Assembly (NCBI GenBank): GCA_002690705.1 | Contig: NZFO01000007.1 | Span: 39,555 to 103,554 of the forward strand | Direction of reading: 5' to 3' | Origin: Magnetovibrio sp. | GTDB taxonomy: Bacteria > Pseudomonadota > Alphaproteobacteria > Rhodospirillales > Casp-alpha2 | Length of the DNA stretch: 64,000 nucleotides | Shown here: positions 1 through 64,000 of the stretch, piece by piece | How the letters are laid out: each line of letters starts with the position of its first letter | Numbering within the stretch: position 1 is the stretch's first letter | Notes under the pieces: generated by a model | Told to the model about the DNA's origin: nothing | Databases searched by the model: none | The model's input: only the letters and a program-made list of their open reading frames with translations | Position numbers and translations under genes: made by a program

Positions 1-327
1 TTCGGCCAAACGAACATAACAGACTTTGAATCATTTATATAAAATTAGTCGTCCTGTCCACAAACCAGTTATCAAATGGTCAATATATTTATCAGGTCTA
101 AAAATACTAAAAACATTGCTTGATTTTTTCTGCTTTATTGTTGCCATTAATTCCTGTGGATTTAGATTAGTTAATCTGCAGCTTAAATCGCTGAAAATAG
201 AGAAAAACTAGGTTAATCTGCCATATTTCTGCAGAGTTGTTAAAATTTTAGTTTGGAATTTGTAACGGGCAGATCGCGTAGTTTTTTAAGTTTTAATGGC
301 AAATGGAAAATAGGGAAATAGTTGCAA
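1..327. other. AT-rich stretch without a convincing gene
   Basis: This stretch precedes the first clear gene. It is very AT-rich. Its only longer open frame, 61 codons from position 26, has no recognisable motif and no good ribosome binding site. The last part, from about 240, probably holds the promoter and leader of the flavoprotein gene. I see no RNA gene or strong hairpin. Confidence 0.5.
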
Positions 328-1809
328 ATGAATGATTACGACGTAGTTGTTGTAGGTGCGGGAAATGCTGCCTTTTGTGCAGCTCTCGCAGCGGCTGTTG
401 ATGAGGGTGCGCATGTGGCTGTTCTTGAGAGAGCACCAGAGGAAGATTTCGGTGGTAACAGTCGTTACACTGCGGGGGCAATTAGGTTTGCACATCAGGG
501 ACTCGAAGACTTGGAAACAATCATCGAGATCAACGCCGAGGAACGTCTAAATACTGATTTTGGTGAATACACTGCTAATGAATTTTATGATGATATGTAC
601 CGTATTACGAATTACCGCTGCGATGCTGATCTGGTCGAGGCGTTGGTAACCCGAAGTCTGCCAACACTTCAATGGATGAGGGAAAAAGGCATCCGTTTTC
701 AGCCAAGCTATGGTAGACAAGCCTTCAAAGTTAATGGGAAGTATAAATTCTGGGGGGGGTTGTGCGTCGAAACATGGGGTGGCGGACCAGGATTGGTTGA
801 AACCCAGCTTTCACTTGCAAAAAAAGCTGGGATAGATGTTCTCTTTGAGACACGAGTTCTCTCCCTACTTTACGATGAACAGAGTGTTCATGGCGTTAGG
901 GTCAAGGAACGTGGTAAAGTGAGAGAACTCAGATCAAAAACCGTAATTCTTGCCTCTGGCGGCTTCGAAGCCAATGCGGAGATGCGCACACGCTATCTCG
1001 GCCCTGGCTGGGAACTTGCTAAAGTGCGAGGTACTAAATACAACACCGGTGATGGTATTCGTATGGCCCTCGACATAGGTGCGATGCCTTATGGTAATTG
1101 GTCCGGTTGTCACTCTGTAGGATGGGACTTTAATGCCCCACCTTATGGAGACCTTGAAGTTGGCGATAACTTCCAAAAACATAGCTATCCACTTGGCATC
1201 ATCGTTAACGCTGACGGAAACCGCTTTGTTGATGAAGGAGCAGATTTTCGAAATTACACCTACGCTAAGTACGGTGGTGAGATCTTAAAACAACGTAATC
1301 AATTAGCTTGGCAAATATTTGACCAGAAAGTCACAGATAAGTTGCGCGACGAATATCGCATTCGACAAATTACGAAGGTAACCGCAGATACCATAGAAGA
1401 ATTGTCGAGGAAATTAGAAGGTGTCAACTCCCAACAATTTATGAAAACCGTTGAAGAATACAATAGTGCTGTAATGGAGCACGTAGTTTTTGATCCCACC
1501 ATATTGGATGGCCGTGGAACAAAAGGTTTATTAGTGCCCAAGAGCAATTGGGCCAACAAATTGGATCAACCACCTTTTGAAGCGTATCAGATTACATGTG
1601 GCATTACATTTACATTTGGCGGCTTAAAGATAGATCCGCACTCAGGTCAAGTTATGGATGTCGACATGCACCCCATCGACGGCCTTTATGCCGCAGGCGA
1701 ATTAGTTGGAGGATTATTTTTTTTCAACTACCCAGGAGGCACGGGGTTAACCTCTGGCGCAGTATTCGGTCGCATGGCCGGCTTATCTGCTGGTCAAGCA
1801 GCCAAGTAG
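328..1809 (+). CDS. tcuA: FAD-dependent tricarballylate dehydrogenase-like flavoprotein
   Basis: This is a flavoprotein of the succinate dehydrogenase/fumarate reductase family. Members of the TcuA subgroup oxidise tricarballylate to cis-aconitate; related enzymes act on other small carboxylates. A Rossmann FAD-binding motif (VVVGAGNAAF) starts at about residue 6, GGNSRYTAG follows near residue 50, and the C-terminal FAD-binding block (NYPGGTGLTSGA) is near the end. At 493 residues it has the usual TcuA length. A TTG lies in frame two codons upstream at 322, but the ATG at 328 sits better behind the purine-rich AGGGAAATAG. No tcuB or tcuC partner is adjacent, so the electron acceptor is unknown and the substrate call is tentative. 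Confidence 0.8.
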   Translation: MNDYDVVVVGAGNAAFCAALAAAVDEGAHVAVLERAPEEDFGGNSRYTAGAIRFAHQGLEDLETIIEINAEERLNTDFGEYTANEFYDDMYRITNYRCDADLVEALVTRSLPTLQWMREKGIRFQPSYGRQAFKVNGKYKFWGGLCVETWGGGPGLVETQLSLAKKAGIDVLFETRVLSLLYDEQSVHGVRVKERGKVRELRSKTVILASGGFEANAEMRTRYLGPGWELAKVRGTKYNTGDGIRMALDIGAMPYGNWSGCHSVGWDFNAPPYGDLEVGDNFQKHSYPLGIIVNADGNRFVDEGADFRNYTYAKYGGEILKQRNQLAWQIFDQKVTDKLRDEYRIRQITKVTADTIEELSRKLEGVNSQQFMKTVEEYNSAVMEHVVFDPTILDGRGTKGLLVPKSNWANKLDQPPFEAYQITCGITFTFGGLKIDPHSGQVMDVDMHPIDGLYAAGELVGGLFFFNYPGGTGLTSGAVFGRMAGLSAGQAAK

Positions 1810-2177
1810 TCAAGATAGCAATACAAAATGGTGATATATAATTGCAGCATAAAATATGATAGGTTTAAAAAAATGACTCAAATTATTTCCCAAAAAGATT
1901 CCTCGAGCCAAAGAAATATTGATTAAATTGCGCGATAATTAAATAAAGAACGCACCATTAATACACATGATTGCTTTAATCAGTTTTAAAAACAGTATGC
2001 TGATTCTTAATTGACACGTTTATGTCTTTTCGACGCAGACCACACTGATTTTTCATTAAAACCCTTACCCACCCGGGAGTAATTGTGTGAAGGATACTCC
2101 CAGGTTTAAATTTCCCCTCTTTGCCTACTTGAATATCCCCACCAAGAAAAAAAATTAGGCCCCGATAGGATTGAATA
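1810..2177. other. Intergenic gap with one hairpin
   Basis: These 368 bases separate the flavoprotein from the orphan gene at 2178. I found no gene here. The sequence is AT-rich except for a hairpin at 2073-2104, listed separately. A promoter for the downstream gene could lie between the hairpin and 2165, but no clear -35/-10 pair is visible. Confidence 0.5.
2073..2104 (+). terminator. Stem-loop, possible terminator or leader hairpin
   Basis: CCGGGAGTA at 2073-2081 pairs with TACTCCCAGG at 2095-2104, leaving a 13-base loop and one bulged A. The perfect core is 7 bp (GGGAGTA/TACTCCC). It is followed by TTTAAATTTCCCCTC, not a clean T-run, so intrinsic termination would be weak. It lies 264 bases past the flavoprotein stop and 73 before the next start. 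Confidence 0.35.
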
Positions 2178-2756
2178 TTGACAGACTCCCTTTATCAAAT
2201 GACCGCAAATTATAATCCGATGCATGACCGAATCTTATTTCGCGTGAGCACGCAAAAGCGTTTAGAATATAGAGTTTGGTTGACCCGCCGGGTTGTTAAA
2301 AATTTGTGGGCTATAGCAATACGCTCCTTTGAGGCGGATGCCGATTTTGAGGCAGATGTCGGAGAAGATGAAAAATCTGGCAGACTACCCCACCCACAAA
2401 TACCAAAAAAGCAGGAACCCCGCATCAGAGAGGCGGTCATGTCGATGAAACATCAAGAAGCTCTGCAAAGTAGTGACTTCTCTAAAAAGCATGATACGAA
2501 AACCATGCCTGCTCCAGAGGTGCGCAATCCATTACTCGTAATAAAAGCGGAGATTGGAAGAACGGTTGAAGGCACTATTAAGCTAAATTTACACACGCTT
2601 GAGCGCAAAAACGTGACCTTAAGTTTGAATGATAAAACGCTTCACGCCCTTTGCCACATGCTTCAACGGGCATCAGATAAGGCCGAGTGGAATTTGGAGT
2701 TAAGAGTTGGAAATGCTGGCAATACATTTATGGCAAGTACGCATGTTTTAAATTAA
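2178..2756 (+). CDS. Conserved-looking hypothetical protein, 192 residues
   Basis: I do not recognise a named family. The start is a TTG at 2178 with AGGA seven bases upstream; in-frame ATGs at 2199 and 2220 are alternatives. Residues 15-50 form a basic, aromatic block (DRILFRVSTQKR, then VWLTRRVVKNLW). Residues 55-115 are charged, low in hydrophobics and probably disordered. The C-terminal part, about 118-190, alternates hydrophobic and polar residues with ALCHMLQRASDKAEW followed by a beta-like end. There is no signal peptide or membrane segment, so it is probably cytoplasmic. The two-block architecture with a flexible linker suggests a real protein of unknown role. Confidence 0.65.
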   Translation: MTDSLYQMTANYNPMHDRILFRVSTQKRLEYRVWLTRRVVKNLWAIAIRSFEADADFEADVGEDEKSGRLPHPQIPKKQEPRIREAVMSMKHQEALQSSDFSKKHDTKTMPAPEVRNPLLVIKAEIGRTVEGTIKLNLHTLERKNVTLSLNDKTLHALCHMLQRASDKAEWNLELRVGNAGNTFMASTHVLN

Positions 2757-3116
2757 CTAACGGGGCTTCCACAAATTTAACCTCTGCACGGCTACTCAAA
2801 ATCAATGTGGATTTGTTTTTAATCACCCGTCTTTCACTAAAATTATCTATGACGATTTCATACGAACAAATATTTTTTTTGCAAGAAGTTGCTGCTATTA
2901 AAATCTTGCTACCACACTCTATAATTAATAAAACCAATCAGAAAATACAGACTCTAATAGGGGATCTTATCGTGGGATCTAAGCAAAGCATCAAGTACGG
3001 TGCTATCTATCAAATCTCGGGCCTACTCTGAGTGTTATTGTAGCTCACAGATCACTGCTTCTGCGCATAACTTAGTCATAATTTGATTACTAAACCCGAC
3101 CATTAGTCTAGATCTA
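2757..3116. other. AT-rich intergenic region without a supported gene
   Basis: These 360 bases lie between the orphan gene and the ABC exporter. Open frames on both strands (to 3031 on plus, 2937-2728 on minus) lack start signals and protein-like composition. The promoter of the exporter is presumably here, but I cannot point to a convincing box. Confidence 0.45.
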
Positions 3117-5000
3117 ATGTTGAGATTTTACATGAGACCTTTACCCTCAGAACATCATAAGCTCGACCCGAAACGCGACCTAAAGACAATCCGTGCTCTG
3201 GTGCCGTATCTTTGGCCAGAAGGAGCTCTTGGACTGCGTTTTCGTGTTATCACGGCCCTTCTGCTATTGCTTTTAGCCAAAGTAACTAACGTAACCGTGC
3301 CACTTTTTTACAAATCTGCAGTCGATCAACTGACAGAGCCAAAAGATGCGGTTTTAGTCGTACCGGTAGTTCTTTTAATAGCCTATGGCGTAACACGGGT
3401 GTTATCTCAAGCATTTGGTGATCTAAGAGATGCTGTATTTTCTCGTGTAGCGCAGCGTGCTATCCGCGAGGCTGGATTAAAATCCTTTAGGCACTTGCAT
3501 AATTTATCCTTGCGATTCCATCTTAATCGAAAAACAGGCGGCATTACCCGAGCCATAGAACGCGGTAGTAAAGGCATCGAATTTCTCCTGAGATTTATGC
3601 TGTTCAATATTATACCGACATTATTAGAAATTTTTTTAGTCTGCGCTATCCTCTGGCACCTATATGGCTTTCTCTTTGGTCTGGTTACTCTGATGACTTT
3701 GATCTTTTACATTCTTTGGACCGCAACAATAACCGAATGGCGCCTCAAATATCGCCGCGCAATGAATGACACTGATAACCAAGCCAATACATATGCAATC
3801 GATAGTCTGTTAAATTTTGAAACAGTCAAATATTTCAACAATGAAGACCACGAAACGCATCGCTTCGACACAGCACTCAAACTTTATGAGGATGCGGCAA
3901 TTCGCAATGACAGTTCTCTAGCATTTCTAAATATCGGCCAAGGTCTAATAATTTCCTCCGGGGTTACCATCATGATGATAATGGCCGCACATGGAGTGGT
4001 ACGTAATACGATGACCATTGGTGACTTTGTATTGGTAAACACATACCTCATTCAGCTTTTCCTACCATTAAATTTTTTTGGATTCGTGTATAGAGAAATA
4101 AAGCGATCACTCGCTGATATGGAATCAATGTTTAGCCTGATTAAGGAAAAAGCAGACGTTGAAGATATACCTGACGCACGTGACTTAGTTTTGGATGGCG
4201 GGGAGGTGAGATTCGAAAACGTAGTTTTTCAATATGATAAGGAAAGGCTAATCTTAAAAGGCTTATCTTTAATTGTTCCATCAGGAGGAAACATCGCGAT
4301 AGTGGGCCCCAGTGGTGAAGGAAAGTCCACTATGTCTCGATTATTATTTCGATTCTATGACGTAACTAGAGGAACAATTTCAATTGACGGTCAAAATATT
4401 AAAAATGTTACCCAAACTAGCCTTCGTTCAGCGGTTGGCATAGTACCCCAAGATACTGTCCTTTTTAATGACTCAATATATTATAACATTATATACGGCC
4501 AACCTAATGCATCACCAGCTGAAGTGGAAAATGCGGCACGGTTAGCAAAAATTCATAATTTTATTATGACACTCCCTGATGGCTACCAATCGATAGTTGG
4601 AGAACGCGGACTTAAGCTCTCCGGCGGGGAACGCCAGCGCGTTGCGATAGCTCGAACTGTTTTGAAGGATCCAGCTATTTTAATATTTGACGAGGCGACG
4701 TCCGCCCTCGACAGCGAAACAGAGCAAGAGATCATCTCCGCTCTAAAAAATATCTCAAAAAATCGCACAACCATCACGATCGCCCATCGCTTATCCACGG
4801 TTATTGATGCAGATGAAATTATAGTCCTCGATAAAGGAATAATTACGGAGCGTGGACGCCATGTAAGCTTACTTAAAATGAATGGCCGATACGCGGATAT
4901 GTGGTATCTCCAACAGCAAGCTGCAAGAGCTCGCAAATCACTTACAGATTCGGGTGAGACGGAAATCGAATCTCCATTTACTAAACCCATTACTACTTAG
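3117..5000 (+). CDS. Atm1-type ABC exporter, fused permease and ATPase
   Basis: This is an inner-membrane half-transporter that works as a homodimer. The bacterial and mitochondrial Atm1 family exports glutathione-linked sulfur or metal conjugates and is tied to Fe-S cluster and heavy-metal homeostasis. Residues of about 35-340 carry the membrane domain, including the family-typical region with YFNNEDHE. The ATPase domain has Walker A GPSGEGKST near residue 396, signature LSGGERQR near 501 and Walker B ILIFDEATSALD near 520. Length (627) is typical. It converges on mnmA with only 12 bases between stops. The SUF operon beyond mnmA makes an Fe-S/sulfur role plausible. An in-frame ATG at 3132 is a possible alternative start. 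Confidence 0.9.
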   Translation: MLRFYMRPLPSEHHKLDPKRDLKTIRALVPYLWPEGALGLRFRVITALLLLLLAKVTNVTVPLFYKSAVDQLTEPKDAVLVVPVVLLIAYGVTRVLSQAFGDLRDAVFSRVAQRAIREAGLKSFRHLHNLSLRFHLNRKTGGITRAIERGSKGIEFLLRFMLFNIIPTLLEIFLVCAILWHLYGFLFGLVTLMTLIFYILWTATITEWRLKYRRAMNDTDNQANTYAIDSLLNFETVKYFNNEDHETHRFDTALKLYEDAAIRNDSSLAFLNIGQGLIISSGVTIMMIMAAHGVVRNTMTIGDFVLVNTYLIQLFLPLNFFGFVYREIKRSLADMESMFSLIKEKADVEDIPDARDLVLDGGEVRFENVVFQYDKERLILKGLSLIVPSGGNIAIVGPSGEGKSTMSRLLFRFYDVTRGTISIDGQNIKNVTQTSLRSAVGIVPQDTVLFNDSIYYNIIYGQPNASPAEVENAARLAKIHNFIMTLPDGYQSIVGERGLKLSGGERQRVAIARTVLKDPAILIFDEATSALDSETEQEIISALKNISKNRTTITIAHRLSTVIDADEIIVLDKGIITERGRHVSLLKMNGRYADMWYLQQQAARARKSLTDSGETEIESPFTKPITT

Positions 5001-5012
5001 AAAAAGCCGTAT

Positions 5013-6122
5013 TTACGTTTCGTCGCGTGTTATCCAACCTCCACCCAACATTCGCTCGGCTTTGTAAATGACAACAGCTTGGCCAGGAGACGTTGCCGAT
5101 GTAGGCTCAGAAAAAGTGACACGCCATCTTTTCTCATCCATTACAGCGAGACGAGCCGTCAGAAGGGGTGCCGAAGATCTTATTTTAACCTGAACATCAT
5201 AATTTTCTGACAATTTACGGGGCTCCACCAACCAATTTACATCAGTGATCACACAGCTTTGCCACTTCAGATATTCCTTCGGTCCAACTACCACTTGCCT
5301 AGACGGGGGGTCAATATGGATCACATACAAAGGCTCACCAACGGCAACCCCAAGCCCTCGACGTTGTCCAATTGTAAAATGCACTATTCCTCGATGTCCC
5401 CCAAGCCGTTTGCCATTCACATCGACAATGTCTCCGGGCTCCCATGAATTAGGGCGTAGTTTACCAAGAAGTTGGGCATAATCACCATTTGAAACAAAAC
5501 AAATATCTTGACTGTCCGGTTTATCCGAAACCGGTAATTGAAATCGCTCAGCGTGATAGCGGGTCTCTGCTTTTTCCATACTCCCAAGAGGAAACCATAG
5601 GTAACTGAGCTGCGGACGCGTAGTCGCGAATAAAAAATAACTTTGGTCTTTCGTGAGGTCTGCACCTCTATGCAATTCTGGTCCTGCAAGCCCTTCAACT
5701 CGGCGCACATAGTGCCCCGTTACCAGAGCCTCAGCATCTAAATCCTTTGCTGTAGCCAAAAGATCACGAAACTTTACTGTTTGATTACATCGCACACATG
5801 GAATGGGGGTCTCACCGCGTAAGTAACTCTCCGCGAAATCGTCAATGACTTCGTCTCTAAAGCGACTCTCATAATCTAGCACGTAATGTGGAATTTTCAG
5901 CTTTTCCGCTACGCGGCGAGCATCAACGATATCTTTGCCAGCACAACAAGCTCCTTTGCGCTCAATCCCACCCCCGGAATCATAAAGTTTCAGGGTGACC
6001 CCAATCACTTCGTAGCCAGCCTCGACCATTAGAGCTGCTGTTGTCGAAGAATCAACTCCGCCCGACATAGCAACAACTACCCTATTTACCGTGGGTGCAT
6101 TAGGTATCAAATCTATAGCCAT
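5013..6122 (-). CDS. mnmA: tRNA-specific 2-thiouridylase MnmA
   Basis: MnmA thiolates C2 of uridine 34 in the tRNAs for Lys, Glu and Gln, using ATP and sulfur passed from a cysteine desulfurase. The PP-loop SGGVDSS is at residues 20-26. The catalytic cysteine pair is visible in PCVRCNQTVKF and in DSQDICFV, and the central domain has TGHYVRR. The frame is open to 6197, but homology begins with the ATG at 6122, giving 369 residues, the normal length. It lies downstream of the SUF operon on the same strand after a 313-base gap. Its sulfur donor is probably the IscS-like enzyme encoded at 12978-14138. Confidence 0.95.
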   Translation of the reverse strand: MAIDLIPNAPTVNRVVVAMSGGVDSSTTAALMVEAGYEVIGVTLKLYDSGGGIERKGACCAGKDIVDARRVAEKLKIPHYVLDYESRFRDEVIDDFAESYLRGETPIPCVRCNQTVKFRDLLATAKDLDAEALVTGHYVRRVEGLAGPELHRGADLTKDQSYFLFATTRPQLSYLWFPLGSMEKAETRYHAERFQLPVSDKPDSQDICFVSNGDYAQLLGKLRPNSWEPGDIVDVNGKRLGGHRGIVHFTIGQRRGLGVAVGEPLYVIHIDPPSRQVVVGPKEYLKWQSCVITDVNWLVEPRKLSENYDVQVKIRSSAPLLTARLAVMDEKRWRVTFSEPTSATSPGQAVVIYKAERMLGGGWITRDET

Positions 6123-6435
6123 CGTCGGAATATAAGTGGTCTGTGCGCTGATACAAGTCACGAACTCTATTTGCTCAGTCGAGTCTCTTAATATCAATAA
6201 GAACTCATTGGGTCATAAAGACGTTTAACACTCCCACATGTTTGGGAAAAGACCCGGCAGGCTTCTCGATATACCCTCATTTTATCAAGTGCTGTCTTAA
6301 CGGAGCCATTGGCGCCCATGGGAGCAATCAATACTTGTTAAATTTTAAAGTCGGAGCGTGTTACCACAACGCATACCTGAGCCGCATTAATAAAATCGAT
6401 ATGCAGGCTGCTCCTTAGTCGCGTCAACCTATATT
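6123..6435. other. Gap between ferredoxin and mnmA
   Basis: These 313 bases separate the last SUF gene from mnmA. The minus strand has a 28-codon open frame (6288-6205) without a ribosome binding site, which I do not call. The gap suggests that mnmA has its own promoter, but no strong promoter or terminator is visible. Confidence 0.4.
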
Positions 6436-6768
6436 TTATATCGCACTTAAATTGTAGTGTTGCGCAGGTAAGGTTAATTGGAGACCATCGAGCTCCTTTG
6501 TTATCAAAATCTGACAGCCCAACCGTGACGTTTCACTTATACCAAATGCTAAATCAAGGATCGCCTCTTCTTCATCACTGGCTTCGGGTAGGAGATCAAA
6601 CCAATACGGGTCAGCAATAACATGACAGGTAGAGCATGCCATACACCCTTCGCACGCCCCCTCCAAATCGAAACCATGCTGATTGGCCACGTCCAAAACG
6701 CTTGAACCTTCATCGGCTTCCACCTCGTGATTTACCCCCTCTGAGTCGATGAAAAAAATTTTTAACAC
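6436..6768 (-). CDS. fdx: Adrenodoxin-type [2Fe-2S] ferredoxin
   Basis: This is a small electron carrier of the Isc/adrenodoxin class, expected to supply electrons for Fe-S cluster assembly. The cluster ligands fit C39, C45, C48 and C85 in the spacing C-x5-C-x2-C-x36-C; C42 is an extra cysteine inside the loop. Length (110) is normal. It is the last gene of the SUF run, 15 bases after the A-type carrier. SUF operons in this class often end with such accessory factors, so it probably supports the SufBCD system. Confidence 0.92.
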   Translation of the reverse strand: MLKIFFIDSEGVNHEVEADEGSSVLDVANQHGFDLEGACEGCMACSTCHVIADPYWFDLLPEASDEEEAILDLAFGISETSRLGCQILITKELDGLQLTLPAQHYNLSAI

Positions 6769-6783
6769 TTAACTCAGAGACCT

Positions 6784-7134
6784 TTATACAGAAAAACTCT
6801 CGCCACACCCACAAACGTTCTTGGCATTTGGGTTATTGAAGACAAATCCGGATTGAAGATTATCTTCAAGATAATCCATTTCGCTACCCATCAAAAACAT
6901 AATAGCCATGGGGTCAATAAAAATCCGCACTCCTTTGCTTTCCACCTCTTCCTCCAAACCAATCTTTGCTTCCGCGTATTCGAAGACGTAGGATTTTCCC
7001 GAGCAACCTTTAGAAGATACACCAACGCGAAGTCCTGCAACAGGAGTATCGCTTTTTGAAATAAGTTCCTTAACCCTATTAGCGGCAGCATCCGTCAAGG
7101 TTAATAATTGCGGTCGCGCTATCTCTTCAATCAT
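6784..7134 (-). CDS. sufA: A-type Fe-S carrier (SufA/ErpA/HesB family)
   Basis: A-type carriers accept nascent Fe-S clusters from the scaffold and hand them to apo-proteins. The three invariant cysteines are present at C44, C108 and C110, in the contexts KGCSGKSYV and NVCGCGESF. At 116 residues the protein is complete. Whether it behaves as SufA or ErpA cannot be settled from sequence; position in the SUF operon favours SufA. Confidence 0.93.
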   Translation of the reverse strand: MIEEIARPQLLTLTDAAANRVKELISKSDTPVAGLRVGVSSKGCSGKSYVFEYAEAKIGLEEEVESKGVRIFIDPMAIMFLMGSEMDYLEDNLQSGFVFNNPNAKNVCGCGESFSV

Positions 7135-7161
7135 GTTAGCGACTCCCTGTTACTGGCAAAA

Positions 7162-7551
7162 TCAATCCATACCAAGCGCAAGCTTGGCGTCTTCTGACAT
7201 CCGTTCTGGGCTCCATGGGGGCTCCCAAACTATCTTCACTTCAATTTCACCAGTTCCATCCACGGTCTCAACAGCGTTTGCAACCATACCGGGCATTTCT
7301 CCCGCAACTGGACACCCGGGTGCTGTTAATGACATATCAATATCAATATCTCCATTATCTCTGATTTCCACAGCATAAATCAACCCAAGATCATAAATGT
7401 TTACCGGGATTTCTGGATCGTATACCGTTTTCAAAGCTTTTATGATAGCTTTTTCATTAGTAATTTTGGTAATGTCCTCAAGTGGTTTTCCCGCACTTGC
7501 GGAAAATTCATCCTTCTCCTGCGGCGCTCCCATTGGGTAACTGGGATACAT
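7162..7551 (-). CDS. sufT: SufT-like MIP18/DUF59 Fe-S assembly protein
   Basis: DUF59 proteins such as SufT help mature Fe-S proteins. The family core is clear: VYDPEIPVNIYDLGLIY at about residues 44-60 and the reactive cysteine in LTAPGCPVA near residue 80, followed by the conserved WEPPWSPERMSEDA close to the C-terminus. The first 30 residues are polar and probably flexible. Length is 129. It is encoded between sufE and the A-type carrier, with 25 and 27 bases on either side, in one transcription unit. Confidence 0.92.
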   Translation of the reverse strand: MYPSYPMGAPQEKDEFSASAGKPLEDITKITNEKAIIKALKTVYDPEIPVNIYDLGLIYAVEIRDNGDIDIDMSLTAPGCPVAGEMPGMVANAVETVDGTGEIEVKIVWEPPWSPERMSEDAKLALGMD

Positions 7552-7576
7552 CTAACTATTCTCCTATCTATATGGT

Positions 7577-8011
7577 CTACTTTGCAATATTACCGCCAAT
7601 CCTTGCCAGCTTTTTCATGTGTTCAAGCATGGCAAGCATACCAACCTGGCGCTGGGTTGTAAGCGCGCCAAGATTGAGTTTTCGCACATAATCCTCATTC
7701 AGTTGTTCTAATTCATTCGCGGTCAATCCACTAAAAGATTGAACCATCATCGAGACTAAGCCCTTTACTATAATGGCATCACTCGCACCAAAAAAATTGT
7801 GATACCCATTCTCTTCGTGATCGACAATCCAGACCTTCGACATACAACCGTGCATTAGATTGTTATCGGATTTCCATTCATCAGAAAAATTTACTGCGGC
7901 ACTTTTTTTGCCAATATCAATGATGTATTCAAAGCGCAAATCTTCATCGTCAATTGTCTCCAACGCTTCAACGAATTCATTAAAACGAGGCATTTTCTTA
8001 TCGATACTCAT
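7577..8011 (-). CDS. sufE: Cysteine desulfuration protein SufE
   Basis: SufE takes persulfide sulfur from SufS and passes it to SufB. The acceptor cysteine is C56 in HGCMSKVW, the normal SufE site. The C-terminal helical region with LTTQRQVGMLAMLEHMK is also typical. The start overlaps the end of sufS by four bases, so translation is probably coupled. Use of SufE rather than SufU fits a proteobacterial SUF pathway. Confidence 0.94.
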   Translation of the reverse strand: MSIDKKMPRFNEFVEALETIDDEDLRFEYIIDIGKKSAAVNFSDEWKSDNNLMHGCMSKVWIVDHEENGYHNFFGASDAIIVKGLVSMMVQSFSGLTANELEQLNEDYVRKLNLGALTTQRQVGMLAMLEHMKKLARIGGNIAK

Positions 8012-9291
8012 GTCAACAATTCCTTGGCTTTCTCGAGAGCAGCGGCCAGCTTATCAATTTCATCAAAACAATTGTATAAGCCAAACGATGCTCGAACAGT
8101 ACCCTCAATTCCTAGTCGGTCCATAAGCGGCTCAGCACAATGCTGTCCGACCCTTACCGCCACCCCTTGACGGTCAAGAACTGCCGCCACATCAAAAGGG
8201 TGAAGGCCGTCAATCAAGAATGATATGATCGCCGCCTTTTCTGGCGCGGTTCCAATAAACCTAAATCCTTCAATTTCTGCCAGGCGTGTATTGGCATATG
8301 CGAGTAATGCTTGCTCATGGGCGTGGATACGGTCCATACCTAAGCGATCTACATAGCGCACAGCAGCGCCAAGACCAATAGCTTGAACAATGGGCGGGGT
8401 TCCCGCTTCAAACCTGTAAGGTGGCTCCGCGTAAGTCACTCCATCAAAACTAACATGCTCGATCATATCCCCGCCACCTTGATAAGGCGGCATAGCCTCC
8501 AATAACTCAGATCGACCGTATAACACTCCTATTCCACTCGGCCCATAAAGTTTGTGGCCTGTGAATGCATAAAAATCACAGTCTAAATCCTGAACATCTA
8601 CAGGCTGATGAACAATACCCTGTGCCCCATCAACCAATACTGGAATATTGCGAGCGTGCGCCAGTTCTACTACACGCTTAATTGGAATCTTCGTCCCCAA
8701 GACGTTTGAGCATTCGGTAATAGCCACCAATTTTGTAGCGGGTCCCAAAGCCAATTCATAGTCATCAAGCCTGAACAAACCATCATCAGTAATAGGAACG
8801 ACCTTTAGGGAAATCCCCAGTTCTTCTCGTAACATGTGCCAAGGTACGATATTAGCATGATGCTCCATTTCCGTTATTAAGACTTCATCCCCCGCTTTGA
8901 GAAATTTCCGCCCCCACGAGGCAGCTACCAAATTAATAGCTGCGGTCACATTTTGCGTAAATATGATATTTTTATCAGAAGGGGCATTAATGAACCTTTG
9001 GATTGTCGAACGGGCCTCTTCAAATGCATCCGTTGAGCGCTGGCTAAGATAGTGTGCACCTCTATGCACATTTGAATAGTAGGTTTCGTACGCCTCACGA
9101 ACAGCATCTGTAACTTGGCGAGGTTTTTGCGCACTTGCGCCATTATCCAGGTAAATTAACCTTTTCCCGTAAATATCTGTGGATAGTATAGGGAAATCTG
9201 ACCTAACCCTCTCGACATCGAGGGCCAGCGAAAATTGCTTGGCTGTTAACGCGCTAAAATCCAGTTTTGAAATGGCATTTATACTTGTCAT
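8008..9291 (-). CDS. sufS: Cysteine desulfurase SufS
   Basis: SufS is a PLP enzyme that removes sulfur from cysteine as an enzyme persulfide for SufE. The PLP lysine is in FTGHKLYGPSGIG and the catalytic cysteine in RVGQHCAEPL, the group II desulfurase context. MEHHANIVPW is also characteristic. Length (427) is slightly long because of about 20 extra N-terminal residues. ATGA overlaps with sufD and sufE indicate tight translational coupling. This is the second desulfurase of the operon. Confidence 0.96.
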   Translation of the reverse strand: MTSINAISKLDFSALTAKQFSLALDVERVRSDFPILSTDIYGKRLIYLDNGASAQKPRQVTDAVREAYETYYSNVHRGAHYLSQRSTDAFEEARSTIQRFINAPSDKNIIFTQNVTAAINLVAASWGRKFLKAGDEVLITEMEHHANIVPWHMLREELGISLKVVPITDDGLFRLDDYELALGPATKLVAITECSNVLGTKIPIKRVVELAHARNIPVLVDGAQGIVHQPVDVQDLDCDFYAFTGHKLYGPSGIGVLYGRSELLEAMPPYQGGGDMIEHVSFDGVTYAEPPYRFEAGTPPIVQAIGLGAAVRYVDRLGMDRIHAHEQALLAYANTRLAEIEGFRFIGTAPEKAAIISFLIDGLHPFDVAAVLDRQGVAVRVGQHCAEPLMDRLGIEGTVRASFGLYNCFDEIDKLAAALEKAKELLT

Positions 9292-10661
9292 TCGAATTTA
9301 TACCCTTCCGATTTTTCAGAAATTTCTATCCCTAGACACCGGCGATTTGACGATTGTGAAGCAACTAATCCAGTCATGGCTGCGCGGACATCAAGATGAG
9401 ATATCTCCTCAATGGCCTCAGCAATAAAAGACTCCACCAAAAGGCTTCGTGCTAGTGCATCTGGAATGCCCCGGGAGCGCAAATAAAAAAGAGCTTCGGT
9501 GTTCAACTGACCAGTTGTCGCTCCGTGAGCGCACTTTACATCATCTGCGTAGATTTCTAGTTCAGGTTTAGTGTCTATTTCAGCCCTATCAGATAGGAGC
9601 AATGTTTTGGACAACATCCGCCCATCAGTTTTCTGAGCATCCTTATGAACAGTAATCTTCCCTTGGAACACAGAGCGTGATTCATCATCCAAAACACCTT
9701 TGAATACTTCCCGACAAGATGTATACGGAACCATATGTTCTATCAGCGTCGTGTTATCACAATGCTCTTTACCTCTCATCATATAAGCCCCGTTCAACCC
9801 GCAGTGTCCGCCAGAACCTTCCAACCGAACAAAGGACTCGTTGCGCGATAATCGCCCACCAGTCGACATGCAGAACGCCTCATAAGTCGCGTCACAGCCG
9901 ACTCTCACGTGGATTGAGGCCAAATGAGTTGCTTCGACATTCTCGTTTTGTACGCTGTAATGTCTTAGCCGCGCATTTCCCGAAACTTCAATTTCGGTAA
10001 CTGAGTTAACGAAATATGGCCCCCCACCAAGTCCCGTGTGATGTTGAATAAAAGTGGCATCTGCACCTTCGTCCATAACTATCAAGTTTCGAGGGTAGTA
10101 AGCAACTGGTCCATTGGTCAAACCAGCAACAAAAATCATTTCAATCGGCTTTTCAACAGCGGTATCCTTATGCACCCTGACCACGGCCCCACTATTCATC
10201 ATAGCCGTATTAAGGGCAACTAACGGGTTTCCATCGATACAACCCACTTGACCGAGGTGCGATGCGAACCATTCTGGATCTCGATCCATGGCACCACGTA
10301 GCGAGTCAACTGTGACGCCATCTGGCAAATTATCCATGCATGAAAATTCAGTTTTTAAGCAACCATTTACGAACACAATGCGCGGCACCATCGAGTCACC
10401 GGAGAATAGCGTTGGCAACTGGTTAACATCGACTTCCCCATCTTCAAGAGTGGCTGGCCTAAATATTGTGTCTTCTAAGGACCGAAGGCGCGTATATTTC
10501 CAGTCCTCCGTGCGTCCCGTTGGAAGTCCTTGGGCGCGGAATTCTTCCATACCGCATCGGCGAATGGAGTCGAGCCATTTCACACCGCTTCCGGGCAATC
10601 CGGGGTAAACCGCCTCATAATCACTTAGAAAGGTATCGGTATTTGAATTCATAATAGTCAT
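9288..10661 (-). CDS. sufD: Fe-S assembly scaffold subunit SufD
   Basis: SufD pairs with SufB and the ATPase SufC to form the SufBC2D scaffold on which clusters are built. The beta-helix core is present (about residues 150-380). The signature CAHGATTGQL near residue 375 carries the histidine implicated in SufBC2D function, and LFYLRSRGIP follows. The C-terminal tail is about 20 residues longer than needed and polar. It is encoded 12 bases after sufC. Confidence 0.95.
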   Translation of the reverse strand: MTIMNSNTDTFLSDYEAVYPGLPGSGVKWLDSIRRCGMEEFRAQGLPTGRTEDWKYTRLRSLEDTIFRPATLEDGEVDVNQLPTLFSGDSMVPRIVFVNGCLKTEFSCMDNLPDGVTVDSLRGAMDRDPEWFASHLGQVGCIDGNPLVALNTAMMNSGAVVRVHKDTAVEKPIEMIFVAGLTNGPVAYYPRNLIVMDEGADATFIQHHTGLGGGPYFVNSVTEIEVSGNARLRHYSVQNENVEATHLASIHVRVGCDATYEAFCMSTGGRLSRNESFVRLEGSGGHCGLNGAYMMRGKEHCDNTTLIEHMVPYTSCREVFKGVLDDESRSVFQGKITVHKDAQKTDGRMLSKTLLLSDRAEIDTKPELEIYADDVKCAHGATTGQLNTEALFYLRSRGIPDALARSLLVESFIAEAIEEISHLDVRAAMTGLVASQSSNRRCLGIEISEKSEGYKFE

Positions 10662-10673
10662 CTCTACACCTTT

Positions 10674-11423
10674 TTACTCAGCTGCCTGAGCAAATTCAGC
10701 ATACCCCTTCTCTTCCAACTCAAGCGCCAATTCCTTGCCCCCAGAACACTGGATCTTCCCTTTTGCTAACACGTGCACAAAGTCTGGGACGATATGTTCG
10801 AGAAGGCGCTGATAGTGGGTGATCACCAAGGTTGCGCGCTCTGGCGAACGTAAGGTATTTACCCCGTTAGCCACAACCTTAAGGGCGTCGATATCTAGAC
10901 CGCTATCGGTTTCATCAAGAATTGCCAAAGCTGGGTTGAGCACAGCCATCTGCAGCACTTCGTTACGTTTTTTTTCGCCGCCAGAAAAACCTACATTAAC
11001 AGGGCGCTTCAGCATATCATCCGGGATGCCGAGTTCCTTGGTCTTCTCCCGCACTATTTTCACGAATTCCATCGCATCCAATTCTTCTTCACCGCGATAA
11101 CGACGCACTGAGTTCAAGGCCTCTTTTAGAAAGGTCGTATTGGGGACACCCGGAATTTCAACGGGGTATTGAAACGCCAAAAAGATACCAGCCCCAGCCC
11201 GATCTTCAGGACTCATTTCGATTAAGTCATGATCCTTGAAAAGAATTTCACCGCGTGTAACTTCGTAGCCATCCCGTCCAGCCAATGCATAACCCAGGGT
11301 GCTTTTTCCCGATCCATTGGGCCCCATTATAGCATGGGTTTCGCCAGATTTTATAATAAGATCGATACCTTTAAGGATTTCAGTATCATCTACGCTCACG
11401 TGCAAACCTTTGATGTGTAACAT
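10674..11423 (-). CDS. sufC: Fe-S assembly ATPase SufC
   Basis: SufC is the ABC-type ATPase of the SufBC2D complex. Walker A GPNGSGKST, the signature FSGGEKKRNEV and Walker B LAILDETDSGLD, all with the SufC-specific wording, are present. A TTG-initiated frame reaches 11489 and would overlap sufB, but the ATG at 11423 starts exactly where homology begins (MLHIKGLHVSV) and gives the standard 249 residues. I see no strong ribosome binding site for it, so translation may depend on coupling to sufB. Confidence 0.95.
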   Translation of the reverse strand: MLHIKGLHVSVDDTEILKGIDLIIKSGETHAIMGPNGSGKSTLGYALAGRDGYEVTRGEILFKDHDLIEMSPEDRAGAGIFLAFQYPVEIPGVPNTTFLKEALNSVRRYRGEEELDAMEFVKIVREKTKELGIPDDMLKRPVNVGFSGGEKKRNEVLQMAVLNPALAILDETDSGLDIDALKVVANGVNTLRSPERATLVITHYQRLLEHIVPDFVHVLAKGKIQCSGGKELALELEEKGYAEFAQAAE

Positions 11424-11469
11424 TAAATTGGTACAACTTTCGTTTATGTTCCCATGTAAGGGAGGTTTT

Positions 11470-12927
11470 TTAGCCGACACTGCCTTCAAGGCTTATACTA
11501 ACAAGTTTCTGTGCTTCAACTGCAAATTCCATAGGCAGCTGTTGTAATACTTCACGGCAGAACCCGTTGACCACAAGAGCTATCGCAGACTCATCGTCTA
11601 TGCCGCGTTGCCGAAGGTAAAAGAGTTGATCTTCGTTAATCTTCGAAGTTGTCGCTTCGTGCTCAACTATAGCTTTTTTATTCTTGCTCTCTATATACGG
11701 AACAGTGTGTGCACCGCACTGATTGCCAATCAGTAGAGAGTCACACTGGGTATAATTGCGGGCATCTTGAGCCTTCGGTCCCATTCGCACTAAACCACGA
11801 TAGGTCTGATCGGATCGCCCCGCAGAGATCCCTTTCGAAATAATTTTTGACGAGGTATTCCTGCCTAGATGAATCATCTTTGTACCCGTATCCGCCTGTT
11901 GGAAATTATTTGTAATAGCTATTGAAAAGAACTCTCCTACCGAATTATCTCCCTGAAGAATACAGCTAGGATATTTCCAAGTAACAGCTGAGCCAGTTTC
12001 TACCTGCGTCCAGGAAATTTTTGAGTTATGCCCTCTGCATGCCCCTCGTTTTGTTACAAAGTTGAAAATTCCTCCTTTTCCGTTTTCATCACCCGGATAC
12101 CAATTTTGAACCGTCGAATACTTAATTTCAGCATTATCCAGAGTAACCAGTTCGACTACCGCTGCGTGTAATTGGTTTTCATCTCGCATTGGTGCAGTGC
12201 AACCCTCGAGATAGCTTACGTAGGAGTCGTCAGCTGCAATAATTAAAGTACGTTCAAATTGGCCCGTATTTTCAGCATTTATACGAAAATATGTCGATAG
12301 TTCCATGGGACAGCGAACCCCCTTAGGAATATATACAAAAGAGCCATCCGTAAACACAGCAGAGTTTAAACAGGCGTGTTTGTTATCTGTGTAAGGCACA
12401 ACGCTTCCAAGGTACTGACGAACCAGATCGGGACACCGTTGTACCGCTTCAGAGATAGGACAAAAGATAACTCCAACCTCTTCTAGCTTAGACTTGAAGG
12501 TCGTCGCAACGGATACCGAGTCAAAAACTGCATCCACTGCAACACCCGCTAGCATTTCTTGCTCACGTAATGGAATCCCTAATTTTTCATATGTTTTGAG
12601 CAACTCAGGGTCGACCTCATCAAGACTTTGAGGCTTATCAGCAGCAGATTTAGGCGCCGAGTAATAAAACGAATCTTGATAATCAATCGCCGGAAAATTT
12701 GGTTTTTGCCACGCCGGCTCGGGCATTTTTAACCAATGCCGATAGGCTTTCAGTCGCCAGTCTAGCAGCCAGCTTGGCTCATTCTTCTTTTTAGATATGA
12801 AGCGAACAATATCTTCATTTAAGCCCTTTGGTGCAGTCTCTACCTCAATATCCGTCACAAAGCCATACTTGTATTTTTCATCTGTCATCTCGCGAACTTG
12901 GGCTGCGGTATCTGGAGTAGCCACCAT
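11470..12927 (-). CDS. sufB: Fe-S assembly scaffold subunit SufB
   Basis: SufB is the main cluster-building scaffold; it accepts sulfur from SufE and interacts with SufC. Conserved blocks include [45 protein letters not shown] and the C-terminal region [17 protein letters not shown] with its functional cysteine. The 485-residue length is normal. It is the first dedicated scaffold gene, 50 bases after the IscS-like gene, which is the usual alphaproteobacterial order. Confidence 0.96.
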
Positions 12928-12977
12928 TTTATTGCCGTCCTTTGTTATAAGATAATATCAGTTACAATCGCTTGTGT

Positions 12978-14138
12978 TTATGCCGCTGGCCGTGCTTTGT
13001 CGTAATCGCAGCGGGTTTTATGTCGACGCCAGAGTGCGAGCCACTCCTCGATAAACTTATCTATATGGGGATGCAATGTCCCTGTACCAAGACTTACGCG
13101 TATGGCAGTAGTTGACTGTTCGGTTGGCACCCCCATTGCTTCAAGTACATGGCTTGGTTCAACCTTTCCTGCTGAGCAGGCTGAGCCTGCACTAACCGCC
13201 ACACCAGCCAAGTCCATTGCTATTACTTGTGTGTCACTCCGCACTCCGGGCATGGTTACACAGGTTGTGTTTGGAAGCCGTGGTACATTTTTTGAAAAAA
13301 CTGTGGCTCCCTCCACGTTCTTTTTCATAGAAGCCTCCATTCCATCCCGCATGCGCTCAAGCTGTTCATAACCATTTTGGCTTTCTTGATGCGCCAAATG
13401 AGCAGCCACGCCGAAACCAACAATGCCGGGTACATTCTCAGTTCCCGCACGGATGCCATTTTCCTGGCTCCCGCCCAAAAGCAATGGGCGAAGCATTCCC
13501 CTAGATCTACAAATCAAAGCACCAACACCTTGTGGGCCGCCAATCTTATGAGCTGAGAGCGTTAAAAAATCTACATCCCAACCTTCAAAAAGAAGCTGTA
13601 ATTTTCCCGCCATCTGAACCGCATCTGTGTGCATTAATGCGCCATGACGACGGGCGATTTTCGCTGCTTCCTCGACGGGTTGGAGGGCACCCGTCTCGTT
13701 GTTCGCAGCCATAATAGAGACAAGGGCTGGTGTATTGTCCTCACGCAACATGCGATCCAAAGCTTCTAGATCTACTAACCCGTCTGTGGATACAGGAATG
13801 AGCTCAGCAACTACCGCCTGAGAAATTGCAGTCTTCAAAACGGCTGAGTGCTCAACAGCTGAGATCAAAACGCGGCTTCGTCCAGCCCCACAAATAACCA
13901 TATTATTTGCTTCGGTGCCGCCACCGGTGAAAACAACTTGATCAGATGCGGATCCAGCGAGTCCTGCGACATAGTCACGTGCGTCGTCAATTAATCGTCT
14001 AGCCTCACGTCCTAAACTATGAGCGGACGACGGATTAATAGCTCCACTGCGCATAGTATCGGACACTGCATCAATGACTGCCTGGCGTGCAGGTGAAGTC
14101 GCATTGTGGTCGAGGTAGGCAACATTATTAGCACTCAT
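12978..14138 (-). CDS. iscS: Cysteine desulfurase, IscS/NifS type
   Basis: This group I desulfurase provides persulfide sulfur to several acceptors; here tRNA thiolation by MnmA and Fe-S assembly are both likely. The PLP lysine is in LSAHKIGGPQGVG, the mobile catalytic cysteine in SAGSACSAGKVEPSHV, and TGGGTEANN is typical. A TTG-started frame extends to 14180 and overlaps iscR, but homology begins at the ATG at 14138. That start has GAGGAG about 15 bases upstream, a longer spacing than usual. At 386 residues it is complete. Together with SufS it gives the operon two desulfurases of different groups. Confidence 0.92.
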   Translation of the reverse strand: MSANNVAYLDHNATSPARQAVIDAVSDTMRSGAINPSSAHSLGREARRLIDDARDYVAGLAGSASDQVVFTGGGTEANNMVICGAGRSRVLISAVEHSAVLKTAISQAVVAELIPVSTDGLVDLEALDRMLREDNTPALVSIMAANNETGALQPVEEAAKIARRHGALMHTDAVQMAGKLQLLFEGWDVDFLTLSAHKIGGPQGVGALICRSRGMLRPLLLGGSQENGIRAGTENVPGIVGFGVAAHLAHQESQNGYEQLERMRDGMEASMKKNVEGATVFSKNVPRLPNTTCVTMPGVRSDTQVIAMDLAGVAVSAGSACSAGKVEPSHVLEAMGVPTEQSTTAIRVSLGTGTLHPHIDKFIEEWLALWRRHKTRCDYDKARPAA

Positions 14139-14166
14139 GACCGGGGTGTTCCGCTCCTCATATTTA

Positions 14167-14643
14167 TCATTCAGTTCCAAAAGTGGAAGTGCTTAGCTTT
14201 GTAGCTTCAGTAGATCCCGCACCTCTCGCAAGCACGCGCTGAGACACTACATCCTCAAGAGATACCGACTTTAAATAAGCGTATATTTGATTACCCAACC
14301 CTTCCCAAAGATCATGTGTCAGGCACCGCCCGTGATTAGTTTGGCATCCGGTTGGCGACGATGCACCGCAGCGCGTGGTTTGGATTGGTTCATCGACAGC
14401 CAGAATGATGTCGCAAATAGGCGTTTCCGATGCTTTTCGAGCGAGCAAATAGCCACCGGTCGCTCCACGCACGCTTTGGACCAATCCACTACGACGCAAT
14501 TTTCCAAATAGTTGCTCGAGATACGATAGCGAGATTTCTTGGCGCTCAGCAACATCAGCCAAAGCAACCGGTTCTCCTACAGACTCCTTAGCTAAGTCAA
14601 CCATTGCCATCACCGCATAACGCCCCTTAGTGCTTAATTTCAA
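14167..14643 (-). CDS. iscR: Rrf2-family regulator, IscR-like
   Basis: IscR binds a [2Fe-2S] cluster and adjusts Fe-S biogenesis genes to cluster demand. The N-terminal winged helix is clear (KLSTKGRYAVMAMVDLA, then LSYLEQLFGKLRRSGLV). Three cysteines, C92, C100 and C107, followed by LTHDLW with H110, match the IscR ligand set, with slightly wider spacing than in E. coli. The start codon is TTG at 14643, with AAGGAG eight bases before it. It heads the suf genes and probably autoregulates; see the direct repeat just upstream. Confidence 0.92.
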   Translation of the reverse strand: MKLSTKGRYAVMAMVDLAKESVGEPVALADVAERQEISLSYLEQLFGKLRRSGLVQSVRGATGGYLLARKASETPICDIILAVDEPIQTTRCGASSPTGCQTNHGRCLTHDLWEGLGNQIYAYLKSVSLEDVVSQRVLARGAGSTEATKLSTSTFGTE

Positions 14644-14672
14644 AAAACCTCTCCTTACAAGCTAGCTATTAG

Positions 14673-14699
14673 AATTTTGTGACACTTTAATTTTGTGAC
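14673..14699. promoter_or_regulatory. Tandem 11-bp direct repeat before iscR, candidate operator
   Basis: AATTTTGTGAC occurs perfectly at 14673-14683 and again at 14689-14699, a 16-base period, in the 60-base gap between the cysE stop and the iscR start. The position fits an operator for iscR/suf autoregulation. The repeat is direct rather than inverted, so it is not a textbook IscR palindrome. That it binds a regulator is inference. Confidence 0.45.
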
Positions 14700-14703
14700 T
14701 GGA

Positions 14704-15444
14704 TTAGCTCGCTTTTTTGCGATGATCACTAGTAGCATTGGCATCTTTGTCCTCAGCAGACAGCTGATTGTTCTTATCCAAAATATCTATTTTCTTGCTC
14801 AGAGCTGCAACCTCCTGACGCAAGGCATCAATAGTTTGCAAAATCGGATCAGGCCAATCCTCTGTCATTGTAGCGTATGCCCTAAATTCTCGCGCTTTTT
14901 CCCGATCGCGCGGCATTACGGCTTTGGCAGGAATCCCAACTGCAGTTACAGCCCCCGGAACATCTTTTGTTACAACCGCGTTAGAGCCTACTCGCGCATG
15001 CGCTCCAATGGTGATTGCTCCTAATATCTGAGCACCGGAGCCAACAATTACGCCGTCTTCAAGCGTGGGATGGCGCTTTTGACCTATCTGCGATGAAGAA
15101 TCGATACTGGGTGCAACACCGCCCAAAGTAACATCATGATACAGCGTTACGTTCTCGCCGATCACCGCGGTCTCCCCAATAACTACGCCACTACCATGGT
15201 CGATTACGAAGCCTCGGCCGATTTGGGCACCGGGGTGAATTTCAATTCCCGTGAGAATTCTGCCGATGTAAGCAATAAAGCGTCCTAGTATATATAAATT
15301 ACGCCCCCAAAACCAACGAGATATCCAGTGGCACATCGACGCGTGAAAACCCGGATAACAGAGAATGACCTCCAACCTGCTTTTTGCTGCTGGATCACGT
15401 TCCGTGTAAGCTGTAATTTCTTCTCGAAGTTTCTTGAAAACCAT
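14704..15444 (-). CDS. cysE: Serine O-acetyltransferase CysE
   Basis: CysE makes O-acetylserine, the committed precursor of cysteine. The N-terminal helical region is short (about residues 1-65), and the left-handed beta-helix of hexapeptide repeats runs to about 190, with the active-site block [12 protein letters not shown] and DVTLGG. The last 30 residues are a charged tail. The 246-residue length matches the short alphaproteobacterial form. It is upstream of iscR on the same strand with a 60-base gap, so cysteine synthesis may be coordinated with cysteine desulfuration. Confidence 0.94.
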
Positions 15445-15706
15445 GATTCCTCAGATACTTTGGCGTTGGTAGAGACTGGATAACTCGACCAGTTCATATC
15501 TACGGCGGTCATCCACAGGAGCCGATACGATGTTTACAACAGCTGGGGGCGACGCTGTGGCCCCCCTCCCCCAACGATATAGGATTTCCGACCAATTTAG
15601 TCAAGTATAAGACTTGCTTTTTTATAATCGTTTGCATTTGAGCGTGTTAAGCTTTTTAAAGGCTCACAGGATCTTTCTGTAAATTTTTTTCAAGGTTTAT
15701 CAACAT

Positions 15707-16357
15707 ATGCCAGAGGTAATTTTTAACGGCCCGGAAGGACGTCTTGAAGGGCGCTATCACCATTCTAAAACAGGGAATGCCCCGATTGCTCTTCTACTGC
15801 ACCCACACCCACAACATGGCGGGACCATGAGCAATAAGGTTGTGTACGCGCTTTACCAGAGTTTTGTGCGTCGAGGTTTTTCAGCCTTACGCTTTAATTT
15901 TCGGGGGGTCGGTCGCTCACAAGGGATATTTGATAATGGCCAAGGCGAGCTTAGTGACGCGGCGACAGCGTTAGATTGGATGCAGTCCCACAATCCCAAT
16001 GCTGGTCATTGTTGGATTGCCGGATTTTCTTTCGGTGCTTGGGTCGCCATGCAACTAATGATGCGCCGCCCCGAAATTTCAGGTTTTATCTCAGTCGCTC
16101 CGCCAGCCAATATCCACGATTTTTCGTTCTTAGCTCCATGCCCAGCGTCCGGAATGATCGTTCATGGTGACAAAGATGAGATAGTGCCAATCAATAGTGC
16201 CGAAAAATTAGCTCAAAAACTCAAAAAACAGAAAAATATCGAAATTGAGTATCGAATTCTCAAAGGTGGCGATCATTTTCTTGCAGATCACTGCGATAAA
16301 TTAATGGAATTAGTTAATGATTATCTGGACACAGCCCTCCATTCAATCACAGGATAA
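15707..16357 (+). CDS. Alpha/beta hydrolase, small CocE/NonD-like family
   Basis: This is a cytoplasmic alpha/beta-fold hydrolase of unknown substrate. The nucleophile elbow is GFSFGAW near residue 107, the acid is probably the aspartate in HGDKDEIVP near residue 160, and the catalytic histidine is in GGDHFLADH near residue 193. HPHPQHGGTMSNKVV near residue 34 is a hallmark of this widely conserved bacterial family. Length (216) is standard. It diverges from cysE across 262 bases and converges on anmK. Confidence 0.85.
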   Translation: MPEVIFNGPEGRLEGRYHHSKTGNAPIALLLHPHPQHGGTMSNKVVYALYQSFVRRGFSALRFNFRGVGRSQGIFDNGQGELSDAATALDWMQSHNPNAGHCWIAGFSFGAWVAMQLMMRRPEISGFISVAPPANIHDFSFLAPCPASGMIVHGDKDEIVPINSAEKLAQKLKKQKNIEIEYRILKGGDHFLADHCDKLMELVNDYLDTALHSITG

Positions 16358-16374
16358 ATAAAGCCCCAGCCGTA

Positions 16375-17502
16375 TCATTCAACAGAGTGGAATTTTCCAC
16401 CACTCATGGGTCTTAGAACCCCAGTTGTTTGCGGATACGTAAGTGGCATGGCAAATGCCGAACGAGCCGCTAAAAACGCAAAAGCCTGTGCCTCGAGGGC
16501 ATCGCCATCCCAGCCAACCGCCTCTACAGGCTCAACTGGCGTATTGATTCGCATTTGTAATTCAGCCATTAAAACGGGGTTCCTTCGGCCACCGCCCGTT
16601 ACCAGCCACCTCACGGGCGAAGCGGGTAAAAAAGCCGAAGCCGAGCAGACACTGGCCGCGGTAAAAGCGGTCAAGGTGGCTGCACCATCGGCTATATCCA
16701 CACCAAAAAGGTCTTTCACAACTGGGGCGAAATCATCCCGGTCAAGAGATTTTGGAACCGAACGAGCGAAATACGGGTTTTCCATCCAAGACTGCAAAAT
16801 TGCGGACTTAACTCCACCGTATTTGGCAAGCTTACCATCTTTATCATAGTTTCCCCGTTTTTGTGATTGCACCCATTTATCGATCAACGCATTTCCCGGC
16901 CCGGTATCGAATGCTATTGCGCCGCCATCAGGACTTATCCAAGTTAGGTTTGCCACCCCCCCAATATTTAAAATTACTAGAGGCCGTTCCAAACCCCGAC
17001 TCAATGCTACGTGGTATGCAGGCGATAAGGGGGCACCCTCTCCTCCCGCCGCGACATCCGATAAACGAAAATCTGCAACCACGGGTATCCCTGTCTCTTT
17101 AGCAAGCAATTTAGCATCGCCTACCTGACACGTGGTTTTAGTTTGAGGAGAGTGCAGCACCGTATGACCATGAAAGCCAATTAAATCAATATCGCTCGAT
17201 TTGAGTTGTGATTTCTTTAATAACTCTTTTACAACTTTTGTGTGCCGAGAAGTTAACTCGTTGACAACATCCACCGTGCTTCCCGCCTGATCTGGCACTC
17301 GACCTATAATATTGCTTAACCGCGAGCGAAATTCATCATCATAGGAATGAAACACATTAGCGCCGAATGCATAAATAGTATCTCCGTCGGTCTGAATTAA
17401 TGCACCGTCAATACCATCCATCGATGTGCCGCTCATAAGACCAATCACCCAAAGCTCTCGCTGAGGACCAATTTCAACCATGCCACTCCCTTTCAAAGTC
17501 AC
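16375..17502 (-). CDS. anmK: Anhydro-N-acetylmuramic acid kinase AnmK
   Basis: AnmK phosphorylates and opens 1,6-anhydro-MurNAc during peptidoglycan recycling, giving MurNAc-6-phosphate. The N-terminal phosphate-binding segment GLMSGTSMDGIDGAL, the FHGHTVLHSP block, the NIGGVANLTW segment and AFDTGPGNALID are all diagnostic. At 375 residues it is complete. It is divergent from tyrS with about 100 bases between them; pairing of anmK and tyrS is common in proteobacteria. Confidence 0.95.
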   Translation of the reverse strand: MTLKGSGMVEIGPQRELWVIGLMSGTSMDGIDGALIQTDGDTIYAFGANVFHSYDDEFRSRLSNIIGRVPDQAGSTVDVVNELTSRHTKVVKELLKKSQLKSSDIDLIGFHGHTVLHSPQTKTTCQVGDAKLLAKETGIPVVADFRLSDVAAGGEGAPLSPAYHVALSRGLERPLVILNIGGVANLTWISPDGGAIAFDTGPGNALIDKWVQSQKRGNYDKDGKLAKYGGVKSAILQSWMENPYFARSVPKSLDRDDFAPVVKDLFGVDIADGAATLTAFTAASVCSASAFLPASPVRWLVTGGGRRNPVLMAELQMRINTPVEPVEAVGWDGDALEAQAFAFLAARSAFAMPLTYPQTTGVLRPMSGGKFHSVE

Positions 17503-17601
17503 AAAAATATTAATGATGCGCGGTTAACATTGTATTTTAATTGGCTATGGCATAAACCCTGAAGCTCAAACAGGTGCCAAAATCAGCTACTAGAGGTAAG
17601 T

Positions 17602-18873
17602 ATGGCCCAATACAAATCTGAATTCGTCAACCGCCTCACAGAACGCGGATTCATGCACCAATGCACCGATTTAAATGCGCTTGATAGCGCTGCAGCAAAA
17701 AATCCGGTTACCGCTTACATCGGGTTCGACTGCACAGGACCGAGCTTACACGTTGGCAGCCTCGTTTCCATCATGCTTCTGCGACTCTTTCAAAAAACGG
17801 GGCATACACCAATTATTCTTTTAGGGGGAGGGACAACAAAAGTTGGAGATCCGTCGGGGAAGGATGAGAGTCGACAACTACTTGGGGATTCCGCAATCGA
17901 AGCTAACATGAGTGGTATAAAAAAAGTTTTCGTTAAATATTTATCATTTAGCGACGAACCTAACGTTGCGGAGATAGTGAACAACGCAGACTGGTTAGAC
18001 GAGTTGCATTACATTTCATTTCTCCGAGACTATGGCCGGCATTTTTCGATCAATCGAATGATGTCTTTTGACTCCGTGAAAACACGGCTTGATCGTGAAC
18101 AGCATCTTACATTTCTCGAATTCAACTACATGATTTTACAAGCATACGACTTTTTAGAGCTAGCACGTCGGCGCGGTTGTATCTTGCAGATGGGCGGCTC
18201 TGACCAGTGGGGTAATATCGTCAACGGGGTCGAGCTAGGTCGACGGATCGACAATGCTGAACTTTTTGGTCTTACCACCCCTCTCATAACCACAAATTCA
18301 GGTGGTAAAATGGGAAAAACTGCCGCCGGCGCTATCTGGCTAAGTGATGATATGCTCCCGGTATATGATTATTGGCAATTTTGGCGCAATACAGAAGATT
18401 CTGACGTAGGTAAGTTCTTACGCTTATTTACAGAGCTGCCTTTGGAAGAAATTGCGCGTCTAGAAGCTTTGCAGAACGCCGAATTAAATGAAGCTAAAAA
18501 AATTTTAGCCGACGCGGCCACGGCTTTGTGTCATGGTAAAGATGCTGCAGCAAAATCTCGAATAACTGCGGAACAGACTTTTGAGCAAAAATCTGTGGCC
18601 ACTGGTCTACCAACCATCGACGTCTCTGAAAGGGAATTAGAGTCAGGGATATCTGCCATGGATTTATTCCGCCGCACGAAACTTAGTAATTCAAACGGCG
18701 AGACACGGCGCCTAATTCGAGGTGGGGGCGCCCGCTTAAATGATATGCCTCTTGATAATGAGGCGTTGGTTTTGACCACAGCAGATATCGGGGAAGCCGG
18801 CGTTATCAAACTATCCGTCGGAAAGAAACGACACGTTTTAGTTCGCTCCGTCGCTAAATCTCAGAATGAATAA
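17602..18873 (+). CDS. tyrS: Tyrosyl-tRNA synthetase
   Basis: This class I synthetase charges tRNA-Tyr. The HIGH-like motif is PSLHVGS near residue 48 and the KMSKS-like motif is KMGKT near residue 236. [12 protein letters not shown] binds the substrate, and a C-terminal S4-like RNA-binding segment is present (about 355-415). Length (423) is typical for TyrS. The ATG at 17602 is preceded by GAGGTAAG. The gene's last 8 bases overlap the next gene, suggesting coupled translation with a membrane glycosyltransferase. Confidence 0.97.
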
Positions 18874-20392
18874 ACTACTCGATCACAATGCAAGATTAAT
18901 TTTTACCCATAAGGGGTTTGCGCTTTTTATTTTATCAACCCTGAGTATTCTCGCTTTACTCCGATTTTTTCTTTTTCCTGGGTTTGGTGGTGATGACAGC
19001 GAACAATTAGTTTTTTCTCAATTTTGGAGCTGGGGTTATCAAATCCGAAATCCCCCACTAGCAACTTGGTTGCTTATTGCCCTGCAACAAATTGTCGGTA
19101 CGACCTCCTTCTCGATTGTGTTATTGCGGAGCTTGATCTTGGCCGGGGTATACGCACTCAGCTTCAAAATAGGCGAGTATCTATATGAAAATAAATGTCT
19201 AGCAGCCCTGTCCTCAGGATCACTCCTAATGATTTTTTATATGGGGTGGAATACCATTCATGGGTTTACTCACTCTGCTCTGGTTACGCTTTTTTATTTT
19301 GCAACATTGTTGATGGTTATTGTAATTCGACAAGCCCCATCCCCGATAAAATTGATTTTTTTTGGGATTATTTTAAGCCTAGGTTTAATCGCTAAATATA
19401 GTTATTTAATCTTTGCACTGGCCACAATGGCTGCTGTTGCCAGCGAGAGGGATTTAAGACGATATATTTTTTCCCCATGGGTTTTGTTTGGAATTCTTAT
19501 CCCCACCCCAATAATTGTTCCGCAACTACAATGGCTTTTAACCCATGCCCCAGACGGACATTTAATCAATGCGGACAGCAGTTATACCATAGTTGATATT
19601 GTGAACCAAAAATTCTTGGGGTTATTCAAGCTAATTCCAGGTGCTTTTGGGTTTTTAATGCCATTTGGTTTAATTGCAGTCGCTATATTCTGGAAATCCT
19701 TATGCCACCGGCTTAACAAGCCGGAAGAACGGGTCATTTACATCAAATTATTTGAACGAATTTTCTTCTTCCTTTTGGCTTCAGCTGCGGCAACCATTCT
19801 AATAATCCAGTCAGATAGGCTGCGTAGCCATTATTTTTTTGCCCTCGCGCCCTTCGTGACCTATTTTTTTCTTCGGTTCGGCCATGCATTCAGTTCGCAG
19901 CAAAAAATGTTTTTTGCAGGCATGATTACTCTTACAAGTGTAGGGCTCGTAACAACCTTGGTTGCTAAATATTTTCTTGAACCACTCGTTTGTGGACATT
20001 GTGAGGATCACATCCCATACGATGAATTTGCAGACCAGTTGCGGCAAAACGGCTTTAAACAAGGGACTATATTCGCTTACTTTCACAAAGATCCGCTAGC
20101 CGGCAATCTGCGGGTAAAGTTCCCTCAATCTCGTGTCGTTAGCGCCAAACATCCGGGAATTATTCCCCCTGCCCAATCTTTTTCGGGACAATGCTTGCTC
20201 ATCTGGCCAGTTATCGGCGCGGTCGAACCCAAGTCTGCAACGATACGCACGGCCAATTTAAGTGCGCTCAATACTCAAATCTCATACGACCATCCATCAA
20301 AAATAATCACAGCTAAACTTCCACCATACTACGACAAGGCTCATCAACTTGAATATATTTTAATTAATGAAGGTTCGGGCAGGTGCAAGTGA
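18866..20392 (+). CDS. GT39/ArnT-like membrane glycosyltransferase
   Basis: This is a polytopic membrane protein of the PMT/ArnT superfamily, which transfers sugars from polyprenyl-phosphate donors to lipids or proteins at the periplasmic face. The first transmembrane helix (about residues 17-38) is followed by the loop acidic pair D43-D44 in GFGGDDSEQ and then NPPLATWLL, the family's catalytic loop. About ten hydrophobic segments follow, then a soluble C-terminal domain from about residue 385. Donor and acceptor are unknown; lipid A or another envelope glycolipid is a reasonable guess. It overlaps tyrS by 8 bases. Confidence 0.82.
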
Positions 20393-20410
20393 AAGCATAA
20401 TCACTCGAAT

Positions 20411-23400
20411 TTATCGAGCAGACGTTGCCTTATCTCTCGGATTTAAGCGCAAACTTGTGTCTCCAGAAGCACGTCCCGATAATATGCCAAACACATTTCG
20501 TAAAAACCCGGGTGCTAAAGCCGACAAGGGATTGACAGCAACAGTCGGGTCGTCGAGAGGGCCCGTCATAGTATAAGTTGCAGCGAATACCCCACTGCCT
20601 TTCTCACCACCGGTAAAAAGTTTCCCAAGCACTGGAATGCGACCAAAAGCCGAGTTGATTACATACGCGGGAACAACTGTTCCCGCTAAATCTACAATAT
20701 CTGCATGCCTAAATACTTTGCCCGATGCCGTAAAGCCAAGAGCAGAGCCAGTTGCTTTGGCCTCTGATAATTCAAACGTTCCCCCTGCCAGTTTAAATGG
20801 AACTTCCAAATCGTCAAAGGATAACCCCTCTCCCTGAAGTGCATCTAATATTCCGGTTAATGACATAATACTGAGAACATGGGCTAGTGCTGGTGCATTA
20901 ATAATACGATAATCCTTCACAGTGATTATGCCCTTAAGAGGCTTTCCCTCGCTAGCATCGTCGTAAGCACCCGCAATCCGCAAAGTACCGCCCCGCATGT
21001 TCGGATATAAGTCCAACAAACCTAAAACATGACCGGCATCATCCGCATGCATCAAAAAATCTCGACCGCCATCTTTACGCTGTTTAACCGAGAGATCAAA
21101 GACAGCATTACCTCCGGCTCGGCTGTTCATTAGAATTGTTTGCCAAACATTTTCGGCACGCGCGAAAGTTCCTGAGACCTCTTCCAGTGCTTGATATTTG
21201 TTAATCCAAACCCGATCGAACTCCACTGCTAACGTTAATTTATCAAGTAGCGGATGATCCGCCTCTTCTTCACCATTATCTCGGGTCACGTCTTCCCATA
21301 GTTGCGAGAGATCAAACGAGGCACCATGGAATCCCGCTTCCCATCCACCCCCCACTTTGGGTATAAGCGCCCCCCTCATATCCGTTCGACCATATAATAC
21401 GCGCGAAAACTCAATACGCTCCAATCCTGTGCCATCAAGAGCGAACATTGCTTTACCACTAATTTCAGTATTTTTAGCGGTTATGTGAAACTGAGGAATA
21501 TCCGTAATTAACTCGTTTTCGAGGTCCATGGTTACTCGGAATTCGCCTTCTTCGCCAACTGGCTTTGCCCATCCCATAGCTGGGGCGGATACCGCTGCAT
21601 CTGATAAATCTGCTCTCAGCTTAAGGCGGCTGTCACCACCCGGTAATATAATAAATGTGATATCGGTCTCGATACCTCCCTCAAAAAAATCATCCACCTC
21701 TGATAAAGGTCCGATATCTATACCTAAGTCGAGAACGTGACGGAAATCTGTGATCTGCGCCTTGAGATTGTAACTACTGCGCAGCTCCGCCCCATCTTCA
21801 AAGTTCTCTCGCCATTTTAATCTTGCTGGAATTTTGGCAATCTTAATATTACCAAAGACGTCCATCCCCCGCGCATCCACCCGCAAATCTAACCGATCAC
21901 TCTCGACCATATGGCCCAAAAAGACATTTTTCAGCCGCACATCGTTTATCTCCGAGCGCGCCCATACCTTTACCTGCTTTAAACTCAAATTTTTCTCGAG
22001 CATAAAGAAAAGCTTGAGGCGTGTATCAGCGTATCCCCCCGCATCGCCCAAACTCAAATTCAACGCAGAAGTAAAATTAAAAGGATCATTATCGATATAC
22101 ACCAGCTTGTCGGTAACACTTCCTGCAATTTCCAAATCCACGTCAGCGAACTGGTCAGCTTGATCCAATCCAGTTAGTACAATGCGCCCAGATGCGAGAC
22201 TTAAACCACTTGCATTGCCTCCGTCCATCGATATGACCATTGATTCAGAGTCAAATCTTATGTCTGCCGACGCATTTATAACCGGTGGCATTGGGGGAAG
22301 GTAATCAACCATTGCCCCGGTAACACGCATGCCGCCCTCAAGTTCCAATAGTTCCATATTCCCCTGCCAACCAACCAATAATTCGGCATCAAAAATCACA
22401 TTTTCTACCAATCCTCTCTGGACACGCTCAGTCACCCACGCTCGTGGATCGGGAGCAAGCCGCGGAGGCCAATACTCAGTTAATTTGGAGACAGAAATAG
22501 AATTTATGCCCCCGGAGACTGAGGCGCGGATCATTTTTTCTTTATGCCCAATACCACTCAGGTCAGCTGATAATTGCACAATCGGACCACCACTATCCAA
22601 CATAAGACTTCTGATTTGCAATGTATCTTGGTCGGCAGATAGCCCGCCTTCCAGGACAATTCGCCGCAATGGTTTTGGTTGATTAAAAAGGCTAGGTAAA
22701 TTTACTGATGTGCCGGCAGCGAAACTTAAATCAAGATTCTCAACATGGATCCCCGACCCTTTGACAAAATTCGCCGTCAAATTAAGCTCTGCAACATCTA
22801 GATCCTGCCGGAGGGGGAGTGGAAGCAAAATACGGCCGTTCTGTCCCTTGAGCTCGAGTTGGGCCTCGTGCAAATCCCCGTCTAACTGAAAAGCAACTTG
22901 CACGTCGCCTGAAAATGGCATGTTGAGTGCTTTTAATGGCGCCCAATCAAAACCGATTGACGAAAACATAGCCGGCGTAACATCCCTAAACCGCCCACCC
23001 AATGTGATCCATTTTTCAGAAAACGAGAGAGTACCCTCGGCAAATAATTCATTCGACAATCCCCCTTCTTCCAATACCAAATTAACCTCTCCAGCCAGCC
23101 CCGCCGAACCGCGATTTAGCCGAATATCAGCGACAGGAAAATTCCATTTCTTTTTTAAAAGTTGGTCGTTTACTGTTATGGCTCCCCCAGCCACTGTGAC
23201 GCGGCTAAGAAAGCTCAGGGGTTGATCCAATGTAGGCGGGGCCATCAAGACATCGAGCAACCGGTGATCGAAGGCTTCCAATTTTGATACAGTGTCAGTC
23301 CCTAACCCAATATCAATAGAACCATCTCGGTCCCTTCTGATTTTGATTCTAGGGCCAAATAGCTCAATGCTACTTGGGGCAAATTCACCCCTCATCAACG

Positions 23401-23713
23401 CATCGCCACTCAATGAAAATGCCACTTCTGGAACAATTCCAATTATTTTTCCATTAATTGATAGCATCTGAACGTCCAGCACACGTATATCCAATGCTCG
23501 GTGCCAACCAGCCCAAGTTAAAATGGTATCCCCGATCTTGAGCTTAAAATCATCTTCGCTCGAATTTACGGCCCGCTCGAGATATTCCGTCAAATATTTT
23601 ATAGATAAAGGTCCCTTAGAAAGCTGCCATGCAAGCAAGCTGAAAATAATAGCAAAGCCCGCACCGAGTCCCCCAATAACCTGCACAAAGCCTCTCATCG
23701 TGCGCTTGATCAT
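20411..23713 (-). CDS. Large AsmA/YhdP-like inner-membrane protein (DUF3971)
   Basis: This 1100-residue protein has an uncleaved N-terminal membrane anchor (about residues 10-32) and a long periplasmic beta-rich region. It belongs to the AsmA/TamB/YhdP class, now regarded as bridge-like proteins moving phospholipids to the outer membrane. The C-terminal AsmA-like part (about 850-1050) contains the segments SLTGILDALQGEGLSFDDLEVPF and DIVDLAGTVVPAYVIN in the usual order. It diverges from glnE across about 100 bases. The extreme C-terminus is basic and short. Confidence 0.85.
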   Translation of the reverse strand: MIKRTMRGFVQVIGGLGAGFAIIFSLLAWQLSKGPLSIKYLTEYLERAVNSSEDDFKLKIGDTILTWAGWHRALDIRVLDVQMLSINGKIIGIVPEVAFSLSGDALMRGEFAPSSIELFGPRIKIRRDRDGSIDIGLGTDTVSKLEAFDHRLLDVLMAPPTLDQPLSFLSRVTVAGGAITVNDQLLKKKWNFPVADIRLNRGSAGLAGEVNLVLEEGGLSNELFAEGTLSFSEKWITLGGRFRDVTPAMFSSIGFDWAPLKALNMPFSGDVQVAFQLDGDLHEAQLELKGQNGRILLPLPLRQDLDVAELNLTANFVKGSGIHVENLDLSFAAGTSVNLPSLFNQPKPLRRIVLEGGLSADQDTLQIRSLMLDSGGPIVQLSADLSGIGHKEKMIRASVSGGINSISVSKLTEYWPPRLAPDPRAWVTERVQRGLVENVIFDAELLVGWQGNMELLELEGGMRVTGAMVDYLPPMPPVINASADIRFDSESMVISMDGGNASGLSLASGRIVLTGLDQADQFADVDLEIAGSVTDKLVYIDNDPFNFTSALNLSLGDAGGYADTRLKLFFMLEKNLSLKQVKVWARSEINDVRLKNVFLGHMVESDRLDLRVDARGMDVFGNIKIAKIPARLKWRENFEDGAELRSSYNLKAQITDFRHVLDLGIDIGPLSEVDDFFEGGIETDITFIILPGGDSRLKLRADLSDAAVSAPAMGWAKPVGEEGEFRVTMDLENELITDIPQFHITAKNTEISGKAMFALDGTGLERIEFSRVLYGRTDMRGALIPKVGGGWEAGFHGASFDLSQLWEDVTRDNGEEEADHPLLDKLTLAVEFDRVWINKYQALEEVSGTFARAENVWQTILMNSRAGGNAVFDLSVKQRKDGGRDFLMHADDAGHVLGLLDLYPNMRGGTLRIAGAYDDASEGKPLKGIITVKDYRIINAPALAHVLSIMSLTGILDALQGEGLSFDDLEVPFKLAGGTFELSEAKATGSALGFTASGKVFRHADIVDLAGTVVPAYVINSAFGRIPVLGKLFTGGEKGSGVFAATYTMTGPLDDPTVAVNPLSALAPGFLRNVFGILSGRASGDTSLRLNPRDKATSAR

Positions 23714-23815
23714 AAAAATACCACTACCTTGTCACCAATGCTCATAACCTTGACCGGTTCCATCCAATCTCGCAGTCTACATTCTACATTCAGGCCCGAA
23801 TTAAGAGATACTATT

Positions 23816-26800
23816 ATGCCCCATTTTTCATTTGCCAACAGCCTGCAATCACTTCCAGCCAGTTTTGACCCATTCGCAACTGCCAGAGCTTGGGCTGACT
23901 GGAGGCTAGCAGCAAAGCAGGCCCAGCTGGAGTGCTGTGCTGAAAATAAAAAAATAATCGAAGCCGTCGCGAATGACGAATCAGCAACCGCTTTGCTAGA
24001 CGTCCTTTTTGGAAACAGTCCGTATCTCACTTCGCAGGTGATCCGTGAGGTAATGTTTATTTGTGAGCTTTTACAAAATGGCCCTGATACGATGTTTTCT
24101 TCCATTCTCTCTGGCTTAACGATAAAGCCCAAAGAAACTATTAATGCCCTCGGGATACCAGAAAATAACACACAAGAGAACAGTGTAAAAATCGGAAAAG
24201 TACTTCGGATTGCCAAAAGACAGGCAGCTTTGACAATTGCCATTGCGGATATTGCCAATGTCTGGTCGCTTGCACAGGTTACCGAGGCACTCTCTGATTT
24301 CGCCGAAAAAGCGCTAGATATGGCGGCTACACATTTATTCCAGAAAGCGGCCGAAGAGGGTGCTTTTGAGCTGGTGAATCCCAACGCACCACTCGAGGGC
24401 TCTGGCTTCATCATTATCGGCATGGGAAAACTAGGCGCACGAGAACTCAATTATTCCAGTGATATCGATCTAATAGTTCTATACGACACCGAGCGCATCA
24501 AAACCAGTGAGCCAGATCGTCTTCAGAATAATTTTGTCAGGTTGACCAGAAACCTTGTTAAATTGATTAGTGAACGCACGGCTGAAGGTTATGTGTTTCG
24601 AACTGATTTGCGCTTACGACCAGACCCGGGCGCAACACCACTAACGTTATCCCGATTGGCCGCGGAAACTTACTATGAGAGCTTGGGACAAAACTGGGAG
24701 CGCGCTGCAATGATAAAGGCGCGACCGGTCGCTGGCGATATTGAGGCGGGTCAGAATTTTCTCAAACACCTTGTACCCTTCGTGTGGAGGAGAAATTTAG
24801 ACTTTGCAGCTATTCAGGACGTCCATTCCATTAAACGCCAAATTAATGCGCACAGTGTCTCTCCGACCAGAGGCACGAGAGGACATAACATTAAGCTTGG
24901 TCACGGTGGCATAAGAGAGATAGAGTTCTTCGCACAGACTCAACAGCTTATATGGGGAGGGCGAGAACCTCAATTACGTTCGCCAGATACAATAACAGCA
25001 CTGTCAGACTTAGCTAAACTCGCTCACTGCGACGAGACCGCAATTCAAGAACTAACAGATGCTTACGTCTTTCTTCGCCAAGTAGAGCATCGGTTGCAAA
25101 TGATAAATGATGAACAATCACAAATCTTACCAACCACGGATGAAAATTTTCAACGGCTAGCCATATTCCTTGGATTTAAGGATGCTGATACGTTTAACAC
25201 TTCGATAGAACAGCACACGCAATGTGTTCAGCATCATTACGCACAACTTTTTGCTGATGCACCCAACCTCGATGCGAACGGAGGCGGTAACCTTGTTTTT
25301 ACAGGTCGAGACGCTGACCCAGAAACTTTGCAAACGCTCCGAGAACTGGGCTTCTGCGCCCCGGAACTAGCGAATATGATAATCCGGGCGTGGCATCACG
25401 GGCGCTACCGAGCAATGCAAAGCGTTCGAGCTCGAGAGATTCTTACTGAGATATTACCACAAGTATTAAAAGCTTTATCTGCTTCAACCGATCCGACTGC
25501 CGCCATACTTAGCTTAGACGCTTTTTTCAAAGGGTTGCCCTCTGGCGTACAACTGTTTTCGATGTTCCAAGTCAACCCGGATTTACTTAATTTAATTACC
25601 GAAATTATCGGAACAGCCCCAAAATTAGCAGAGCATATAAGTAAACATCCATCCGTTATTGATAGCGTCTTAACAGGTGATTTCTTTGGGTCATTACCTA
25701 ATTCATATAGCATGCGCCGTAGTCTAAAAGATCTTCTTGATGAAGTGGATTATTTCGAGGCCAAACTCGATGTTACCCGGCGTTGGTGCCATGATCAGAG
25801 GTTCAAAGTGGGCGTTCACAGTTTACAAAGATTGATTACGCCATCTGCGGAGTCAGAGGCTCTGAGTAAGATCGCAGAAACCGCAATAAGTTGTTTAATT
25901 GACCCCATAAAAACTGAGTTTCAAAGCCGATATGGACAAATTTTAGATGGACATATTGCTATTGTCGCGATGGGGAAGCTTGGTAGCCGCGAGATGACAC
26001 TGAGCTCTGACTTGGATTTGATTTTCATATATTCTGCAAAAGAAGATACCGTTCACTCGGATGGAATAATATCTCTGCCGTGTGCTAACTATTACACCCG
26101 CCTCGGGCAACGCATAATAAATGCCATCACCGCTCCAACATCTGAGGGCAGCCTCTACGAAGTTGATATGCGGCTTCGACCTTCAGGAAATACCGGGCCA
26201 ATATCAACCTCACTCAAGAGCTTTTCACAGTATCAGGTTAAATCAGCTTGGACCTGGGAGCATATGGCATTGACCAGAGCGCGCATAATATATTCAACAT
26301 CCAATCATTTCTGTAACCAAGTACAAGATGTAATTAAAGCTGCTTTAGTGCAGAAACGCGATCTGAAAAAACTATTGTGCGATGTCGCTGAAATGCGGAC
26401 GCGTATTGCCAAGGAAAAACCCGTGTCAAGCTTGTGGGTTCTCAAAAGGATACGTGGTGGCATCATCGATATTGAATTTATCGCTCAGTTTTTGTTATTA
26501 AAAAAAGCTTTTTCACACCCTCGCATTTTAGAACCAGTTTCATCTGAGCAAATCGGTCTTTCAGATATTATAAAGCGACTTTCATGGGCTGGATATCTGG
26601 ATTCAAAGGAAGCAATAGCGCTTACCAAAGCACTAAAACTTTATAACGCACTTCAAAGCGTGATCGGCCTCAATGTAAGTACAAATATTATGCTTAAAAA
26701 CGCCAAGAACTTTCCAGAGGCTTTAAAACGAAATTTAGCGGGCATCGTCAAGTGTGAGAGTTTTGAGGCTCTTGAGGCCATCATAAGAAAAAATGCATCC

Positions 26801-26884
26801 CGAGTTTACGCAATTTTTGTAAAGTATATCGAATCCCCAGCGAACAATATCAAGGATGCAAAACATTCAAAAGCTCCAGAATAG
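23816..26884 (+). CDS. glnE: Bifunctional glutamine synthetase adenylyltransferase/deadenylase GlnE
   Basis: GlnE adds AMP to, and removes it from, glutamine synthetase in response to PII and glutamine. Two nucleotidyltransferase domains are visible: the N-terminal one with YSSDIDLIVLYD (near residue 215) and the C-terminal one with SSDLDLIFIYS (near residue 730), each followed by a VDMRLRPS-like or TDLRLRPDP block. A TTG-started frame reaches 23729, but the ATG at 23816 with AAGAGA ahead is better, giving 1022 residues. A short GGCCT/AGGCC hairpin at 26964-26977 lies between glnE and the convergent next gene. Confidence 0.94.
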   Translation: MPHFSFANSLQSLPASFDPFATARAWADWRLAAKQAQLECCAENKKIIEAVANDESATALLDVLFGNSPYLTSQVIREVMFICELLQNGPDTMFSSILSGLTIKPKETINALGIPENNTQENSVKIGKVLRIAKRQAALTIAIADIANVWSLAQVTEALSDFAEKALDMAATHLFQKAAEEGAFELVNPNAPLEGSGFIIIGMGKLGARELNYSSDIDLIVLYDTERIKTSEPDRLQNNFVRLTRNLVKLISERTAEGYVFRTDLRLRPDPGATPLTLSRLAAETYYESLGQNWERAAMIKARPVAGDIEAGQNFLKHLVPFVWRRNLDFAAIQDVHSIKRQINAHSVSPTRGTRGHNIKLGHGGIREIEFFAQTQQLIWGGREPQLRSPDTITALSDLAKLAHCDETAIQELTDAYVFLRQVEHRLQMINDEQSQILPTTDENFQRLAIFLGFKDADTFNTSIEQHTQCVQHHYAQLFADAPNLDANGGGNLVFTGRDADPETLQTLRELGFCAPELANMIIRAWHHGRYRAMQSVRAREILTEILPQVLKALSASTDPTAAILSLDAFFKGLPSGVQLFSMFQVNPDLLNLITEIIGTAPKLAEHISKHPSVIDSVLTGDFFGSLPNSYSMRRSLKDLLDEVDYFEAKLDVTRRWCHDQRFKVGVHSLQRLITPSAESEALSKIAETAISCLIDPIKTEFQSRYGQILDGHIAIVAMGKLGSREMTLSSDLDLIFIYSAKEDTVHSDGIISLPCANYYTRLGQRIINAITAPTSEGSLYEVDMRLRPSGNTGPISTSLKSFSQYQVKSAWTWEHMALTRARIIYSTSNHFCNQVQDVIKAALVQKRDLKKLLCDVAEMRTRIAKEKPVSSLWVLKRIRGGIIDIEFIAQFLLLKKAFSHPRILEPVSSEQIGLSDIIKRLSWAGYLDSKEAIALTKALKLYNALQSVIGLNVSTNIMLKNAKNFPEALKRNLAGIVKCESFEALEAIIRKNASRVYAIFVKYIESPANNIKDAKHSKAPE

Positions 26885-26985
26885 CTGGTCGACCTATCTT
26901 CTATAAAAATATTTCTAGAGGGCCCCCTTAATGAGTGTTTTGCTTTATGAATCACTCCCGCACGGCCTGTTAAGGCCCATTTAAC

Positions 26986-29157
26986 TTAATTCGTAAATCG
27001 ACGGACAACATTCTCAATAATTCGAGAAATATTGTTGTCAAAATTATTTGTCGGTAAAGAGCCACAAAACGTAATTGAACCAACCGAAAATACAGCACCA
27101 CCATCCGGGCAATCAAAATACGTCATGTCGGAGCGGATCAGTTTTTCGGGTGGCTCTTTGGACCAGGTTACCACATGATTAAGCCATTCCTCTGGTGGCA
27201 AAACGAAGTGATCGGGATGGTTTTCAGATACAGCTAAAATTTTCAAGCCTAATGGCGACCCTAACATTGGATCAACACGATCTAACTCATAGCCGGCAGC
27301 CCCTCCTCCCGATAATCCAAAGTTTCCGATAATCTCGTCATCAACACCTTCAAATATCCAAGCCGTGTCCAACTCATAAGAAGCACTTTGACGGCGGTAA
27401 TACGTCCCCTCAAAGTGGCCTTGCACTGTAAATCCAACCCCTATCAATTGTTGTGGCGGTCGCGCATTACGTCGCCAAGTACCGCCGTATTCTCCATCAA
27501 ATGAATTATAATACTCGCCGGGCTCAGATGCCCAAGCCCTCAGTCCACCCTCGGCTCGGCGAATTTCGATTAGTCCATCCATCTCTTTATGCAGCGCAAC
27601 CCGCCAATAAAACCCATTGCCCCCAAGATAGATCAGCTTTCCCCCGTTATCGCGGTAGTTAAAGTAGGCGTTAAGGGATTCTTCTGAGTGGTATTCAGGA
27701 TGAGTACCTGTCGCAACCGCTTTATAGCGAGATAATAAAGCGGCACCCTCGTGATGCACCTCCCAGTCCGTCACAATATCATAAGAAATATTTTTTGCCT
27801 CTAACCAAGCCAAAAAATGAGTATCGGCCGGAAAATGTCTCAACCCAGATTGCGATCTATCATCCCCAAACACGTGATAGCCAACCCGCATGTTTAGTAT
27901 TGGTCTGTGCCAAGTCGTCTGACTTATTCCTGAACCGTCCGTGTGGTCGTTATACGTTGACAAGCCAAATTCTGGATAGTCATTGGGATTGTGGGGAAAA
28001 GCACCCCAATTGCGTGCGCGTGCGCGCCAATGCTCACCAAAATCATCTCGCGCTTGATTAGCATAAATTACATACGTAAAGGTGGACATAACCACGCAAA
28101 AATCTGCCGTTTGCTCTTCAAGCGGAGGACAAATAAATATAGGAAACATGTCCCAATTTTTATCCTGAGTTAACTTGATGGCATAAACACCGCTGCGCAG
28201 ACCTAGGGGCACCTTAAACGAGAAATCCGTCTTCCACCCAGCATCAGCTATGTCGTCATCATGAAAATATATCGCCCCATACTGTTCGGGCGCGTGACCC
28301 CATCGCATCTCTTGTCCATTCCAGTTGGCCCCAATCACCCCGCGTGTCGGTGAGCCGATCAGCTCTCCCATACCCGCTAATGAACCGAATCCCGGAACGG
28401 TAAACCCTGTCATATTTTTAGAGAAATCCCAGCTGCAGAGGAGGCTTGTAGAGCCGGTGACCCCGTTTCCAGAAAAAATCATGGGAGCTTCGATTTTACC
28501 GTTAAAGAGAGTATCCGAAGAGCCTTCCTCGATAGCCGCGACTAAAATAGGCTTCCCCGAATTAAGGATCTTATTTTTTGGTAATTTCGCCTCGGCGCTG
28601 CCATCAGAATCATTCATGGCGGCTGGATTACCAACTGAGAGCAGACGTTTTTGGGAAATACGGATGATCCCAGAAACGGTGTCAAAAAAAGCTATGATTT
28701 CATACCAAGCACGCTTTTCTAGCTTTATCTCGGTCGTAACGCGAACATTATCACAACTTGCGTGTGCCCCATCCGGCCCAATACCAACAGAAAACCCAGA
28801 CTTAGTCTCCGCATCAAAGCAACTAATGACACCTTGAAGTCCCTTTTCGGGAGTTGTAGGCCATATCAAGGACTTTACTAAAATACAGTCGGGTAACTCC
28901 CCCGCAAGCTCAGATCGCATGTAAGATCCCAATGAGACCACCTGTTGCCGCGAGGGATAGTACCCTTCAAAGTCACTCTCTACATGAGCTGTCTGAATAC
29001 CGGGACCAGCTGGATTGGGATCAGCACAAATCACCCGCACCAATGACGCGTAGTAAGCCTCCTCAGCACTCGAGGAGACTTTGACCTCAATTAACTCCCC
29101 CGGTCGTGCAGAGAGTTTATTTGTGTAACCAATTAGTGGGATCATTTGTTGCCTCAC
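26986..29157 (-). CDS. N,N-dimethylformamidase large-subunit-like protein
   Basis: The protein resembles the large (beta) subunit of dimethylformamidase, which hydrolyses DMF to dimethylamine and formate at a mononuclear iron held by two tyrosines and one carboxylate. The N-terminal half includes a LamG-like beta-sandwich (about 75-260). The C-terminal catalytic part has VIYANQ and LSTYNDHTDGSG, which offer candidate tyrosines, and GTHPEYHSEE, which offers the carboxylate. Length (723) fits. The known enzyme also has a small subunit of about 130 residues; none is encoded nearby. The natural substrate here may be another formamide or amide. Its upstream neighbour is a decayed hydrolase gene. 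Confidence 0.8.
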   Translation of the reverse strand: MRQQMIPLIGYTNKLSARPGELIEVKVSSSAEEAYYASLVRVICADPNPAGPGIQTAHVESDFEGYYPSRQQVVSLGSYMRSELAGELPDCILVKSLIWPTTPEKGLQGVISCFDAETKSGFSVGIGPDGAHASCDNVRVTTEIKLEKRAWYEIIAFFDTVSGIIRISQKRLLSVGNPAAMNDSDGSAEAKLPKNKILNSGKPILVAAIEEGSSDTLFNGKIEAPMIFSGNGVTGSTSLLCSWDFSKNMTGFTVPGFGSLAGMGELIGSPTRGVIGANWNGQEMRWGHAPEQYGAIYFHDDDIADAGWKTDFSFKVPLGLRSGVYAIKLTQDKNWDMFPIFICPPLEEQTADFCVVMSTFTYVIYANQARDDFGEHWRARARNWGAFPHNPNDYPEFGLSTYNDHTDGSGISQTTWHRPILNMRVGYHVFGDDRSQSGLRHFPADTHFLAWLEAKNISYDIVTDWEVHHEGAALLSRYKAVATGTHPEYHSEESLNAYFNYRDNGGKLIYLGGNGFYWRVALHKEMDGLIEIRRAEGGLRAWASEPGEYYNSFDGEYGGTWRRNARPPQQLIGVGFTVQGHFEGTYYRRQSASYELDTAWIFEGVDDEIIGNFGLSGGGAAGYELDRVDPMLGSPLGLKILAVSENHPDHFVLPPEEWLNHVVTWSKEPPEKLIRSDMTYFDCPDGGAVFSVGSITFCGSLPTNNFDNNISRIIENVVRRFTN

Positions 29158-29249
29158 GGTTTTTTGAAAGGGGTTCAGTTTTTCAATATCGGCTTATACC
29201 GTCTCAATCCAATTTATCACCTGACCCTATCTAGCGCCACGTCCATTCT

Positions 29250-29981
29250 TCAGCCTACCAACTGATCAAATACGAGCGCAGGTGCGTGGACTTGAGTGGC
29301 AAAAGGCGAGTGTCCTAAAGGCAAATGTCGTGCCTGCACACACGGCAATTTCGCTTCCATCCGCCGTTGTAAAGATAGTCGTATTGCACGGTCGTCCCTG
29401 CAATAAATAAAAGCTCGTGGTACAGAGCCAAACCTTTATACAGAGAGCGATACGGGGAACAAAAATATCGCTTCCGCCTGCATTTTTTCACACGTTTTCG
29501 GACTCTTTAAAACTGCTCTTCACTTCTATCCCCACAGAAATGCTTCCGCAAAGCGTAATCGTCCAGCTTCAAATAAGGTCCGCCATCCACATCTAACCGC
29601 TGAGCCTTAATTTTATGCCCCTCACCCTTAATGAAATCGGCCGCGGAATGACCATGAATGGCAAGGTAACCGCTTAAAAAATATCAGTCCCATCAATAAA
29701 TCAGGCACACGTTACGTCACCTCAGCACTCACGGCACCCCTTACTAAATGGCTAACCAAATAGATGCAGCCGGAACCTGTAACACAACTATTCTTGCAAA
29801 CCACCTCAGTAGTGGCATTAACATCACTTACTAATGTCGTTTTAGCCGGGTCAGGCCATTCATGATGGCCGAACAGGTTCTCAGCAGCTACAGTATGAGT
29901 CAAAACCTCCAAGGGAAGCCTAAATTGCTCCCAGCACCATGCCCCGTAATAAGCAACATGAACTAACACAAATTTTGCCAT
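29250..29981 (-). pseudogene. Decayed alpha/beta hydrolase (salicylate-esterase-like)
   Basis: Three pieces of one alpha/beta hydrolase can be read in order. From 29981 the frame encodes MAKFVLVHVAYYGAWCWEQ, matching the usual N-terminus with its HGAWHG motif altered to HVAYYG. It stops at 29712. From about 29656, in another frame, comes a cap-domain remnant (ADFIKGEGHKIKAQRLD) that ends in a TAA. From about 29435, back in the first frame, comes the C-terminus (RFGSVPRAFIYCRDDRAI, then PLGHSPFATQ with the catalytic histidine), ending at 29250. The nucleophile elbow (VGHSxGG) appears deleted between the first two pieces. Two frame changes and several stops make function very unlikely. Confidence 0.8.
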
Positions 29982-30111
29982 ACTATTTCACAACCATTAA
30001 ATATTCGCCCCCTCCCTTATTAACCGTAAATATAACGACTTGATTTTAGCCTGACGAGGTACGAATTTGCTCCAATAATCTGACTCGAGGAGTATATACA
30101 CGGTCATCGAT

Positions 30112-30588
30112 TTGGGTCCAATTGTGTGCCAAAAAGCCCCGGATTTTTATTTACCCCGAGATGGTGGCGCTTATCTTAGTTTACAGGATCTCGCGGGCAA
30201 GGCCGTCGTCCTGTATTTTTACCCAAAAGACATGACCCCCGGATGCACCACCGAAGCACTGGATTTTCGGAATAGGGCTGGAGAGTTTGAGAAAGCGGGC
30301 GGAACAATTGTCGGGATATCGAGAGACAGCCCAGCCCGCCATGACAAATTCATCGCTAAAAACAAGCTCAATTTTATCCTGATTTCAGATGAAACTGGCG
30401 ACACTTGTAAAGCTTATGGCGTATGGCAACTTAAGAAATTTATGGGTCGCGAATTTATGGGCATTGTTCGCACGACTTTTATCATCAACCCAGAAGGTAT
30501 GATCACTAGCATCTGGTCCAAAGTAAGAGTGAAAGGGCACGTTGATGAGGTACTTAGGACCATTAAAAAATTTCAGAAAAATGAATAA
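30112..30588 (+). CDS. bcp: Thioredoxin-dependent thiol peroxidase (Bcp/PrxQ)
   Basis: Bcp peroxiredoxins reduce hydroperoxides in the cytoplasm. The peroxidatic cysteine is in DMTPGCTTEALDFR; the resolving cysteine found five residues later in many PrxQ proteins is replaced by leucine (TTEALDF), so this is probably a 1-Cys type. The start is uncertain. The TTG at 30112 lies 19 bases from the nearest ribosome binding site (CGAGGAG, ending at 30092). An ACG at 30100 in the same frame is at ideal spacing and would add VIDL. Its neighbour across about 70 bases is prfB, convergent. Confidence 0.9.
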   Translation: MGPIVCQKAPDFYLPRDGGAYLSLQDLAGKAVVLYFYPKDMTPGCTTEALDFRNRAGEFEKAGGTIVGISRDSPARHDKFIAKNKLNFILISDETGDTCKAYGVWQLKKFMGREFMGIVRTTFIINPEGMITSIWSKVRVKGHVDEVLRTIKKFQKNE

Positions 30589-30655
30589 GGATAGATAGTC
30601 GGTCAGATTTTTCAGCCAGGGGTGCGAGGGGTATCTGAAGCGTTTATAACTTGAG

Positions 30656-31778
30656 TTATCTAGCTCGTTTGTCACTCGCGGTATGCACTCGCTGGGCTAA
30701 CGCCGCAGCCATGAATTCATCTAAGTCCCCATCAAGGACGGCTTGGATATTGGATGTTTCTACAGAAGTCCTTAAATCCTTGACCATCTGATAAGGCTGC
30801 AAAACGTAGGATCTAATCTGATGCCCCCATCCAATCTCAGTTTTAGCATCATGTTCGGCCTGCGCCTCGTCTTCGCGCCGTTGCAACTCTGCCTCATACA
30901 AACGCGCCTTTAACATGTTCATCGCCTGGGCACGGTTTTTATGCTGCGAACGGTCATTTTGACATTGTACAACTATACCCGTCGGCAGGTGCGTGAGACG
31001 AATAGCCGAGTCTGTCTTGTTCACATGTTGCCCCCCTGCTCCCGACGCCCTATAGGTATCAACTCTAAGATCCTTATCCTCGATCTCAACATCAATTGTG
31101 TCGTCAATTACGGGATACACCCAAGCCGAAGAAAAACTGGTATGACGACGAGCACTCGAGTCATAAGGGGAAATTCGCACCAACCGATGAACACCTGACT
31201 CTGTTTTTAACCATCCGTAGGCATTATGACCTGAAATTTTAAGTGTGGCCGACTTAACTCCCGCTTCCTCGCCCGGGCTCTCTTCAAGCCATACGACTTT
31301 ATACTCATGTGCTTCGCACCATCTTGCGTACATTCGCAACAACATCTCGGCCCAGTCCTGAGCCTCTGTGCCGCCAGCACCCGCATGGATCTCTAGATAA
31401 CAATCATTAGAATCTGCCTCACCCGATAGGAGCGTTTCTAACTCGGCCTTACCTGCTCTTCGAAGTATGGCTTCGAGCGCGGCCTCCGCTTCCAAAATTA
31501 TTTCATCTTCACCCTCAGCGTCTCCCATTTCGATCAACTCGATACTATCGGAAACTTCGGTTTCCATATGATTGATAGCGTCGATACCGTTTGCAAGTCG
31601 CGTGCGCTCTTGTAAGACTGCTTGAGCACGTTGAGGGCTTGACCAGAGATCTGGGGCTTCAGCTAGTGAATTCAATTCTTGCAAACGAAGCTTTGCCTGA
31701 TCATAGTCAAAGATGCCTCCTCAGCAGTTCAATAGACCGCTTGATCTCCGCCACTTTTATCTCAATCTCCGCACGCAT
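30656..31778 (-). CDS. prfB: Peptide chain release factor 2, with programmed +1 frameshift
   Basis: RF2 terminates translation at UGA and UAA. Translation starts at the ATG at 31778 and runs 23 codons to an in-frame TGA at 31709-31707. The site CTT TGA C is preceded, three bases earlier, by the Shine-Dalgarno-like AGGAGG (31721-31716), the classic autoregulatory +1 frameshift arrangement. After the shift the main frame continues to 30656, for 373 residues in total. The peptidyl-hydrolysis motif GGQ ([14 protein letters not shown]) and the region [15 protein letters not shown] are present; SPY in place of E. coli's SPF is, to my knowledge, common in this class. Confidence 0.95.
31707..31721 (-). 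promoter_or_regulatory. RF2 recoding site: AGGAGG + CTT TGA C
   Basis: On the minus strand, AGGAGG (31721-31716), CAT, then CTT TGA followed by C reproduces the E. coli prfB frameshift signal with the same three-base spacer. Low RF2 leaves the UGA unread long enough for the ribosome to slip +1, so RF2 controls its own synthesis. Gene callers starting at the first in-frame ATG (31684) truncate the protein by about 31 residues. Confidence 0.95.
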
Positions 31779-32227
31779 ATACCATGTCTCTTGCCCCAAT
31801 ATACCCGCAGGATAAGACGTCAAGTAGGCCTAAATTGCAAGGGGTCTGAAATATTTTCATTACGTCCAAGTTTTTGGGTTACAGTAAAACTTTATTACCT
31901 ATAAAGCGCAGGGCAAAGAATGATTGCATGCCAAAAAGCCGCCTTAGCAGCTAAGGCTGGAAATAAAAGCAAATTAACCAACGCAGACATATTTTAATGA
32001 TCGAGGGTCTCGGCATCGACCGCACCGGCTTTTTTCAATAAGCAATCAATTAGGTTTTTTCTCAGTCTGCTTGGTTGGTGTTTTTTTAGCTTTATGCCAC
32101 TTCGAAGCCCACCAAGAGCACCTCAAACCAAAAACAACACCTACCCTATGTAGACAACAATTTCGTGTGTCGATTACCAAAGCTCTGGATTGATTAAGCT
32201 GGGCAGAGATGCCCTGATCTAGCCACC
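31779..32227. other. Gap between the RraA-family gene and prfB
   Basis: This 449-base gap holds a minus-strand terminator at 31933-31957 (listed) and no supported gene. One lysine-rich minus-strand frame ending near 32053 (tail KKTPTKQTEKKPN) lacks a start codon with a ribosome binding site. The prfB promoter should lie between the terminator and 31779. T-runs at 32030-32036 and 32081-32087 are not behind clear stems. Confidence 0.45.
31933..31957 (-). terminator. Rho-independent terminator upstream of prfB
   Basis: GCCTTAG at 31941-31947 pairs perfectly with CTAAGGC at 31951-31957 around a three-base loop. Read on the minus strand, the 7-bp stem is followed by GGC and five T residues. It would end transcripts coming from the RraA-family gene before the prfB promoter. 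Confidence 0.65.
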
Positions 32228-32884
32228 TTATATGCGTGTAAACTTTGTCATTACTTCGGTGAAGGTTAACCCAGCCTTTAACTCTTTAATCGCAGCTTTA
32301 TCGTCAGCATCGTATTGTTCTGCATTTTTTATAATGCCTTCGGCTTTTTGGACTGGCAGTACAACTACCCCTGTGCCGTCCGCTACAATCAAGTCGCCCG
32401 GCTCAACCAAGACACCATCGATCACCACGGCAACATTAATTTTCTCAACCATTATACGCGTGCGACCAGTCAATGGCGTAAGATGTTTAGCAAAAACCGG
32501 AAACTTAAATGCAATAATTTCCTCTAGGTCGCGAATACCAACATCGGCCAATAATCCAGCCACGCCCTTTTTCTTAGCAGCAAAAGATGCCATGCCTCCA
32601 AACGTTGAGACATTTGCCCCATTTGCCGCGACCACAATTATGTCTCCAGCGGATGCGGCATCAATCATAGACCCAACCTGGAAATCAGCGTGCGTATAGG
32701 TGCCATAGTCGCCCACAGTCTCCTGAACCGTGACAGCAGGACCGGCAAAATGCATTCCAAGCGCGACTTGTTTGATCGACGGAAGAATTCGGTCTGACAA
32801 ACCAAAATCATCCAGCGCATTCGCAAGAGTTGGTGTTGCGATTTTTTTTGCGCGTTCTGTCAAACTCCACATCGTATCATTCAT
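32228..32884 (-). CDS. RraA-family protein (HMG/CHA aldolase-like)
   Basis: Members of this family include 4-hydroxy-4-methyl-2-oxoglutarate aldolases and the E. coli RNase E inhibitor RraA. The central motif GGMASFAAKKKGVAGLLADVGIRD and VVIDGVLVEPGDLIVADGTGVVVLP are clear. At 218 residues it is longer than RraA (about 160) and fits the aldolase-like group better. It lies between the PBP1A gene and prfB, which are usually neighbours in alphaproteobacteria, so it may be an insertion in that set. A terminator follows at 31957-31933. Confidence 0.82.
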   Translation of the reverse strand: MNDTMWSLTERAKKIATPTLANALDDFGLSDRILPSIKQVALGMHFAGPAVTVQETVGDYGTYTHADFQVGSMIDAASAGDIIVVAANGANVSTFGGMASFAAKKKGVAGLLADVGIRDLEEIIAFKFPVFAKHLTPLTGRTRIMVEKINVAVVIDGVLVEPGDLIVADGTGVVVLPVQKAEGIIKNAEQYDADDKAAIKELKAGLTFTEVMTKFTRI

Positions 32885-32915
32885 CAGGCTATTCCCCCTC
32901 TGATTTCATAAAGAG

Positions 32916-35363
32916 TCAATAAAGCCCCCCTGTGCCGCTAATTCCGCCGTTCGGCGCGGCACCCGGCTCTCCGCCGCTTCGCCCCTCCAGCACTTTACTA
33001 TGCCCGGCAGGCAGGGAGCCTGGCTTGAAAGCCTCTAAGATAACACTTCGCGTTTTTGGCCCCGCCAACTCCCCTGTGCGCGCATCAACGCGAAAAAGCC
33101 GGATATTCGGCGGTATACGAAAAGGCACTGCAGGCTGATCTTTGAGAGCAGCGGACATGAAATCGCGGAAGATAGGTGCAGCAACAGACGACCCTGTCTC
33201 GCGACGCCCGAGCGGTAATGGAGTGTCAAACCCAACAAAAACCCCAACTGCCAAATCAGGCGAAAAGCCTAAAAACCATGCATCACGCTCGCGGTTGGTG
33301 GTACCCGTCTTACCCGCTAGAGGCTTACCCACGGCAGAAACGCGTTTTCCCGTTCCACGATCGACCACCCCCTTAAGCATCGCGACTACCTGATATGCAC
33401 TACCCGCATCCGTGATTTGATCACGCCGATCAGGAATTTGCGGCGGCTGTTGATAAATCCACGAATCGGCACGGCATTTATGACAATCACGAATATCATG
33501 GCGGAATATTGTTCGCCCATTGCGGTCCTGTATCCGATCTATCAAAGTGGGTTTGATTCGTTTACCACCATTGACCAACATCGCATAAGCGGCGGTTAAG
33601 CGGATTAGAGTTGTTTCTTTCGCGCCTAATGACATCGCGAGTGTTTCAGGTAATTTCTCAACAATACCAAATTTCCGGGCATATTCCGCTACTTTTCCCA
33701 TCCCTACGGTTTGAGCCAAGCGGACAGTCATCAAGTTACGAGATTTTTCGATGCCGAGGCGCATGGTGCTTGGGCCATAAAACTTTTTCGTATAGTTTGC
33801 GGGTCGCCATTTTGGTAAGCCTGCTCCTTGATCAATCACAAAAGGGGCATCCAAGATTAAGGTTGATGGTGTGTAGCCCTCATCAAGCGCGGCAAGATAA
33901 ACAAATGGCTTAAAAGCAGATCCGGGCTGACGAAAGGCTTGGACAGTACGATTGAATTGGCTCAACTCGGCCGAATAACCGCCACTCATAGCTAATACAC
34001 GGCCTGTATGCGGATCGATTGCAACAAGTCCACCATTAATTTCTGGGATTTGACGAAGGCCGTAAATATCGGTGTGTTCCGTCTTTTCTGATTTCACAAC
34101 TTTAACCTTAGATACGGCTACAATGTCACCAACGCTCAATACGTCGGAAGGTTTTTTGACCTTTGCACCTAATCTTTGGCCTTCCAGTGCTTTGCGCGCC
34201 CACATTAAATTTTTTACGGGAATCTTTCCGATTTTACCGTCTTCAATGCCGATAAACGCATGTTTTTCGTCACTACTTAGCACAATGGCCAATAACCAAT
34301 CCCCAAGACCCTGTGGCCGCGCCACTTTTGCCAAGGTTCGCTTCCAATCTGGAATCGAGTCGAATTCAGCAACCTCACGGATCTTATACAAAGGTCCGCG
34401 GTAACCGTGGCGGCGATCGTAGGCGCGCAACCCCTGACGTAAGGCAGTATCAGCCATAGCTTGTAAATTTGGATCGATAGTAGTGCGCACGGAGAGACCC
34501 CCTTTATACAATTGACTCTCTCCGTAACGCTGTTCTAATTCACGACGCACTTCCTCAGAAAAATACTCTGCTTTCACATACTCCGTTTCATCACGCTCCA
34601 CTACGATCAGCGTTCGAGCGCGAGCGAGCCTCGACTCCTTTTCTGTTATGAATTTCTCCTCAAGCATTCGTCCAATAACCCAATCTCGGCGTCCGCGCGC
34701 AGCCTCGGTTTTTCGTATCGGATTATAATTATTTGGCGCCTTGGGTAGTGCAGCTAAAAATGCAACTTCATCAATGCTTAATTCATCTAGCGAGCAATTA
34801 AAATAATTTAAAGCTGCAGCCGCAACGCCATAGGAGCCAAAACCCAGATATATCTCGTTTAAGTAAAGCTCGAGAATACGAGTCTTTGGAAAGGCACGTT
34901 CGATTCTTATTGCCAGAATTGCCTCTTTGATCTTACGGCGCCAAGAGACCTCATTCGTCAGCAGGAAATTTTTCGCCACTTGCTGCGTAATGGTTGAAGC
35001 ACCTACCAAGCGACGAGACGAGCCGAAGTTTTTAAGATTGATGAATGTTGCTCTCGCAACTCCCATTAAATCAATGCCCGCGTGGGTGAAAAAGTTCTTA
35101 TCTTCAGCCGCCAAAAAGGCCTGAATTACTTTTTTGGGCATCGCCTCAATTGGGACGAAAACGCGCTTTTCAATCGCATACTCGGCCAATAGACGGCCAT
35201 CCCCCGCATGGACACGAGTCATGACGGGTGGCTGGTAATCCGCCAATTGACGATAATCGGGTAAAGATTGACCAAATTTAAAAAAAATATAAATACCCGC
35301 TGTTGCACTGAGACCGATCAGAATAATCGTTAGGCCTAGTCCAGTAAAAAAAATACGTATCAT
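32916..35363 (-). CDS. mrcA: Penicillin-binding protein 1A
   Basis: This bifunctional peptidoglycan synthase polymerises glycan strands and cross-links them in the periplasm. A single N-terminal membrane helix (residues about 8-30) is followed by a GT51 transglycosylase domain with AAEDKNFFTHAGID near residue 90. A transpeptidase domain follows with the nucleophile motif GSAFKPF, EKSRNLMTV and KTGTT. Length (815) is normal. It follows the amidase gene on the same strand by 160 bases, an order conserved in alphaproteobacteria. Confidence 0.95.
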   Translation of the reverse strand: MIRIFFTGLGLTIILIGLSATAGIYIFFKFGQSLPDYRQLADYQPPVMTRVHAGDGRLLAEYAIEKRVFVPIEAMPKKVIQAFLAAEDKNFFTHAGIDLMGVARATFINLKNFGSSRRLVGASTITQQVAKNFLLTNEVSWRRKIKEAILAIRIERAFPKTRILELYLNEIYLGFGSYGVAAAALNYFNCSLDELSIDEVAFLAALPKAPNNYNPIRKTEAARGRRDWVIGRMLEEKFITEKESRLARARTLIVVERDETEYVKAEYFSEEVRRELEQRYGESQLYKGGLSVRTTIDPNLQAMADTALRQGLRAYDRRHGYRGPLYKIREVAEFDSIPDWKRTLAKVARPQGLGDWLLAIVLSSDEKHAFIGIEDGKIGKIPVKNLMWARKALEGQRLGAKVKKPSDVLSVGDIVAVSKVKVVKSEKTEHTDIYGLRQIPEINGGLVAIDPHTGRVLAMSGGYSAELSQFNRTVQAFRQPGSAFKPFVYLAALDEGYTPSTLILDAPFVIDQGAGLPKWRPANYTKKFYGPSTMRLGIEKSRNLMTVRLAQTVGMGKVAEYARKFGIVEKLPETLAMSLGAKETTLIRLTAAYAMLVNGGKRIKPTLIDRIQDRNGRTIFRHDIRDCHKCRADSWIYQQPPQIPDRRDQITDAGSAYQVVAMLKGVVDRGTGKRVSAVGKPLAGKTGTTNRERDAWFLGFSPDLAVGVFVGFDTPLPLGRRETGSSVAAPIFRDFMSAALKDQPAVPFRIPPNIRLFRVDARTGELAGPKTRSVILEAFKPGSLPAGHSKVLEGRSGGEPGAAPNGGISGTGGLY

Positions 35364-35523
35364 GGGATGTCTAAACTACTCAGATTACTTCGCTGCCGTA
35401 ATGTTATCATCTGAAGTGGTCCGCTTTCACGTCTAAAAATTAGATAATGTCGGAACCCCGATAATAGCTCAAATTTATTGATTTACGGTAACAAAACAAA
35501 AAATTTTCAGAACTTTTTTATCT

Positions 35524-36879
35524 TTAACGTCCCTTTGCCTGTTCGATGCGATTGAAGTAATTATTTACAGCGGAGGCTACCGCAACCGCGAGTTTCCTCC
35601 GATATCGCTTATCCCGCAAAGCACGCTCATCACTGGGGTTGGATAGAAAACCAAGTTCTAAAAGGACAGATGGCACATCTGGAGCTTTTAATACCGCGAA
35701 TCCAGCAAATCGATGAGTGTTGCGCAGAACAGTGGTCCGCCTCTTTAACTGCCCCACCAACAACCCTGCAAATCTTGCAGACTGATTCATTGTTTCGCGC
35801 TGCGCCAAGTCAATTAAGATGCCAGTTACATCCGCATTCTCATTGGTAAGATCGATACCGGCAATCAAATCAGCCTTGTTTTCTCTTTCAGCTAACTGAC
35901 CAGCCTCTTTGTCCGATGCCCGCTCAGAGAGAGTATAGACCGAAGGACCACTAATCTCTCTATTTTTGATTGAGTCGGCATGTAGTGAAATAAACAAATC
36001 AGTCTTTGTCTCTCGGGCACGATTAATACGGTCCCGCAGTCGAATAAAGATATCCCTACTCCGTGTAAGAATCACCTTATAACGCCCACTCTTATCTAGC
36101 TCTAATTTGACTGCCTTCGCCATAGCCAAGGTTACGTGCTTCTCGTAAAGACCAGATACCCCTATCGTACCAGGGTCAACGCCACCATGGCCCGGATCAA
36201 GCATAACAGTGTATTTGGCACCCAATTGGCGCAGCGCGGGTTTTCTTGGTGCCGGTTGAAAACGCGGCGGGGTCAGAGTAGCACGAGCTTGCTTTTTTTT
36301 ATGACTTTGCCCTGGTAACTGAAATTTAGATTCAAGAGCACCCATCAGGTTCCTCTCGGCAGAACTAACACCCGAAGGGGACACAGTTGGGACACCCCTA
36401 TTTTTTATTTTAGCGAGAAACGAGTCATGGTCCGATGGGACTAATTCGAGTACAAGTCGGTGCCCGTAAGCCCCGTTTGGAGCAATCAGCGCGGAATTAG
36501 CCACTCGCACTGGCCCCTTCAAATCAAGAACAACCCGGGAATGTCCCGGTTGATAAAGCCCGTATCGTAAGCGCTTGTATACCCCACTTGCCGACGGCAG
36601 TGGTTTTGGTGGCAAACGCCATCCAACCTCGGGCATGTCTATCACAATACGATAAGGATTAGCCAATGTGAAAATATTAACGGCCATACCTTTAGTGAAT
36701 TCAAAAACAAACCTAGTCGTATTTTCTTGAGTACCGATTCGGATATCGGTGATTATTGACGTAGCCGCCATCGCGCCATTACGTCCACCGGTAGAGGCCT
36801 CAATTAATCCAATCAGCACGAGCACTAATAAGGTAGCATACCAGCGTAAATGCCTAAAGCCATTGTAAAATATAGACAT
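35524..36879 (-). CDS. amiC: N-acetylmuramoyl-L-alanine amidase, AmiC-type
   Basis: This periplasmic zinc amidase cleaves the peptide from glycan during septal splitting. An N-terminal signal or anchor segment (about 12-28) precedes an AMIN domain (about 40-150) that targets peptidoglycan. A proline/lysine-rich linker leads to the Amidase_3 domain from about residue 228. Zinc ligands are in LDPGHGGVDPG, in the glutamate of GLYEKHVTL, and in FISLHADS; the catalytic glutamate is in VLLELGFLSN. Length (451) is normal. It diverges from rne. Confidence 0.94.
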   Translation of the reverse strand: MSIFYNGFRHLRWYATLLVLVLIGLIEASTGGRNGAMAATSIITDIRIGTQENTTRFVFEFTKGMAVNIFTLANPYRIVIDMPEVGWRLPPKPLPSASGVYKRLRYGLYQPGHSRVVLDLKGPVRVANSALIAPNGAYGHRLVLELVPSDHDSFLAKIKNRGVPTVSPSGVSSAERNLMGALESKFQLPGQSHKKKQARATLTPPRFQPAPRKPALRQLGAKYTVMLDPGHGGVDPGTIGVSGLYEKHVTLAMAKAVKLELDKSGRYKVILTRSRDIFIRLRDRINRARETKTDLFISLHADSIKNREISGPSVYTLSERASDKEAGQLAERENKADLIAGIDLTNENADVTGILIDLAQRETMNQSARFAGLLVGQLKRRTTVLRNTHRFAGFAVLKAPDVPSVLLELGFLSNPSDERALRDKRYRRKLAVAVASAVNNYFNRIEQAKGR

Positions 36880-37345
36880 TTTGCGGTCAAAGGCCCTCTA
36901 AATAACGCATATTCAATGTGTGTCTCCGTTGAGGTGTCAGTAATGCAAGCGAAATTGATTTGCGTTAAAACAACGAAATATGAACTTTTCACCACAATCT
37001 CATTGTCGAACCAAAATCCTACCGTTATCTTAATCCTTAAGGAAGTAATTAGGTTTTTTTAATTATTGCCTTAAAATGCGCAGCAAGATAGATCGATTTA
37101 AAAAATGCACAACGGTGCGGCACGCGCATTCAGAGAAGTTAAGTTACAAATATTCTTTCGAGGACTATCCTCAGAGGTTAACCCGATGACTGACAGAGCC
37201 GCGTATGCCATGCAACCGACAACACTGAGACTTTCCAGTGCAGACGGCATGATGACAAGCGCCGTCGGCATCACCAATGCCGGTTGTTCTGCCCTATCCA
37301 CGCATACGCGGGGCACACGACGAACGCCGCGGAGCTTAAAAATTC
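36880..37345 (+). promoter_or_regulatory. Long structured leader/promoter region of rne
   Basis: No convincing gene lies in these 466 bases. The last 125 form a chain of perfect short hairpins: CACTG/CAGTG (37223-37240), GACGGC/GCCGTC (37243-37266), CGGCAT/ATGCCG (37266-37282) and CGCGG/CCGCG (37307-37331). The last stem abuts GGAG (37331-37334), the likely rne ribosome binding site 11 bases before the ATG. RNase E is known to autoregulate through its 5' leader in enterobacteria; the same logic is inferred here. The first half is AT-rich and must also hold the divergent amidase promoter. Confidence 0.55.
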
Positions 37346-39862
37346 ATGTTTACAAAACGTATGTTAATCGACGCTTCGCACGCAGAAGAGACGCGTGTTC
37401 TAGTCGTCAATGGAAATCGGTTAGAGGACTTCGATATCGAAGTCGAGTCCCGACGACCACTTAAAGGAAACATTTTTCTCGCAAAAGTAACGCGGGTCGA
37501 GCCATCTCTTCAGGCTGCTTTTGTAGATTTCGGTGGAAATCGGCACGGGTTTTTGGCATTCAGCGAAATTCACCCAGATTATTATCAAATCCCTGTTGCT
37601 GACCGCGAAGCCCTTCTTGCCGAGGGGCGAGTAGAATCGGCTGAGGCTGAAACCGAGGAACCGCTCTCTGATCATCAAGAAACTGTCGAGACCTTGGGTG
37701 GCGATGACTCAGAAGAGGTTGAAGTGCGCCGGCCCGCGGCACCACATCGGCGCTATAAAATTCAGGAGGTTATTAAACGTCGGCAAATTCTGCTGGTTCA
37801 GGCAGTCAAGGAAGAGCGCGGTACTAAAGGAGCAGCATTGACAACATACCTGTCGCTTGCTGGTCGATATTGCGTATTGATGCCCAATACAGACCGCGGC
37901 GGCGGAATTTCTCGCAAAATCAGTAACGTTTCAGATCGTAAAAAGCTCAAGAAAATCGTCAATGATCTCGGGATTCCGGAAGGAATGGCGGTTATCGTTA
38001 GGACTGCTGGAGCCGAACGGTCGCGCGCCGAAATCAGGAGGGACTACGATTATCTGCTCCGGCTTTGGAATCAGATCAGAGAATTGACCCTAGGGTCGAT
38101 AGCACCCGCTCTGGTTTATGAGGACGGCAACCTCATAAAGCGCTCGATCCGTGATCTCTATACAAAGGATATTGAGGAAGTTGTGGTCCACGGTGAAGAC
38201 GGCTATCGCATGGCCAAAGACTTTATGAAAATTTTGATGCCAAGCCATGCTAGAAAAGTCCAAAAATATAAAAACGTTGATACACCGCTAACCCACAACT
38301 ACCAAATAGACAATCAGCTCGAGGCAATTCACTCGGCCGAGGTCCACCTGAAGTCAGGTGGTTACATTGTTATCAGTCCAACTGAAGCTCTCGTCGCTAT
38401 CGACGTTAATTCAGGAAAAGCAACGAAAGAGCGCAATATTGAGGAGACAGCAGTTAAAACAAATATTGAGGCTGCCGAGGAAATTGCGCGGCATTTAAAG
38501 CTGCGAGATTTAGCCGGTTTAATAGTTATTGATTTCATTGATATGGAGATACATCGCAACCAAACTAAGGTAGAACGTGCCGTAAAGGAAGCTATGCGTT
38601 CCGACCGAGCGCGAATTCAAATCGGGCGAATTAGCCCATTTGGCTTGTTAGAATTATCGCGACAACGGCTGCGTCCTAGTTTGATCGAGACCAGTTCGGA
38701 GCCCTGCCCACACTGTCAAGGATCGGGGGTGCGCCGTTCAACAGAGACTACCGCAGTTGAGGTATTGCGTGCAGTTGAAGAGGAAGGAGTTAGCAATAGA
38801 GAAGGAGAAATGACGGTATTCGTGCCCACAGATGTTGCGCTTTATTTACTTAATCGCAAACGTGTGTCTATCGCTCAGTTAGAGGATCGATTTGAACTAA
38901 AAATTAACCTTGAAAATGACGATACTTTGATACCGCCAGCTCTGCGTATTGAACGGAACGGCGAAGTCGTTAATCTCGATAAAACTGTGAGTCAAATTAG
39001 CGCAGCAGAAGCGGACGGCGTTGAAGAAGGTAATTTAAAAAAGCGCCGTCGCCGTCGCTCCCGTCGGAAGAAACATGAAGAAGAGGAAACCGGTGTAGAT
39101 GGTGAACTTGAAACACCCAATCAAGCAATAGAAACCGGGGATGACAACAAGAACATCGAGGACATCGAGCTTGAAGAAAATGATAATACAAAGCGGCGGC
39201 GACGCGGACGGAGAGGCGGCCGGCGGCGCCGTCGGCAGTCAGAAGATGGCACCGATGCGGCTGAGTTAGTTAATGGCGCGAACTCTGCGGCAGGGAGTAT
39301 TGACAGTAACGATTCGGTGAAGACTGATATGTCGTCATCGAACAGCTTATCTCCAGTCGATACAGACCATTCTGTACACGAAACTTCTAAATTAGAGGAA
39401 GGGGGGGAGAAAAAAACCGAAAAGCCAACGAGGCGAGCGCGAAGTCACCGACAAAAAAAATCCACCACAATATCCGAAGACCCATCCGTAACGCCTAAGC
39501 AAAAGCGGCGTTCCCCCCGAAAAGGCGGAGAGAATACAACCAACTCCAAAAATCAAGAAGGTCTGGATGTTGCCGCGGGGGAACCATCTGCCGACAAGAA
39601 AATAGCGAGAGGAAGACGCGCTAAATCAAAGCACCCAATTATACCCCAAAAAAGTATCGATTCTAGTGAACACCAAGCCGAAACAAGCTCAGACGACAGC
39701 CAGGCTACAGCACATTTAAAAAAGTCTGCATCTAAAACGAAGACCACTAAAATAACCAACCCGACGCAGCAAGCCTCGGCAAAAACAACCGTTATCCAAG
39801 TAGGCGGCGACAACGAAGCTAAAACACTTACTAACCGTTCGGGTTGGTGGAATCGAGATTAG
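37346..39862 (+). CDS. rne: Ribonuclease E
   Basis: RNase E is the main endonuclease of RNA processing and decay and the scaffold of the degradosome. The S1 domain (about residues 35-165) carries an acidic insertion (ESAEAETEEPLSDHQ onward) typical of alphaproteobacteria. Catalytic aspartates are in LVAIDVNSGKAT and GLIVIDFIDM, and the zinc-link CPHCQGSG is near residue 453. The C-terminal half is disordered, with two arginine-rich RNA-binding clusters near 562-575 and 615-631. It ends in SGWWNRD, matching the GWW motif that docks PNPase in Caulobacter. Length (838) is normal for the class. Confidence 0.96.
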   Translation: MFTKRMLIDASHAEETRVLVVNGNRLEDFDIEVESRRPLKGNIFLAKVTRVEPSLQAAFVDFGGNRHGFLAFSEIHPDYYQIPVADREALLAEGRVESAEAETEEPLSDHQETVETLGGDDSEEVEVRRPAAPHRRYKIQEVIKRRQILLVQAVKEERGTKGAALTTYLSLAGRYCVLMPNTDRGGGISRKISNVSDRKKLKKIVNDLGIPEGMAVIVRTAGAERSRAEIRRDYDYLLRLWNQIRELTLGSIAPALVYEDGNLIKRSIRDLYTKDIEEVVVHGEDGYRMAKDFMKILMPSHARKVQKYKNVDTPLTHNYQIDNQLEAIHSAEVHLKSGGYIVISPTEALVAIDVNSGKATKERNIEETAVKTNIEAAEEIARHLKLRDLAGLIVIDFIDMEIHRNQTKVERAVKEAMRSDRARIQIGRISPFGLLELSRQRLRPSLIETSSEPCPHCQGSGVRRSTETTAVEVLRAVEEEGVSNREGEMTVFVPTDVALYLLNRKRVSIAQLEDRFELKINLENDDTLIPPALRIERNGEVVNLDKTVSQISAAEADGVEEGNLKKRRRRRSRRKKHEEEETGVDGELETPNQAIETGDDNKNIEDIELEENDNTKRRRRGRRGGRRRRRQSEDGTDAAELVNGANSAAGSIDSNDSVKTDMSSSNSLSPVDTDHSVHETSKLEEGGEKKTEKPTRRARSHRQKKSTTISEDPSVTPKQKRRSPRKGGENTTNSKNQEGLDVAAGEPSADKKIARGRRAKSKHPIIPQKSIDSSEHQAETSSDDSQATAHLKKSASKTKTTKITNPTQQASAKTTVIQVGGDNEAKTLTNRSGWWNRD

Positions 39863-39866
39863 AAAA

Positions 39867-41027
39867 TCAACGTTGCCAATTGATCAAAAGTTGAGTTGCG
39901 AGCGCAATCTCCGCTTCGCTTCGCGAAAAAGAGAACCTCATGAACCGGTGCCCACGACCGAGATCAAAATCAGTTCCTGGAGTGGCGGCTACGCCTGTTT
40001 CTGCCAACATGCGATGACAAAAATCAGCACTGTCATTGGTGAGCTCGCTAATATCCGCGTAGATGTAGAATGCCCCGTCAGCAGGCGCTAAGCGATTAAA
40101 GCCGGCTCGTGGTAACTCACGAAGAAGTAATTCTCGGTTAACGGAATACCGTGCCACATTTGCCTCCAATTCGTCCTTGCAATCGAACGCGAGCATTCCG
40201 GCATGTTGTGAAATAGTAGGAGGAGAGATAAATAAATTTTGTCCTAAACACTCCACAGACCTGATTAAATTGTTCGGTAATATCATCCAACCGAGTCTCC
40301 ACCCGGTCATGGAAAAATATTTTGAGAAACTATTGATTACGACAACGTCACGACCAAAGGCCAGTGCCGTTTGCGCTGCTTCACCGTAAGTAATGCCGTG
40401 ATAGATTTCATCAGATATAAGGCGAATACTATGGCGATTACAAAAAGCGACGAGGTCGCATAGTTCATCATTGGTCAACATAGTTCCCGCGGGATTGGAC
40501 GGACTAGCGACAATCAACCCTTGGATTGGCCCTCCTATATCAGCAAGCTTTTGCTCCAAGACGGGTCGGGTTGGTTGAAAATTAGTTGAGCTATCAGTTT
40601 GTATATCAATAACGTTAATACCCAAAGCAATGAGGATATTTCTATAAGCTGGATAGCCGGGACTAGCCAAAGCAACCCTATCACCCAAATCAAATGATGC
40701 CAGAAACGAGAGCACAAAAGCGCCAGATGAGCCCGTCGTTACCACGACATTGTCAGCCGCAACATCGAGGCCATATGTCTCGAAATAGTGCTGAGCGATA
40801 CGATAGCGCAGGGCCGGGATACCAAATGCATCAGTATACCCCATGTGATCCTTTTTCATAATGTCATGAAGTGCGTTAGTAACCCCAGCTGGCGCGCCAG
40901 TTCCGGGTTGCCCCACTTCCATGTGAACAACAGCGTCCCCGTTGGCTTCCAATCGATTGGCCTCGCGCATCACGTCCATTACAATAAAGGGCGGTATATT
41001 GCCTCTGGAGGATCTTTTTGGAGACAT
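39867..41027 (-). CDS. PLP aminotransferase, class I/II (aspartate aminotransferase-like)
   Basis: This is a fold-type I aminotransferase. The PLP lysine lies in NSFSKYFSMTGWRLGWM near residue 235, and substrate-carboxylate arginines fit the GHRFMRFSFSRS C-terminus. SPSNPAGTML and ISDEIYHGITYG are classical cofactor-contact segments. Length (386) is complete. Substrate cannot be fixed; aspartate, an aromatic amino acid or a related acceptor is possible. It starts 5 bases after the gamma-glutamyltransferase stop on the same strand, suggesting one transcript, and converges on rne with 4 bases between stops. Confidence 0.88.
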   Translation of the reverse strand: MSPKRSSRGNIPPFIVMDVMREANRLEANGDAVVHMEVGQPGTGAPAGVTNALHDIMKKDHMGYTDAFGIPALRYRIAQHYFETYGLDVAADNVVVTTGSSGAFVLSFLASFDLGDRVALASPGYPAYRNILIALGINVIDIQTDSSTNFQPTRPVLEQKLADIGGPIQGLIVASPSNPAGTMLTNDELCDLVAFCNRHSIRLISDEIYHGITYGEAAQTALAFGRDVVVINSFSKYFSMTGWRLGWMILPNNLIRSVECLGQNLFISPPTISQHAGMLAFDCKDELEANVARYSVNRELLLRELPRAGFNRLAPADGAFYIYADISELTNDSADFCHRMLAETGVAATPGTDFDLGRGHRFMRFSFSRSEAEIALATQLLINWQR

Positions 41028-41032
41028 TTAGA

Positions 41033-42703
41033 CTACGGCCTCTGCCCGGATTTGGTGGCGAACCCAAATCCACGTGGATCAGTTTCTACAAAGCAGTGCG
41101 TATTTTCACCCGGTACCCCGTTATCACAGAAAGCAACATTGACGCGAGAGAGCTCCTCAACCTCGAAAACCTTATGGCCACGCCTCCTCAAACTATTTAG
41201 GAAATTCATGTCCCCACCTTGTTCAACAAAGGTGACTTCACTCGTCTGATCCCGATAAACACGGTGTTTTCCCAAAATTTGTTTTTTAAGATTTACCTTG
41301 GCGTTGTGTGTTAAAGTCATAATAGTTTGCGCTAAGATCACTTGGCTCGCTGGGCCTCCAGACGCTGTCCCAACTAAATACGTTTTATTTCCGAAACGGC
41401 GGTCTGCCATAACGGCAGCGAGAGATAAGTCACGAAAACTGGGGTCCTTTGGAAAGTTTGCCAAAAAAAAACCCACCCCGGGGAGTATTATACCTGTCCC
41501 AAATGCGCCATTCATAGTGAGAGTGCAAGCGACGGCTCCTCCATTCACATCGATCACCACAAAACTGGTTGAGCCCGCAGCTTTGCCACTCGGACGATAA
41601 CTTAGCCCGCCTTCTGCAAGCCGGGTCAACTGTTTGGCGCGATATCCTCGCATTAAGTTTGCAGCGTAATCATCTCCCAATTGCGTGTAATTGGTCGTTT
41701 CAATTCGCCGTCCCTCACCTTTTCGGGTTACCTCTCTATCAAAACTTACGTTGTTGTAGCCGTTAGCGCCGTCAGCTGCCGCGCGCTGCGTCGCCTCTGC
41801 AATAAGATGCACCTGCTCGTTGATAGATAGTTCTTTAAAGCGGCCATCCGCCACGATAGCAGCAACCATCTTAGCTCCTAGAGTCCCAGAGGGTGTTCGT
41901 GGCATTAAGAAATGCAGGCTGGTCTCTCGCATAAAAGGGACTCGCACCGTAGTTCGCCACACTGGCACTGCTGCTTTCAGATCACGCATGGTAAGACCAA
42001 AGCCAAGTGCGCGCGCGCTCCTCGAGAATCGCTGGGCAAACTCACTGTTGTGCATCACACTTCCGCCGCGCGCGCGGATCAATGCAAGTGTCGCAGCTAA
42101 CTCCGGTTGGACCATTCTCTCACCTTCCGAAAGAACATTTCCTGTAACTGAGGTAAAACGCTGAATACCATCTTTCTCAGCTTTCTTCAGGACGTCGAAG
42201 CTTTGGCGCAATCGCTCCGAGAACGCCCTCGAAATCGGTTCCCCAAACCGTGCTAAATTCTCGGCTGGCCGCAACAGTTCGCGCCATTGAAATTTTCCAA
42301 ATTTAGCGTGCAATGCAAACATACCACGCGAGTTGCCTGGCACCATAACCCGCTTACCATCCCCCGAACTTGGTTGGCCTAAAAAATCTAATGTCTTTAC
42401 CTGCTGATCCCTCGAGTCCCTGACAAGACATGTTCCACCACCACCCAAACCTGCAGCAGAGGGCATTGTCACCGCTAGAGTAAAGTATAGAGCAACCGCT
42501 GCATCTGCCGCCGTTCCACCCGAAGTTAAAATGTCACGCCCAACTATTGCTGCTCTCGGCTCATCAGCAGCAACACCCCCAAAAAACCCCTCAACGTGCC
42601 CAACCTCGCCCAAAGGCACCTCTGATCCGCTATCCCCAAAAGGCATCGAAAAACAACCTGCCAGACTGCAACTGATGAGAATAAGGGTTAGCGTGCGTGC
42701 CAG
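41033..42703 (-). CDS. ggt: Gamma-glutamyltransferase, lipoprotein-like
   Basis: GGT cleaves the gamma-glutamyl bond of glutathione and similar compounds in the periplasm after cutting itself into two subunits. The family motifs GLGGGGTCLV, FLGQPSSGDG and TMNGAFGTGIILPGVG are present. The nucleophile position, normally threonine, reads serine in AAGSTSFVVID. A lipobox LAGC follows a hydrophobic stretch, indicating a lipoprotein. The start is uncertain. The frame is open to 42937. A TTG at 42823 has AGGA ahead but gives a 57-residue leader and overlaps the divergent gene. The coordinate used is a CTG that gives a normal lipoprotein leader but lacks a ribosome binding site. Confidence 0.8.
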   Translation of the reverse strand: MARTLTLILISCSLAGCFSMPFGDSGSEVPLGEVGHVEGFFGGVAADEPRAAIVGRDILTSGGTAADAAVALYFTLAVTMPSAAGLGGGGTCLVRDSRDQQVKTLDFLGQPSSGDGKRVMVPGNSRGMFALHAKFGKFQWRELLRPAENLARFGEPISRAFSERLRQSFDVLKKAEKDGIQRFTSVTGNVLSEGERMVQPELAATLALIRARGGSVMHNSEFAQRFSRSARALGFGLTMRDLKAAVPVWRTTVRVPFMRETSLHFLMPRTPSGTLGAKMVAAIVADGRFKELSINEQVHLIAEATQRAAADGANGYNNVSFDREVTRKGEGRRIETTNYTQLGDDYAANLMRGYRAKQLTRLAEGGLSYRPSGKAAGSTSFVVIDVNGGAVACTLTMNGAFGTGIILPGVGFFLANFPKDPSFRDLSLAAVMADRRFGNKTYLVGTASGGPASQVILAQTIMTLTHNAKVNLKKQILGKHRVYRDQTSEVTFVEQGGDMNFLNSLRRRGHKVFEVEELSRVNVAFCDNGVPGENTHCFVETDPRGFGFATKSGQRP

Positions 42704-42803
42704 CCAAATGTCAGTGAATTGACGGGAAGACCGGGCGAGACTAAATTGTTTACAGGGGGTGTCACAGCGCTCTTTGACACCTTTGATAATTGAATGTCGT
42801 GAT

Positions 42804-44186
42804 ATGACTCCTACTTTTCGCAATGTGTATATCCTATTTTTCAGCTTTTCCCTGATTGCATCATTTGCACACCATGCAGTTTTTAACTCTGCCTCCGCGC
42901 AAAGTTTGATCCGTGATACGGAAGTTGAAACTATCATCCGTTTTTACTCCACACCACTATTCCGTGCCGCCGGTCTTAAAGAAAGTAATGTTAAGATATT
43001 CATTGTAAAAGACAATTCATTGAATGCCTTTATAGCGGGAGGACAAAGGTTATTCATAAACACTGGCTTAATTCTTGCCAGTGAGACAGCCAATCAAATA
43101 ATTGGTGTTATCGCCCATGAGACCGGCCACATCTCAGGTGGACATTTATCTAGAATGCATAGCGCCTTGTCAAAAAATTCAACAGCCTCAGCACTCTCTC
43201 TCGTGCTGGGCGGGGCAGCAGCAATTGCAACTGGCCGCTCGGATGTGGGGGCAGCTATATTTTCCGGCGGACAGAACCTCGCTTTGAGGAACTTTTTATC
43301 TTACAGCCGAGTGCAGGAGGCTGCTGCTGATCAAGCGGCAACCCAGTTCCTTGATCAAACGAAAACTTCAGCAAGAGGTCTCCTAGAGTTTATGGAGAAA
43401 TTAGGCGACCAAGAATTGTTGAGCATAGGGCAGCAAGACCCCTACGTCCGCACACATCCTTTAACCCGTGAACGTATTGATACGATTGCAAACTTTGTGG
43501 AAAATTCCCCGTACTCAAATAAAAAAGACCCACCTTATATTGCCGGTCTACACCATCTAATGAAAGCTAAGATATTTGCATTCGTGCACCCTGCAGTTCG
43601 GACGTTTCAACGCTATAAAAAGAATGATAATTCGCTTCACGGCAGATACGCGCGAGCGATAGGCCTTTACCGACAAGGCAAACTAGATGATGCATTACAG
43701 CTGATGGATAGCTTAATCTCTGAGAAGCCAGCGAATCCGTATTTTCACGAATTACGCGGCCAAATGTTATTTGAAGGCGCACGGCTAGCAGAGTCACTCG
43801 CCAGTTATCGCATAGCGGTTAAGTTAATGCCTGGGTCAGCTCTTATTCGGCGCGATCTAGCTCGCGTTCAATTAGAATTAAACGAGCAACCACTAATTGA
43901 AGCGGCCGTTAAAAACCTTGAGGCAGCCCTCACTGTTGAGAGAGATTCTGCGTTTAACTGGCGCTTATTAGCTATTGCACACAGGAAAAATAACGATCAA
44001 GGCCGCAGTTCTTTGGCATTAGCGGAGGAAGCTCTCATAGAGAACAAACCCGAAAGCGCAAATTACCATGCTGGACGGGCGCTGAAACTTTTTCCACACG
44101 GGTCCCGAGAGTGGTTGCAAGGCGAAGATATTCGACTCGCCGCAAACGAACTTCGCAGTCGTGCCAAACAAAATCTGCAACAATGA
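42804..44186 (+). CDS. bepA: BepA-like periplasmic M48 metalloprotease with TPR repeats
   Basis: BepA-type proteases check outer-membrane protein assembly in the periplasm. A signal peptide (residues 1-32, ending NSASA) precedes the M48 domain. HETGH near residue 105 supplies the zinc ligands, and the glutamate in QEAAADQAA near 172 is the probable third ligand. From about residue 290 to the end, helical TPR-like repeats follow (ARAIGLYRQGKLDDALQLMD and similar). Upstream GTG and TTG starts in frame (42759 onward) add a non-signal extension and are less likely. It is translationally coupled to the next gene through ATGA. Confidence 0.88.
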   Translation: MTPTFRNVYILFFSFSLIASFAHHAVFNSASAQSLIRDTEVETIIRFYSTPLFRAAGLKESNVKIFIVKDNSLNAFIAGGQRLFINTGLILASETANQIIGVIAHETGHISGGHLSRMHSALSKNSTASALSLVLGGAAAIATGRSDVGAAIFSGGQNLALRNFLSYSRVQEAAADQAATQFLDQTKTSARGLLEFMEKLGDQELLSIGQQDPYVRTHPLTRERIDTIANFVENSPYSNKKDPPYIAGLHHLMKAKIFAFVHPAVRTFQRYKKNDNSLHGRYARAIGLYRQGKLDDALQLMDSLISEKPANPYFHELRGQMLFEGARLAESLASYRIAVKLMPGSALIRRDLARVQLELNEQPLIEAAVKNLEAALTVERDSAFNWRLLAIAHRKNNDQGRSSLALAEEALIENKPESANYHAGRALKLFPHGSREWLQGEDIRLAANELRSRAKQNLQQ

Positions 44187-44911
44187 TGTCAATTCTCTCA
44201 AAAACACGATGGAATTTGAGTCTTATCCCATTTATCTTGTTATTGGCATGCGAAAAGACAGATACGACCGTCGGACTGGATGGTGTACTGGCAGTTTTCA
44301 GCCCTAATCCTGCCAACGCAGTTTTGGGAGGCACCAGCAACTGGGTATTTGTCGGCAACAAAAGCGCGCTGGACCTAAGAAGTATAGATGAGAGCCGAAC
44401 GCCCGCTCTGGAAGTGTGGTCAACCCAATCAAGAGGCGCGGCCATCCGCCGGGTAAATGCACGACTTTTAGCAACACCTTTCTTAACTTGGCGATGGTCT
44501 GTAGGGGAGGGTGAGCCGCAACATCCAATACGCATTGTTATTGGATTTTCGAATAAAGCTGAAACCGAGAAAAAAGGGATGTTGAGTCGCGTAATTTGGG
44601 GTAATAATCCTCCGTCCTATTCCCGAACACTATCACTAATTTGGGGCGGCAGCGCATTGCTCCGCGGTTCACTTATCAGGGAGCGGCTCAGTCAGCCAAA
44701 TAAAATCAAAACTGTTCGATATGTAGTCCGCGGCGGAGAAGAAAATAGGGACAAATGGTGGTTAGAAAATCTGGATCTATCGCGCATTTACTCTATTGCT
44801 TGGCCTGATTCTGATATGGCGAAGACCCGCATTGTCTTTGTGGGTTTGAGTTCAACCGGCTCTAAAATACCAGAGCGCATGCGCATCATGGCGTTACGGT
44901 TATCACGTTGA
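44183..44911 (+). CDS. DUF3047 lipoprotein
   Basis: The protein belongs to the DUF3047 family of unknown function. The N-terminus MMSILSKTRWNLSLIPFILLLAC is a lipoprotein signal with LLAC as lipobox, so it is probably membrane-tethered in the periplasm. The family core is clear: LTWRWSVGEG, RIVIGFSN, LSLIWGG and the C-terminal IAWPDSDMAKTRI. ATG at 44183 overlaps the bepA stop as ATGA. Start choices further upstream (44111) would overlap bepA more deeply and lack the signal at the N-terminus. Tight coupling to bepA suggests a shared envelope role, which is inference. Confidence 0.8.
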   Translation: MMSILSKTRWNLSLIPFILLLACEKTDTTVGLDGVLAVFSPNPANAVLGGTSNWVFVGNKSALDLRSIDESRTPALEVWSTQSRGAAIRRVNARLLATPFLTWRWSVGEGEPQHPIRIVIGFSNKAETEKKGMLSRVIWGNNPPSYSRTLSLIWGGSALLRGSLIRERLSQPNKIKTVRYVVRGGEENRDKWWLENLDLSRIYSIAWPDSDMAKTRIVFVGLSSTGSKIPERMRIMALRLSR

Positions 44912-45051
44912 CGGCTGAGAATTAAACAGAGGCCTAGTCGGCCCTAACATTATAACTGCAATTGGTTCATAACACGATTTATAGGCATCTTTAGGGCTTG
45001 TAGTACCTTGAAAAAACATAAAGGATAATTTTTAAACCTCGGAGTTAATTA

Positions 45052-45819
45052 ATGTCCCCGTTATTTAGCCGTCTCACCACAGTTTTTATTATTACCCACT
45101 TGGTAATTGCGCTCAATTTGAGGTCTGCACCCACTTCGGCACATGAAAGTTTTTCGCAAGAACAAAAACAAGACATACAAAAAATTATTTATGATTTCAT
45201 CCAGGAAAATCCAGAAGCTATTCTTCTGGCTATTCAACGTCACCGAAAAAATACTGAGATTGCCGAGCTTGCGCGAACCCGGGCCGCGATCAAGAACAAG
45301 AATAAGGAATTGACCCGTGACGAGACCGATCCGGTCATCGGCAATCCAGCTGGTAACGTTACGGTTGTGGAATTTTTCGATTATCGCTGCGGATACTGTA
45401 AACAGATACTGCCAACCATCCAGAAACTACTCAAAAGCGACAAAAATCTGCGTTTAGTATACAAAGAATTTCCAATTCTCGGACCGGCCTCAATGTTAGC
45501 GTCGCGTGCTGCATTATCTGTGTGGCGCATCGCACCAGACAAATACCAGGCGTTTCACGAAGAGCTCATGTCATCTCGCAGCAGCATTAACCAGTCGATG
45601 GTCATGAATATTGCAAAAAAAATGGGTTTGAAAATAGATGTGTTGAAGCAGGTTATGGAGGACAAAAGCATCGATGCCAAAATTGCTTCAACATTTAAGC
45701 TTGCGGACTCGCTCGGCGTTAATGGTACGCCGGCTTTTGTGATTGGCGGTGAGGTCGTTCCCGGTGTTGCAGATATTGCAACTTTAAGGCGACTAATTTC
45801 CAAAGCTCGCAAAAATTAA
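45052..45819 (+). CDS. DsbA-family periplasmic thioredoxin-like protein (Com1-type)
   Basis: This is a secreted thiol-disulfide oxidoreductase. A signal peptide (about residues 1-30, ending APTSA) is followed by a helical dimerisation-like stretch and then the thioredoxin fold with the active site YRCGYCKQ near residue 113. The cis-proline region NGTPAFVIGG is also present. It resembles the ScsC/BcfH/Com1 group, which can act as isomerase or oxidase. CGGAG seven bases before the ATG makes the start secure. Length is 255. It converges on the PDZ protein with 29 bases between stops. Confidence 0.9.
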   Translation: MSPLFSRLTTVFIITHLVIALNLRSAPTSAHESFSQEQKQDIQKIIYDFIQENPEAILLAIQRHRKNTEIAELARTRAAIKNKNKELTRDETDPVIGNPAGNVTVVEFFDYRCGYCKQILPTIQKLLKSDKNLRLVYKEFPILGPASMLASRAALSVWRIAPDKYQAFHEELMSSRSSINQSMVMNIAKKMGLKIDVLKQVMEDKSIDAKIASTFKLADSLGVNGTPAFVIGGEVVPGVADIATLRRLISKARKN

Positions 45820-45848
45820 GCACTACAATTATTTGTGCGATGGATGTT

Positions 45849-46595
45849 TTATTTAACCGGCAGCATCATAAACTCATATCCATTTGGGCGCCCGACAAGA
45901 ATTAGCATCTTGTCCAAACCTGACACTTTTGCGGCATCATACGCCAAGCGGACCTGCATAGGGTCCCAAACTGGGGTCTGATTCACCTGAATAATCACAT
46001 TTCCACTATCAAGTAGCATTTTATTTTGTACTTTTTGATCAATCAATGTGACCAAAACGCCGGTTAAATTCCATGGTACTTTGAAATGCCCTCTCATTTT
46101 TGGTGTAATTGCCGCAAGCGTGATGCCAATCTCGCTAAAACCGATTACACTCTCTGTGAGGACCTCTCGCGCTGGCGGCTTTTTACCAAGTCTGAGTCGT
46201 AATTGCTTTATGCCTCCGCGACGCCTCACAATTAACTTTACTGTTTGTCCCGGGCTTGTGATGCTAATTTCTTCTATCAAACGTCCCAGAGTATCGATCT
46301 TAGTTTTGTTCAGTTGCAAAAGTATGTCGCCACGTTCAACGCCCGCCATATTTGCTGGGCCTCCCAATTCCACATCCCGAACCAAAACACCACCCTTTAG
46401 TTTTAAGCCTAACGCATTGGCAGTGACTGCCTTCATACCTTGTACTTGCATGCCGGAATATCCAACTTCTGAAGCCAATGTTACAGATAATGATGCAGCG
46501 ACATAGATAGCTAACGTGAGAACAAAAAAACGAAATCTAAACACCAACACAGCAACAATACCCTTGTTCCAAAACCAAGTCGCGAGCTTACTCAC
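45849..46595 (-). CDS. Membrane-anchored tandem PDZ protein without protease domain
   Basis: The N-terminus has a hydrophobic segment (about residues 14-40, ending SVTLAS) that is a signal anchor or signal peptide. Two PDZ-like units follow. The first, about 50-140, has GVLVRDVELGGPANMAGVERGDILLQLN. The second, about 155-245, has GVLVTLIDQKVQNKMLLDSGNVIIQVN and is more diverged. The arrangement is that of the C-terminal half of DegP/HtrA, but there is no serine protease domain and no upstream frame for one. It could be a substrate-binding adaptor or a remnant of an htrA gene. Confidence 0.75.
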   Translation of the reverse strand: MSKLATWFWNKGIVAVLVFRFRFFVLTLAIYVAASLSVTLASEVGYSGMQVQGMKAVTANALGLKLKGGVLVRDVELGGPANMAGVERGDILLQLNKTKIDTLGRLIEEISITSPGQTVKLIVRRRGGIKQLRLRLGKKPPAREVLTESVIGFSEIGITLAAITPKMRGHFKVPWNLTGVLVTLIDQKVQNKMLLDSGNVIIQVNQTPVWDPMQVRLAYDAAKVSGLDKMLILVGRPNGYEFMMLPVK

Positions 46596-46743
46596 AGATT
46601 CCTAGGGTGACAACATCTCCCTGAAACCAATAAAAATTCTACCAATGCCCTTGCCTATTCCCGAACCCCGCGATACTCATCCCATGGTGAGGTAACATGA
46701 ACCTTATCCTGAATTTTCGGCGCCAATTAGAACGAGAGGTACC

Positions 46744-47871
46744 ATGCGAATCCTTAACGTCTTTGGCACCCGGCCTGAAGCAATTAAAATGGCACCAGTC
46801 ATCCATGCTTTAATTAGCACGTCAGACTTGGAGTGCACTGTTTGCAATACTGCTCAGCACCGTGAGATGCTCGATCAAGTGCTCCAGATCTTTGATGTTT
46901 CTGTTGACTACGATCTCGATATTATGCGCTCGGGCCAAGATCTCGCTCACGTGACAGAGAGCGTCCTAAAAGGTGTAATGGCCGTGATTGCTGCAAACAA
47001 GCCTGACCGCATTTTAGTTCATGGCGATACCACTACTGCTTTCGCCGCGGCTTTGGCTGGTTTTTATCAAAAAATACCAGTCGGTCATGTTGAGTCTGGT
47101 TTGCGAACTGGTAGGCGATTTGCCCCATTCCCTGAAGAAATCAATCGAAAATTGACTGACACGCTGTGTGATTTGCATTTCGCACCTACTCAGTTAGCTG
47201 CAAATAATCTAGCGTGTGAGGGCGTCTCTGGGGAAGGTGTTTTCATCACCGGTAATACTGTTGTGGATGCGTTACTGTACATCATGGATAAAATCGAGAG
47301 AGAACAATCTCTTCGCGACTCTATGGCTGCGAAATTTGGTTTCCTTACAGGAAAACGTAAAATTATTCTGGTCACCGGACATCGACGCGAAAATTTCGGC
47401 GTTGGCTTTGAAAATATTTGCCACGCGTTAGCTGAGTTAGGCACTCGGGACGATGTAGATATCGTATACCCAGTTCATCTAAACCCAAACGTGCAGGCCC
47501 CCATAAATCGATTGCTCGAGCAGGCACCCAATGTTCACTTGCTGCCGCCGCTTGATTATTTACCATTCGTGTATTTAATGAGCCGTGCCCATTTCATAAT
47601 CACTGATTCTGGCGGTATCCAAGAGGAAGCTCCATCACTGGGGAAGCCCGTCCTAGTAATGCGCGATGTAACGGAGAGGCCAGAGGCAGTAGAAGCCGGA
47701 ACGATTAAACTGGTTGGCACAGATCGTAATTCAATCCTATCAAATGCATACGCCTTACTGGATAACGACACGCTGTACGCCACTATGAGCCTCGCTCATA
47801 ATCCGTATGGTGACGGTCGGGCTGCCAATCGTATTATCGAGGGGATCAGAGACTATCATGGCTTACGCTGA
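46744..47871 (+). CDS. wecB: UDP-N-acetylglucosamine 2-epimerase (non-hydrolysing)
   Basis: WecB converts UDP-GlcNAc to UDP-ManNAc for surface polysaccharides. The N-terminal NVFGTRPEAIKMAPV, VHGDTTTAFA, TGHRRENFG and the UDP-binding ITDSGGIQEEAPSLGKPV are diagnostic. Length (375) is normal. GAGAGG five bases before the ATG supports the start. It overlaps wecC by 14 bases, so both are probably translated in tandem to deliver UDP-ManNAcA. Confidence 0.95.
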   Translation: MRILNVFGTRPEAIKMAPVIHALISTSDLECTVCNTAQHREMLDQVLQIFDVSVDYDLDIMRSGQDLAHVTESVLKGVMAVIAANKPDRILVHGDTTTAFAAALAGFYQKIPVGHVESGLRTGRRFAPFPEEINRKLTDTLCDLHFAPTQLAANNLACEGVSGEGVFITGNTVVDALLYIMDKIEREQSLRDSMAAKFGFLTGKRKIILVTGHRRENFGVGFENICHALAELGTRDDVDIVYPVHLNPNVQAPINRLLEQAPNVHLLPPLDYLPFVYLMSRAHFIITDSGGIQEEAPSLGKPVLVMRDVTERPEAVEAGTIKLVGTDRNSILSNAYALLDNDTLYATMSLAHNPYGDGRAANRIIEGIRDYHGLR

Positions 47872-49129
47872 GAAATTTGAAACATTGTGCGTCATCGGAC
47901 TTGGCTATGTTGGGCTCCCGACCGCCGCGGTTTTTGCAAGCCGTGGCCTTGAAGTCGTAGGTGTTGACACCAATCAAAATACCGTTGCCACCATCAATTC
48001 CGGCGCAATTCATATCGTGGAACCCGACCTTGACATCTTGGTTAACGGAGCAGTCGCGACGAAAAAACTGCGGGCTGCAGCCAGAGCAGAAGCAGCTGAT
48101 GCGTTTATTATTGCTGTACCAACACCCTTTACAGACAATCACAAACCAGACCTGAGTTATTTGCAAGCGGCCGCTGACGATCTGGCGGATGTGCTGAAGG
48201 CAGGGGATTTAGTTATTATCGAGTCAACCTCACCTGTTGGAGCGACAGAGAAAATATCTACCCACCTCGCCGCAAAACGACCCGATCTCTCGTTCCCCCA
48301 CAATTCATGCATGGAGGCAAACATTTCGATAGCACATAGCCCAGAACGCGTCCTACCGGGTCGTGTCTTAATTGAATTGATACGGAACGACCGGGTCGTC
48401 GGTGGCATCACGCCAAACTGTGCTAAACGCGCTGCTGAGCTTTACGCCATTGCAGTCGAGGGGCGGTGCTTACAGACATCTGCTCGCACTGCCGAACTTG
48501 TAAAATTAGCGGAGAACGCCCACCGAGACGTGTCAGTTGCTTTTGCGAACGAATTGGCGAATGTTGCGGATAAACTTGATATCGACCCATGGGAAGCAAT
48601 TCGCCTCGCCAATCACCACCCGCGCGTAAATATATTAAATCCAGGACCCGGGGTCGGTGGTCATTGCATTGCTGTGGATCCGTGGTTTATTGTGGATTCA
48701 GCACCAGAGGATACGCCCCTTATCCAAGCGGCACGACTGGTTAATAATGGACGTCCTGCGCGCATAGCCAATGCCGTGACCGCAGCAGCGGCTGCCACAG
48801 GACTAACAGCACCTATGATTGGCTGTTTAGGCTTAACCTATAAGGCAGATATCGACGACATTAGGGAGAGCCCTGCTATAGCTGTAGTAAAAATTTTAGC
48901 TATGAGTTTCAAGATCCGCATAGCCGAGCCTTACTTAAATATTTTACCCGACGAGTTGGCAGATCTGCCCAATGTTGAGTTGAGCGATATTCAATCAACT
49001 ATTATCGCATCGGACATCGTAGTATTATTAACTGATCACAAGCAATTTAAGACTCTTGACCCCACGGCATTTGAAAACAAAAAGCTTATTAACACGCGCG
49101 GGAACCTGAAAAAGCCTAGGAATAGATGA
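47858..49129 (+). CDS. wecC: UDP-N-acetyl-D-mannosamine dehydrogenase
   Basis: WecC oxidises UDP-ManNAc to UDP-ManNAcA with NAD. The Rossmann motif VIGLGYVGLPTA is at residue 12 onward; the catalytic cysteine is in GPGVGGHCIAVDPWF; the C-terminal UDP-binding domain has GLTYKADIDDIRESPA. A GTG-started frame begins at 47807 but the ATG at 47858 matches the family start, giving 423 residues. No glycosyltransferase or flippase for the product lies next to it, so the polysaccharide genes must be elsewhere. Confidence 0.93.
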   Translation: MAYAEKFETLCVIGLGYVGLPTAAVFASRGLEVVGVDTNQNTVATINSGAIHIVEPDLDILVNGAVATKKLRAAARAEAADAFIIAVPTPFTDNHKPDLSYLQAAADDLADVLKAGDLVIIESTSPVGATEKISTHLAAKRPDLSFPHNSCMEANISIAHSPERVLPGRVLIELIRNDRVVGGITPNCAKRAAELYAIAVEGRCLQTSARTAELVKLAENAHRDVSVAFANELANVADKLDIDPWEAIRLANHHPRVNILNPGPGVGGHCIAVDPWFIVDSAPEDTPLIQAARLVNNGRPARIANAVTAAAAATGLTAPMIGCLGLTYKADIDDIRESPAIAVVKILAMSFKIRIAEPYLNILPDELADLPNVELSDIQSTIIASDIVVLLTDHKQFKTLDPTAFENKKLINTRGNLKKPRNR

Positions 49130-49149
49130 GAAAGAAAAAAGATAAACTC

Positions 49150-50148
49150 ATGCGTGCCGTTGTGTGTAATGCCTTCGGCCCTTTTGAAAACATGTCGGTC
49201 GAAAACATTTCAGTTCCCGCACCTAGGGCAGGTCAATTAGCTATTAATGTCAAGGCAGCTGGGGTTAGCTTTGCTCAAAGTCTCCTCGTTACTGAAAAAT
49301 ACCAACGGAAACCACCGTTGCCGTTTGTCCCCGGGGCAGAAGTTGCCGGTACAGTTGCCGCCATCGGGGATGGAGTTGATGGATATGACTTAGGAACGCC
49401 AGTATACGCGGCAATTGATTGGGGTGGCTTTGCGGAACTTGCGATCGCCAAGGCCATGCACTGTTTCAGTATCCCAAAAAATCTGAGCTTTGAACAAGCT
49501 ACATTATTTCCAATTTCTTATCCAACCTCATACGCTGCTCTGATTTGGAAAGCGAAGATCCAAGAGAGTGAGACAGTTCTTGTACACGGTGGAGCTGGCG
49601 CGGTAGGCTCAGCAGCGATTGGAATAGCAAAAGTAAGAGGAGCTAAAGTTATTGCGACAGCAGGCTCTTCTGAAAAATGCAAGATTGCCGCAAACCATGG
49701 TGCGGACCTAACCATTAACTATACGACAGAGAATTTCCGGGACATAGTTAAAGATTGGACAGGCGGGAAAGGTGTTGACGTTGTAATAGATCCAGTCGGC
49801 GGCGATGTGGGTATTAACTCGCTTCGCGCAATGGGCCGCGAGAGCCGATTAATAACTTTAGGGTTTGCGTCAGGCGTCATTCCAAAGCCACCTATAAATC
49901 TTTTATTGGTAAAAAACATGTCTATCATTGGGCTAAATTATGGGACGTACCTCGGATGGAGTCCGGGCGATGATGGAAGTAGATACGAGGATAATTTAAG
50001 CGTATTGCACACGGATCTCTGCACTATGATGGCAAACGGTATGTTGGCGCCTAAAGTCTCACATCGGTTTCCTTTGGCAGAATTCAATACCGCCATGGAT
50101 ACTGTGCTAAGACGCCAATCAACAGGAAAAGTTGTCCTTAATATGTGA
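49150..50148 (+). CDS. Zinc-free MDR-family NADPH:quinone oxidoreductase
   Basis: This is a medium-chain dehydrogenase/reductase of the quinone reductase type, which uses NADPH and no zinc. The NADPH site VHGGAGAVGSAAIGIAK is near residue 145, and PFVPGAEVAGTV in the N-terminal GroES-like fold is typical. Homology begins at the ATG at 49150 (MRAVVCNAF). An earlier ATG at 49126 overlaps the wecC stop as ATGA and would prepend eight mostly lysine residues; coupled translation from it cannot be excluded. Length is 332 from 49150. Substrate unknown. Confidence 0.88.
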   Translation: MRAVVCNAFGPFENMSVENISVPAPRAGQLAINVKAAGVSFAQSLLVTEKYQRKPPLPFVPGAEVAGTVAAIGDGVDGYDLGTPVYAAIDWGGFAELAIAKAMHCFSIPKNLSFEQATLFPISYPTSYAALIWKAKIQESETVLVHGGAGAVGSAAIGIAKVRGAKVIATAGSSEKCKIAANHGADLTINYTTENFRDIVKDWTGGKGVDVVIDPVGGDVGINSLRAMGRESRLITLGFASGVIPKPPINLLLVKNMSIIGLNYGTYLGWSPGDDGSRYEDNLSVLHTDLCTMMANGMLAPKVSHRFPLAEFNTAMDTVLRRQSTGKVVLNM

Positions 50149-50206
50149 ACTCCAACAAAACTCTTCCGCCGTCCCAGAGTTATTGCTTTATGTACCGAGG
50201 CCTTTT

Positions 50207-50860
50207 TTAATTAACTCCAAGCTCAGTTGCCACTCGGTCAAACCACAGTGCTACTGGGTCATTTTCTGCCAACATCTGAAAATCGCTCACTTGACTCGCC
50301 CATTTCAAAGCGCTGAACACGATATAATCCATATAGGCTGGAGCATTACCAGAAGCGAAAGGTTGATTGGCTATCTGTTTACGGAGTGGCTCGATGCCAA
50401 TTCGAAACTGTTCTCTTGTTGTTTCGCGTCCAGCCTGCACTTCCTCCAATCGGACACCAAACATGGCTTCACGTTTTGCGCGAAAGTAAGTCTGATCCTC
50501 CACACTCAACACATTATGAATGTCCATAATGATCGATTTAGCAATAAGAGGATGTAAAGTGTTAAGCCACTTCTGTTGAGCTCTTGCTTGCTCCCGACCG
50601 GTAGGAAATAAAGTTGGAGGCTCAAACGTGTCATCAAGATATTCCGCAATGGCCCAGCTATCGCTGACTACAGTGCCGTCAGAGTCAATAACTGGCATCA
50701 GATACTGGCCAGAAAATTCGAGTTTATGTTTTTCTGTAAACCGCACCGGCACGGTCTCAAACATAATGCCTTTGTGCAAGAGCGCCATGCGAATACGCCA
50801 ACAGAATGGGCTGAACCGGATATCGTTTTTTCCACATAAGTCATATAATTTGACAGTCAT
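50207..50860 (-). CDS. Glutathione S-transferase, beta-etherase-like
   Basis: The N-terminal thioredoxin-like domain (residues 1-80) has LYDLCGKNDIRFSPFCWR, similar to LigE/LigF-type beta-etherase GSTs, with MPVIDSDGTVVSDSWAIAEYLD binding glutathione. The C-terminal helical domain runs to residue 217. GGGGGA just before the ATG at 50860 fixes the start; the frame extends upstream to 50905. Substrate is unknown, and a lignin-ether role is only one option. It converges on the quinone reductase gene. Confidence 0.85.
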   Translation of the reverse strand: MTVKLYDLCGKNDIRFSPFCWRIRMALLHKGIMFETVPVRFTEKHKLEFSGQYLMPVIDSDGTVVSDSWAIAEYLDDTFEPPTLFPTGREQARAQQKWLNTLHPLIAKSIIMDIHNVLSVEDQTYFRAKREAMFGVRLEEVQAGRETTREQFRIGIEPLRKQIANQPFASGNAPAYMDYIVFSALKWASQVSDFQMLAENDPVALWFDRVATELGVN

Positions 50861-51691
50861 AATTCCCCCTTTTTTAGACCAATAATGGACACGCAATCCT
50901 GCCAAAAAGACTAGGATTTACCGCAAAAAGGTCTTTGAGGTGGCTCAAAGATTAGATGTATCCCTTTAACCTGCGGTGCGAAGTGTTACTTTGAGACCCC
51001 AATGGTAAAATACTTAATGTTGCTAAAAATATAATATTTGCTGATCGCGACGCATCATATAGGCAGATAATCAATCCAAGTTTTCCGCTTCTTAACTCGC
51101 ATGTTAAAGTTAAGCCCCTGTCCGCCATCCATTTGGTCGTTTTGCATAGAGGACTAAACCATCTTGTTTGATTGTTTCCCGTGAACTTTGCTCAAGATAC
51201 AAGTTGATTATCACCGAATCTGTCTCAAAAAATGAGCAGTTGTCCGTCTCTACTTCAGTGAGAGTATTCTTAAGCATTTGTATTATCGTACTGTAACAAT
51301 CGAGAAACAATCTTATTTCATGTCTTATATCCACACGACGGGATTGTCCAAATCCTTTGCCAAATTTCGCCAAAAGTGATTTCTGCACATTACATTCTAA
51401 AAATCATAGCGTCCTTTTTGATTACATAGAAAAATGAAGATGTCGATTTAATCACAGCTGAGGATGGTCGGATCACGGCGGTTATAAGAGTATGGGGGAA
51501 TTACATGCCAGATAAAAATTCAGAGTGTAAGAACTTTTTCCGCACCGCAGATACAGCACATCGGGATGTAGAAGTGTTGTGAGCCAAGTTGAGACTATTC
51601 CGCCGAAGTTCTCTCAAGCAAAATTGATAAAAATTTTTCAAGATTATTACGGTAGCTCTAAAATTAGTAATAAGTATTTTGGAGAATAAAT
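50861..51691. other. Long gene-poor stretch upstream of the transporter
   Basis: These 831 bases contain no gene I can support strongly. Three weak candidates exist: a 92-codon minus frame at 51388-51110; a plus-strand frame ending at 51582 that reads like a cupin N-terminus (AEDGRITAVIRVW, then FFRTADTAHRDV) but has only a 25-codon ATG start at 51505; and a 36-codon GTG frame (51579-51689) ending just before the transporter start. The composition is AT-rich. It may be a graveyard of decayed genes. Confidence 0.4.
51110..51388 (-). CDS. Doubtful small hypothetical protein, 92 residues
   Basis: A GTG-started frame of 92 codons with mixed alpha-helical composition (residues 25-60: RLFLDCYSTIIQMLKNTL, then charged). 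No family is recognised and no ribosome binding site lies at normal distance. It is listed because the surrounding 800 bases have nothing better. It could easily be chance. Confidence 0.25.
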   Translation of the reverse strand: MQKSLLAKFGKGFGQSRRVDIRHEIRLFLDCYSTIIQMLKNTLTEVETDNCSFFETDSVIINLYLEQSSRETIKQDGLVLYAKRPNGWRTGA

Positions 51692-52594
51692 ATTCCAAAC
51701 AATAGTTGTCAGAAAAGAAGTGTTGTTGCGCTATTTATCGGAGCGACAGCGACGGCTCTTAGTCCTATTTTCGTCAGGCTGAGTGATCTTGAGCCAAGCG
51801 CATCAGCCTTTCACCGTATGTTTTGGGCACTGCCGGTGCTTTGGTTAATAATTGCCGTCAAAGGGCGAACACGCTACCAAGCACGTCCTCATTCGTCTCA
51901 CGGGTCGAAACCACGCAGACAGGGTTATGCCTCACTAATTCTGTGCGGTCTATTTTTTACCGGCGACTTAATTACCCTGCATTGGTCATTCGAATTGACC
52001 AGCGTTGCTAACGCTATTCTGTTTTTAAACGCACAACCAATTCATGTAGTGTTAGGAGCGTGGCTTTTATTTGGCGAACGCCCAACAAAAAAAATTCTTA
52101 GTTCGGTGATTGTCGCTTTATCGGGCATCCTATTAATGGTCGGTGAGAGTGCAAGACTAGATGTTACTTACATGGTGGGCGATCTTTTGGGCATCGTCGC
52201 CGGACTTTGTTATGCCGGATATATTTTAACGGCTAGCCGATTAAGGGACGATTGGTCCAGCGCTGACATCAACATTTGGACTGTTTCTATAGCGTGTCCA
52301 TGTCTTCTTGCCACAGCGATCGCTAGCGATCAGGCTTTACAGCCCGAAATCTGGAAAGGTTGGATTCTCATGGTTTCTCTCGGCGTTATCTCACAGGCCG
52401 TGGGACAAAGCTTAATTATCTGGGGGCTGGCTACAGTTGGGGTGGCTTTTTCATCAGTCAGTCTTTTATTAGCGCCCATTGCTTCCGCGGTATTTGCTTG
52501 GTTATTTTTATCAGAGGCTCTCACGGCACAACAACTCATAGGCATGGCAGTTGTGCTAGTAGGCATTTACTTTGCTGATCGCAGTCAGATTTAA
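51692..52594 (+). CDS. EamA/DMT-superfamily transporter with probable ATT start
   Basis: This is a drug/metabolite-type transporter with ten predicted membrane helices in two EamA repeats; substrate unknown. The first ATG in frame (51818) would delete the first helix. The frame upstream is open and reads SVVALFIGATATALSPIFVRL and then SDLEPSASAFHR, exactly the expected first helix and loop, but contains no ATG, GTG or TTG. An ATT at 51692 lies seven bases after GGAG (51681-51684), so it is the likely start and gives 300 residues. The gene is either ATT-initiated or its start codon has been lost. Confidence 0.8.
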   Translation: MPNNSCQKRSVVALFIGATATALSPIFVRLSDLEPSASAFHRMFWALPVLWLIIAVKGRTRYQARPHSSHGSKPRRQGYASLILCGLFFTGDLITLHWSFELTSVANAILFLNAQPIHVVLGAWLLFGERPTKKILSSVIVALSGILLMVGESARLDVTYMVGDLLGIVAGLCYAGYILTASRLRDDWSSADINIWTVSIACPCLLATAIASDQALQPEIWKGWILMVSLGVISQAVGQSLIIWGLATVGVAFSSVSLLLAPIASAVFAWLFLSEALTAQQLIGMAVVLVGIYFADRSQI

Positions 52595-52937
52595 ATTTCC
52601 GAAGAGCTGATATTTATCACTCGCGTGTGCTTCTGCTGGCACTGTAAAATTTAATGTCGTATGGATACTGACATGAGTTTTACTGGTTCTGGCATAGGTT
52701 TAGAATACGATTTGAGAAAGGCCTGCCACTGATAGCCTAAACGGAGGTTATCAATCACCATTTAAAAGATCAAATCCCTGATAATGGTCATACTCTGTGC
52801 GCCCTATGTGCGCCACTTAAAACCTCCAGCGGGTTTGTCGACGGCACCTGACTTATTGCTCAAGTTTAAATTAGCGAAGAGTTTCCAATGTCTGTATTAA
52901 CAGTTGTGTTAAAGAAATTCGGATTAAATCACCTAAA
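52595..52937. other. Intergenic region without supported features
   Basis: These 343 bases separate the convergent transporter and HAD genes. An open frame on the plus strand from 52888 runs antisense into the HAD gene and has no support. I see no clear hairpin with a T-run. Confidence 0.45.
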
Positions 52938-53657
52938 TCATTTCATGCGGAGTTTGCTGACCAGAGTTGGAAAATCATCTACCACAAGATCGTGGATCGG
53001 ATTGGGCTCTGGATCTGGAGGCCCCTCAGAACCCCATTCATCAGGACGACGCACAAATGCTGTATTAAAACCAACTGCCTTAGCAGCATCCAAATCGAAA
53101 TTGTGACAGGCGATCATCAATATTTCACTCGGGTCGAGTTGAAGTAATTTTGCCGCACTTGCATACGCTTCCGGAAGCACTTTATATTTGTTGATCGCTT
53201 CACACGAGATCACGGCATCCCAGGTCAAACCGTTGGCGCGGGCAGTATCTATAATAATCCGGACACTCAATATTGTGAAAGACGCGCAAATAAACTGGGA
53301 CCGCAGCTTTGGCAGCGTATCCGGAAAATCAGACCAGCACTTAAAATTATGAGCGCGTTCCCACCAGATAGCTCGGCGCTCCTCCGTCGTTGCAGCAGCT
53401 AAACCGTTCTCATCGAGCACACTATTGACCGCATTGCGATGAGAGTGATCAAAGTTGTAAGAGGGCGGTTCGTACTCACCGAGATTTAACATTGCGCCCA
53501 AGGCACGCCTTCGGGTCTCATTTGCGAGGGCGCCCCAATCATTCTCTACGCCATATTTCGCACCAAGTTCTGCATACGCGACCCTGAATCCCGTGTGCCA
53601 GTCTAGCACAGTGCCCCCCGTATCAAACGTTAGTGCCTTAATATTTGCAAGTTCCAT
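52938..53657 (-). CDS. HAD-superfamily protein, haloacid dehalogenase type II-like
   Basis: The N-terminus ALTFDTGGTVLDW contains the nucleophile aspartate of the HAD fold in a type II dehalogenase-like setting. The cap follows, then a third-motif lysine in NKYKVLPEAYASA and the acidic motif IACHNFDLDAAKAVGF. At the second motif, where L-2-haloacid dehalogenases have Ser-Asn, this protein reads CASFTIL, so the Asn is replaced and dehalogenase activity is not assured. The ATG at 53657 is preferred over 53681. Length is 239. Confidence 0.82.
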   Translation of the reverse strand: MELANIKALTFDTGGTVLDWHTGFRVAYAELGAKYGVENDWGALANETRRRALGAMLNLGEYEPPSYNFDHSHRNAVNSVLDENGLAAATTEERRAIWWERAHNFKCWSDFPDTLPKLRSQFICASFTILSVRIIIDTARANGLTWDAVISCEAINKYKVLPEAYASAAKLLQLDPSEILMIACHNFDLDAAKAVGFNTAFVRRPDEWGSEGPPDPEPNPIHDLVVDDFPTLVSKLRMK

Positions 53658-54086
53658 ATCTCTTGTTTCTCCAATGGTCACGTCGTTCTAATTAGTGATC
53701 ATTTTAGAACGCGACTAGCCATGCACCAAGTCAAACATATAAATTGATGCTAGTTTTTTTTGGGGAAAATAAGGGCGCAACGAGATACACAGAGGCAAAT
53801 ATTTTTAACGCCTCAGGCAACCAACACCTGTAATTAACGTATTGTATAATTACATTTGGTTTGTTTATCATTTAATTTTTATAAAAAATCGCGCTCCGTG
53901 TATGGACAGCTAGTCCCTCAATGGGATATGTCAGTATACACGAGATTTTAAATCGTAAGGTTTGGTTCGCGATCGGATGGGTTACGTTGGTGGTAGAATC
54001 TGTAATGTGTAGGTTTCTGTCACGATTCCTCGGCGCTCCAGGTAGAAATTCCTAGTTACTATAATTTTCATCGGATGGTCTAATTA
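53658..54086. promoter_or_regulatory. Upstream region of the apr operon
   Basis: This 429-base gap lies between two divergently transcribed units and must hold the apr promoter. A TATAAT at 53845-53850 is a possible -10 box, but no good -35 is at the right distance. No protein-coding signal is visible. Confidence 0.4.
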
Positions 54087-54926
54087 ATGTTCTCAATCAA
54101 TCCATTTGCCGAGTTATCGGTCCATATTCCCGCAGCAGTGATGCAGGCATATCTCTTCCTCATGATTCTTGCTGTAGTCGGAGGCACACTTTTTGACGTA
54201 ATTCACAAGGGGAGTGCAAAGTACTTTTTTTCGAATTTTCGAAAATCCAAAGAGCAAGGAAGTCCTTTAGGCGTTGGGACCAAGGCTGGAGTCGTTGCGA
54301 AAACGATAGCCTCTGACGTGCTCACATCATCTGAGCTATGCGGATGGAAACGTCGAACAGCTCACCTTCTTGGGATGTACGGCTTTGTTTTGAATGTGGG
54401 TGCCACGTTGATGATGGTAATGTTTTACACAACACCGGAAGGCTCAACGCCCGCTATTTGGCCGCAGCTTTGGACTATTGGCGCAATAATGGTTTGCACC
54501 GGAACGTCTTGGTTTTGGTTTTTCATTCGTGTTGATGTGTCCGCCGAAGGAAGTTCTCCATTTCGCATCGTTCGAGCAGATTTGTTCATTTTGTCGGTAT
54601 TCGCAACCAACGCATTTGCCTTACTTTGGGCTTACGTTCAATCAATAGATAGCGCATGGGCTTTTGTGTTTTTAATTTGCTATTTAATAGCGACAACTGT
54701 TCTATTTGGCGGTGTGCCTTGGTCAAAATTCTCACATATGTTTTTCAAACCAGCGGCAGCGATGGAGAAGGGTTTCTCAGTCGCTAATGGATCGCGTAAT
54801 AATCTGCCAGAGCCTGCTGACAGGTCTGACCCCGAAACCCGGGATCGTCACTCTATGCTCTTACTAAAAGATGCCCCCCTCAACATGGGCCTTGGAATTA
54901 AGAGAGAATCTCCAAATCACTACTGA
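54087..54926 (+). CDS. aprM: AprM, membrane anchor of dissimilatory APS reductase
   Basis: AprM is a polytopic membrane protein encoded with aprBA in sulfur-oxidising bacteria and SAR11, thought to pass electrons from the soluble APS reductase to the quinone pool. Around five hydrophobic helices are visible (for example AYLFLMILAVVGGTLF and MYGFVLNVGATLMMVMFY). The histidines and aromatic residues in the helices could bind heme, but this is not shown. The last 50 residues are polar and cytoplasmic. Length is 279. It is the first gene of aprM-aprB-aprA, which identifies it more firmly than sequence alone. Confidence 0.85.
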   Translation: MFSINPFAELSVHIPAAVMQAYLFLMILAVVGGTLFDVIHKGSAKYFFSNFRKSKEQGSPLGVGTKAGVVAKTIASDVLTSSELCGWKRRTAHLLGMYGFVLNVGATLMMVMFYTTPEGSTPAIWPQLWTIGAIMVCTGTSWFWFFIRVDVSAEGSSPFRIVRADLFILSVFATNAFALLWAYVQSIDSAWAFVFLICYLIATTVLFGGVPWSKFSHMFFKPAAAMEKGFSVANGSRNNLPEPADRSDPETRDRHSMLLLKDAPLNMGLGIKRESPNHY

Positions 54927-54963
54927 AAAAACGTAAAGCTAGTCTTCAAAGGAAATAAGTTAG

Positions 54964-55443
54964 ATGCCAACATTTGTATACATGACACGATGCGACGGCT
55001 GTGGGCACTGTGTAGACATCTGCCCATCAGATATTATGCATATTGATACAACATATCGGCGCGCCTACAACATTGAACCTGATATGTGCTGGCAATGTTT
55101 TTCTTGCGTAAAAGCATGCCCACAAAACGCCATTGACGTCCGTGGCTACGCAGATTTTGCACCACTAGGGCACAGTGTACGAGTAAACCGAGAGGAAGAA
55201 AAAGGTACAATATCCTGGCGCATAAAATACCGGGATGGATCCGAGAAAAGTTTTGTCTCGCCTATTACCACCAAACCTTGGGGGTCAGGCATCCCGCAAT
55301 TGGCTGACGTCGCGCAGCCAAGCAAAGAAATGCGAGAGAGCCAGCTCTTATACAATGAACCCAAATACATTCGTTTTGATGAGGGAGGGTTACATACCCT
55401 AGAGTCAAATGGATTGAAGATGGAAGAGGGAGTGTATTACTGA
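54964..55443 (+). CDS. aprB: Adenylylsulfate reductase beta subunit (AprB)
   Basis: AprB is the iron-sulfur subunit that moves electrons between the FAD of AprA and the membrane. Two [4Fe-4S] motifs are present: CDGCGHCVDICP near residue 10 and CWQCFSCVKACP near residue 43. The C-terminal tail, rich in aromatic and charged residues, wraps AprA in known structures. AAGGAAA precedes the ATG. The stop overlaps the aprA start as TGATG. Length (159) is typical. Confidence 0.96.
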   Translation: MPTFVYMTRCDGCGHCVDICPSDIMHIDTTYRRAYNIEPDMCWQCFSCVKACPQNAIDVRGYADFAPLGHSVRVNREEEKGTISWRIKYRDGSEKSFVSPITTKPWGSGIPQLADVAQPSKEMRESQLLYNEPKYIRFDEGGLHTLESNGLKMEEGVYY

Positions 55444-57383
55444 TGGGCGTAAAAACCATAGTTGAGGATAACATCGATATTTTGGTTGTAGGGGCTGGAT
55501 TAGGAGGCACCGGTGCTGCTTTCGAAGCTCGTTACTGGGGGCAAGATAAGAAAATTATCATAGCTGAAAAAGCCAATATCGATCGCTCTGGTGCAGTTGC
55601 TCAGGGCCTGTATGCCATTAATTGCTACATGGGCACCCGTTGGGGCGAGAATAACCCGGAAGACCATGTACGCTATGCACGAATTGATCTATTGGGTATG
55701 GTACGTGAAGATCTCCTATTTGATATGGCACGCCACGTCGATTCTGCGGTGCACCAATTTGAAGAATGGGGGCTTCCGCTTATGAAAAATGAGACCACAG
55801 GCAACTATTTGCGAGAGGGCCGTTGGCAGATTATGATTCATGGCGAATCATATAAACCTATCGTCGCTGAAGCCGCTAAAAAATCCGCTGACAAAGTATA
55901 CAATCGGATCTGCGTTACTCACTTGCTGATGGATGATAGCAAAGAAAATCGGATAGCAGGCGCTGTTGGCTTCAACGTTAGGACCGGAAATTTCCATGTT
56001 TTTAAATCCAAAACAGTTATTTGTGGGGCTGGCGGAGCATCCAATATATTCAAGCCACGATCCGTTGGAGAGGGTTCAGGACGGACTTGGTATGCTCCAT
56101 GGTCATCAGGTTCAGCATATGGACTGATGATTGAAGCCGGCGCGAAAATGACACAGATGGAGAATCGTATTGTTTTAGCACGATTTAAAGATGGTTATGG
56201 CCCAGTGGGTGCATACTTCCTGCATCTTAAAACATATACTCAGAACGGAGTGGGTGAAGAATATGAGTCCAAGTGGTGGGACAGCCTTCAAGAAATAGTC
56301 GGTAGAGAATATCTCGACCCGGAGGTGTCGCATAAAACCCATAGACCGATACCAACTTGTCTGAGAAATCATGCGTTGATATCAGAGGTTAATGCAGGCC
56401 GTGGCCCAATCCACATGGTGACTATGGAGGCTTTTCAAGACCCTCACTTAGAGGAAGTGGGCTGGGAAAACTTTCTTGGCATGACTGTTGGTCAGGCCGT
56501 TCTCTGGGCTGCAACAGACGTTGATCCTAAGAATGAAAATCCAGAATTAACAACGTCGGAACCCTACGTTATGGGCTCGCATGCTACAAGCTCGGGGGCT
56601 TGGTGCTCAGGTCCCAGTGACCTATCCCCGCCCGAGTATTTTTGGGGTTACAATAGAATGATGACCGTGGAGGGGCTGTTTGGAGCAGGGGATGCAGTCG
56701 GCGGAACTCCGCATGCTTTCTCTTCTGGATCGTTTACAGAGGGCCGTTTGGCTGCGAAGGCTGCTTGTCAGTATATCGATGATGGGAAAGCCGACGGTAT
56801 CATAGTCTCTGACAAGCAAATTAATGAACGTAAGACTCAGGTCTTCGCTCCCATGGACCGCTATAAAATATATAGAAATGAAATTGTAGCGGGAACAGTT
56901 AACCCTCACTATATCAATGCCCGTCAAGGATTGGATAGACTCCAAAAACTAATGGACGAATATGCTGGGGGCGTGACCGTTAACTACATGACAAACGAAA
57001 AGCTACTTCAGATAGGATTGAAAAAACTTAAGATAATGGAGGAAGATCTCGATAAACTTGCAGCTAAAGACCTTCACGAATTGCTGCGTGCTTGGGAACT
57101 TCGACATCGTCATCGAACCTCTGAGTGTGTTGTACAGCACACACTTTTCCGCAAAGAAACCCGTTGGCCCGGTTATTATTATAGGGGTGATGCCATGAAG
57201 TTAGATGATGAAAACTGGCACGTTCTTACTGTATCACATCGGGACCGTGAGACAGGTCAATACACAATGTCAAAAGCTCCATGCTATCATTTAGTCGGTG
57301 CAGAAGAGGAGACTGCAAAGATTTCTTCAACTGAGAATGATTCAAGTAAAGAAGAAACGAAAGTTTTAGAACCGGCGGAATAA
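55443..57383 (+). CDS. aprA: Adenylylsulfate reductase alpha subunit (AprA)
   Basis: AprA carries FAD and interconverts sulfite plus AMP and APS. With AprM it usually runs in the oxidative direction, feeding electrons from sulfite to respiration. VVGAGLGGTGAAFEARYWG binds FAD near residue 16; RSGAVAQGLYAINCYMG is a family hallmark, as is the C-terminal HRHRTSECVVQHTLFRKETR. Length (646) is complete apart from a short acidic tail. The ATP sulfurylase gene (sat) needed to turn APS into sulfate is not in this window. A terminator follows at once. Confidence 0.97.
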   Translation: MGVKTIVEDNIDILVVGAGLGGTGAAFEARYWGQDKKIIIAEKANIDRSGAVAQGLYAINCYMGTRWGENNPEDHVRYARIDLLGMVREDLLFDMARHVDSAVHQFEEWGLPLMKNETTGNYLREGRWQIMIHGESYKPIVAEAAKKSADKVYNRICVTHLLMDDSKENRIAGAVGFNVRTGNFHVFKSKTVICGAGGASNIFKPRSVGEGSGRTWYAPWSSGSAYGLMIEAGAKMTQMENRIVLARFKDGYGPVGAYFLHLKTYTQNGVGEEYESKWWDSLQEIVGREYLDPEVSHKTHRPIPTCLRNHALISEVNAGRGPIHMVTMEAFQDPHLEEVGWENFLGMTVGQAVLWAATDVDPKNENPELTTSEPYVMGSHATSSGAWCSGPSDLSPPEYFWGYNRMMTVEGLFGAGDAVGGTPHAFSSGSFTEGRLAAKAACQYIDDGKADGIIVSDKQINERKTQVFAPMDRYKIYRNEIVAGTVNPHYINARQGLDRLQKLMDEYAGGVTVNYMTNEKLLQIGLKKLKIMEEDLDKLAAKDLHELLRAWELRHRHRTSECVVQHTLFRKETRWPGYYYRGDAMKLDDENWHVLTVSHRDRETGQYTMSKAPCYHLVGAEEETAKISSTENDSSKEETKVLEPAE

Positions 57384-57395
57384 AAAAAGTATTAA

Positions 57396-57434
57396 AAGAC
57401 GGAGGACCCCGGCGTTCTCCGTCTTACTTTTTTT
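57396..57434 (+). terminator. Rho-independent terminator after aprA
   Basis: AAGACGGAG at 57396-57404 and CTCCGTCTT at 57417-57425 form a perfect 9-bp stem around a 12-base GC-rich loop, followed by AC and seven T residues at 57428-57434. It starts 13 bases after the aprA stop, so most aprMBA transcripts should end here and the two following genes would depend on read-through or their own promoter. Confidence 0.9.
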
Positions 57435-57487
57435 AAAAGCGCGTCTAGACCACACTCATCTTAAAGACTTTGGTTAAAACTTATCGG

Positions 57488-57868
57488 ATGAAATGCCAGA
57501 TTGTGAGTAATGCTGAGAAAAATATCATAGATCATTCGGATGACGACATATTACCTATCTCAAACCAGATATGGAGCGACCTGATACAAGCTTCGAACAA
57601 TGGGGACTACGGAGAGTTCATTAAAGATTTCGCCTACTCTCTCATTAAAGGTCTAAATGAGATTGAGGTAGGAAAACAGTTTGTTAATAGTGACCTAACG
57701 AGAAATTTATCAGGCCTCGTTGATTGCTTGGGTATCATCCGCCGAGGGCAACACGTAACAGTTTTGTATCGACAACGCAGTTCGAGTCGCGAGGGAGAAT
57801 GGCTCGGCAGACTTGTTCTCGGATATGAGGACGGAGAAGTTAAGGTGTTTGGCGCTTCTATTTTTTAG
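57488..57868 (+). CDS. Unknown protein between aprA and a SlyD-like FKBP
   Basis: I do not recognise this 126-residue protein. The first 60 residues are mostly helical (SNQIWSDLIQASNNGDYGEF, then FAYSLIKGLNEIEVG), the last 45 are beta-rich (QHVTVLYRQR, then WLGRLVLGYEDGEVKVFGASIF). The shape is loosely NTF2-like, which is a guess. There is no signal peptide, so it is cytoplasmic. A TTG start at 57470 is an alternative; neither has a clear ribosome binding site. It lies between the apr terminator and the SlyD-like gene, 18 bases before the latter. Its position suggests a role in APS reductase maturation, which is inference. Confidence 0.6.
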   Translation: MKCQIVSNAEKNIIDHSDDDILPISNQIWSDLIQASNNGDYGEFIKDFAYSLIKGLNEIEVGKQFVNSDLTRNLSGLVDCLGIIRRGQHVTVLYRQRSSSREGEWLGRLVLGYEDGEVKVFGASIF

Positions 57869-57886
57869 ATTTTACGAGAGCTAGGC

Positions 57887-58396
57887 ATGAGCGAACCTAT
57901 TGAAGATAATAAATTTGTAGAGTTAACTTACACCATCACCGATAAAAAGACCGGCGCCACCCTTGTTCAGATAGAGTATCCCATAGGGTACGTGCATGGA
58001 GCTAATGATATTTTAGATCCTTCTATCTTAAGAGAGTTAGACGGGAAAATGGCCGGTGAGATCGTCGAAGTTTTAATAGATTGCAATGAAATTTATGGTC
58101 CACGTGATGAGGGCTTAGTATTTACAGACAGACTCGAGAATGTTCCGAGCGAATATCATGAAATAGGCACGTCCATCACTATGGAGAGTGAAAAGGGTGT
58201 GACACGAACCTTTATTGTAACACGCTTTGACGACACGACGTTAACCATAGATGGCAATAATCCGCTGTGTGGGAGAGAGGTGATCTTTGCACTCAAAGTT
58301 TTGAGCGTCCGCAATGCCACAGCCGAAGAGATACAAGCTGGCGGTCCAATGTCCGAGCAACCGGATATTGGGTCAGCAAATACGTTGCCGATCTAA
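57887..58396 (+). CDS. SlyD-like FKBP peptidyl-prolyl isomerase/chaperone
   Basis: The N-terminal FKBP half (about residues 9-65) with IGYVHGANDILDPSILRELDG is followed by an insert-in-flap chaperone domain (about 66-120) containing EIYGPRDEGL, and then the rest of the FKBP fold with DGNNPLCGREVIFALKVLSVRNATAEE. That is the SlyD architecture. The histidine- and cysteine-rich metal-binding tail of enteric SlyD is absent; the tail here is short and polar. With 169 residues it is compact. Encoded behind aprMBA, it could fold AprA/B or insert their cofactors, which is inference. Confidence 0.85.
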   Translation: MSEPIEDNKFVELTYTITDKKTGATLVQIEYPIGYVHGANDILDPSILRELDGKMAGEIVEVLIDCNEIYGPRDEGLVFTDRLENVPSEYHEIGTSITMESEKGVTRTFIVTRFDDTTLTIDGNNPLCGREVIFALKVLSVRNATAEEIQAGGPMSEQPDIGSANTLPI

Positions 58397-58516
58397 CCCG
58401 ATACAAAATTGTCCAACTATATCATCTTTCCATGCGATTTTGAGAGGATAGGTGACAACATATTCTTTACCAAAAGGCGGCTTGCTTACACCCACCTCTT
58501 CCCATGGATAATTACC

Positions 58517-58678
58517 CTATGGTTTTTTGGGCGTCTCATAATCCACTTCTTTATGGAATGGTTCCCAAACAGTGTCGTAACCGACAAAACCCTTTTCATT
58601 TGCTTTTTTTTGCCGGGTCACAAGAAAACGAGAGTGCCCATCCGGCACCTCAACTTTATCTTTTTTATTATCACTCAT
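58517..58678 (-). CDS. Small hypothetical protein, 53 residues
   Basis: This gene is short enough to be missed by length-filtered searches. The ATG at 58678 follows AGGTGA at a spacing of about five, and the frame encodes a highly charged protein: a lysine/aspartate-rich start (MSDNKKDKVEVPDGHSR), a middle with FLVTRQKKANEKGFVGYD, and VWEPFHKEVDYETPKKP at the end. It faces the SlyD-like gene tail-to-tail, 120 bases away. I do not recognise the family. The ribosome binding site and non-random composition support coding; cytoplasmic location is likely. Confidence 0.6.
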   Translation of the reverse strand: MSDNKKDKVEVPDGHSRFLVTRQKKANEKGFVGYDTVWEPFHKEVDYETPKKP

Positions 58679-58843
58679 AAATCACCTATTTAATGCGAGC
58701 GGTCCAACCCTACTACTCTCTATAGTGGATGGATTCTTCACTAGAATAGTACAATGTTTTTCGTGGTAAAAACACACAAAAAAATTAGTTCACTTTGTTA
58801 AAAAAGCTATCCACTAAATCTCTTATAAACCTGTTTGCTGAGC

Positions 58844-59410
58844 TCAATCGTGTTTTTGCGCGGGGTTCAGTTTTTTCCTGAAAAACTTTTCCCTCCTTTC
58901 CACATCTATAACCATGTCTTGCGACACTTGAAAACCGAGTAAATACCACTCTTCCGTCCCATCTATGTATTCTATAGCCGGACCATTTTCACGATGTAAA
59001 ACACCATTAAGCCACCACTGGCTCATCTCATTATCTTCAATGACAGCAGGGCCGTCTACCCTGTGTCTCACACCACGAACCCACCACTGCTTTACCCCGT
59101 CCTCACGAACAACTGCTGGACCATCATCCCTATGATAGACGCCTCTTTGATGCCATTCTTGGGTTCCCGTTGACTCGATAATAGCTGGCCCGTCCTCACG
59201 GTGTAGTTGTCCATTTACCCACCATTCTCTCGATCCGTCAAAATGCTCAACAGCTGGGCCATCATCACAATGCTGTTTTCCAAACCTAAACCAAACTTTT
59301 GTACCATCTGGTACTTCAACAGCTGGTCCATCCTCACGATGGCGCTCTCCATTCAATCTCCATTCTATTGTTCCATCTTCTCGAGTAATTTTTTCTGACT
59401 GTTCAGACAT
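58844..59410 (-). CDS. Protein of tandem 23-residue MORN-like repeats
   Basis: Residues 12-149 consist of six consecutive units of exactly 23 residues with consensus DGtxxWwxnGxxHRxDGPAvxx; a seventh, degenerate unit starts at 150 (DGTEEWYLLGF). The motif is related to MORN repeats, which form extended beta-hairpin sheets and often bind partners or lipids. Such G-x-x-H-R-x-D-G-P-A repeats are frequent in phage and giant-virus proteins, so a phage origin is plausible. There is no signal peptide. The C-terminal 20 residues are basic. The role is unknown. It lies alone, with 247 bases to its upstream neighbour. Confidence 0.85.
   Translation of the reverse strand: MSEQSEKITREDGTIEWRLNGERHREDGPAVEVPDGTKVWFRFGKQHCDDGPAVEHFDGSREWWVNGQLHREDGPAIIESTGTQEWHQRGVYHRDDGPAVVREDGVKQWWVRGVRHRVDGPAVIEDNEMSQWWLNGVLHRENGPAIEYIDGTEEWYLLGFQVSQDMVIDVERREKFFRKKLNPAQKHD
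58964..59377 (-). repeat. Six 69-bp in-frame repeat units
   Basis: The six complete 23-codon units of the repeat protein span this interval with no insertion or deletion between units. Their DNA sequences have diverged at many positions while HR-x-DGPA is kept, so the repeat is old and under protein-level constraint rather than freshly amplified. Confidence 0.85.
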
Positions 59411-59455
59411 ACTAAGACCCGCGGTTTGTGATTAAAATTACAGCAATTTTGAGGG

Positions 59456-59477
59456 CCTGCTCTCGCAGGATCTTTTT
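59456..59477 (+). terminator. Small stem-loop followed by T-run
   Basis: CCTGC (59456-59460) pairs with GCAGG (59465-59469) around TCTC, then ATC and five T residues. In orientation it would stop plus-strand transcription, though no plus-strand gene precedes it. The 5-bp stem is short. It sits between the M81 gene and the repeat gene, both on the minus strand. Confidence 0.35.
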
Positions 59478-59657
59478 ACAATTTTTAACGCCAACATCTC
59501 GACGCACCACTACATCTGAATAACGATAAATGCGGTGAGATTATATTAGCACTCGGTACCCGGTAACCTCTACCAACTAAATTCCTCAACCTTACTTCAG
59601 CAGAACTCATTCAGAGCCAGCTTTTATAATTAGACAACAAGTAGGGGCACGGCAGAA

Positions 59658-61166
59658 TTAATTATGCTTAAAAGCCTCCCCCTTTGGCAACAAACGCACG
59701 CCCTCCCGAAGATATTTATATGGATAGACACGCGGGTCCACTAGGTGTGCACCTGGCGCCAGTGCAACCAACGTATGAGACGCAATTGGATCGAAATCAG
59801 CACGGAAATGGCATGTGCTTTTCAAAACCAATATGCTCTTTTTTGATGGCTGAATACCAATGTGCTTAAAAATATCTTGGTCATAGGCCTGCATGCGTTT
59901 GGATGTGGTCACAATTTCGATTCCATTAATTTTTAGGACAGCGACAGGGCCAATTGCCACTCTACGGCCCGGAATACTTTTCCCAGTCGTTGTGAATTTT
60001 CCATCGCTGAGCGCAGTCACCTCAAAGGTGCCATGATAGGGCCGAACTCCATCCACCTGATGCTTGCCACCTAATTCGAGCGTTAATTCTGCACCAATAC
60101 CCCCCTCCATTGCAGCTTTTGCTGCTTCTGGATCACACATAACACACATTGCAACATTTTCCGCTTTCGCCCGCACAAGTGCTTCAAGCATGCCGGTCGT
60201 GTCACAAGTTCCGCCACACCCAGGATTATCTTGTGTATCCGCAATAACTACGGGACCCTCGCAGCAAGAGGAAATCTCTATTGCTTTGGCAACAGCCTCA
60301 TCCGGACTCATCAACGGCTCTACAAAGTCGGGCTCTCGCTCTAGTATCATTGCTTCCAGCATATCCGCAGCATTATCCGCATCTTTCTGAGTATATGCAT
60401 GGCATACTACAACAGGACCACATTCCCTCAAATCAGAGGGTGGAAACCCAGCTCCGTAACTTAAATTTAATATCCCTCCCCCCTCCGCAGCAACCGAAGC
60501 TTCAATGATGCCCTTTGTAGGCTCTACAAGAGTACATTGAAAATTGAGCGGTAGCAAAAACGGAATAGCTCGGATAGCTTTGCCCGATGGTATCCCCTCT
60601 TTCAGTATACGCTCAAGAATCATCGCAGATCTTCCTCCCGTATGCTGTCGATCAATATGCGGGTAGGTTAAATAGATCGCCATACCATCGCAGCACTGAA
60701 CCATCTGGCGTGTGATATTCACATGATAGTCAAGGGTTATCACAATGGGAACAGTATTTCCGACACAAGCACGTACGCGCCGCAGTAATTCCCCCTCTGC
60801 ATCAGGGTAGGTCTGCGAACACATAGCACCATGTAAATCGAGATATACAGCATCTAACGTTTTCTCTTCATGGGCCGCGGATAGCATACCAACTAGCTCG
60901 CCTACGATGCGCTCATAACATTCATCAGTGATATACCCGCCAGCTCCAGCATGCCCCCAAATTAGCGGAACCAGTTCGTGTTTGGGCGCGATTTTATCCA
61001 AAAAACCCGACATTCCAAAAGGCGCACCTTTTGTGCGCTCAATCACTTGCTCTCCTCGTGCAAGCGGCGGAAATTCGCCACCTTGAGAAAAATATTGATA
61101 GTCTGTTTGCATAGCAACAAAGCAGTTTGTTTCGTGCAAGAAACCTCCTATCGCGATGCGAGCCAT
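59658..61166 (-). CDS. M81-family metallopeptidase-like protein (MlrC-type)
   Basis: MlrC was named for microcystin degradation, but most relatives act on unknown small amides or peptides. The N-terminal half has IGGFLHETNCF and the metal-site segment DLHGAM near residue 110, with LDYHVNIT near 145. DTQDNPGCGGTCDTTG near 310 and SKRMQAYDQDIFKHIGIQP in the C-terminal half are further family hallmarks. Length (502) is complete. The start, ATG at 61166, is preceded by GGAG at a usual distance. It is followed upstream by a PhyH-family dioxygenase on the same strand, 47 bases away, so the two may form a catabolic pair. Confidence 0.88.
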   Translation of the reverse strand: MARIAIGGFLHETNCFVAMQTDYQYFSQGGEFPPLARGEQVIERTKGAPFGMSGFLDKIAPKHELVPLIWGHAGAGGYITDECYERIVGELVGMLSAAHEEKTLDAVYLDLHGAMCSQTYPDAEGELLRRVRACVGNTVPIVITLDYHVNITRQMVQCCDGMAIYLTYPHIDRQHTGGRSAMILERILKEGIPSGKAIRAIPFLLPLNFQCTLVEPTKGIIEASVAAEGGGILNLSYGAGFPPSDLRECGPVVVCHAYTQKDADNAADMLEAMILEREPDFVEPLMSPDEAVAKAIEISSCCEGPVVIADTQDNPGCGGTCDTTGMLEALVRAKAENVAMCVMCDPEAAKAAMEGGIGAELTLELGGKHQVDGVRPYHGTFEVTALSDGKFTTTGKSIPGRRVAIGPVAVLKINGIEIVTTSKRMQAYDQDIFKHIGIQPSKKSILVLKSTCHFRADFDPIASHTLVALAPGAHLVDPRVYPYKYLREGVRLLPKGEAFKHN

Positions 61167-61213
61167 TTTGTTTCTCCAATTATGTTTTAACTAAAAACAC
61201 GCATAGCGTTTTT

Positions 61214-62077
61214 TTAATCTTGTTGTGATTCAAAGATCGATCTTTGCCCTTTCAAAGGGGGTAGCGGACATAGCTCTCGATCAACTTCAGGGTAAATTGG
61301 ATGACATCCTCTTACAATTGCACCGTTATATCGGCTATTTTGATTATATGGCATGATGGGCAGAGAGGCCGCTCTCGAATACGCAAAAAGTAGAAGGGGC
61401 CGCGGCTTCACCGGATGCACATTTGGCTGTGATCCATGCACAGCGCGGCAGTGATGAACGGTTACCGTTCCAGCAGGACCTTTAATATATCCAGCCCTAC
61501 CGATGGCAACGCTGAGCAAGTCACTTTTGTTAATGAACCCTTGCCACCGACCATCGGGTGCATAGTGATTAAAGATAGGTCCCTTGTGCGACCCGGGAAC
61601 TACCCCCATCGGACCCATGCTGTCATCAATCTCATCAAGTGCCAAACCGATAGTCAACACATTATATGAAGTATGTGGCCAGAACGGAATATCTTGGTGC
61701 CATTTGACCTCTGCTCCACCATCAGACCATTTGAAATTGAGCTTTCCGTGATGAAACTTGACGTCCGGCCCAAGAAGGTCTTCAGCCAAATCGGTAAATG
61801 GGCCCTCACTCGCAAACTCCCAAAATACGGAATCATAGTCTTGCGGTTTCATTAAACGCCGTAACCGCGGGTTACATGCAGCGTGATTACTCTCCACGTC
61901 GAACCATTCGTTAGTTTCCGTAATGTCGCGACTATCCTCAACAGCACGCTGTGCAGCCTCCGTAAGTCGCACTAACCACTCATCATCGATAAAAGCTGGC
62001 AAGCCAAGGTATCCCTCAGACTCAAAGGCTTCTTTTTGTTCAGCAGACAACTTGTTCGAATTAACCATTTCGATCAT
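61214..62077 (-). CDS. Phytanoyl-CoA dioxygenase (PhyH) family protein
   Basis: This is an Fe(II)/2-oxoglutarate-dependent oxygenase. The facial triad is recognisable: His and Asp in VKWHQDIPFW near residue 120 and the distal His in RAVHGSQPNVHP near 220, followed by the 2-oxoglutarate-binding arginine in KPRPLLLF. Length (287) is usual. The frame is open to 62116, but the ATG at 62077 follows GAGGGGAGT; the ATG at 62068 is another option. Substrate unknown. It is encoded just upstream of the M81 gene on the same strand. Confidence 0.88.
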   Translation of the reverse strand: MIEMVNSNKLSAEQKEAFESEGYLGLPAFIDDEWLVRLTEAAQRAVEDSRDITETNEWFDVESNHAACNPRLRRLMKPQDYDSVFWEFASEGPFTDLAEDLLGPDVKFHHGKLNFKWSDGGAEVKWHQDIPFWPHTSYNVLTIGLALDEIDDSMGPMGVVPGSHKGPIFNHYAPDGRWQGFINKSDLLSVAIGRAGYIKGPAGTVTVHHCRAVHGSQPNVHPVKPRPLLLFAYSRAASLPIMPYNQNSRYNGAIVRGCHPIYPEVDRELCPLPPLKGQRSIFESQQD

Positions 62078-62280
62078 ACTCCCCTCAACTGCTTGATTTA
62101 ACCTCACAACACACATGTTAGCCTAATTTTAAAGGTATTTTGCATCAGAAATGCCTACTGGCAGATGTATTCAAAAGGCCCCCCTACGGTTTTCTAACAA
62201 ACCAGTCTCAAATATCCAAAAGTATAGAAACACCGTAACTTCACAACACAGCTTAGCTAATAAAATGGAAGTCGGAACCC

Positions 62281-62877
62281 TTAGGTAAAGTTTACAAAAT
62301 GTTTTTTTACATACTCTACTAAAATGTCGCAGGCACTGCCGCTATCTATTTCTTGTAAAGACAATGTCACTTCCGGATTGTCCGGAACTTCGTAAGGGGC
62401 AGAAATACCCGTGAAATTTGACACATACCCTTTTCGCGCGCGGGTGTATCGATCATCTTTATCTCGCGCCTCACATAGCTCCAAAGGCATATCAAGAAAA
62501 ATTTCATGAAAATTCTCGGCCACAGATCGCGCACGGGCTCGATCTTCAGCATAAGGTGCAATAAAAGCAGCAATTACTACTAAACCCGACCGTGCCATTA
62601 TTGCTGCTAACTCTGCTGCTCTCCGTATATTTTCACGCCGATCGTTTCGCGAGAACCCTAAGTCGCTACTCAAGCTACCGCGAATTTTCACGCTATCAAG
62701 GGTATACACCTCTATACCATCTTTAAATAATCTGGTTGCTAAGACCGAAGCTAATACCTTTTTCCCCGATGCGGGCAAGCCAGTCAACCACATCACGCCT
62801 CCACGGTGCCCCTGCATATGCCAACGTTCATGAGGAGAGACCAGGTGCGTTACGTGCATAACGTTTGTAGATTTCAT
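62281..62877 (-). CDS. CysC-like APS kinase homologue with degraded active site
   Basis: The whole length aligns with adenylylsulfate kinase CysC, including the N-terminal HRGGVMWLTGL, SSDLGFSRNDRRENIRR and the C-terminal NFTGISAPYEVPDNPEV. Yet the catalytic sites differ. The P-loop reads GLPASGKKV, where CysC has GLSGSGKST, losing the Ser/Thr that binds Mg-ATP. The LDGDNVRHG motif reads LDSVKIRGS, losing the Asp-Asn. The phospho-acceptor serine of FISPH is alanine (FIAPY). Length (198) and frame are intact. It is probably a pseudo-kinase, a regulator, or an enzyme with a new reaction. It lies about 5 kb from aprMBA and diverges from the phosphodiesterase gene across 60 bases. Confidence 0.85.
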   Translation of the reverse strand: MKSTNVMHVTHLVSPHERWHMQGHRGGVMWLTGLPASGKKVLASVLATRLFKDGIEVYTLDSVKIRGSLSSDLGFSRNDRRENIRRAAELAAIMARSGLVVIAAFIAPYAEDRARARSVAENFHEIFLDMPLELCEARDKDDRYTRARKGYVSNFTGISAPYEVPDNPEVTLSLQEIDSGSACDILVEYVKKHFVNFT

Positions 62878-62937
62878 AACCGATGGTGTATAACCTCACA
62901 CATCGAAAGTTCAACCCACAAAACTTCTTGGACTAAA

Positions 62938-63735
62938 ATGCTCATCGCCCAGCTAGCAGATACACATCTATCTGACCCACTCATGGATGATCCAATATCT
63001 CACTCACGCATGGAGTGTTTACGCACTGCAGTCAATGCAATCAACAAGTTAGATCCCTCACCATCGATTATCATACATACCGGCGATATGGTTCAAAACC
63101 GCACTCATTCGGAGTATAAACTAGCCCAGATATTATTGTCAGATCTTCAAGCTCCTCTTTACGTCGTCCCTGGCAACAGGGATAGTCGCAGGATGCTGCG
63201 CGAAACGTTTGATCTGCCCGGCAATCGCAATGAACCTGTGCTATATTCAATAGATACACATGAACTTCGGTTAATCGCATTAGACACACAATCCCGTGAT
63301 ACCCGCAAGGGGGATTTAGATGAATTCCGCCTTAGATGGCTGGAGAATACTCTCAACACAAATAAGAGTAAGCCCACGGCAATCTTCATGCATCACCCAC
63401 CTGTTCCGATTACGACCAGTACTTTTCCGTGGCAGTTTATTCGTGAGGAAACTAGAGAAGAAGTGAGCGCGATTATCAGCCGTCACCCTCAGGTCATTCG
63501 GATTTTTTGCGGCCACAGCCACAGATTGTTTAGGTCTTCGATAGCAACTGCAGAGGTAAGCACGGTAACAAGTTTAGCTGCTGACCTTAGAATGGATGAT
63601 AAAAATCCACTTCAGGATCGAGACGCAGTTTATCACACGCATACACTAAAAGGCGGAAGCTTTATTACAAAAACGCATTTTGTTCCCATGCTGATAAATC
63701 ATAAACCCATGCATAAAGACCCACCCATTGGTTAA
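62938..63735 (+). CDS. Metallophosphoesterase, CpdA/Icc-like cAMP phosphodiesterase
   Basis: This is a class III cyclic nucleotide phosphodiesterase-like enzyme with a binuclear metal site. The ligand motifs occur in order: QLADTHL, HTGDMVQN, VPGNRDSRR, MHHPPVP and CGHSHR. The frame extends upstream to 62806 but homology starts at the ATG at 62938 (MLIAQLADTHL), giving 265 residues. cAMP is the usual substrate; other phosphodiesters are possible. GNRD replaces the commoner GNHD, a change also seen in active members of the superfamily. Confidence 0.85.
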   Translation: MLIAQLADTHLSDPLMDDPISHSRMECLRTAVNAINKLDPSPSIIIHTGDMVQNRTHSEYKLAQILLSDLQAPLYVVPGNRDSRRMLRETFDLPGNRNEPVLYSIDTHELRLIALDTQSRDTRKGDLDEFRLRWLENTLNTNKSKPTAIFMHHPPVPITTSTFPWQFIREETREEVSAIISRHPQVIRIFCGHSHRLFRSSIATAEVSTVTSLAADLRMDDKNPLQDRDAVYHTHTLKGGSFITKTHFVPMLINHKPMHKDPPIG

Positions 63736-63822
63736 AAAAGCTAGACGGATCGGATAGATTAATGGCATAAGTGAGGCATTATTTCAGTATATCTAGATTT
63801 ATCGCTATTAAGGAGAAATTCC

Positions 63823-64000
63823 ATGACCCGCATTGCTATTTATGACCCACCAGGCTGCTGCTCTACAGGCGTTTGCGATCCTGGGCTCAGTGACCAAATG
63901 ACCCAATTTGCCACTGCCATTGATGCCCTCATGAAAGCCGGGCACGACGTTGCTCGTTTCAATATGGGAAGTGAGCCTGGTGCCTTCGTCGAAAACTCAA
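63823..64000 (+). CDS. arsD: ArsD, arsenic metallochaperone (partial, cut by window end)
   Basis: The first 59 residues are present. IYDPPGCCSTGVCDPG carries the As(III)-binding cysteine pair and third cysteine characteristic of ArsD, and HDVARFNMGSEPGAFVEN matches the rest of the N-terminal half. ArsD delivers arsenite to the ArsA ATPase and weakly represses ars operons. AAGGAG stands nine bases before the ATG. No arsR lies upstream, so ArsD may head the operon, with arsA expected downstream. Confidence 0.9.
   Translation, partial: MTRIAIYDPPGCCSTGVCDPGLSDQMTQFATAIDALMKAGHDVARFNMGSEPGAFVENS

Follow-up and report, generated by a model that had tools for sequence, protein, structure and literature searches.

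The window analysed here, a 64,000-nucleotide stretch of DNA from Magnetovibrio sp., encodes on its minus strand (62281..62877) a CysC-like protein that would belong to a pseudoenzyme branch of the very well-known APS-kinase family. The proposal that this protein is an APS-binding pseudokinase derived from an APS kinase, which would serve as an APS buffer or sensor, is one on which our judgement is evenly balanced. In such a protein the APS-kinase fold and the APS pocket would be retained, and phosphoryl transfer would be disabled. The proposal draws on the residues lost and retained, on the selection acting on the clade members, on the phylogeny and on the gene linkages found in some genomes, all of which are read directly from the sequences; APS binding, the absence of turnover and a regulatory output are the steps that we infer from them.

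The open reading frame (198 amino acids, intact from ATG to stop) specifies a protein that matches PF01583 (1.3e-51) and scores 181 bits against TIGR00455 apsK (cut-off 138.7); its score on PRK05541, 87.1 bits, falls below the cut-off of 127, so that it is not a PRK05541-type protein. The AlphaFold2 model has a mean pLDDT of 92.8, and its best PDB match in Foldseek is 2ofx_A (TM 0.92, E 2e-20), the kinase domain of human PAPSS1 in complex with ADP-Mg and PAPS. By profile (PF01583, TIGR00455) and by fold (AlphaFold2, Foldseek), the window protein is thus a member of the APS-kinase family, as was to be expected from the original prediction of a CysC fold in an intact frame. It has the same fold and length as the known CysC proteins (TIGR00455/PF01583; M. 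tuberculosis 4bzp/4bzq, human PAPSS1 2ofx, P. chrysogenum 1m7h), and it shares with them Lys39, Asp61, Arg66, Phe or Tyr at 75, Arg80, Asn83, Cys135, Phe155 and the FTG..PYE segment (residues are numbered throughout as in the window protein). Unlike CysC, its clade lacks the catalytic base Asp63, Asn64, the lid Lys141, Gly36 and Gly62, its genus lacks the P-loop Ser/Thr40, and the window protein alone lacks Ser107.

The roles of these residues are described for M. tuberculosis CysC, the numbering of which was converted here to that of the window protein from motifs and offsets. According to PMC4373884, Asp480 (= 63) is the proposed base, and its mouse counterpart is reported to be essential by mutagenesis; Lys562 (= 141) provides stabilisation of the charge during transfer, Mg is liganded by Ser457 (= 40), and Asp478 (= 61) binds a Mg water. 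The same source reports that APS is held by the side chains of Arg483 (= 66), Arg497 (= 80), Phe492 (= 75) and Phe576 (= 155) and by two backbone NH contacts, from Ile523 (= 106) and Ser524 (= 107), and that the ribose 2'-OH of APS is in addition contacted by both Asp480 and Lys562. From these roles it follows that the catalytic set is lost and the remaining APS-holding set is kept, and the ribose contacts imply that the APS affinity of the pseudokinase may be altered or reduced.

Four active-site motifs are altered in the window protein, all of them on the minus strand. The P-loop (residues 33-41; 62755..62781) reads GLPASGKKV, with Lys in place of the Mg-ligand Ser/Thr40 and with Lys39, Gly33 and Gly38 retained. 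The DGDNxR loop (residues 61-66; 62680..62697) reads DSVKIR, where the proposed catalytic base Asp63 is lost and both Asp61 and the APS-binding Arg66 are retained. The FISP motif (residues 105-108; 62554..62565) reads FIAP, within FIAPY (105-109), as a result of a Ser107Ala change, and the lid motif RDPKGLY (residues 138-144; 62446..62466) reads RDKDDRY, with Asp in place of Lys141. Three features of an active enzyme are therefore missing, namely the Ser/Thr that follows the Walker A Lys, the catalytic Asp63 and the Lys141 of the lid DPKG (DKDD). All four APS-holding side chains are present, i.e., Arg66, Phe75, Arg80 and Phe155, among which Phe75 (APS adenine stack) and Arg80 (phosphosulfate/adenine contact) bound the segment 75-80 (62638..62655, minus strand).

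The original prediction had read both the P-loop (GLPASGKKV, 33-41) and the altered LDGDN loop (LDSVKIRGS, 60-68) as we find them. The three changed features it listed are all real, but it overlooked a fourth one, the lid; the Ala it reported for the Ser of a FISPH motif does occur at position 107, but FISPH is found in none of the 37 canonical relatives, in which the motif is FISPY, FISPF or FISPL and, in one case, LISPY. A sequencing error is ruled out by the presence of changes in four motifs, two of them clade-wide. A serine phospho-intermediate of APS kinase is doubtful. The Ala at 107 need not matter, since in the M. tuberculosis structure the FISP Ser contacts APS through its backbone NH (PMC4373884).

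With the window protein as the query, matches were found in 55 of 61 genomes (its own and 60 relatives); a related-locus search using the pseudokinase protein alone as the query found no relative. The tree was built on 47 rows, a subset of all matches comprising eight clade proteins, L022, L060 and 37 canonical sequences; these rows do not include the other divergent copies of the window's genome (L003-L005), nor L070-L073, which duplicate L027, L014, L016 and L017, and 41 of the 47 rows entered the structure alignment (L013 has ambiguous bases). The eight clade proteins, which come from two genera (the window's genus g1, 3/3 genomes examined; g5, 5/5), group together with a support of 100 (ultrafast bootstrap) and 99 (SH-aLRT) after removal of the motif columns. 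The L022 protein (genome G007) is the weakly supported sister of this clade (84/66), and L060 (G013) is placed elsewhere in the tree with weak support. As the AU test of a single origin of all ten copies is borderline (p-AU 0.0585), L060 could be either a clade member or a second, independent loss. The window protein sits on a terminal branch of 0.49, longer than those of the two other g1 proteins (0.10 and 0.16).

A codon-level scan of the genome contigs of 84,980 species for a CysC frame with a D codon followed by a non-G codon yielded nine stretches, eight of which represent the pseudokinase group (Rhodospirillaceae, Rhodospirillales or Magnetovibrio). The ninth, L054 from Clostridiales, was rejected as a clade member, being a shortened tandem copy with LDSDNIR. 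The scan pattern recovers 33 of the 37 canonical sequences (when the G codon is allowed) and eight of the ten altered copies, missing the window's copy and L060; because it misses known copies, the scan is not exhaustive.

The changes differ in their phylogenetic depths, and the three substitutions do not make up a single signature. Asp63 is replaced in all eight clade members, by A, T, S or V without consensus, and so is Lys141, by Arg, Gln or Asp; Gly62 to Ser, Asn64 to Arg/Lys, Gly36 to Ala and the replacement of Pro140 are likewise found in 8/8. The P-loop Lys40 characterises genus g1 (3/3), whereas genus g5 keeps Ser40 (5/5), and Ser107 is present in the seven other clade members, in L022, in L060 and in the 37 canonical rows. 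Hence, the suggestion that the three substitutions might recur together in a clade did not hold: the P-loop Lys is genus-specific and the Ser to Ala change is confined to one protein, the clade-wide losses being those of Asp63 and Lys141. The window protein carries the further changes V41, E47A, G68S, S107A and G142D, among which E47A, G68S, Ser107Ala and G142D are found in no other of the eight clade proteins. The L022 and L060 proteins read DNATVR and HSQNFR where DGDNxR is expected, and have Glu or Asp at 141. Altogether, Asp63 and Lys141 are missing from all ten copies, Arg66, Arg80 and Phe155 are kept in all ten, and the side chain kept at 75 is F or Y.

Among the canonical sequences, 54 positions are near-invariant, with no more than one of the 37 rows departing from the common residue. 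All eight clade members retain 40 of these positions, and all eight have lost six others (36, 62, 63, 64, 140 and 141). Because these six clade-wide losses all fall inside the active-site motifs (15 of the 54 positions), the losses concentrate there beyond chance; the hypergeometric p-value of 1.9e-4 is indicative only, the motif set having been drawn with the losses already known. The clade also has residues of its own in 8/8 members, namely A36, S62, R/K64, R77, R81 and R143.

The selection acting on the clade was estimated from pairwise codon maximum-likelihood dN/dS values, the pseudokinase and the canonical CysC being compared in the same g5 genome pairs. In the three unsaturated g5 genomes, the pseudokinase is under selection as strong as that on canonical CysC: the values are 0.217 versus 0.203 for G033/G018, 0.186 versus 0.165 for G033/G029, and 0.272 versus 0.405 for G029/G018, a pair with few changes. 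The pseudokinase dN/dS is 0.068 for G002/G001 (dS 1.58) and 0.043 for G006/G024 (dS 3.5). In the pairs with the window protein dS is saturated and dN/dS uninformative, so that relaxed selection in the window lineage alone is conceivable. The window protein is 62% identical to the G002 copy, about the same as the 63% identity between the canonical CysC proteins of these two genomes; it is therefore no more diverged than the active-looking copy. No internal stop occurs in the ten copies, which come from four genera. The idea of a preserved non-canonical CysC is thus supported by purifying selection on its clade relatives, that is, on members other than the window protein.

The genome of the window (G000; 3.03 Mb, 96.5% complete) contains five PF01583 matches. 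As the original prediction had suggested to check, one of them is a canonical CysC, located on another contig (C16) and reading GLSGSGKSS, LDGDNLRHG and FISPF. Others are divergent copies that retain DGD (L003 on contig C7, WDGDHIR; L004 on C5, VDGDEIR); the C17 copy L005 has a score identical to that of L004. The PRK05541-type homologues L004/L005 are, like the window protein, divergent PF01583 paralogues; unlike it, L004 retains VDGDEIR and a GLSGAGKT P-loop. We take L004/L005 to resemble Campylobacter Cj1415, presumably a CDP-amidate kinase. On C5, a capsule-like cluster (L046, 5374-9130, with L004 at 1504-2025) contains a PRK05849-type protein (836 bits), a nucleotidyltransferase, the PRK05541 APS-kinase homologue and a gamma-glutamyl-CDP-amidate hydrolase-like protein (84 bits, below the cut-off of 250), presumably resembling the Campylobacter phosphoramidate capsule genes. 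A canonical CysC occurs in seven of the eight clade genomes and in nine of the ten genomes with an altered copy; it was not seen in the G001 assembly, which is 83% complete.

The closeness to an APS reductase operon is real, aprBA lying about 5 kb from the pseudokinase frame. AprB, the APS reductase beta subunit (54964..55443, plus strand; PF12139 3e-32), is followed by an AprA-type flavoprotein, the APS reductase alpha subunit (55443..57383, plus strand; PF00890 2.6e-17, PF02910 7.3e-9), named from its AprB adjacency and its domains. The co-directional downstream neighbour of the pseudokinase is a PhyH-family dioxygenase (61214..62116, minus strand; PF05721 2.2e-26), and a CpdA-like metallophosphoesterase is divergently transcribed (62938..63735, plus strand; PF00149 5.9e-15; the frame opens at GTG 62806), the gap between it and the pseudokinase being 60 bp if ATG 62938 is the start. 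A 188-amino-acid frame made of repeated HREDGPA-type units lies at 58844-59410, and genes resembling arsD and arsA, an assignment made by eye from the translations, occur from 63823 onward and in L044 (8378-10525); the pseudokinase genes of G001 and G002 likewise have ArsA-like and Gfo/Idh-like neighbours.

The altered copy is linked to apr in three of the ten genomes (G000, G006 and G007). In G001, G002, G024 and G033 apr is on a different contig, some of the contigs being just 4-11 kb long; AprB was found in seven of the ten genomes, and not in G013 nor in the clade genomes G018 and G029. A fixed partnership with AprBA is thus unsupported, and a fixed operon is ruled out by the variation of the neighbours between genera. 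Given a linkage in just three of ten genomes, several contigs being short, a function in APS sensing can only be suggested. A PhyH homologue with at least 65% identity occurs in six genomes, and in four of them (G000, G001, G002 and G006) it is co-directional and less than 3 kb from the pseudokinase; that of G033 lies on another contig, and G030 has a PhyH homologue and no pseudokinase. In G007 (L043), the L022 copy is flanked by a DUF2817 gene on one side and by a fragment of a metallophosphoesterase gene on the other, and a longer gene of the latter kind is close by. A metallophosphoesterase was matched in 41 genomes, and in 14 of them it is no more than 10 kb away from a match to aprB or sat, so that this enzyme belongs to the aprB/sat neighbourhood; the five CysC matches found within 10 kb of it all lack Asp63 (G000, G002, G006, G007 and G013). 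Both counts were made from coordinates compared by eye. The metallophosphoesterase of the window (62938-63735) is an as yet unassigned neighbour of the sulfite-oxidation genes, and we would guess that it possibly acts on AMP or APS.

In the G000 genome, the profile search found no match to Sat (PF01747) or to PF01507, which we take to be the family containing CysD and CysH, despite the presence of aprBA and CysC. In the sister genomes G001 and G002, sat lies about 2 kb from aprB; at this place the window has a transporter-like frame (51818-52594) and a HAD-like frame (52938-53681), both named by eye. Without Sat, the APS of G000 would come solely from sulfite via AprBA, unless there is an assembly gap, and APS handling would then be unusual, which we regard as a lead.

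Several other explanations have to be weighed. That the gene is a decaying CysC duplicate without function would fit the stepwise loss of the catalytic motifs, as well as the long branch of the window protein and its extra losses at otherwise invariant sites, but we find it very improbable: the frames are free of stops in the ten copies of four genera, omega is well below 1 and near the canonical value in the matched g5 pairs, and 40 of the 54 near-invariant positions are kept in 8/8 members, the losses common to all falling in active-site motifs. As a clade-wide explanation, decay is ruled out by the selection together with the pattern of losses. The original prediction had reasoned that close homologues with a canonical P-loop and Ser would mean a recently decaying gene. 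Nearly such homologues do exist in g5 (GLPASGKST, FISPY), but decay does not follow from them because they have lost Asp63 and Lys141 and yet are under purifying selection.

The main alternative, possible but unlikely, is that the protein has been re-specialised, either as a phosphotransferase or as an enzyme that hydrolyses nucleotides, for a different acceptor; this might be a product of the PhyH dioxygenase, and the DSxR loop would form the new acceptor pocket. The six residues proper to the clade, the GKST P-loop kept in g5, the PhyH linkage in four genomes and the presence in the same genome of APS-kinase homologues with other likely acceptors all speak in its favour. It is at odds with the divergent and presumably active homologues of G000, which keep DGD (L003 WDGDHIR, L004 VDGDEIR), with the lack of consensus at residue 63 (A/T/S/V), with the disappearance of the Mg-binding Ser/Thr from the window's genus, and with the retention of the APS-holding Arg66, Arg80 and Phe155, which would be unexpected with a new substrate. 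It is improbable that the protein is instead a regulatory partner of canonical CysC, tuning PAPS synthesis in a mixed dimer with no APS-sensing role of its own. A mixed dimer would be consistent with the dimeric state of M. tuberculosis CysC, as given in PMC4373884, and with the canonical copy found in 7/8 clade genomes, but the two genes lie more than 10 kb apart or on other contigs in all these genomes, and the canonical copy was not found in G001, though this assembly is 83% complete.

We therefore return to the APS-binding pseudokinase, in which phosphoryl transfer would be disabled by the loss of the base Asp63 and the lid Lys141 throughout the clade, and of the Mg ligand 40 in the window's genus. 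A residual or altered kinase activity is possible in g5, since Ser40, Asp61 and Lys39 are kept and the change of Lys141 to Arg is conservative. The output of the pseudokinase is the least certain step; its targets might be the neighbouring genes, AprBA or the canonical CysC dimer. As described in PMC4373884, no Mg was seen in the ADP-APS complex of M. tuberculosis CysC, and PMC3734648 proposes a stabilising effect of such dead-end complexes on PAPS synthases when APS is at 0.5-5 uM. Together, the two observations imply that a Mg-independent APS-binding state pre-exists in the family. It is conceivable, though we put it forward as a tentative and rather doubtful extension, that the window protein is a dedicated APS receptor, which arose beside the AprBA sulfite-oxidation cluster and would lock APS in a Mg-free dead-end state to buffer or report it.

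Pseudokinases keep a ligand-binding fold under selection, have lost their catalytic residues and coexist with an active paralogue, and the clade of the window protein displays the same traits, including a kinase fold with the catalytic residues lost in all its members. We know of no pseudoenzyme described within the APS-kinase family, and our search of the literature library used here for pseudokinase together with APS kinase found no such protein, the two terms meeting in PMC6094398, on tyrosylprotein sulfotransferases. The E. coli LysR-type regulator Cbl is taken to respond to APS and would thus be a precedent for APS as a bacterial signal; unlike the proposed receptor, Cbl is a DNA-binding regulator with another fold.

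APS is a branch point of sulfur oxidation, assimilation and sulfation, and a disabled but conserved APS kinase near APS reductase makes a candidate APS receptor that is small and can be expressed, and for which the active-looking paralogue of the same genome would serve as a control. If the receptor reading is true, an APS receptor would work in G000 with no detected ATP sulfurylase, on APS coming only from sulfite oxidation. For the family as a whole, the stepwise loss of catalysis can be read along the tree, with the base and the lid Lys lost in the clade, the Mg ligand in the genus and the FISP Ser in one protein.
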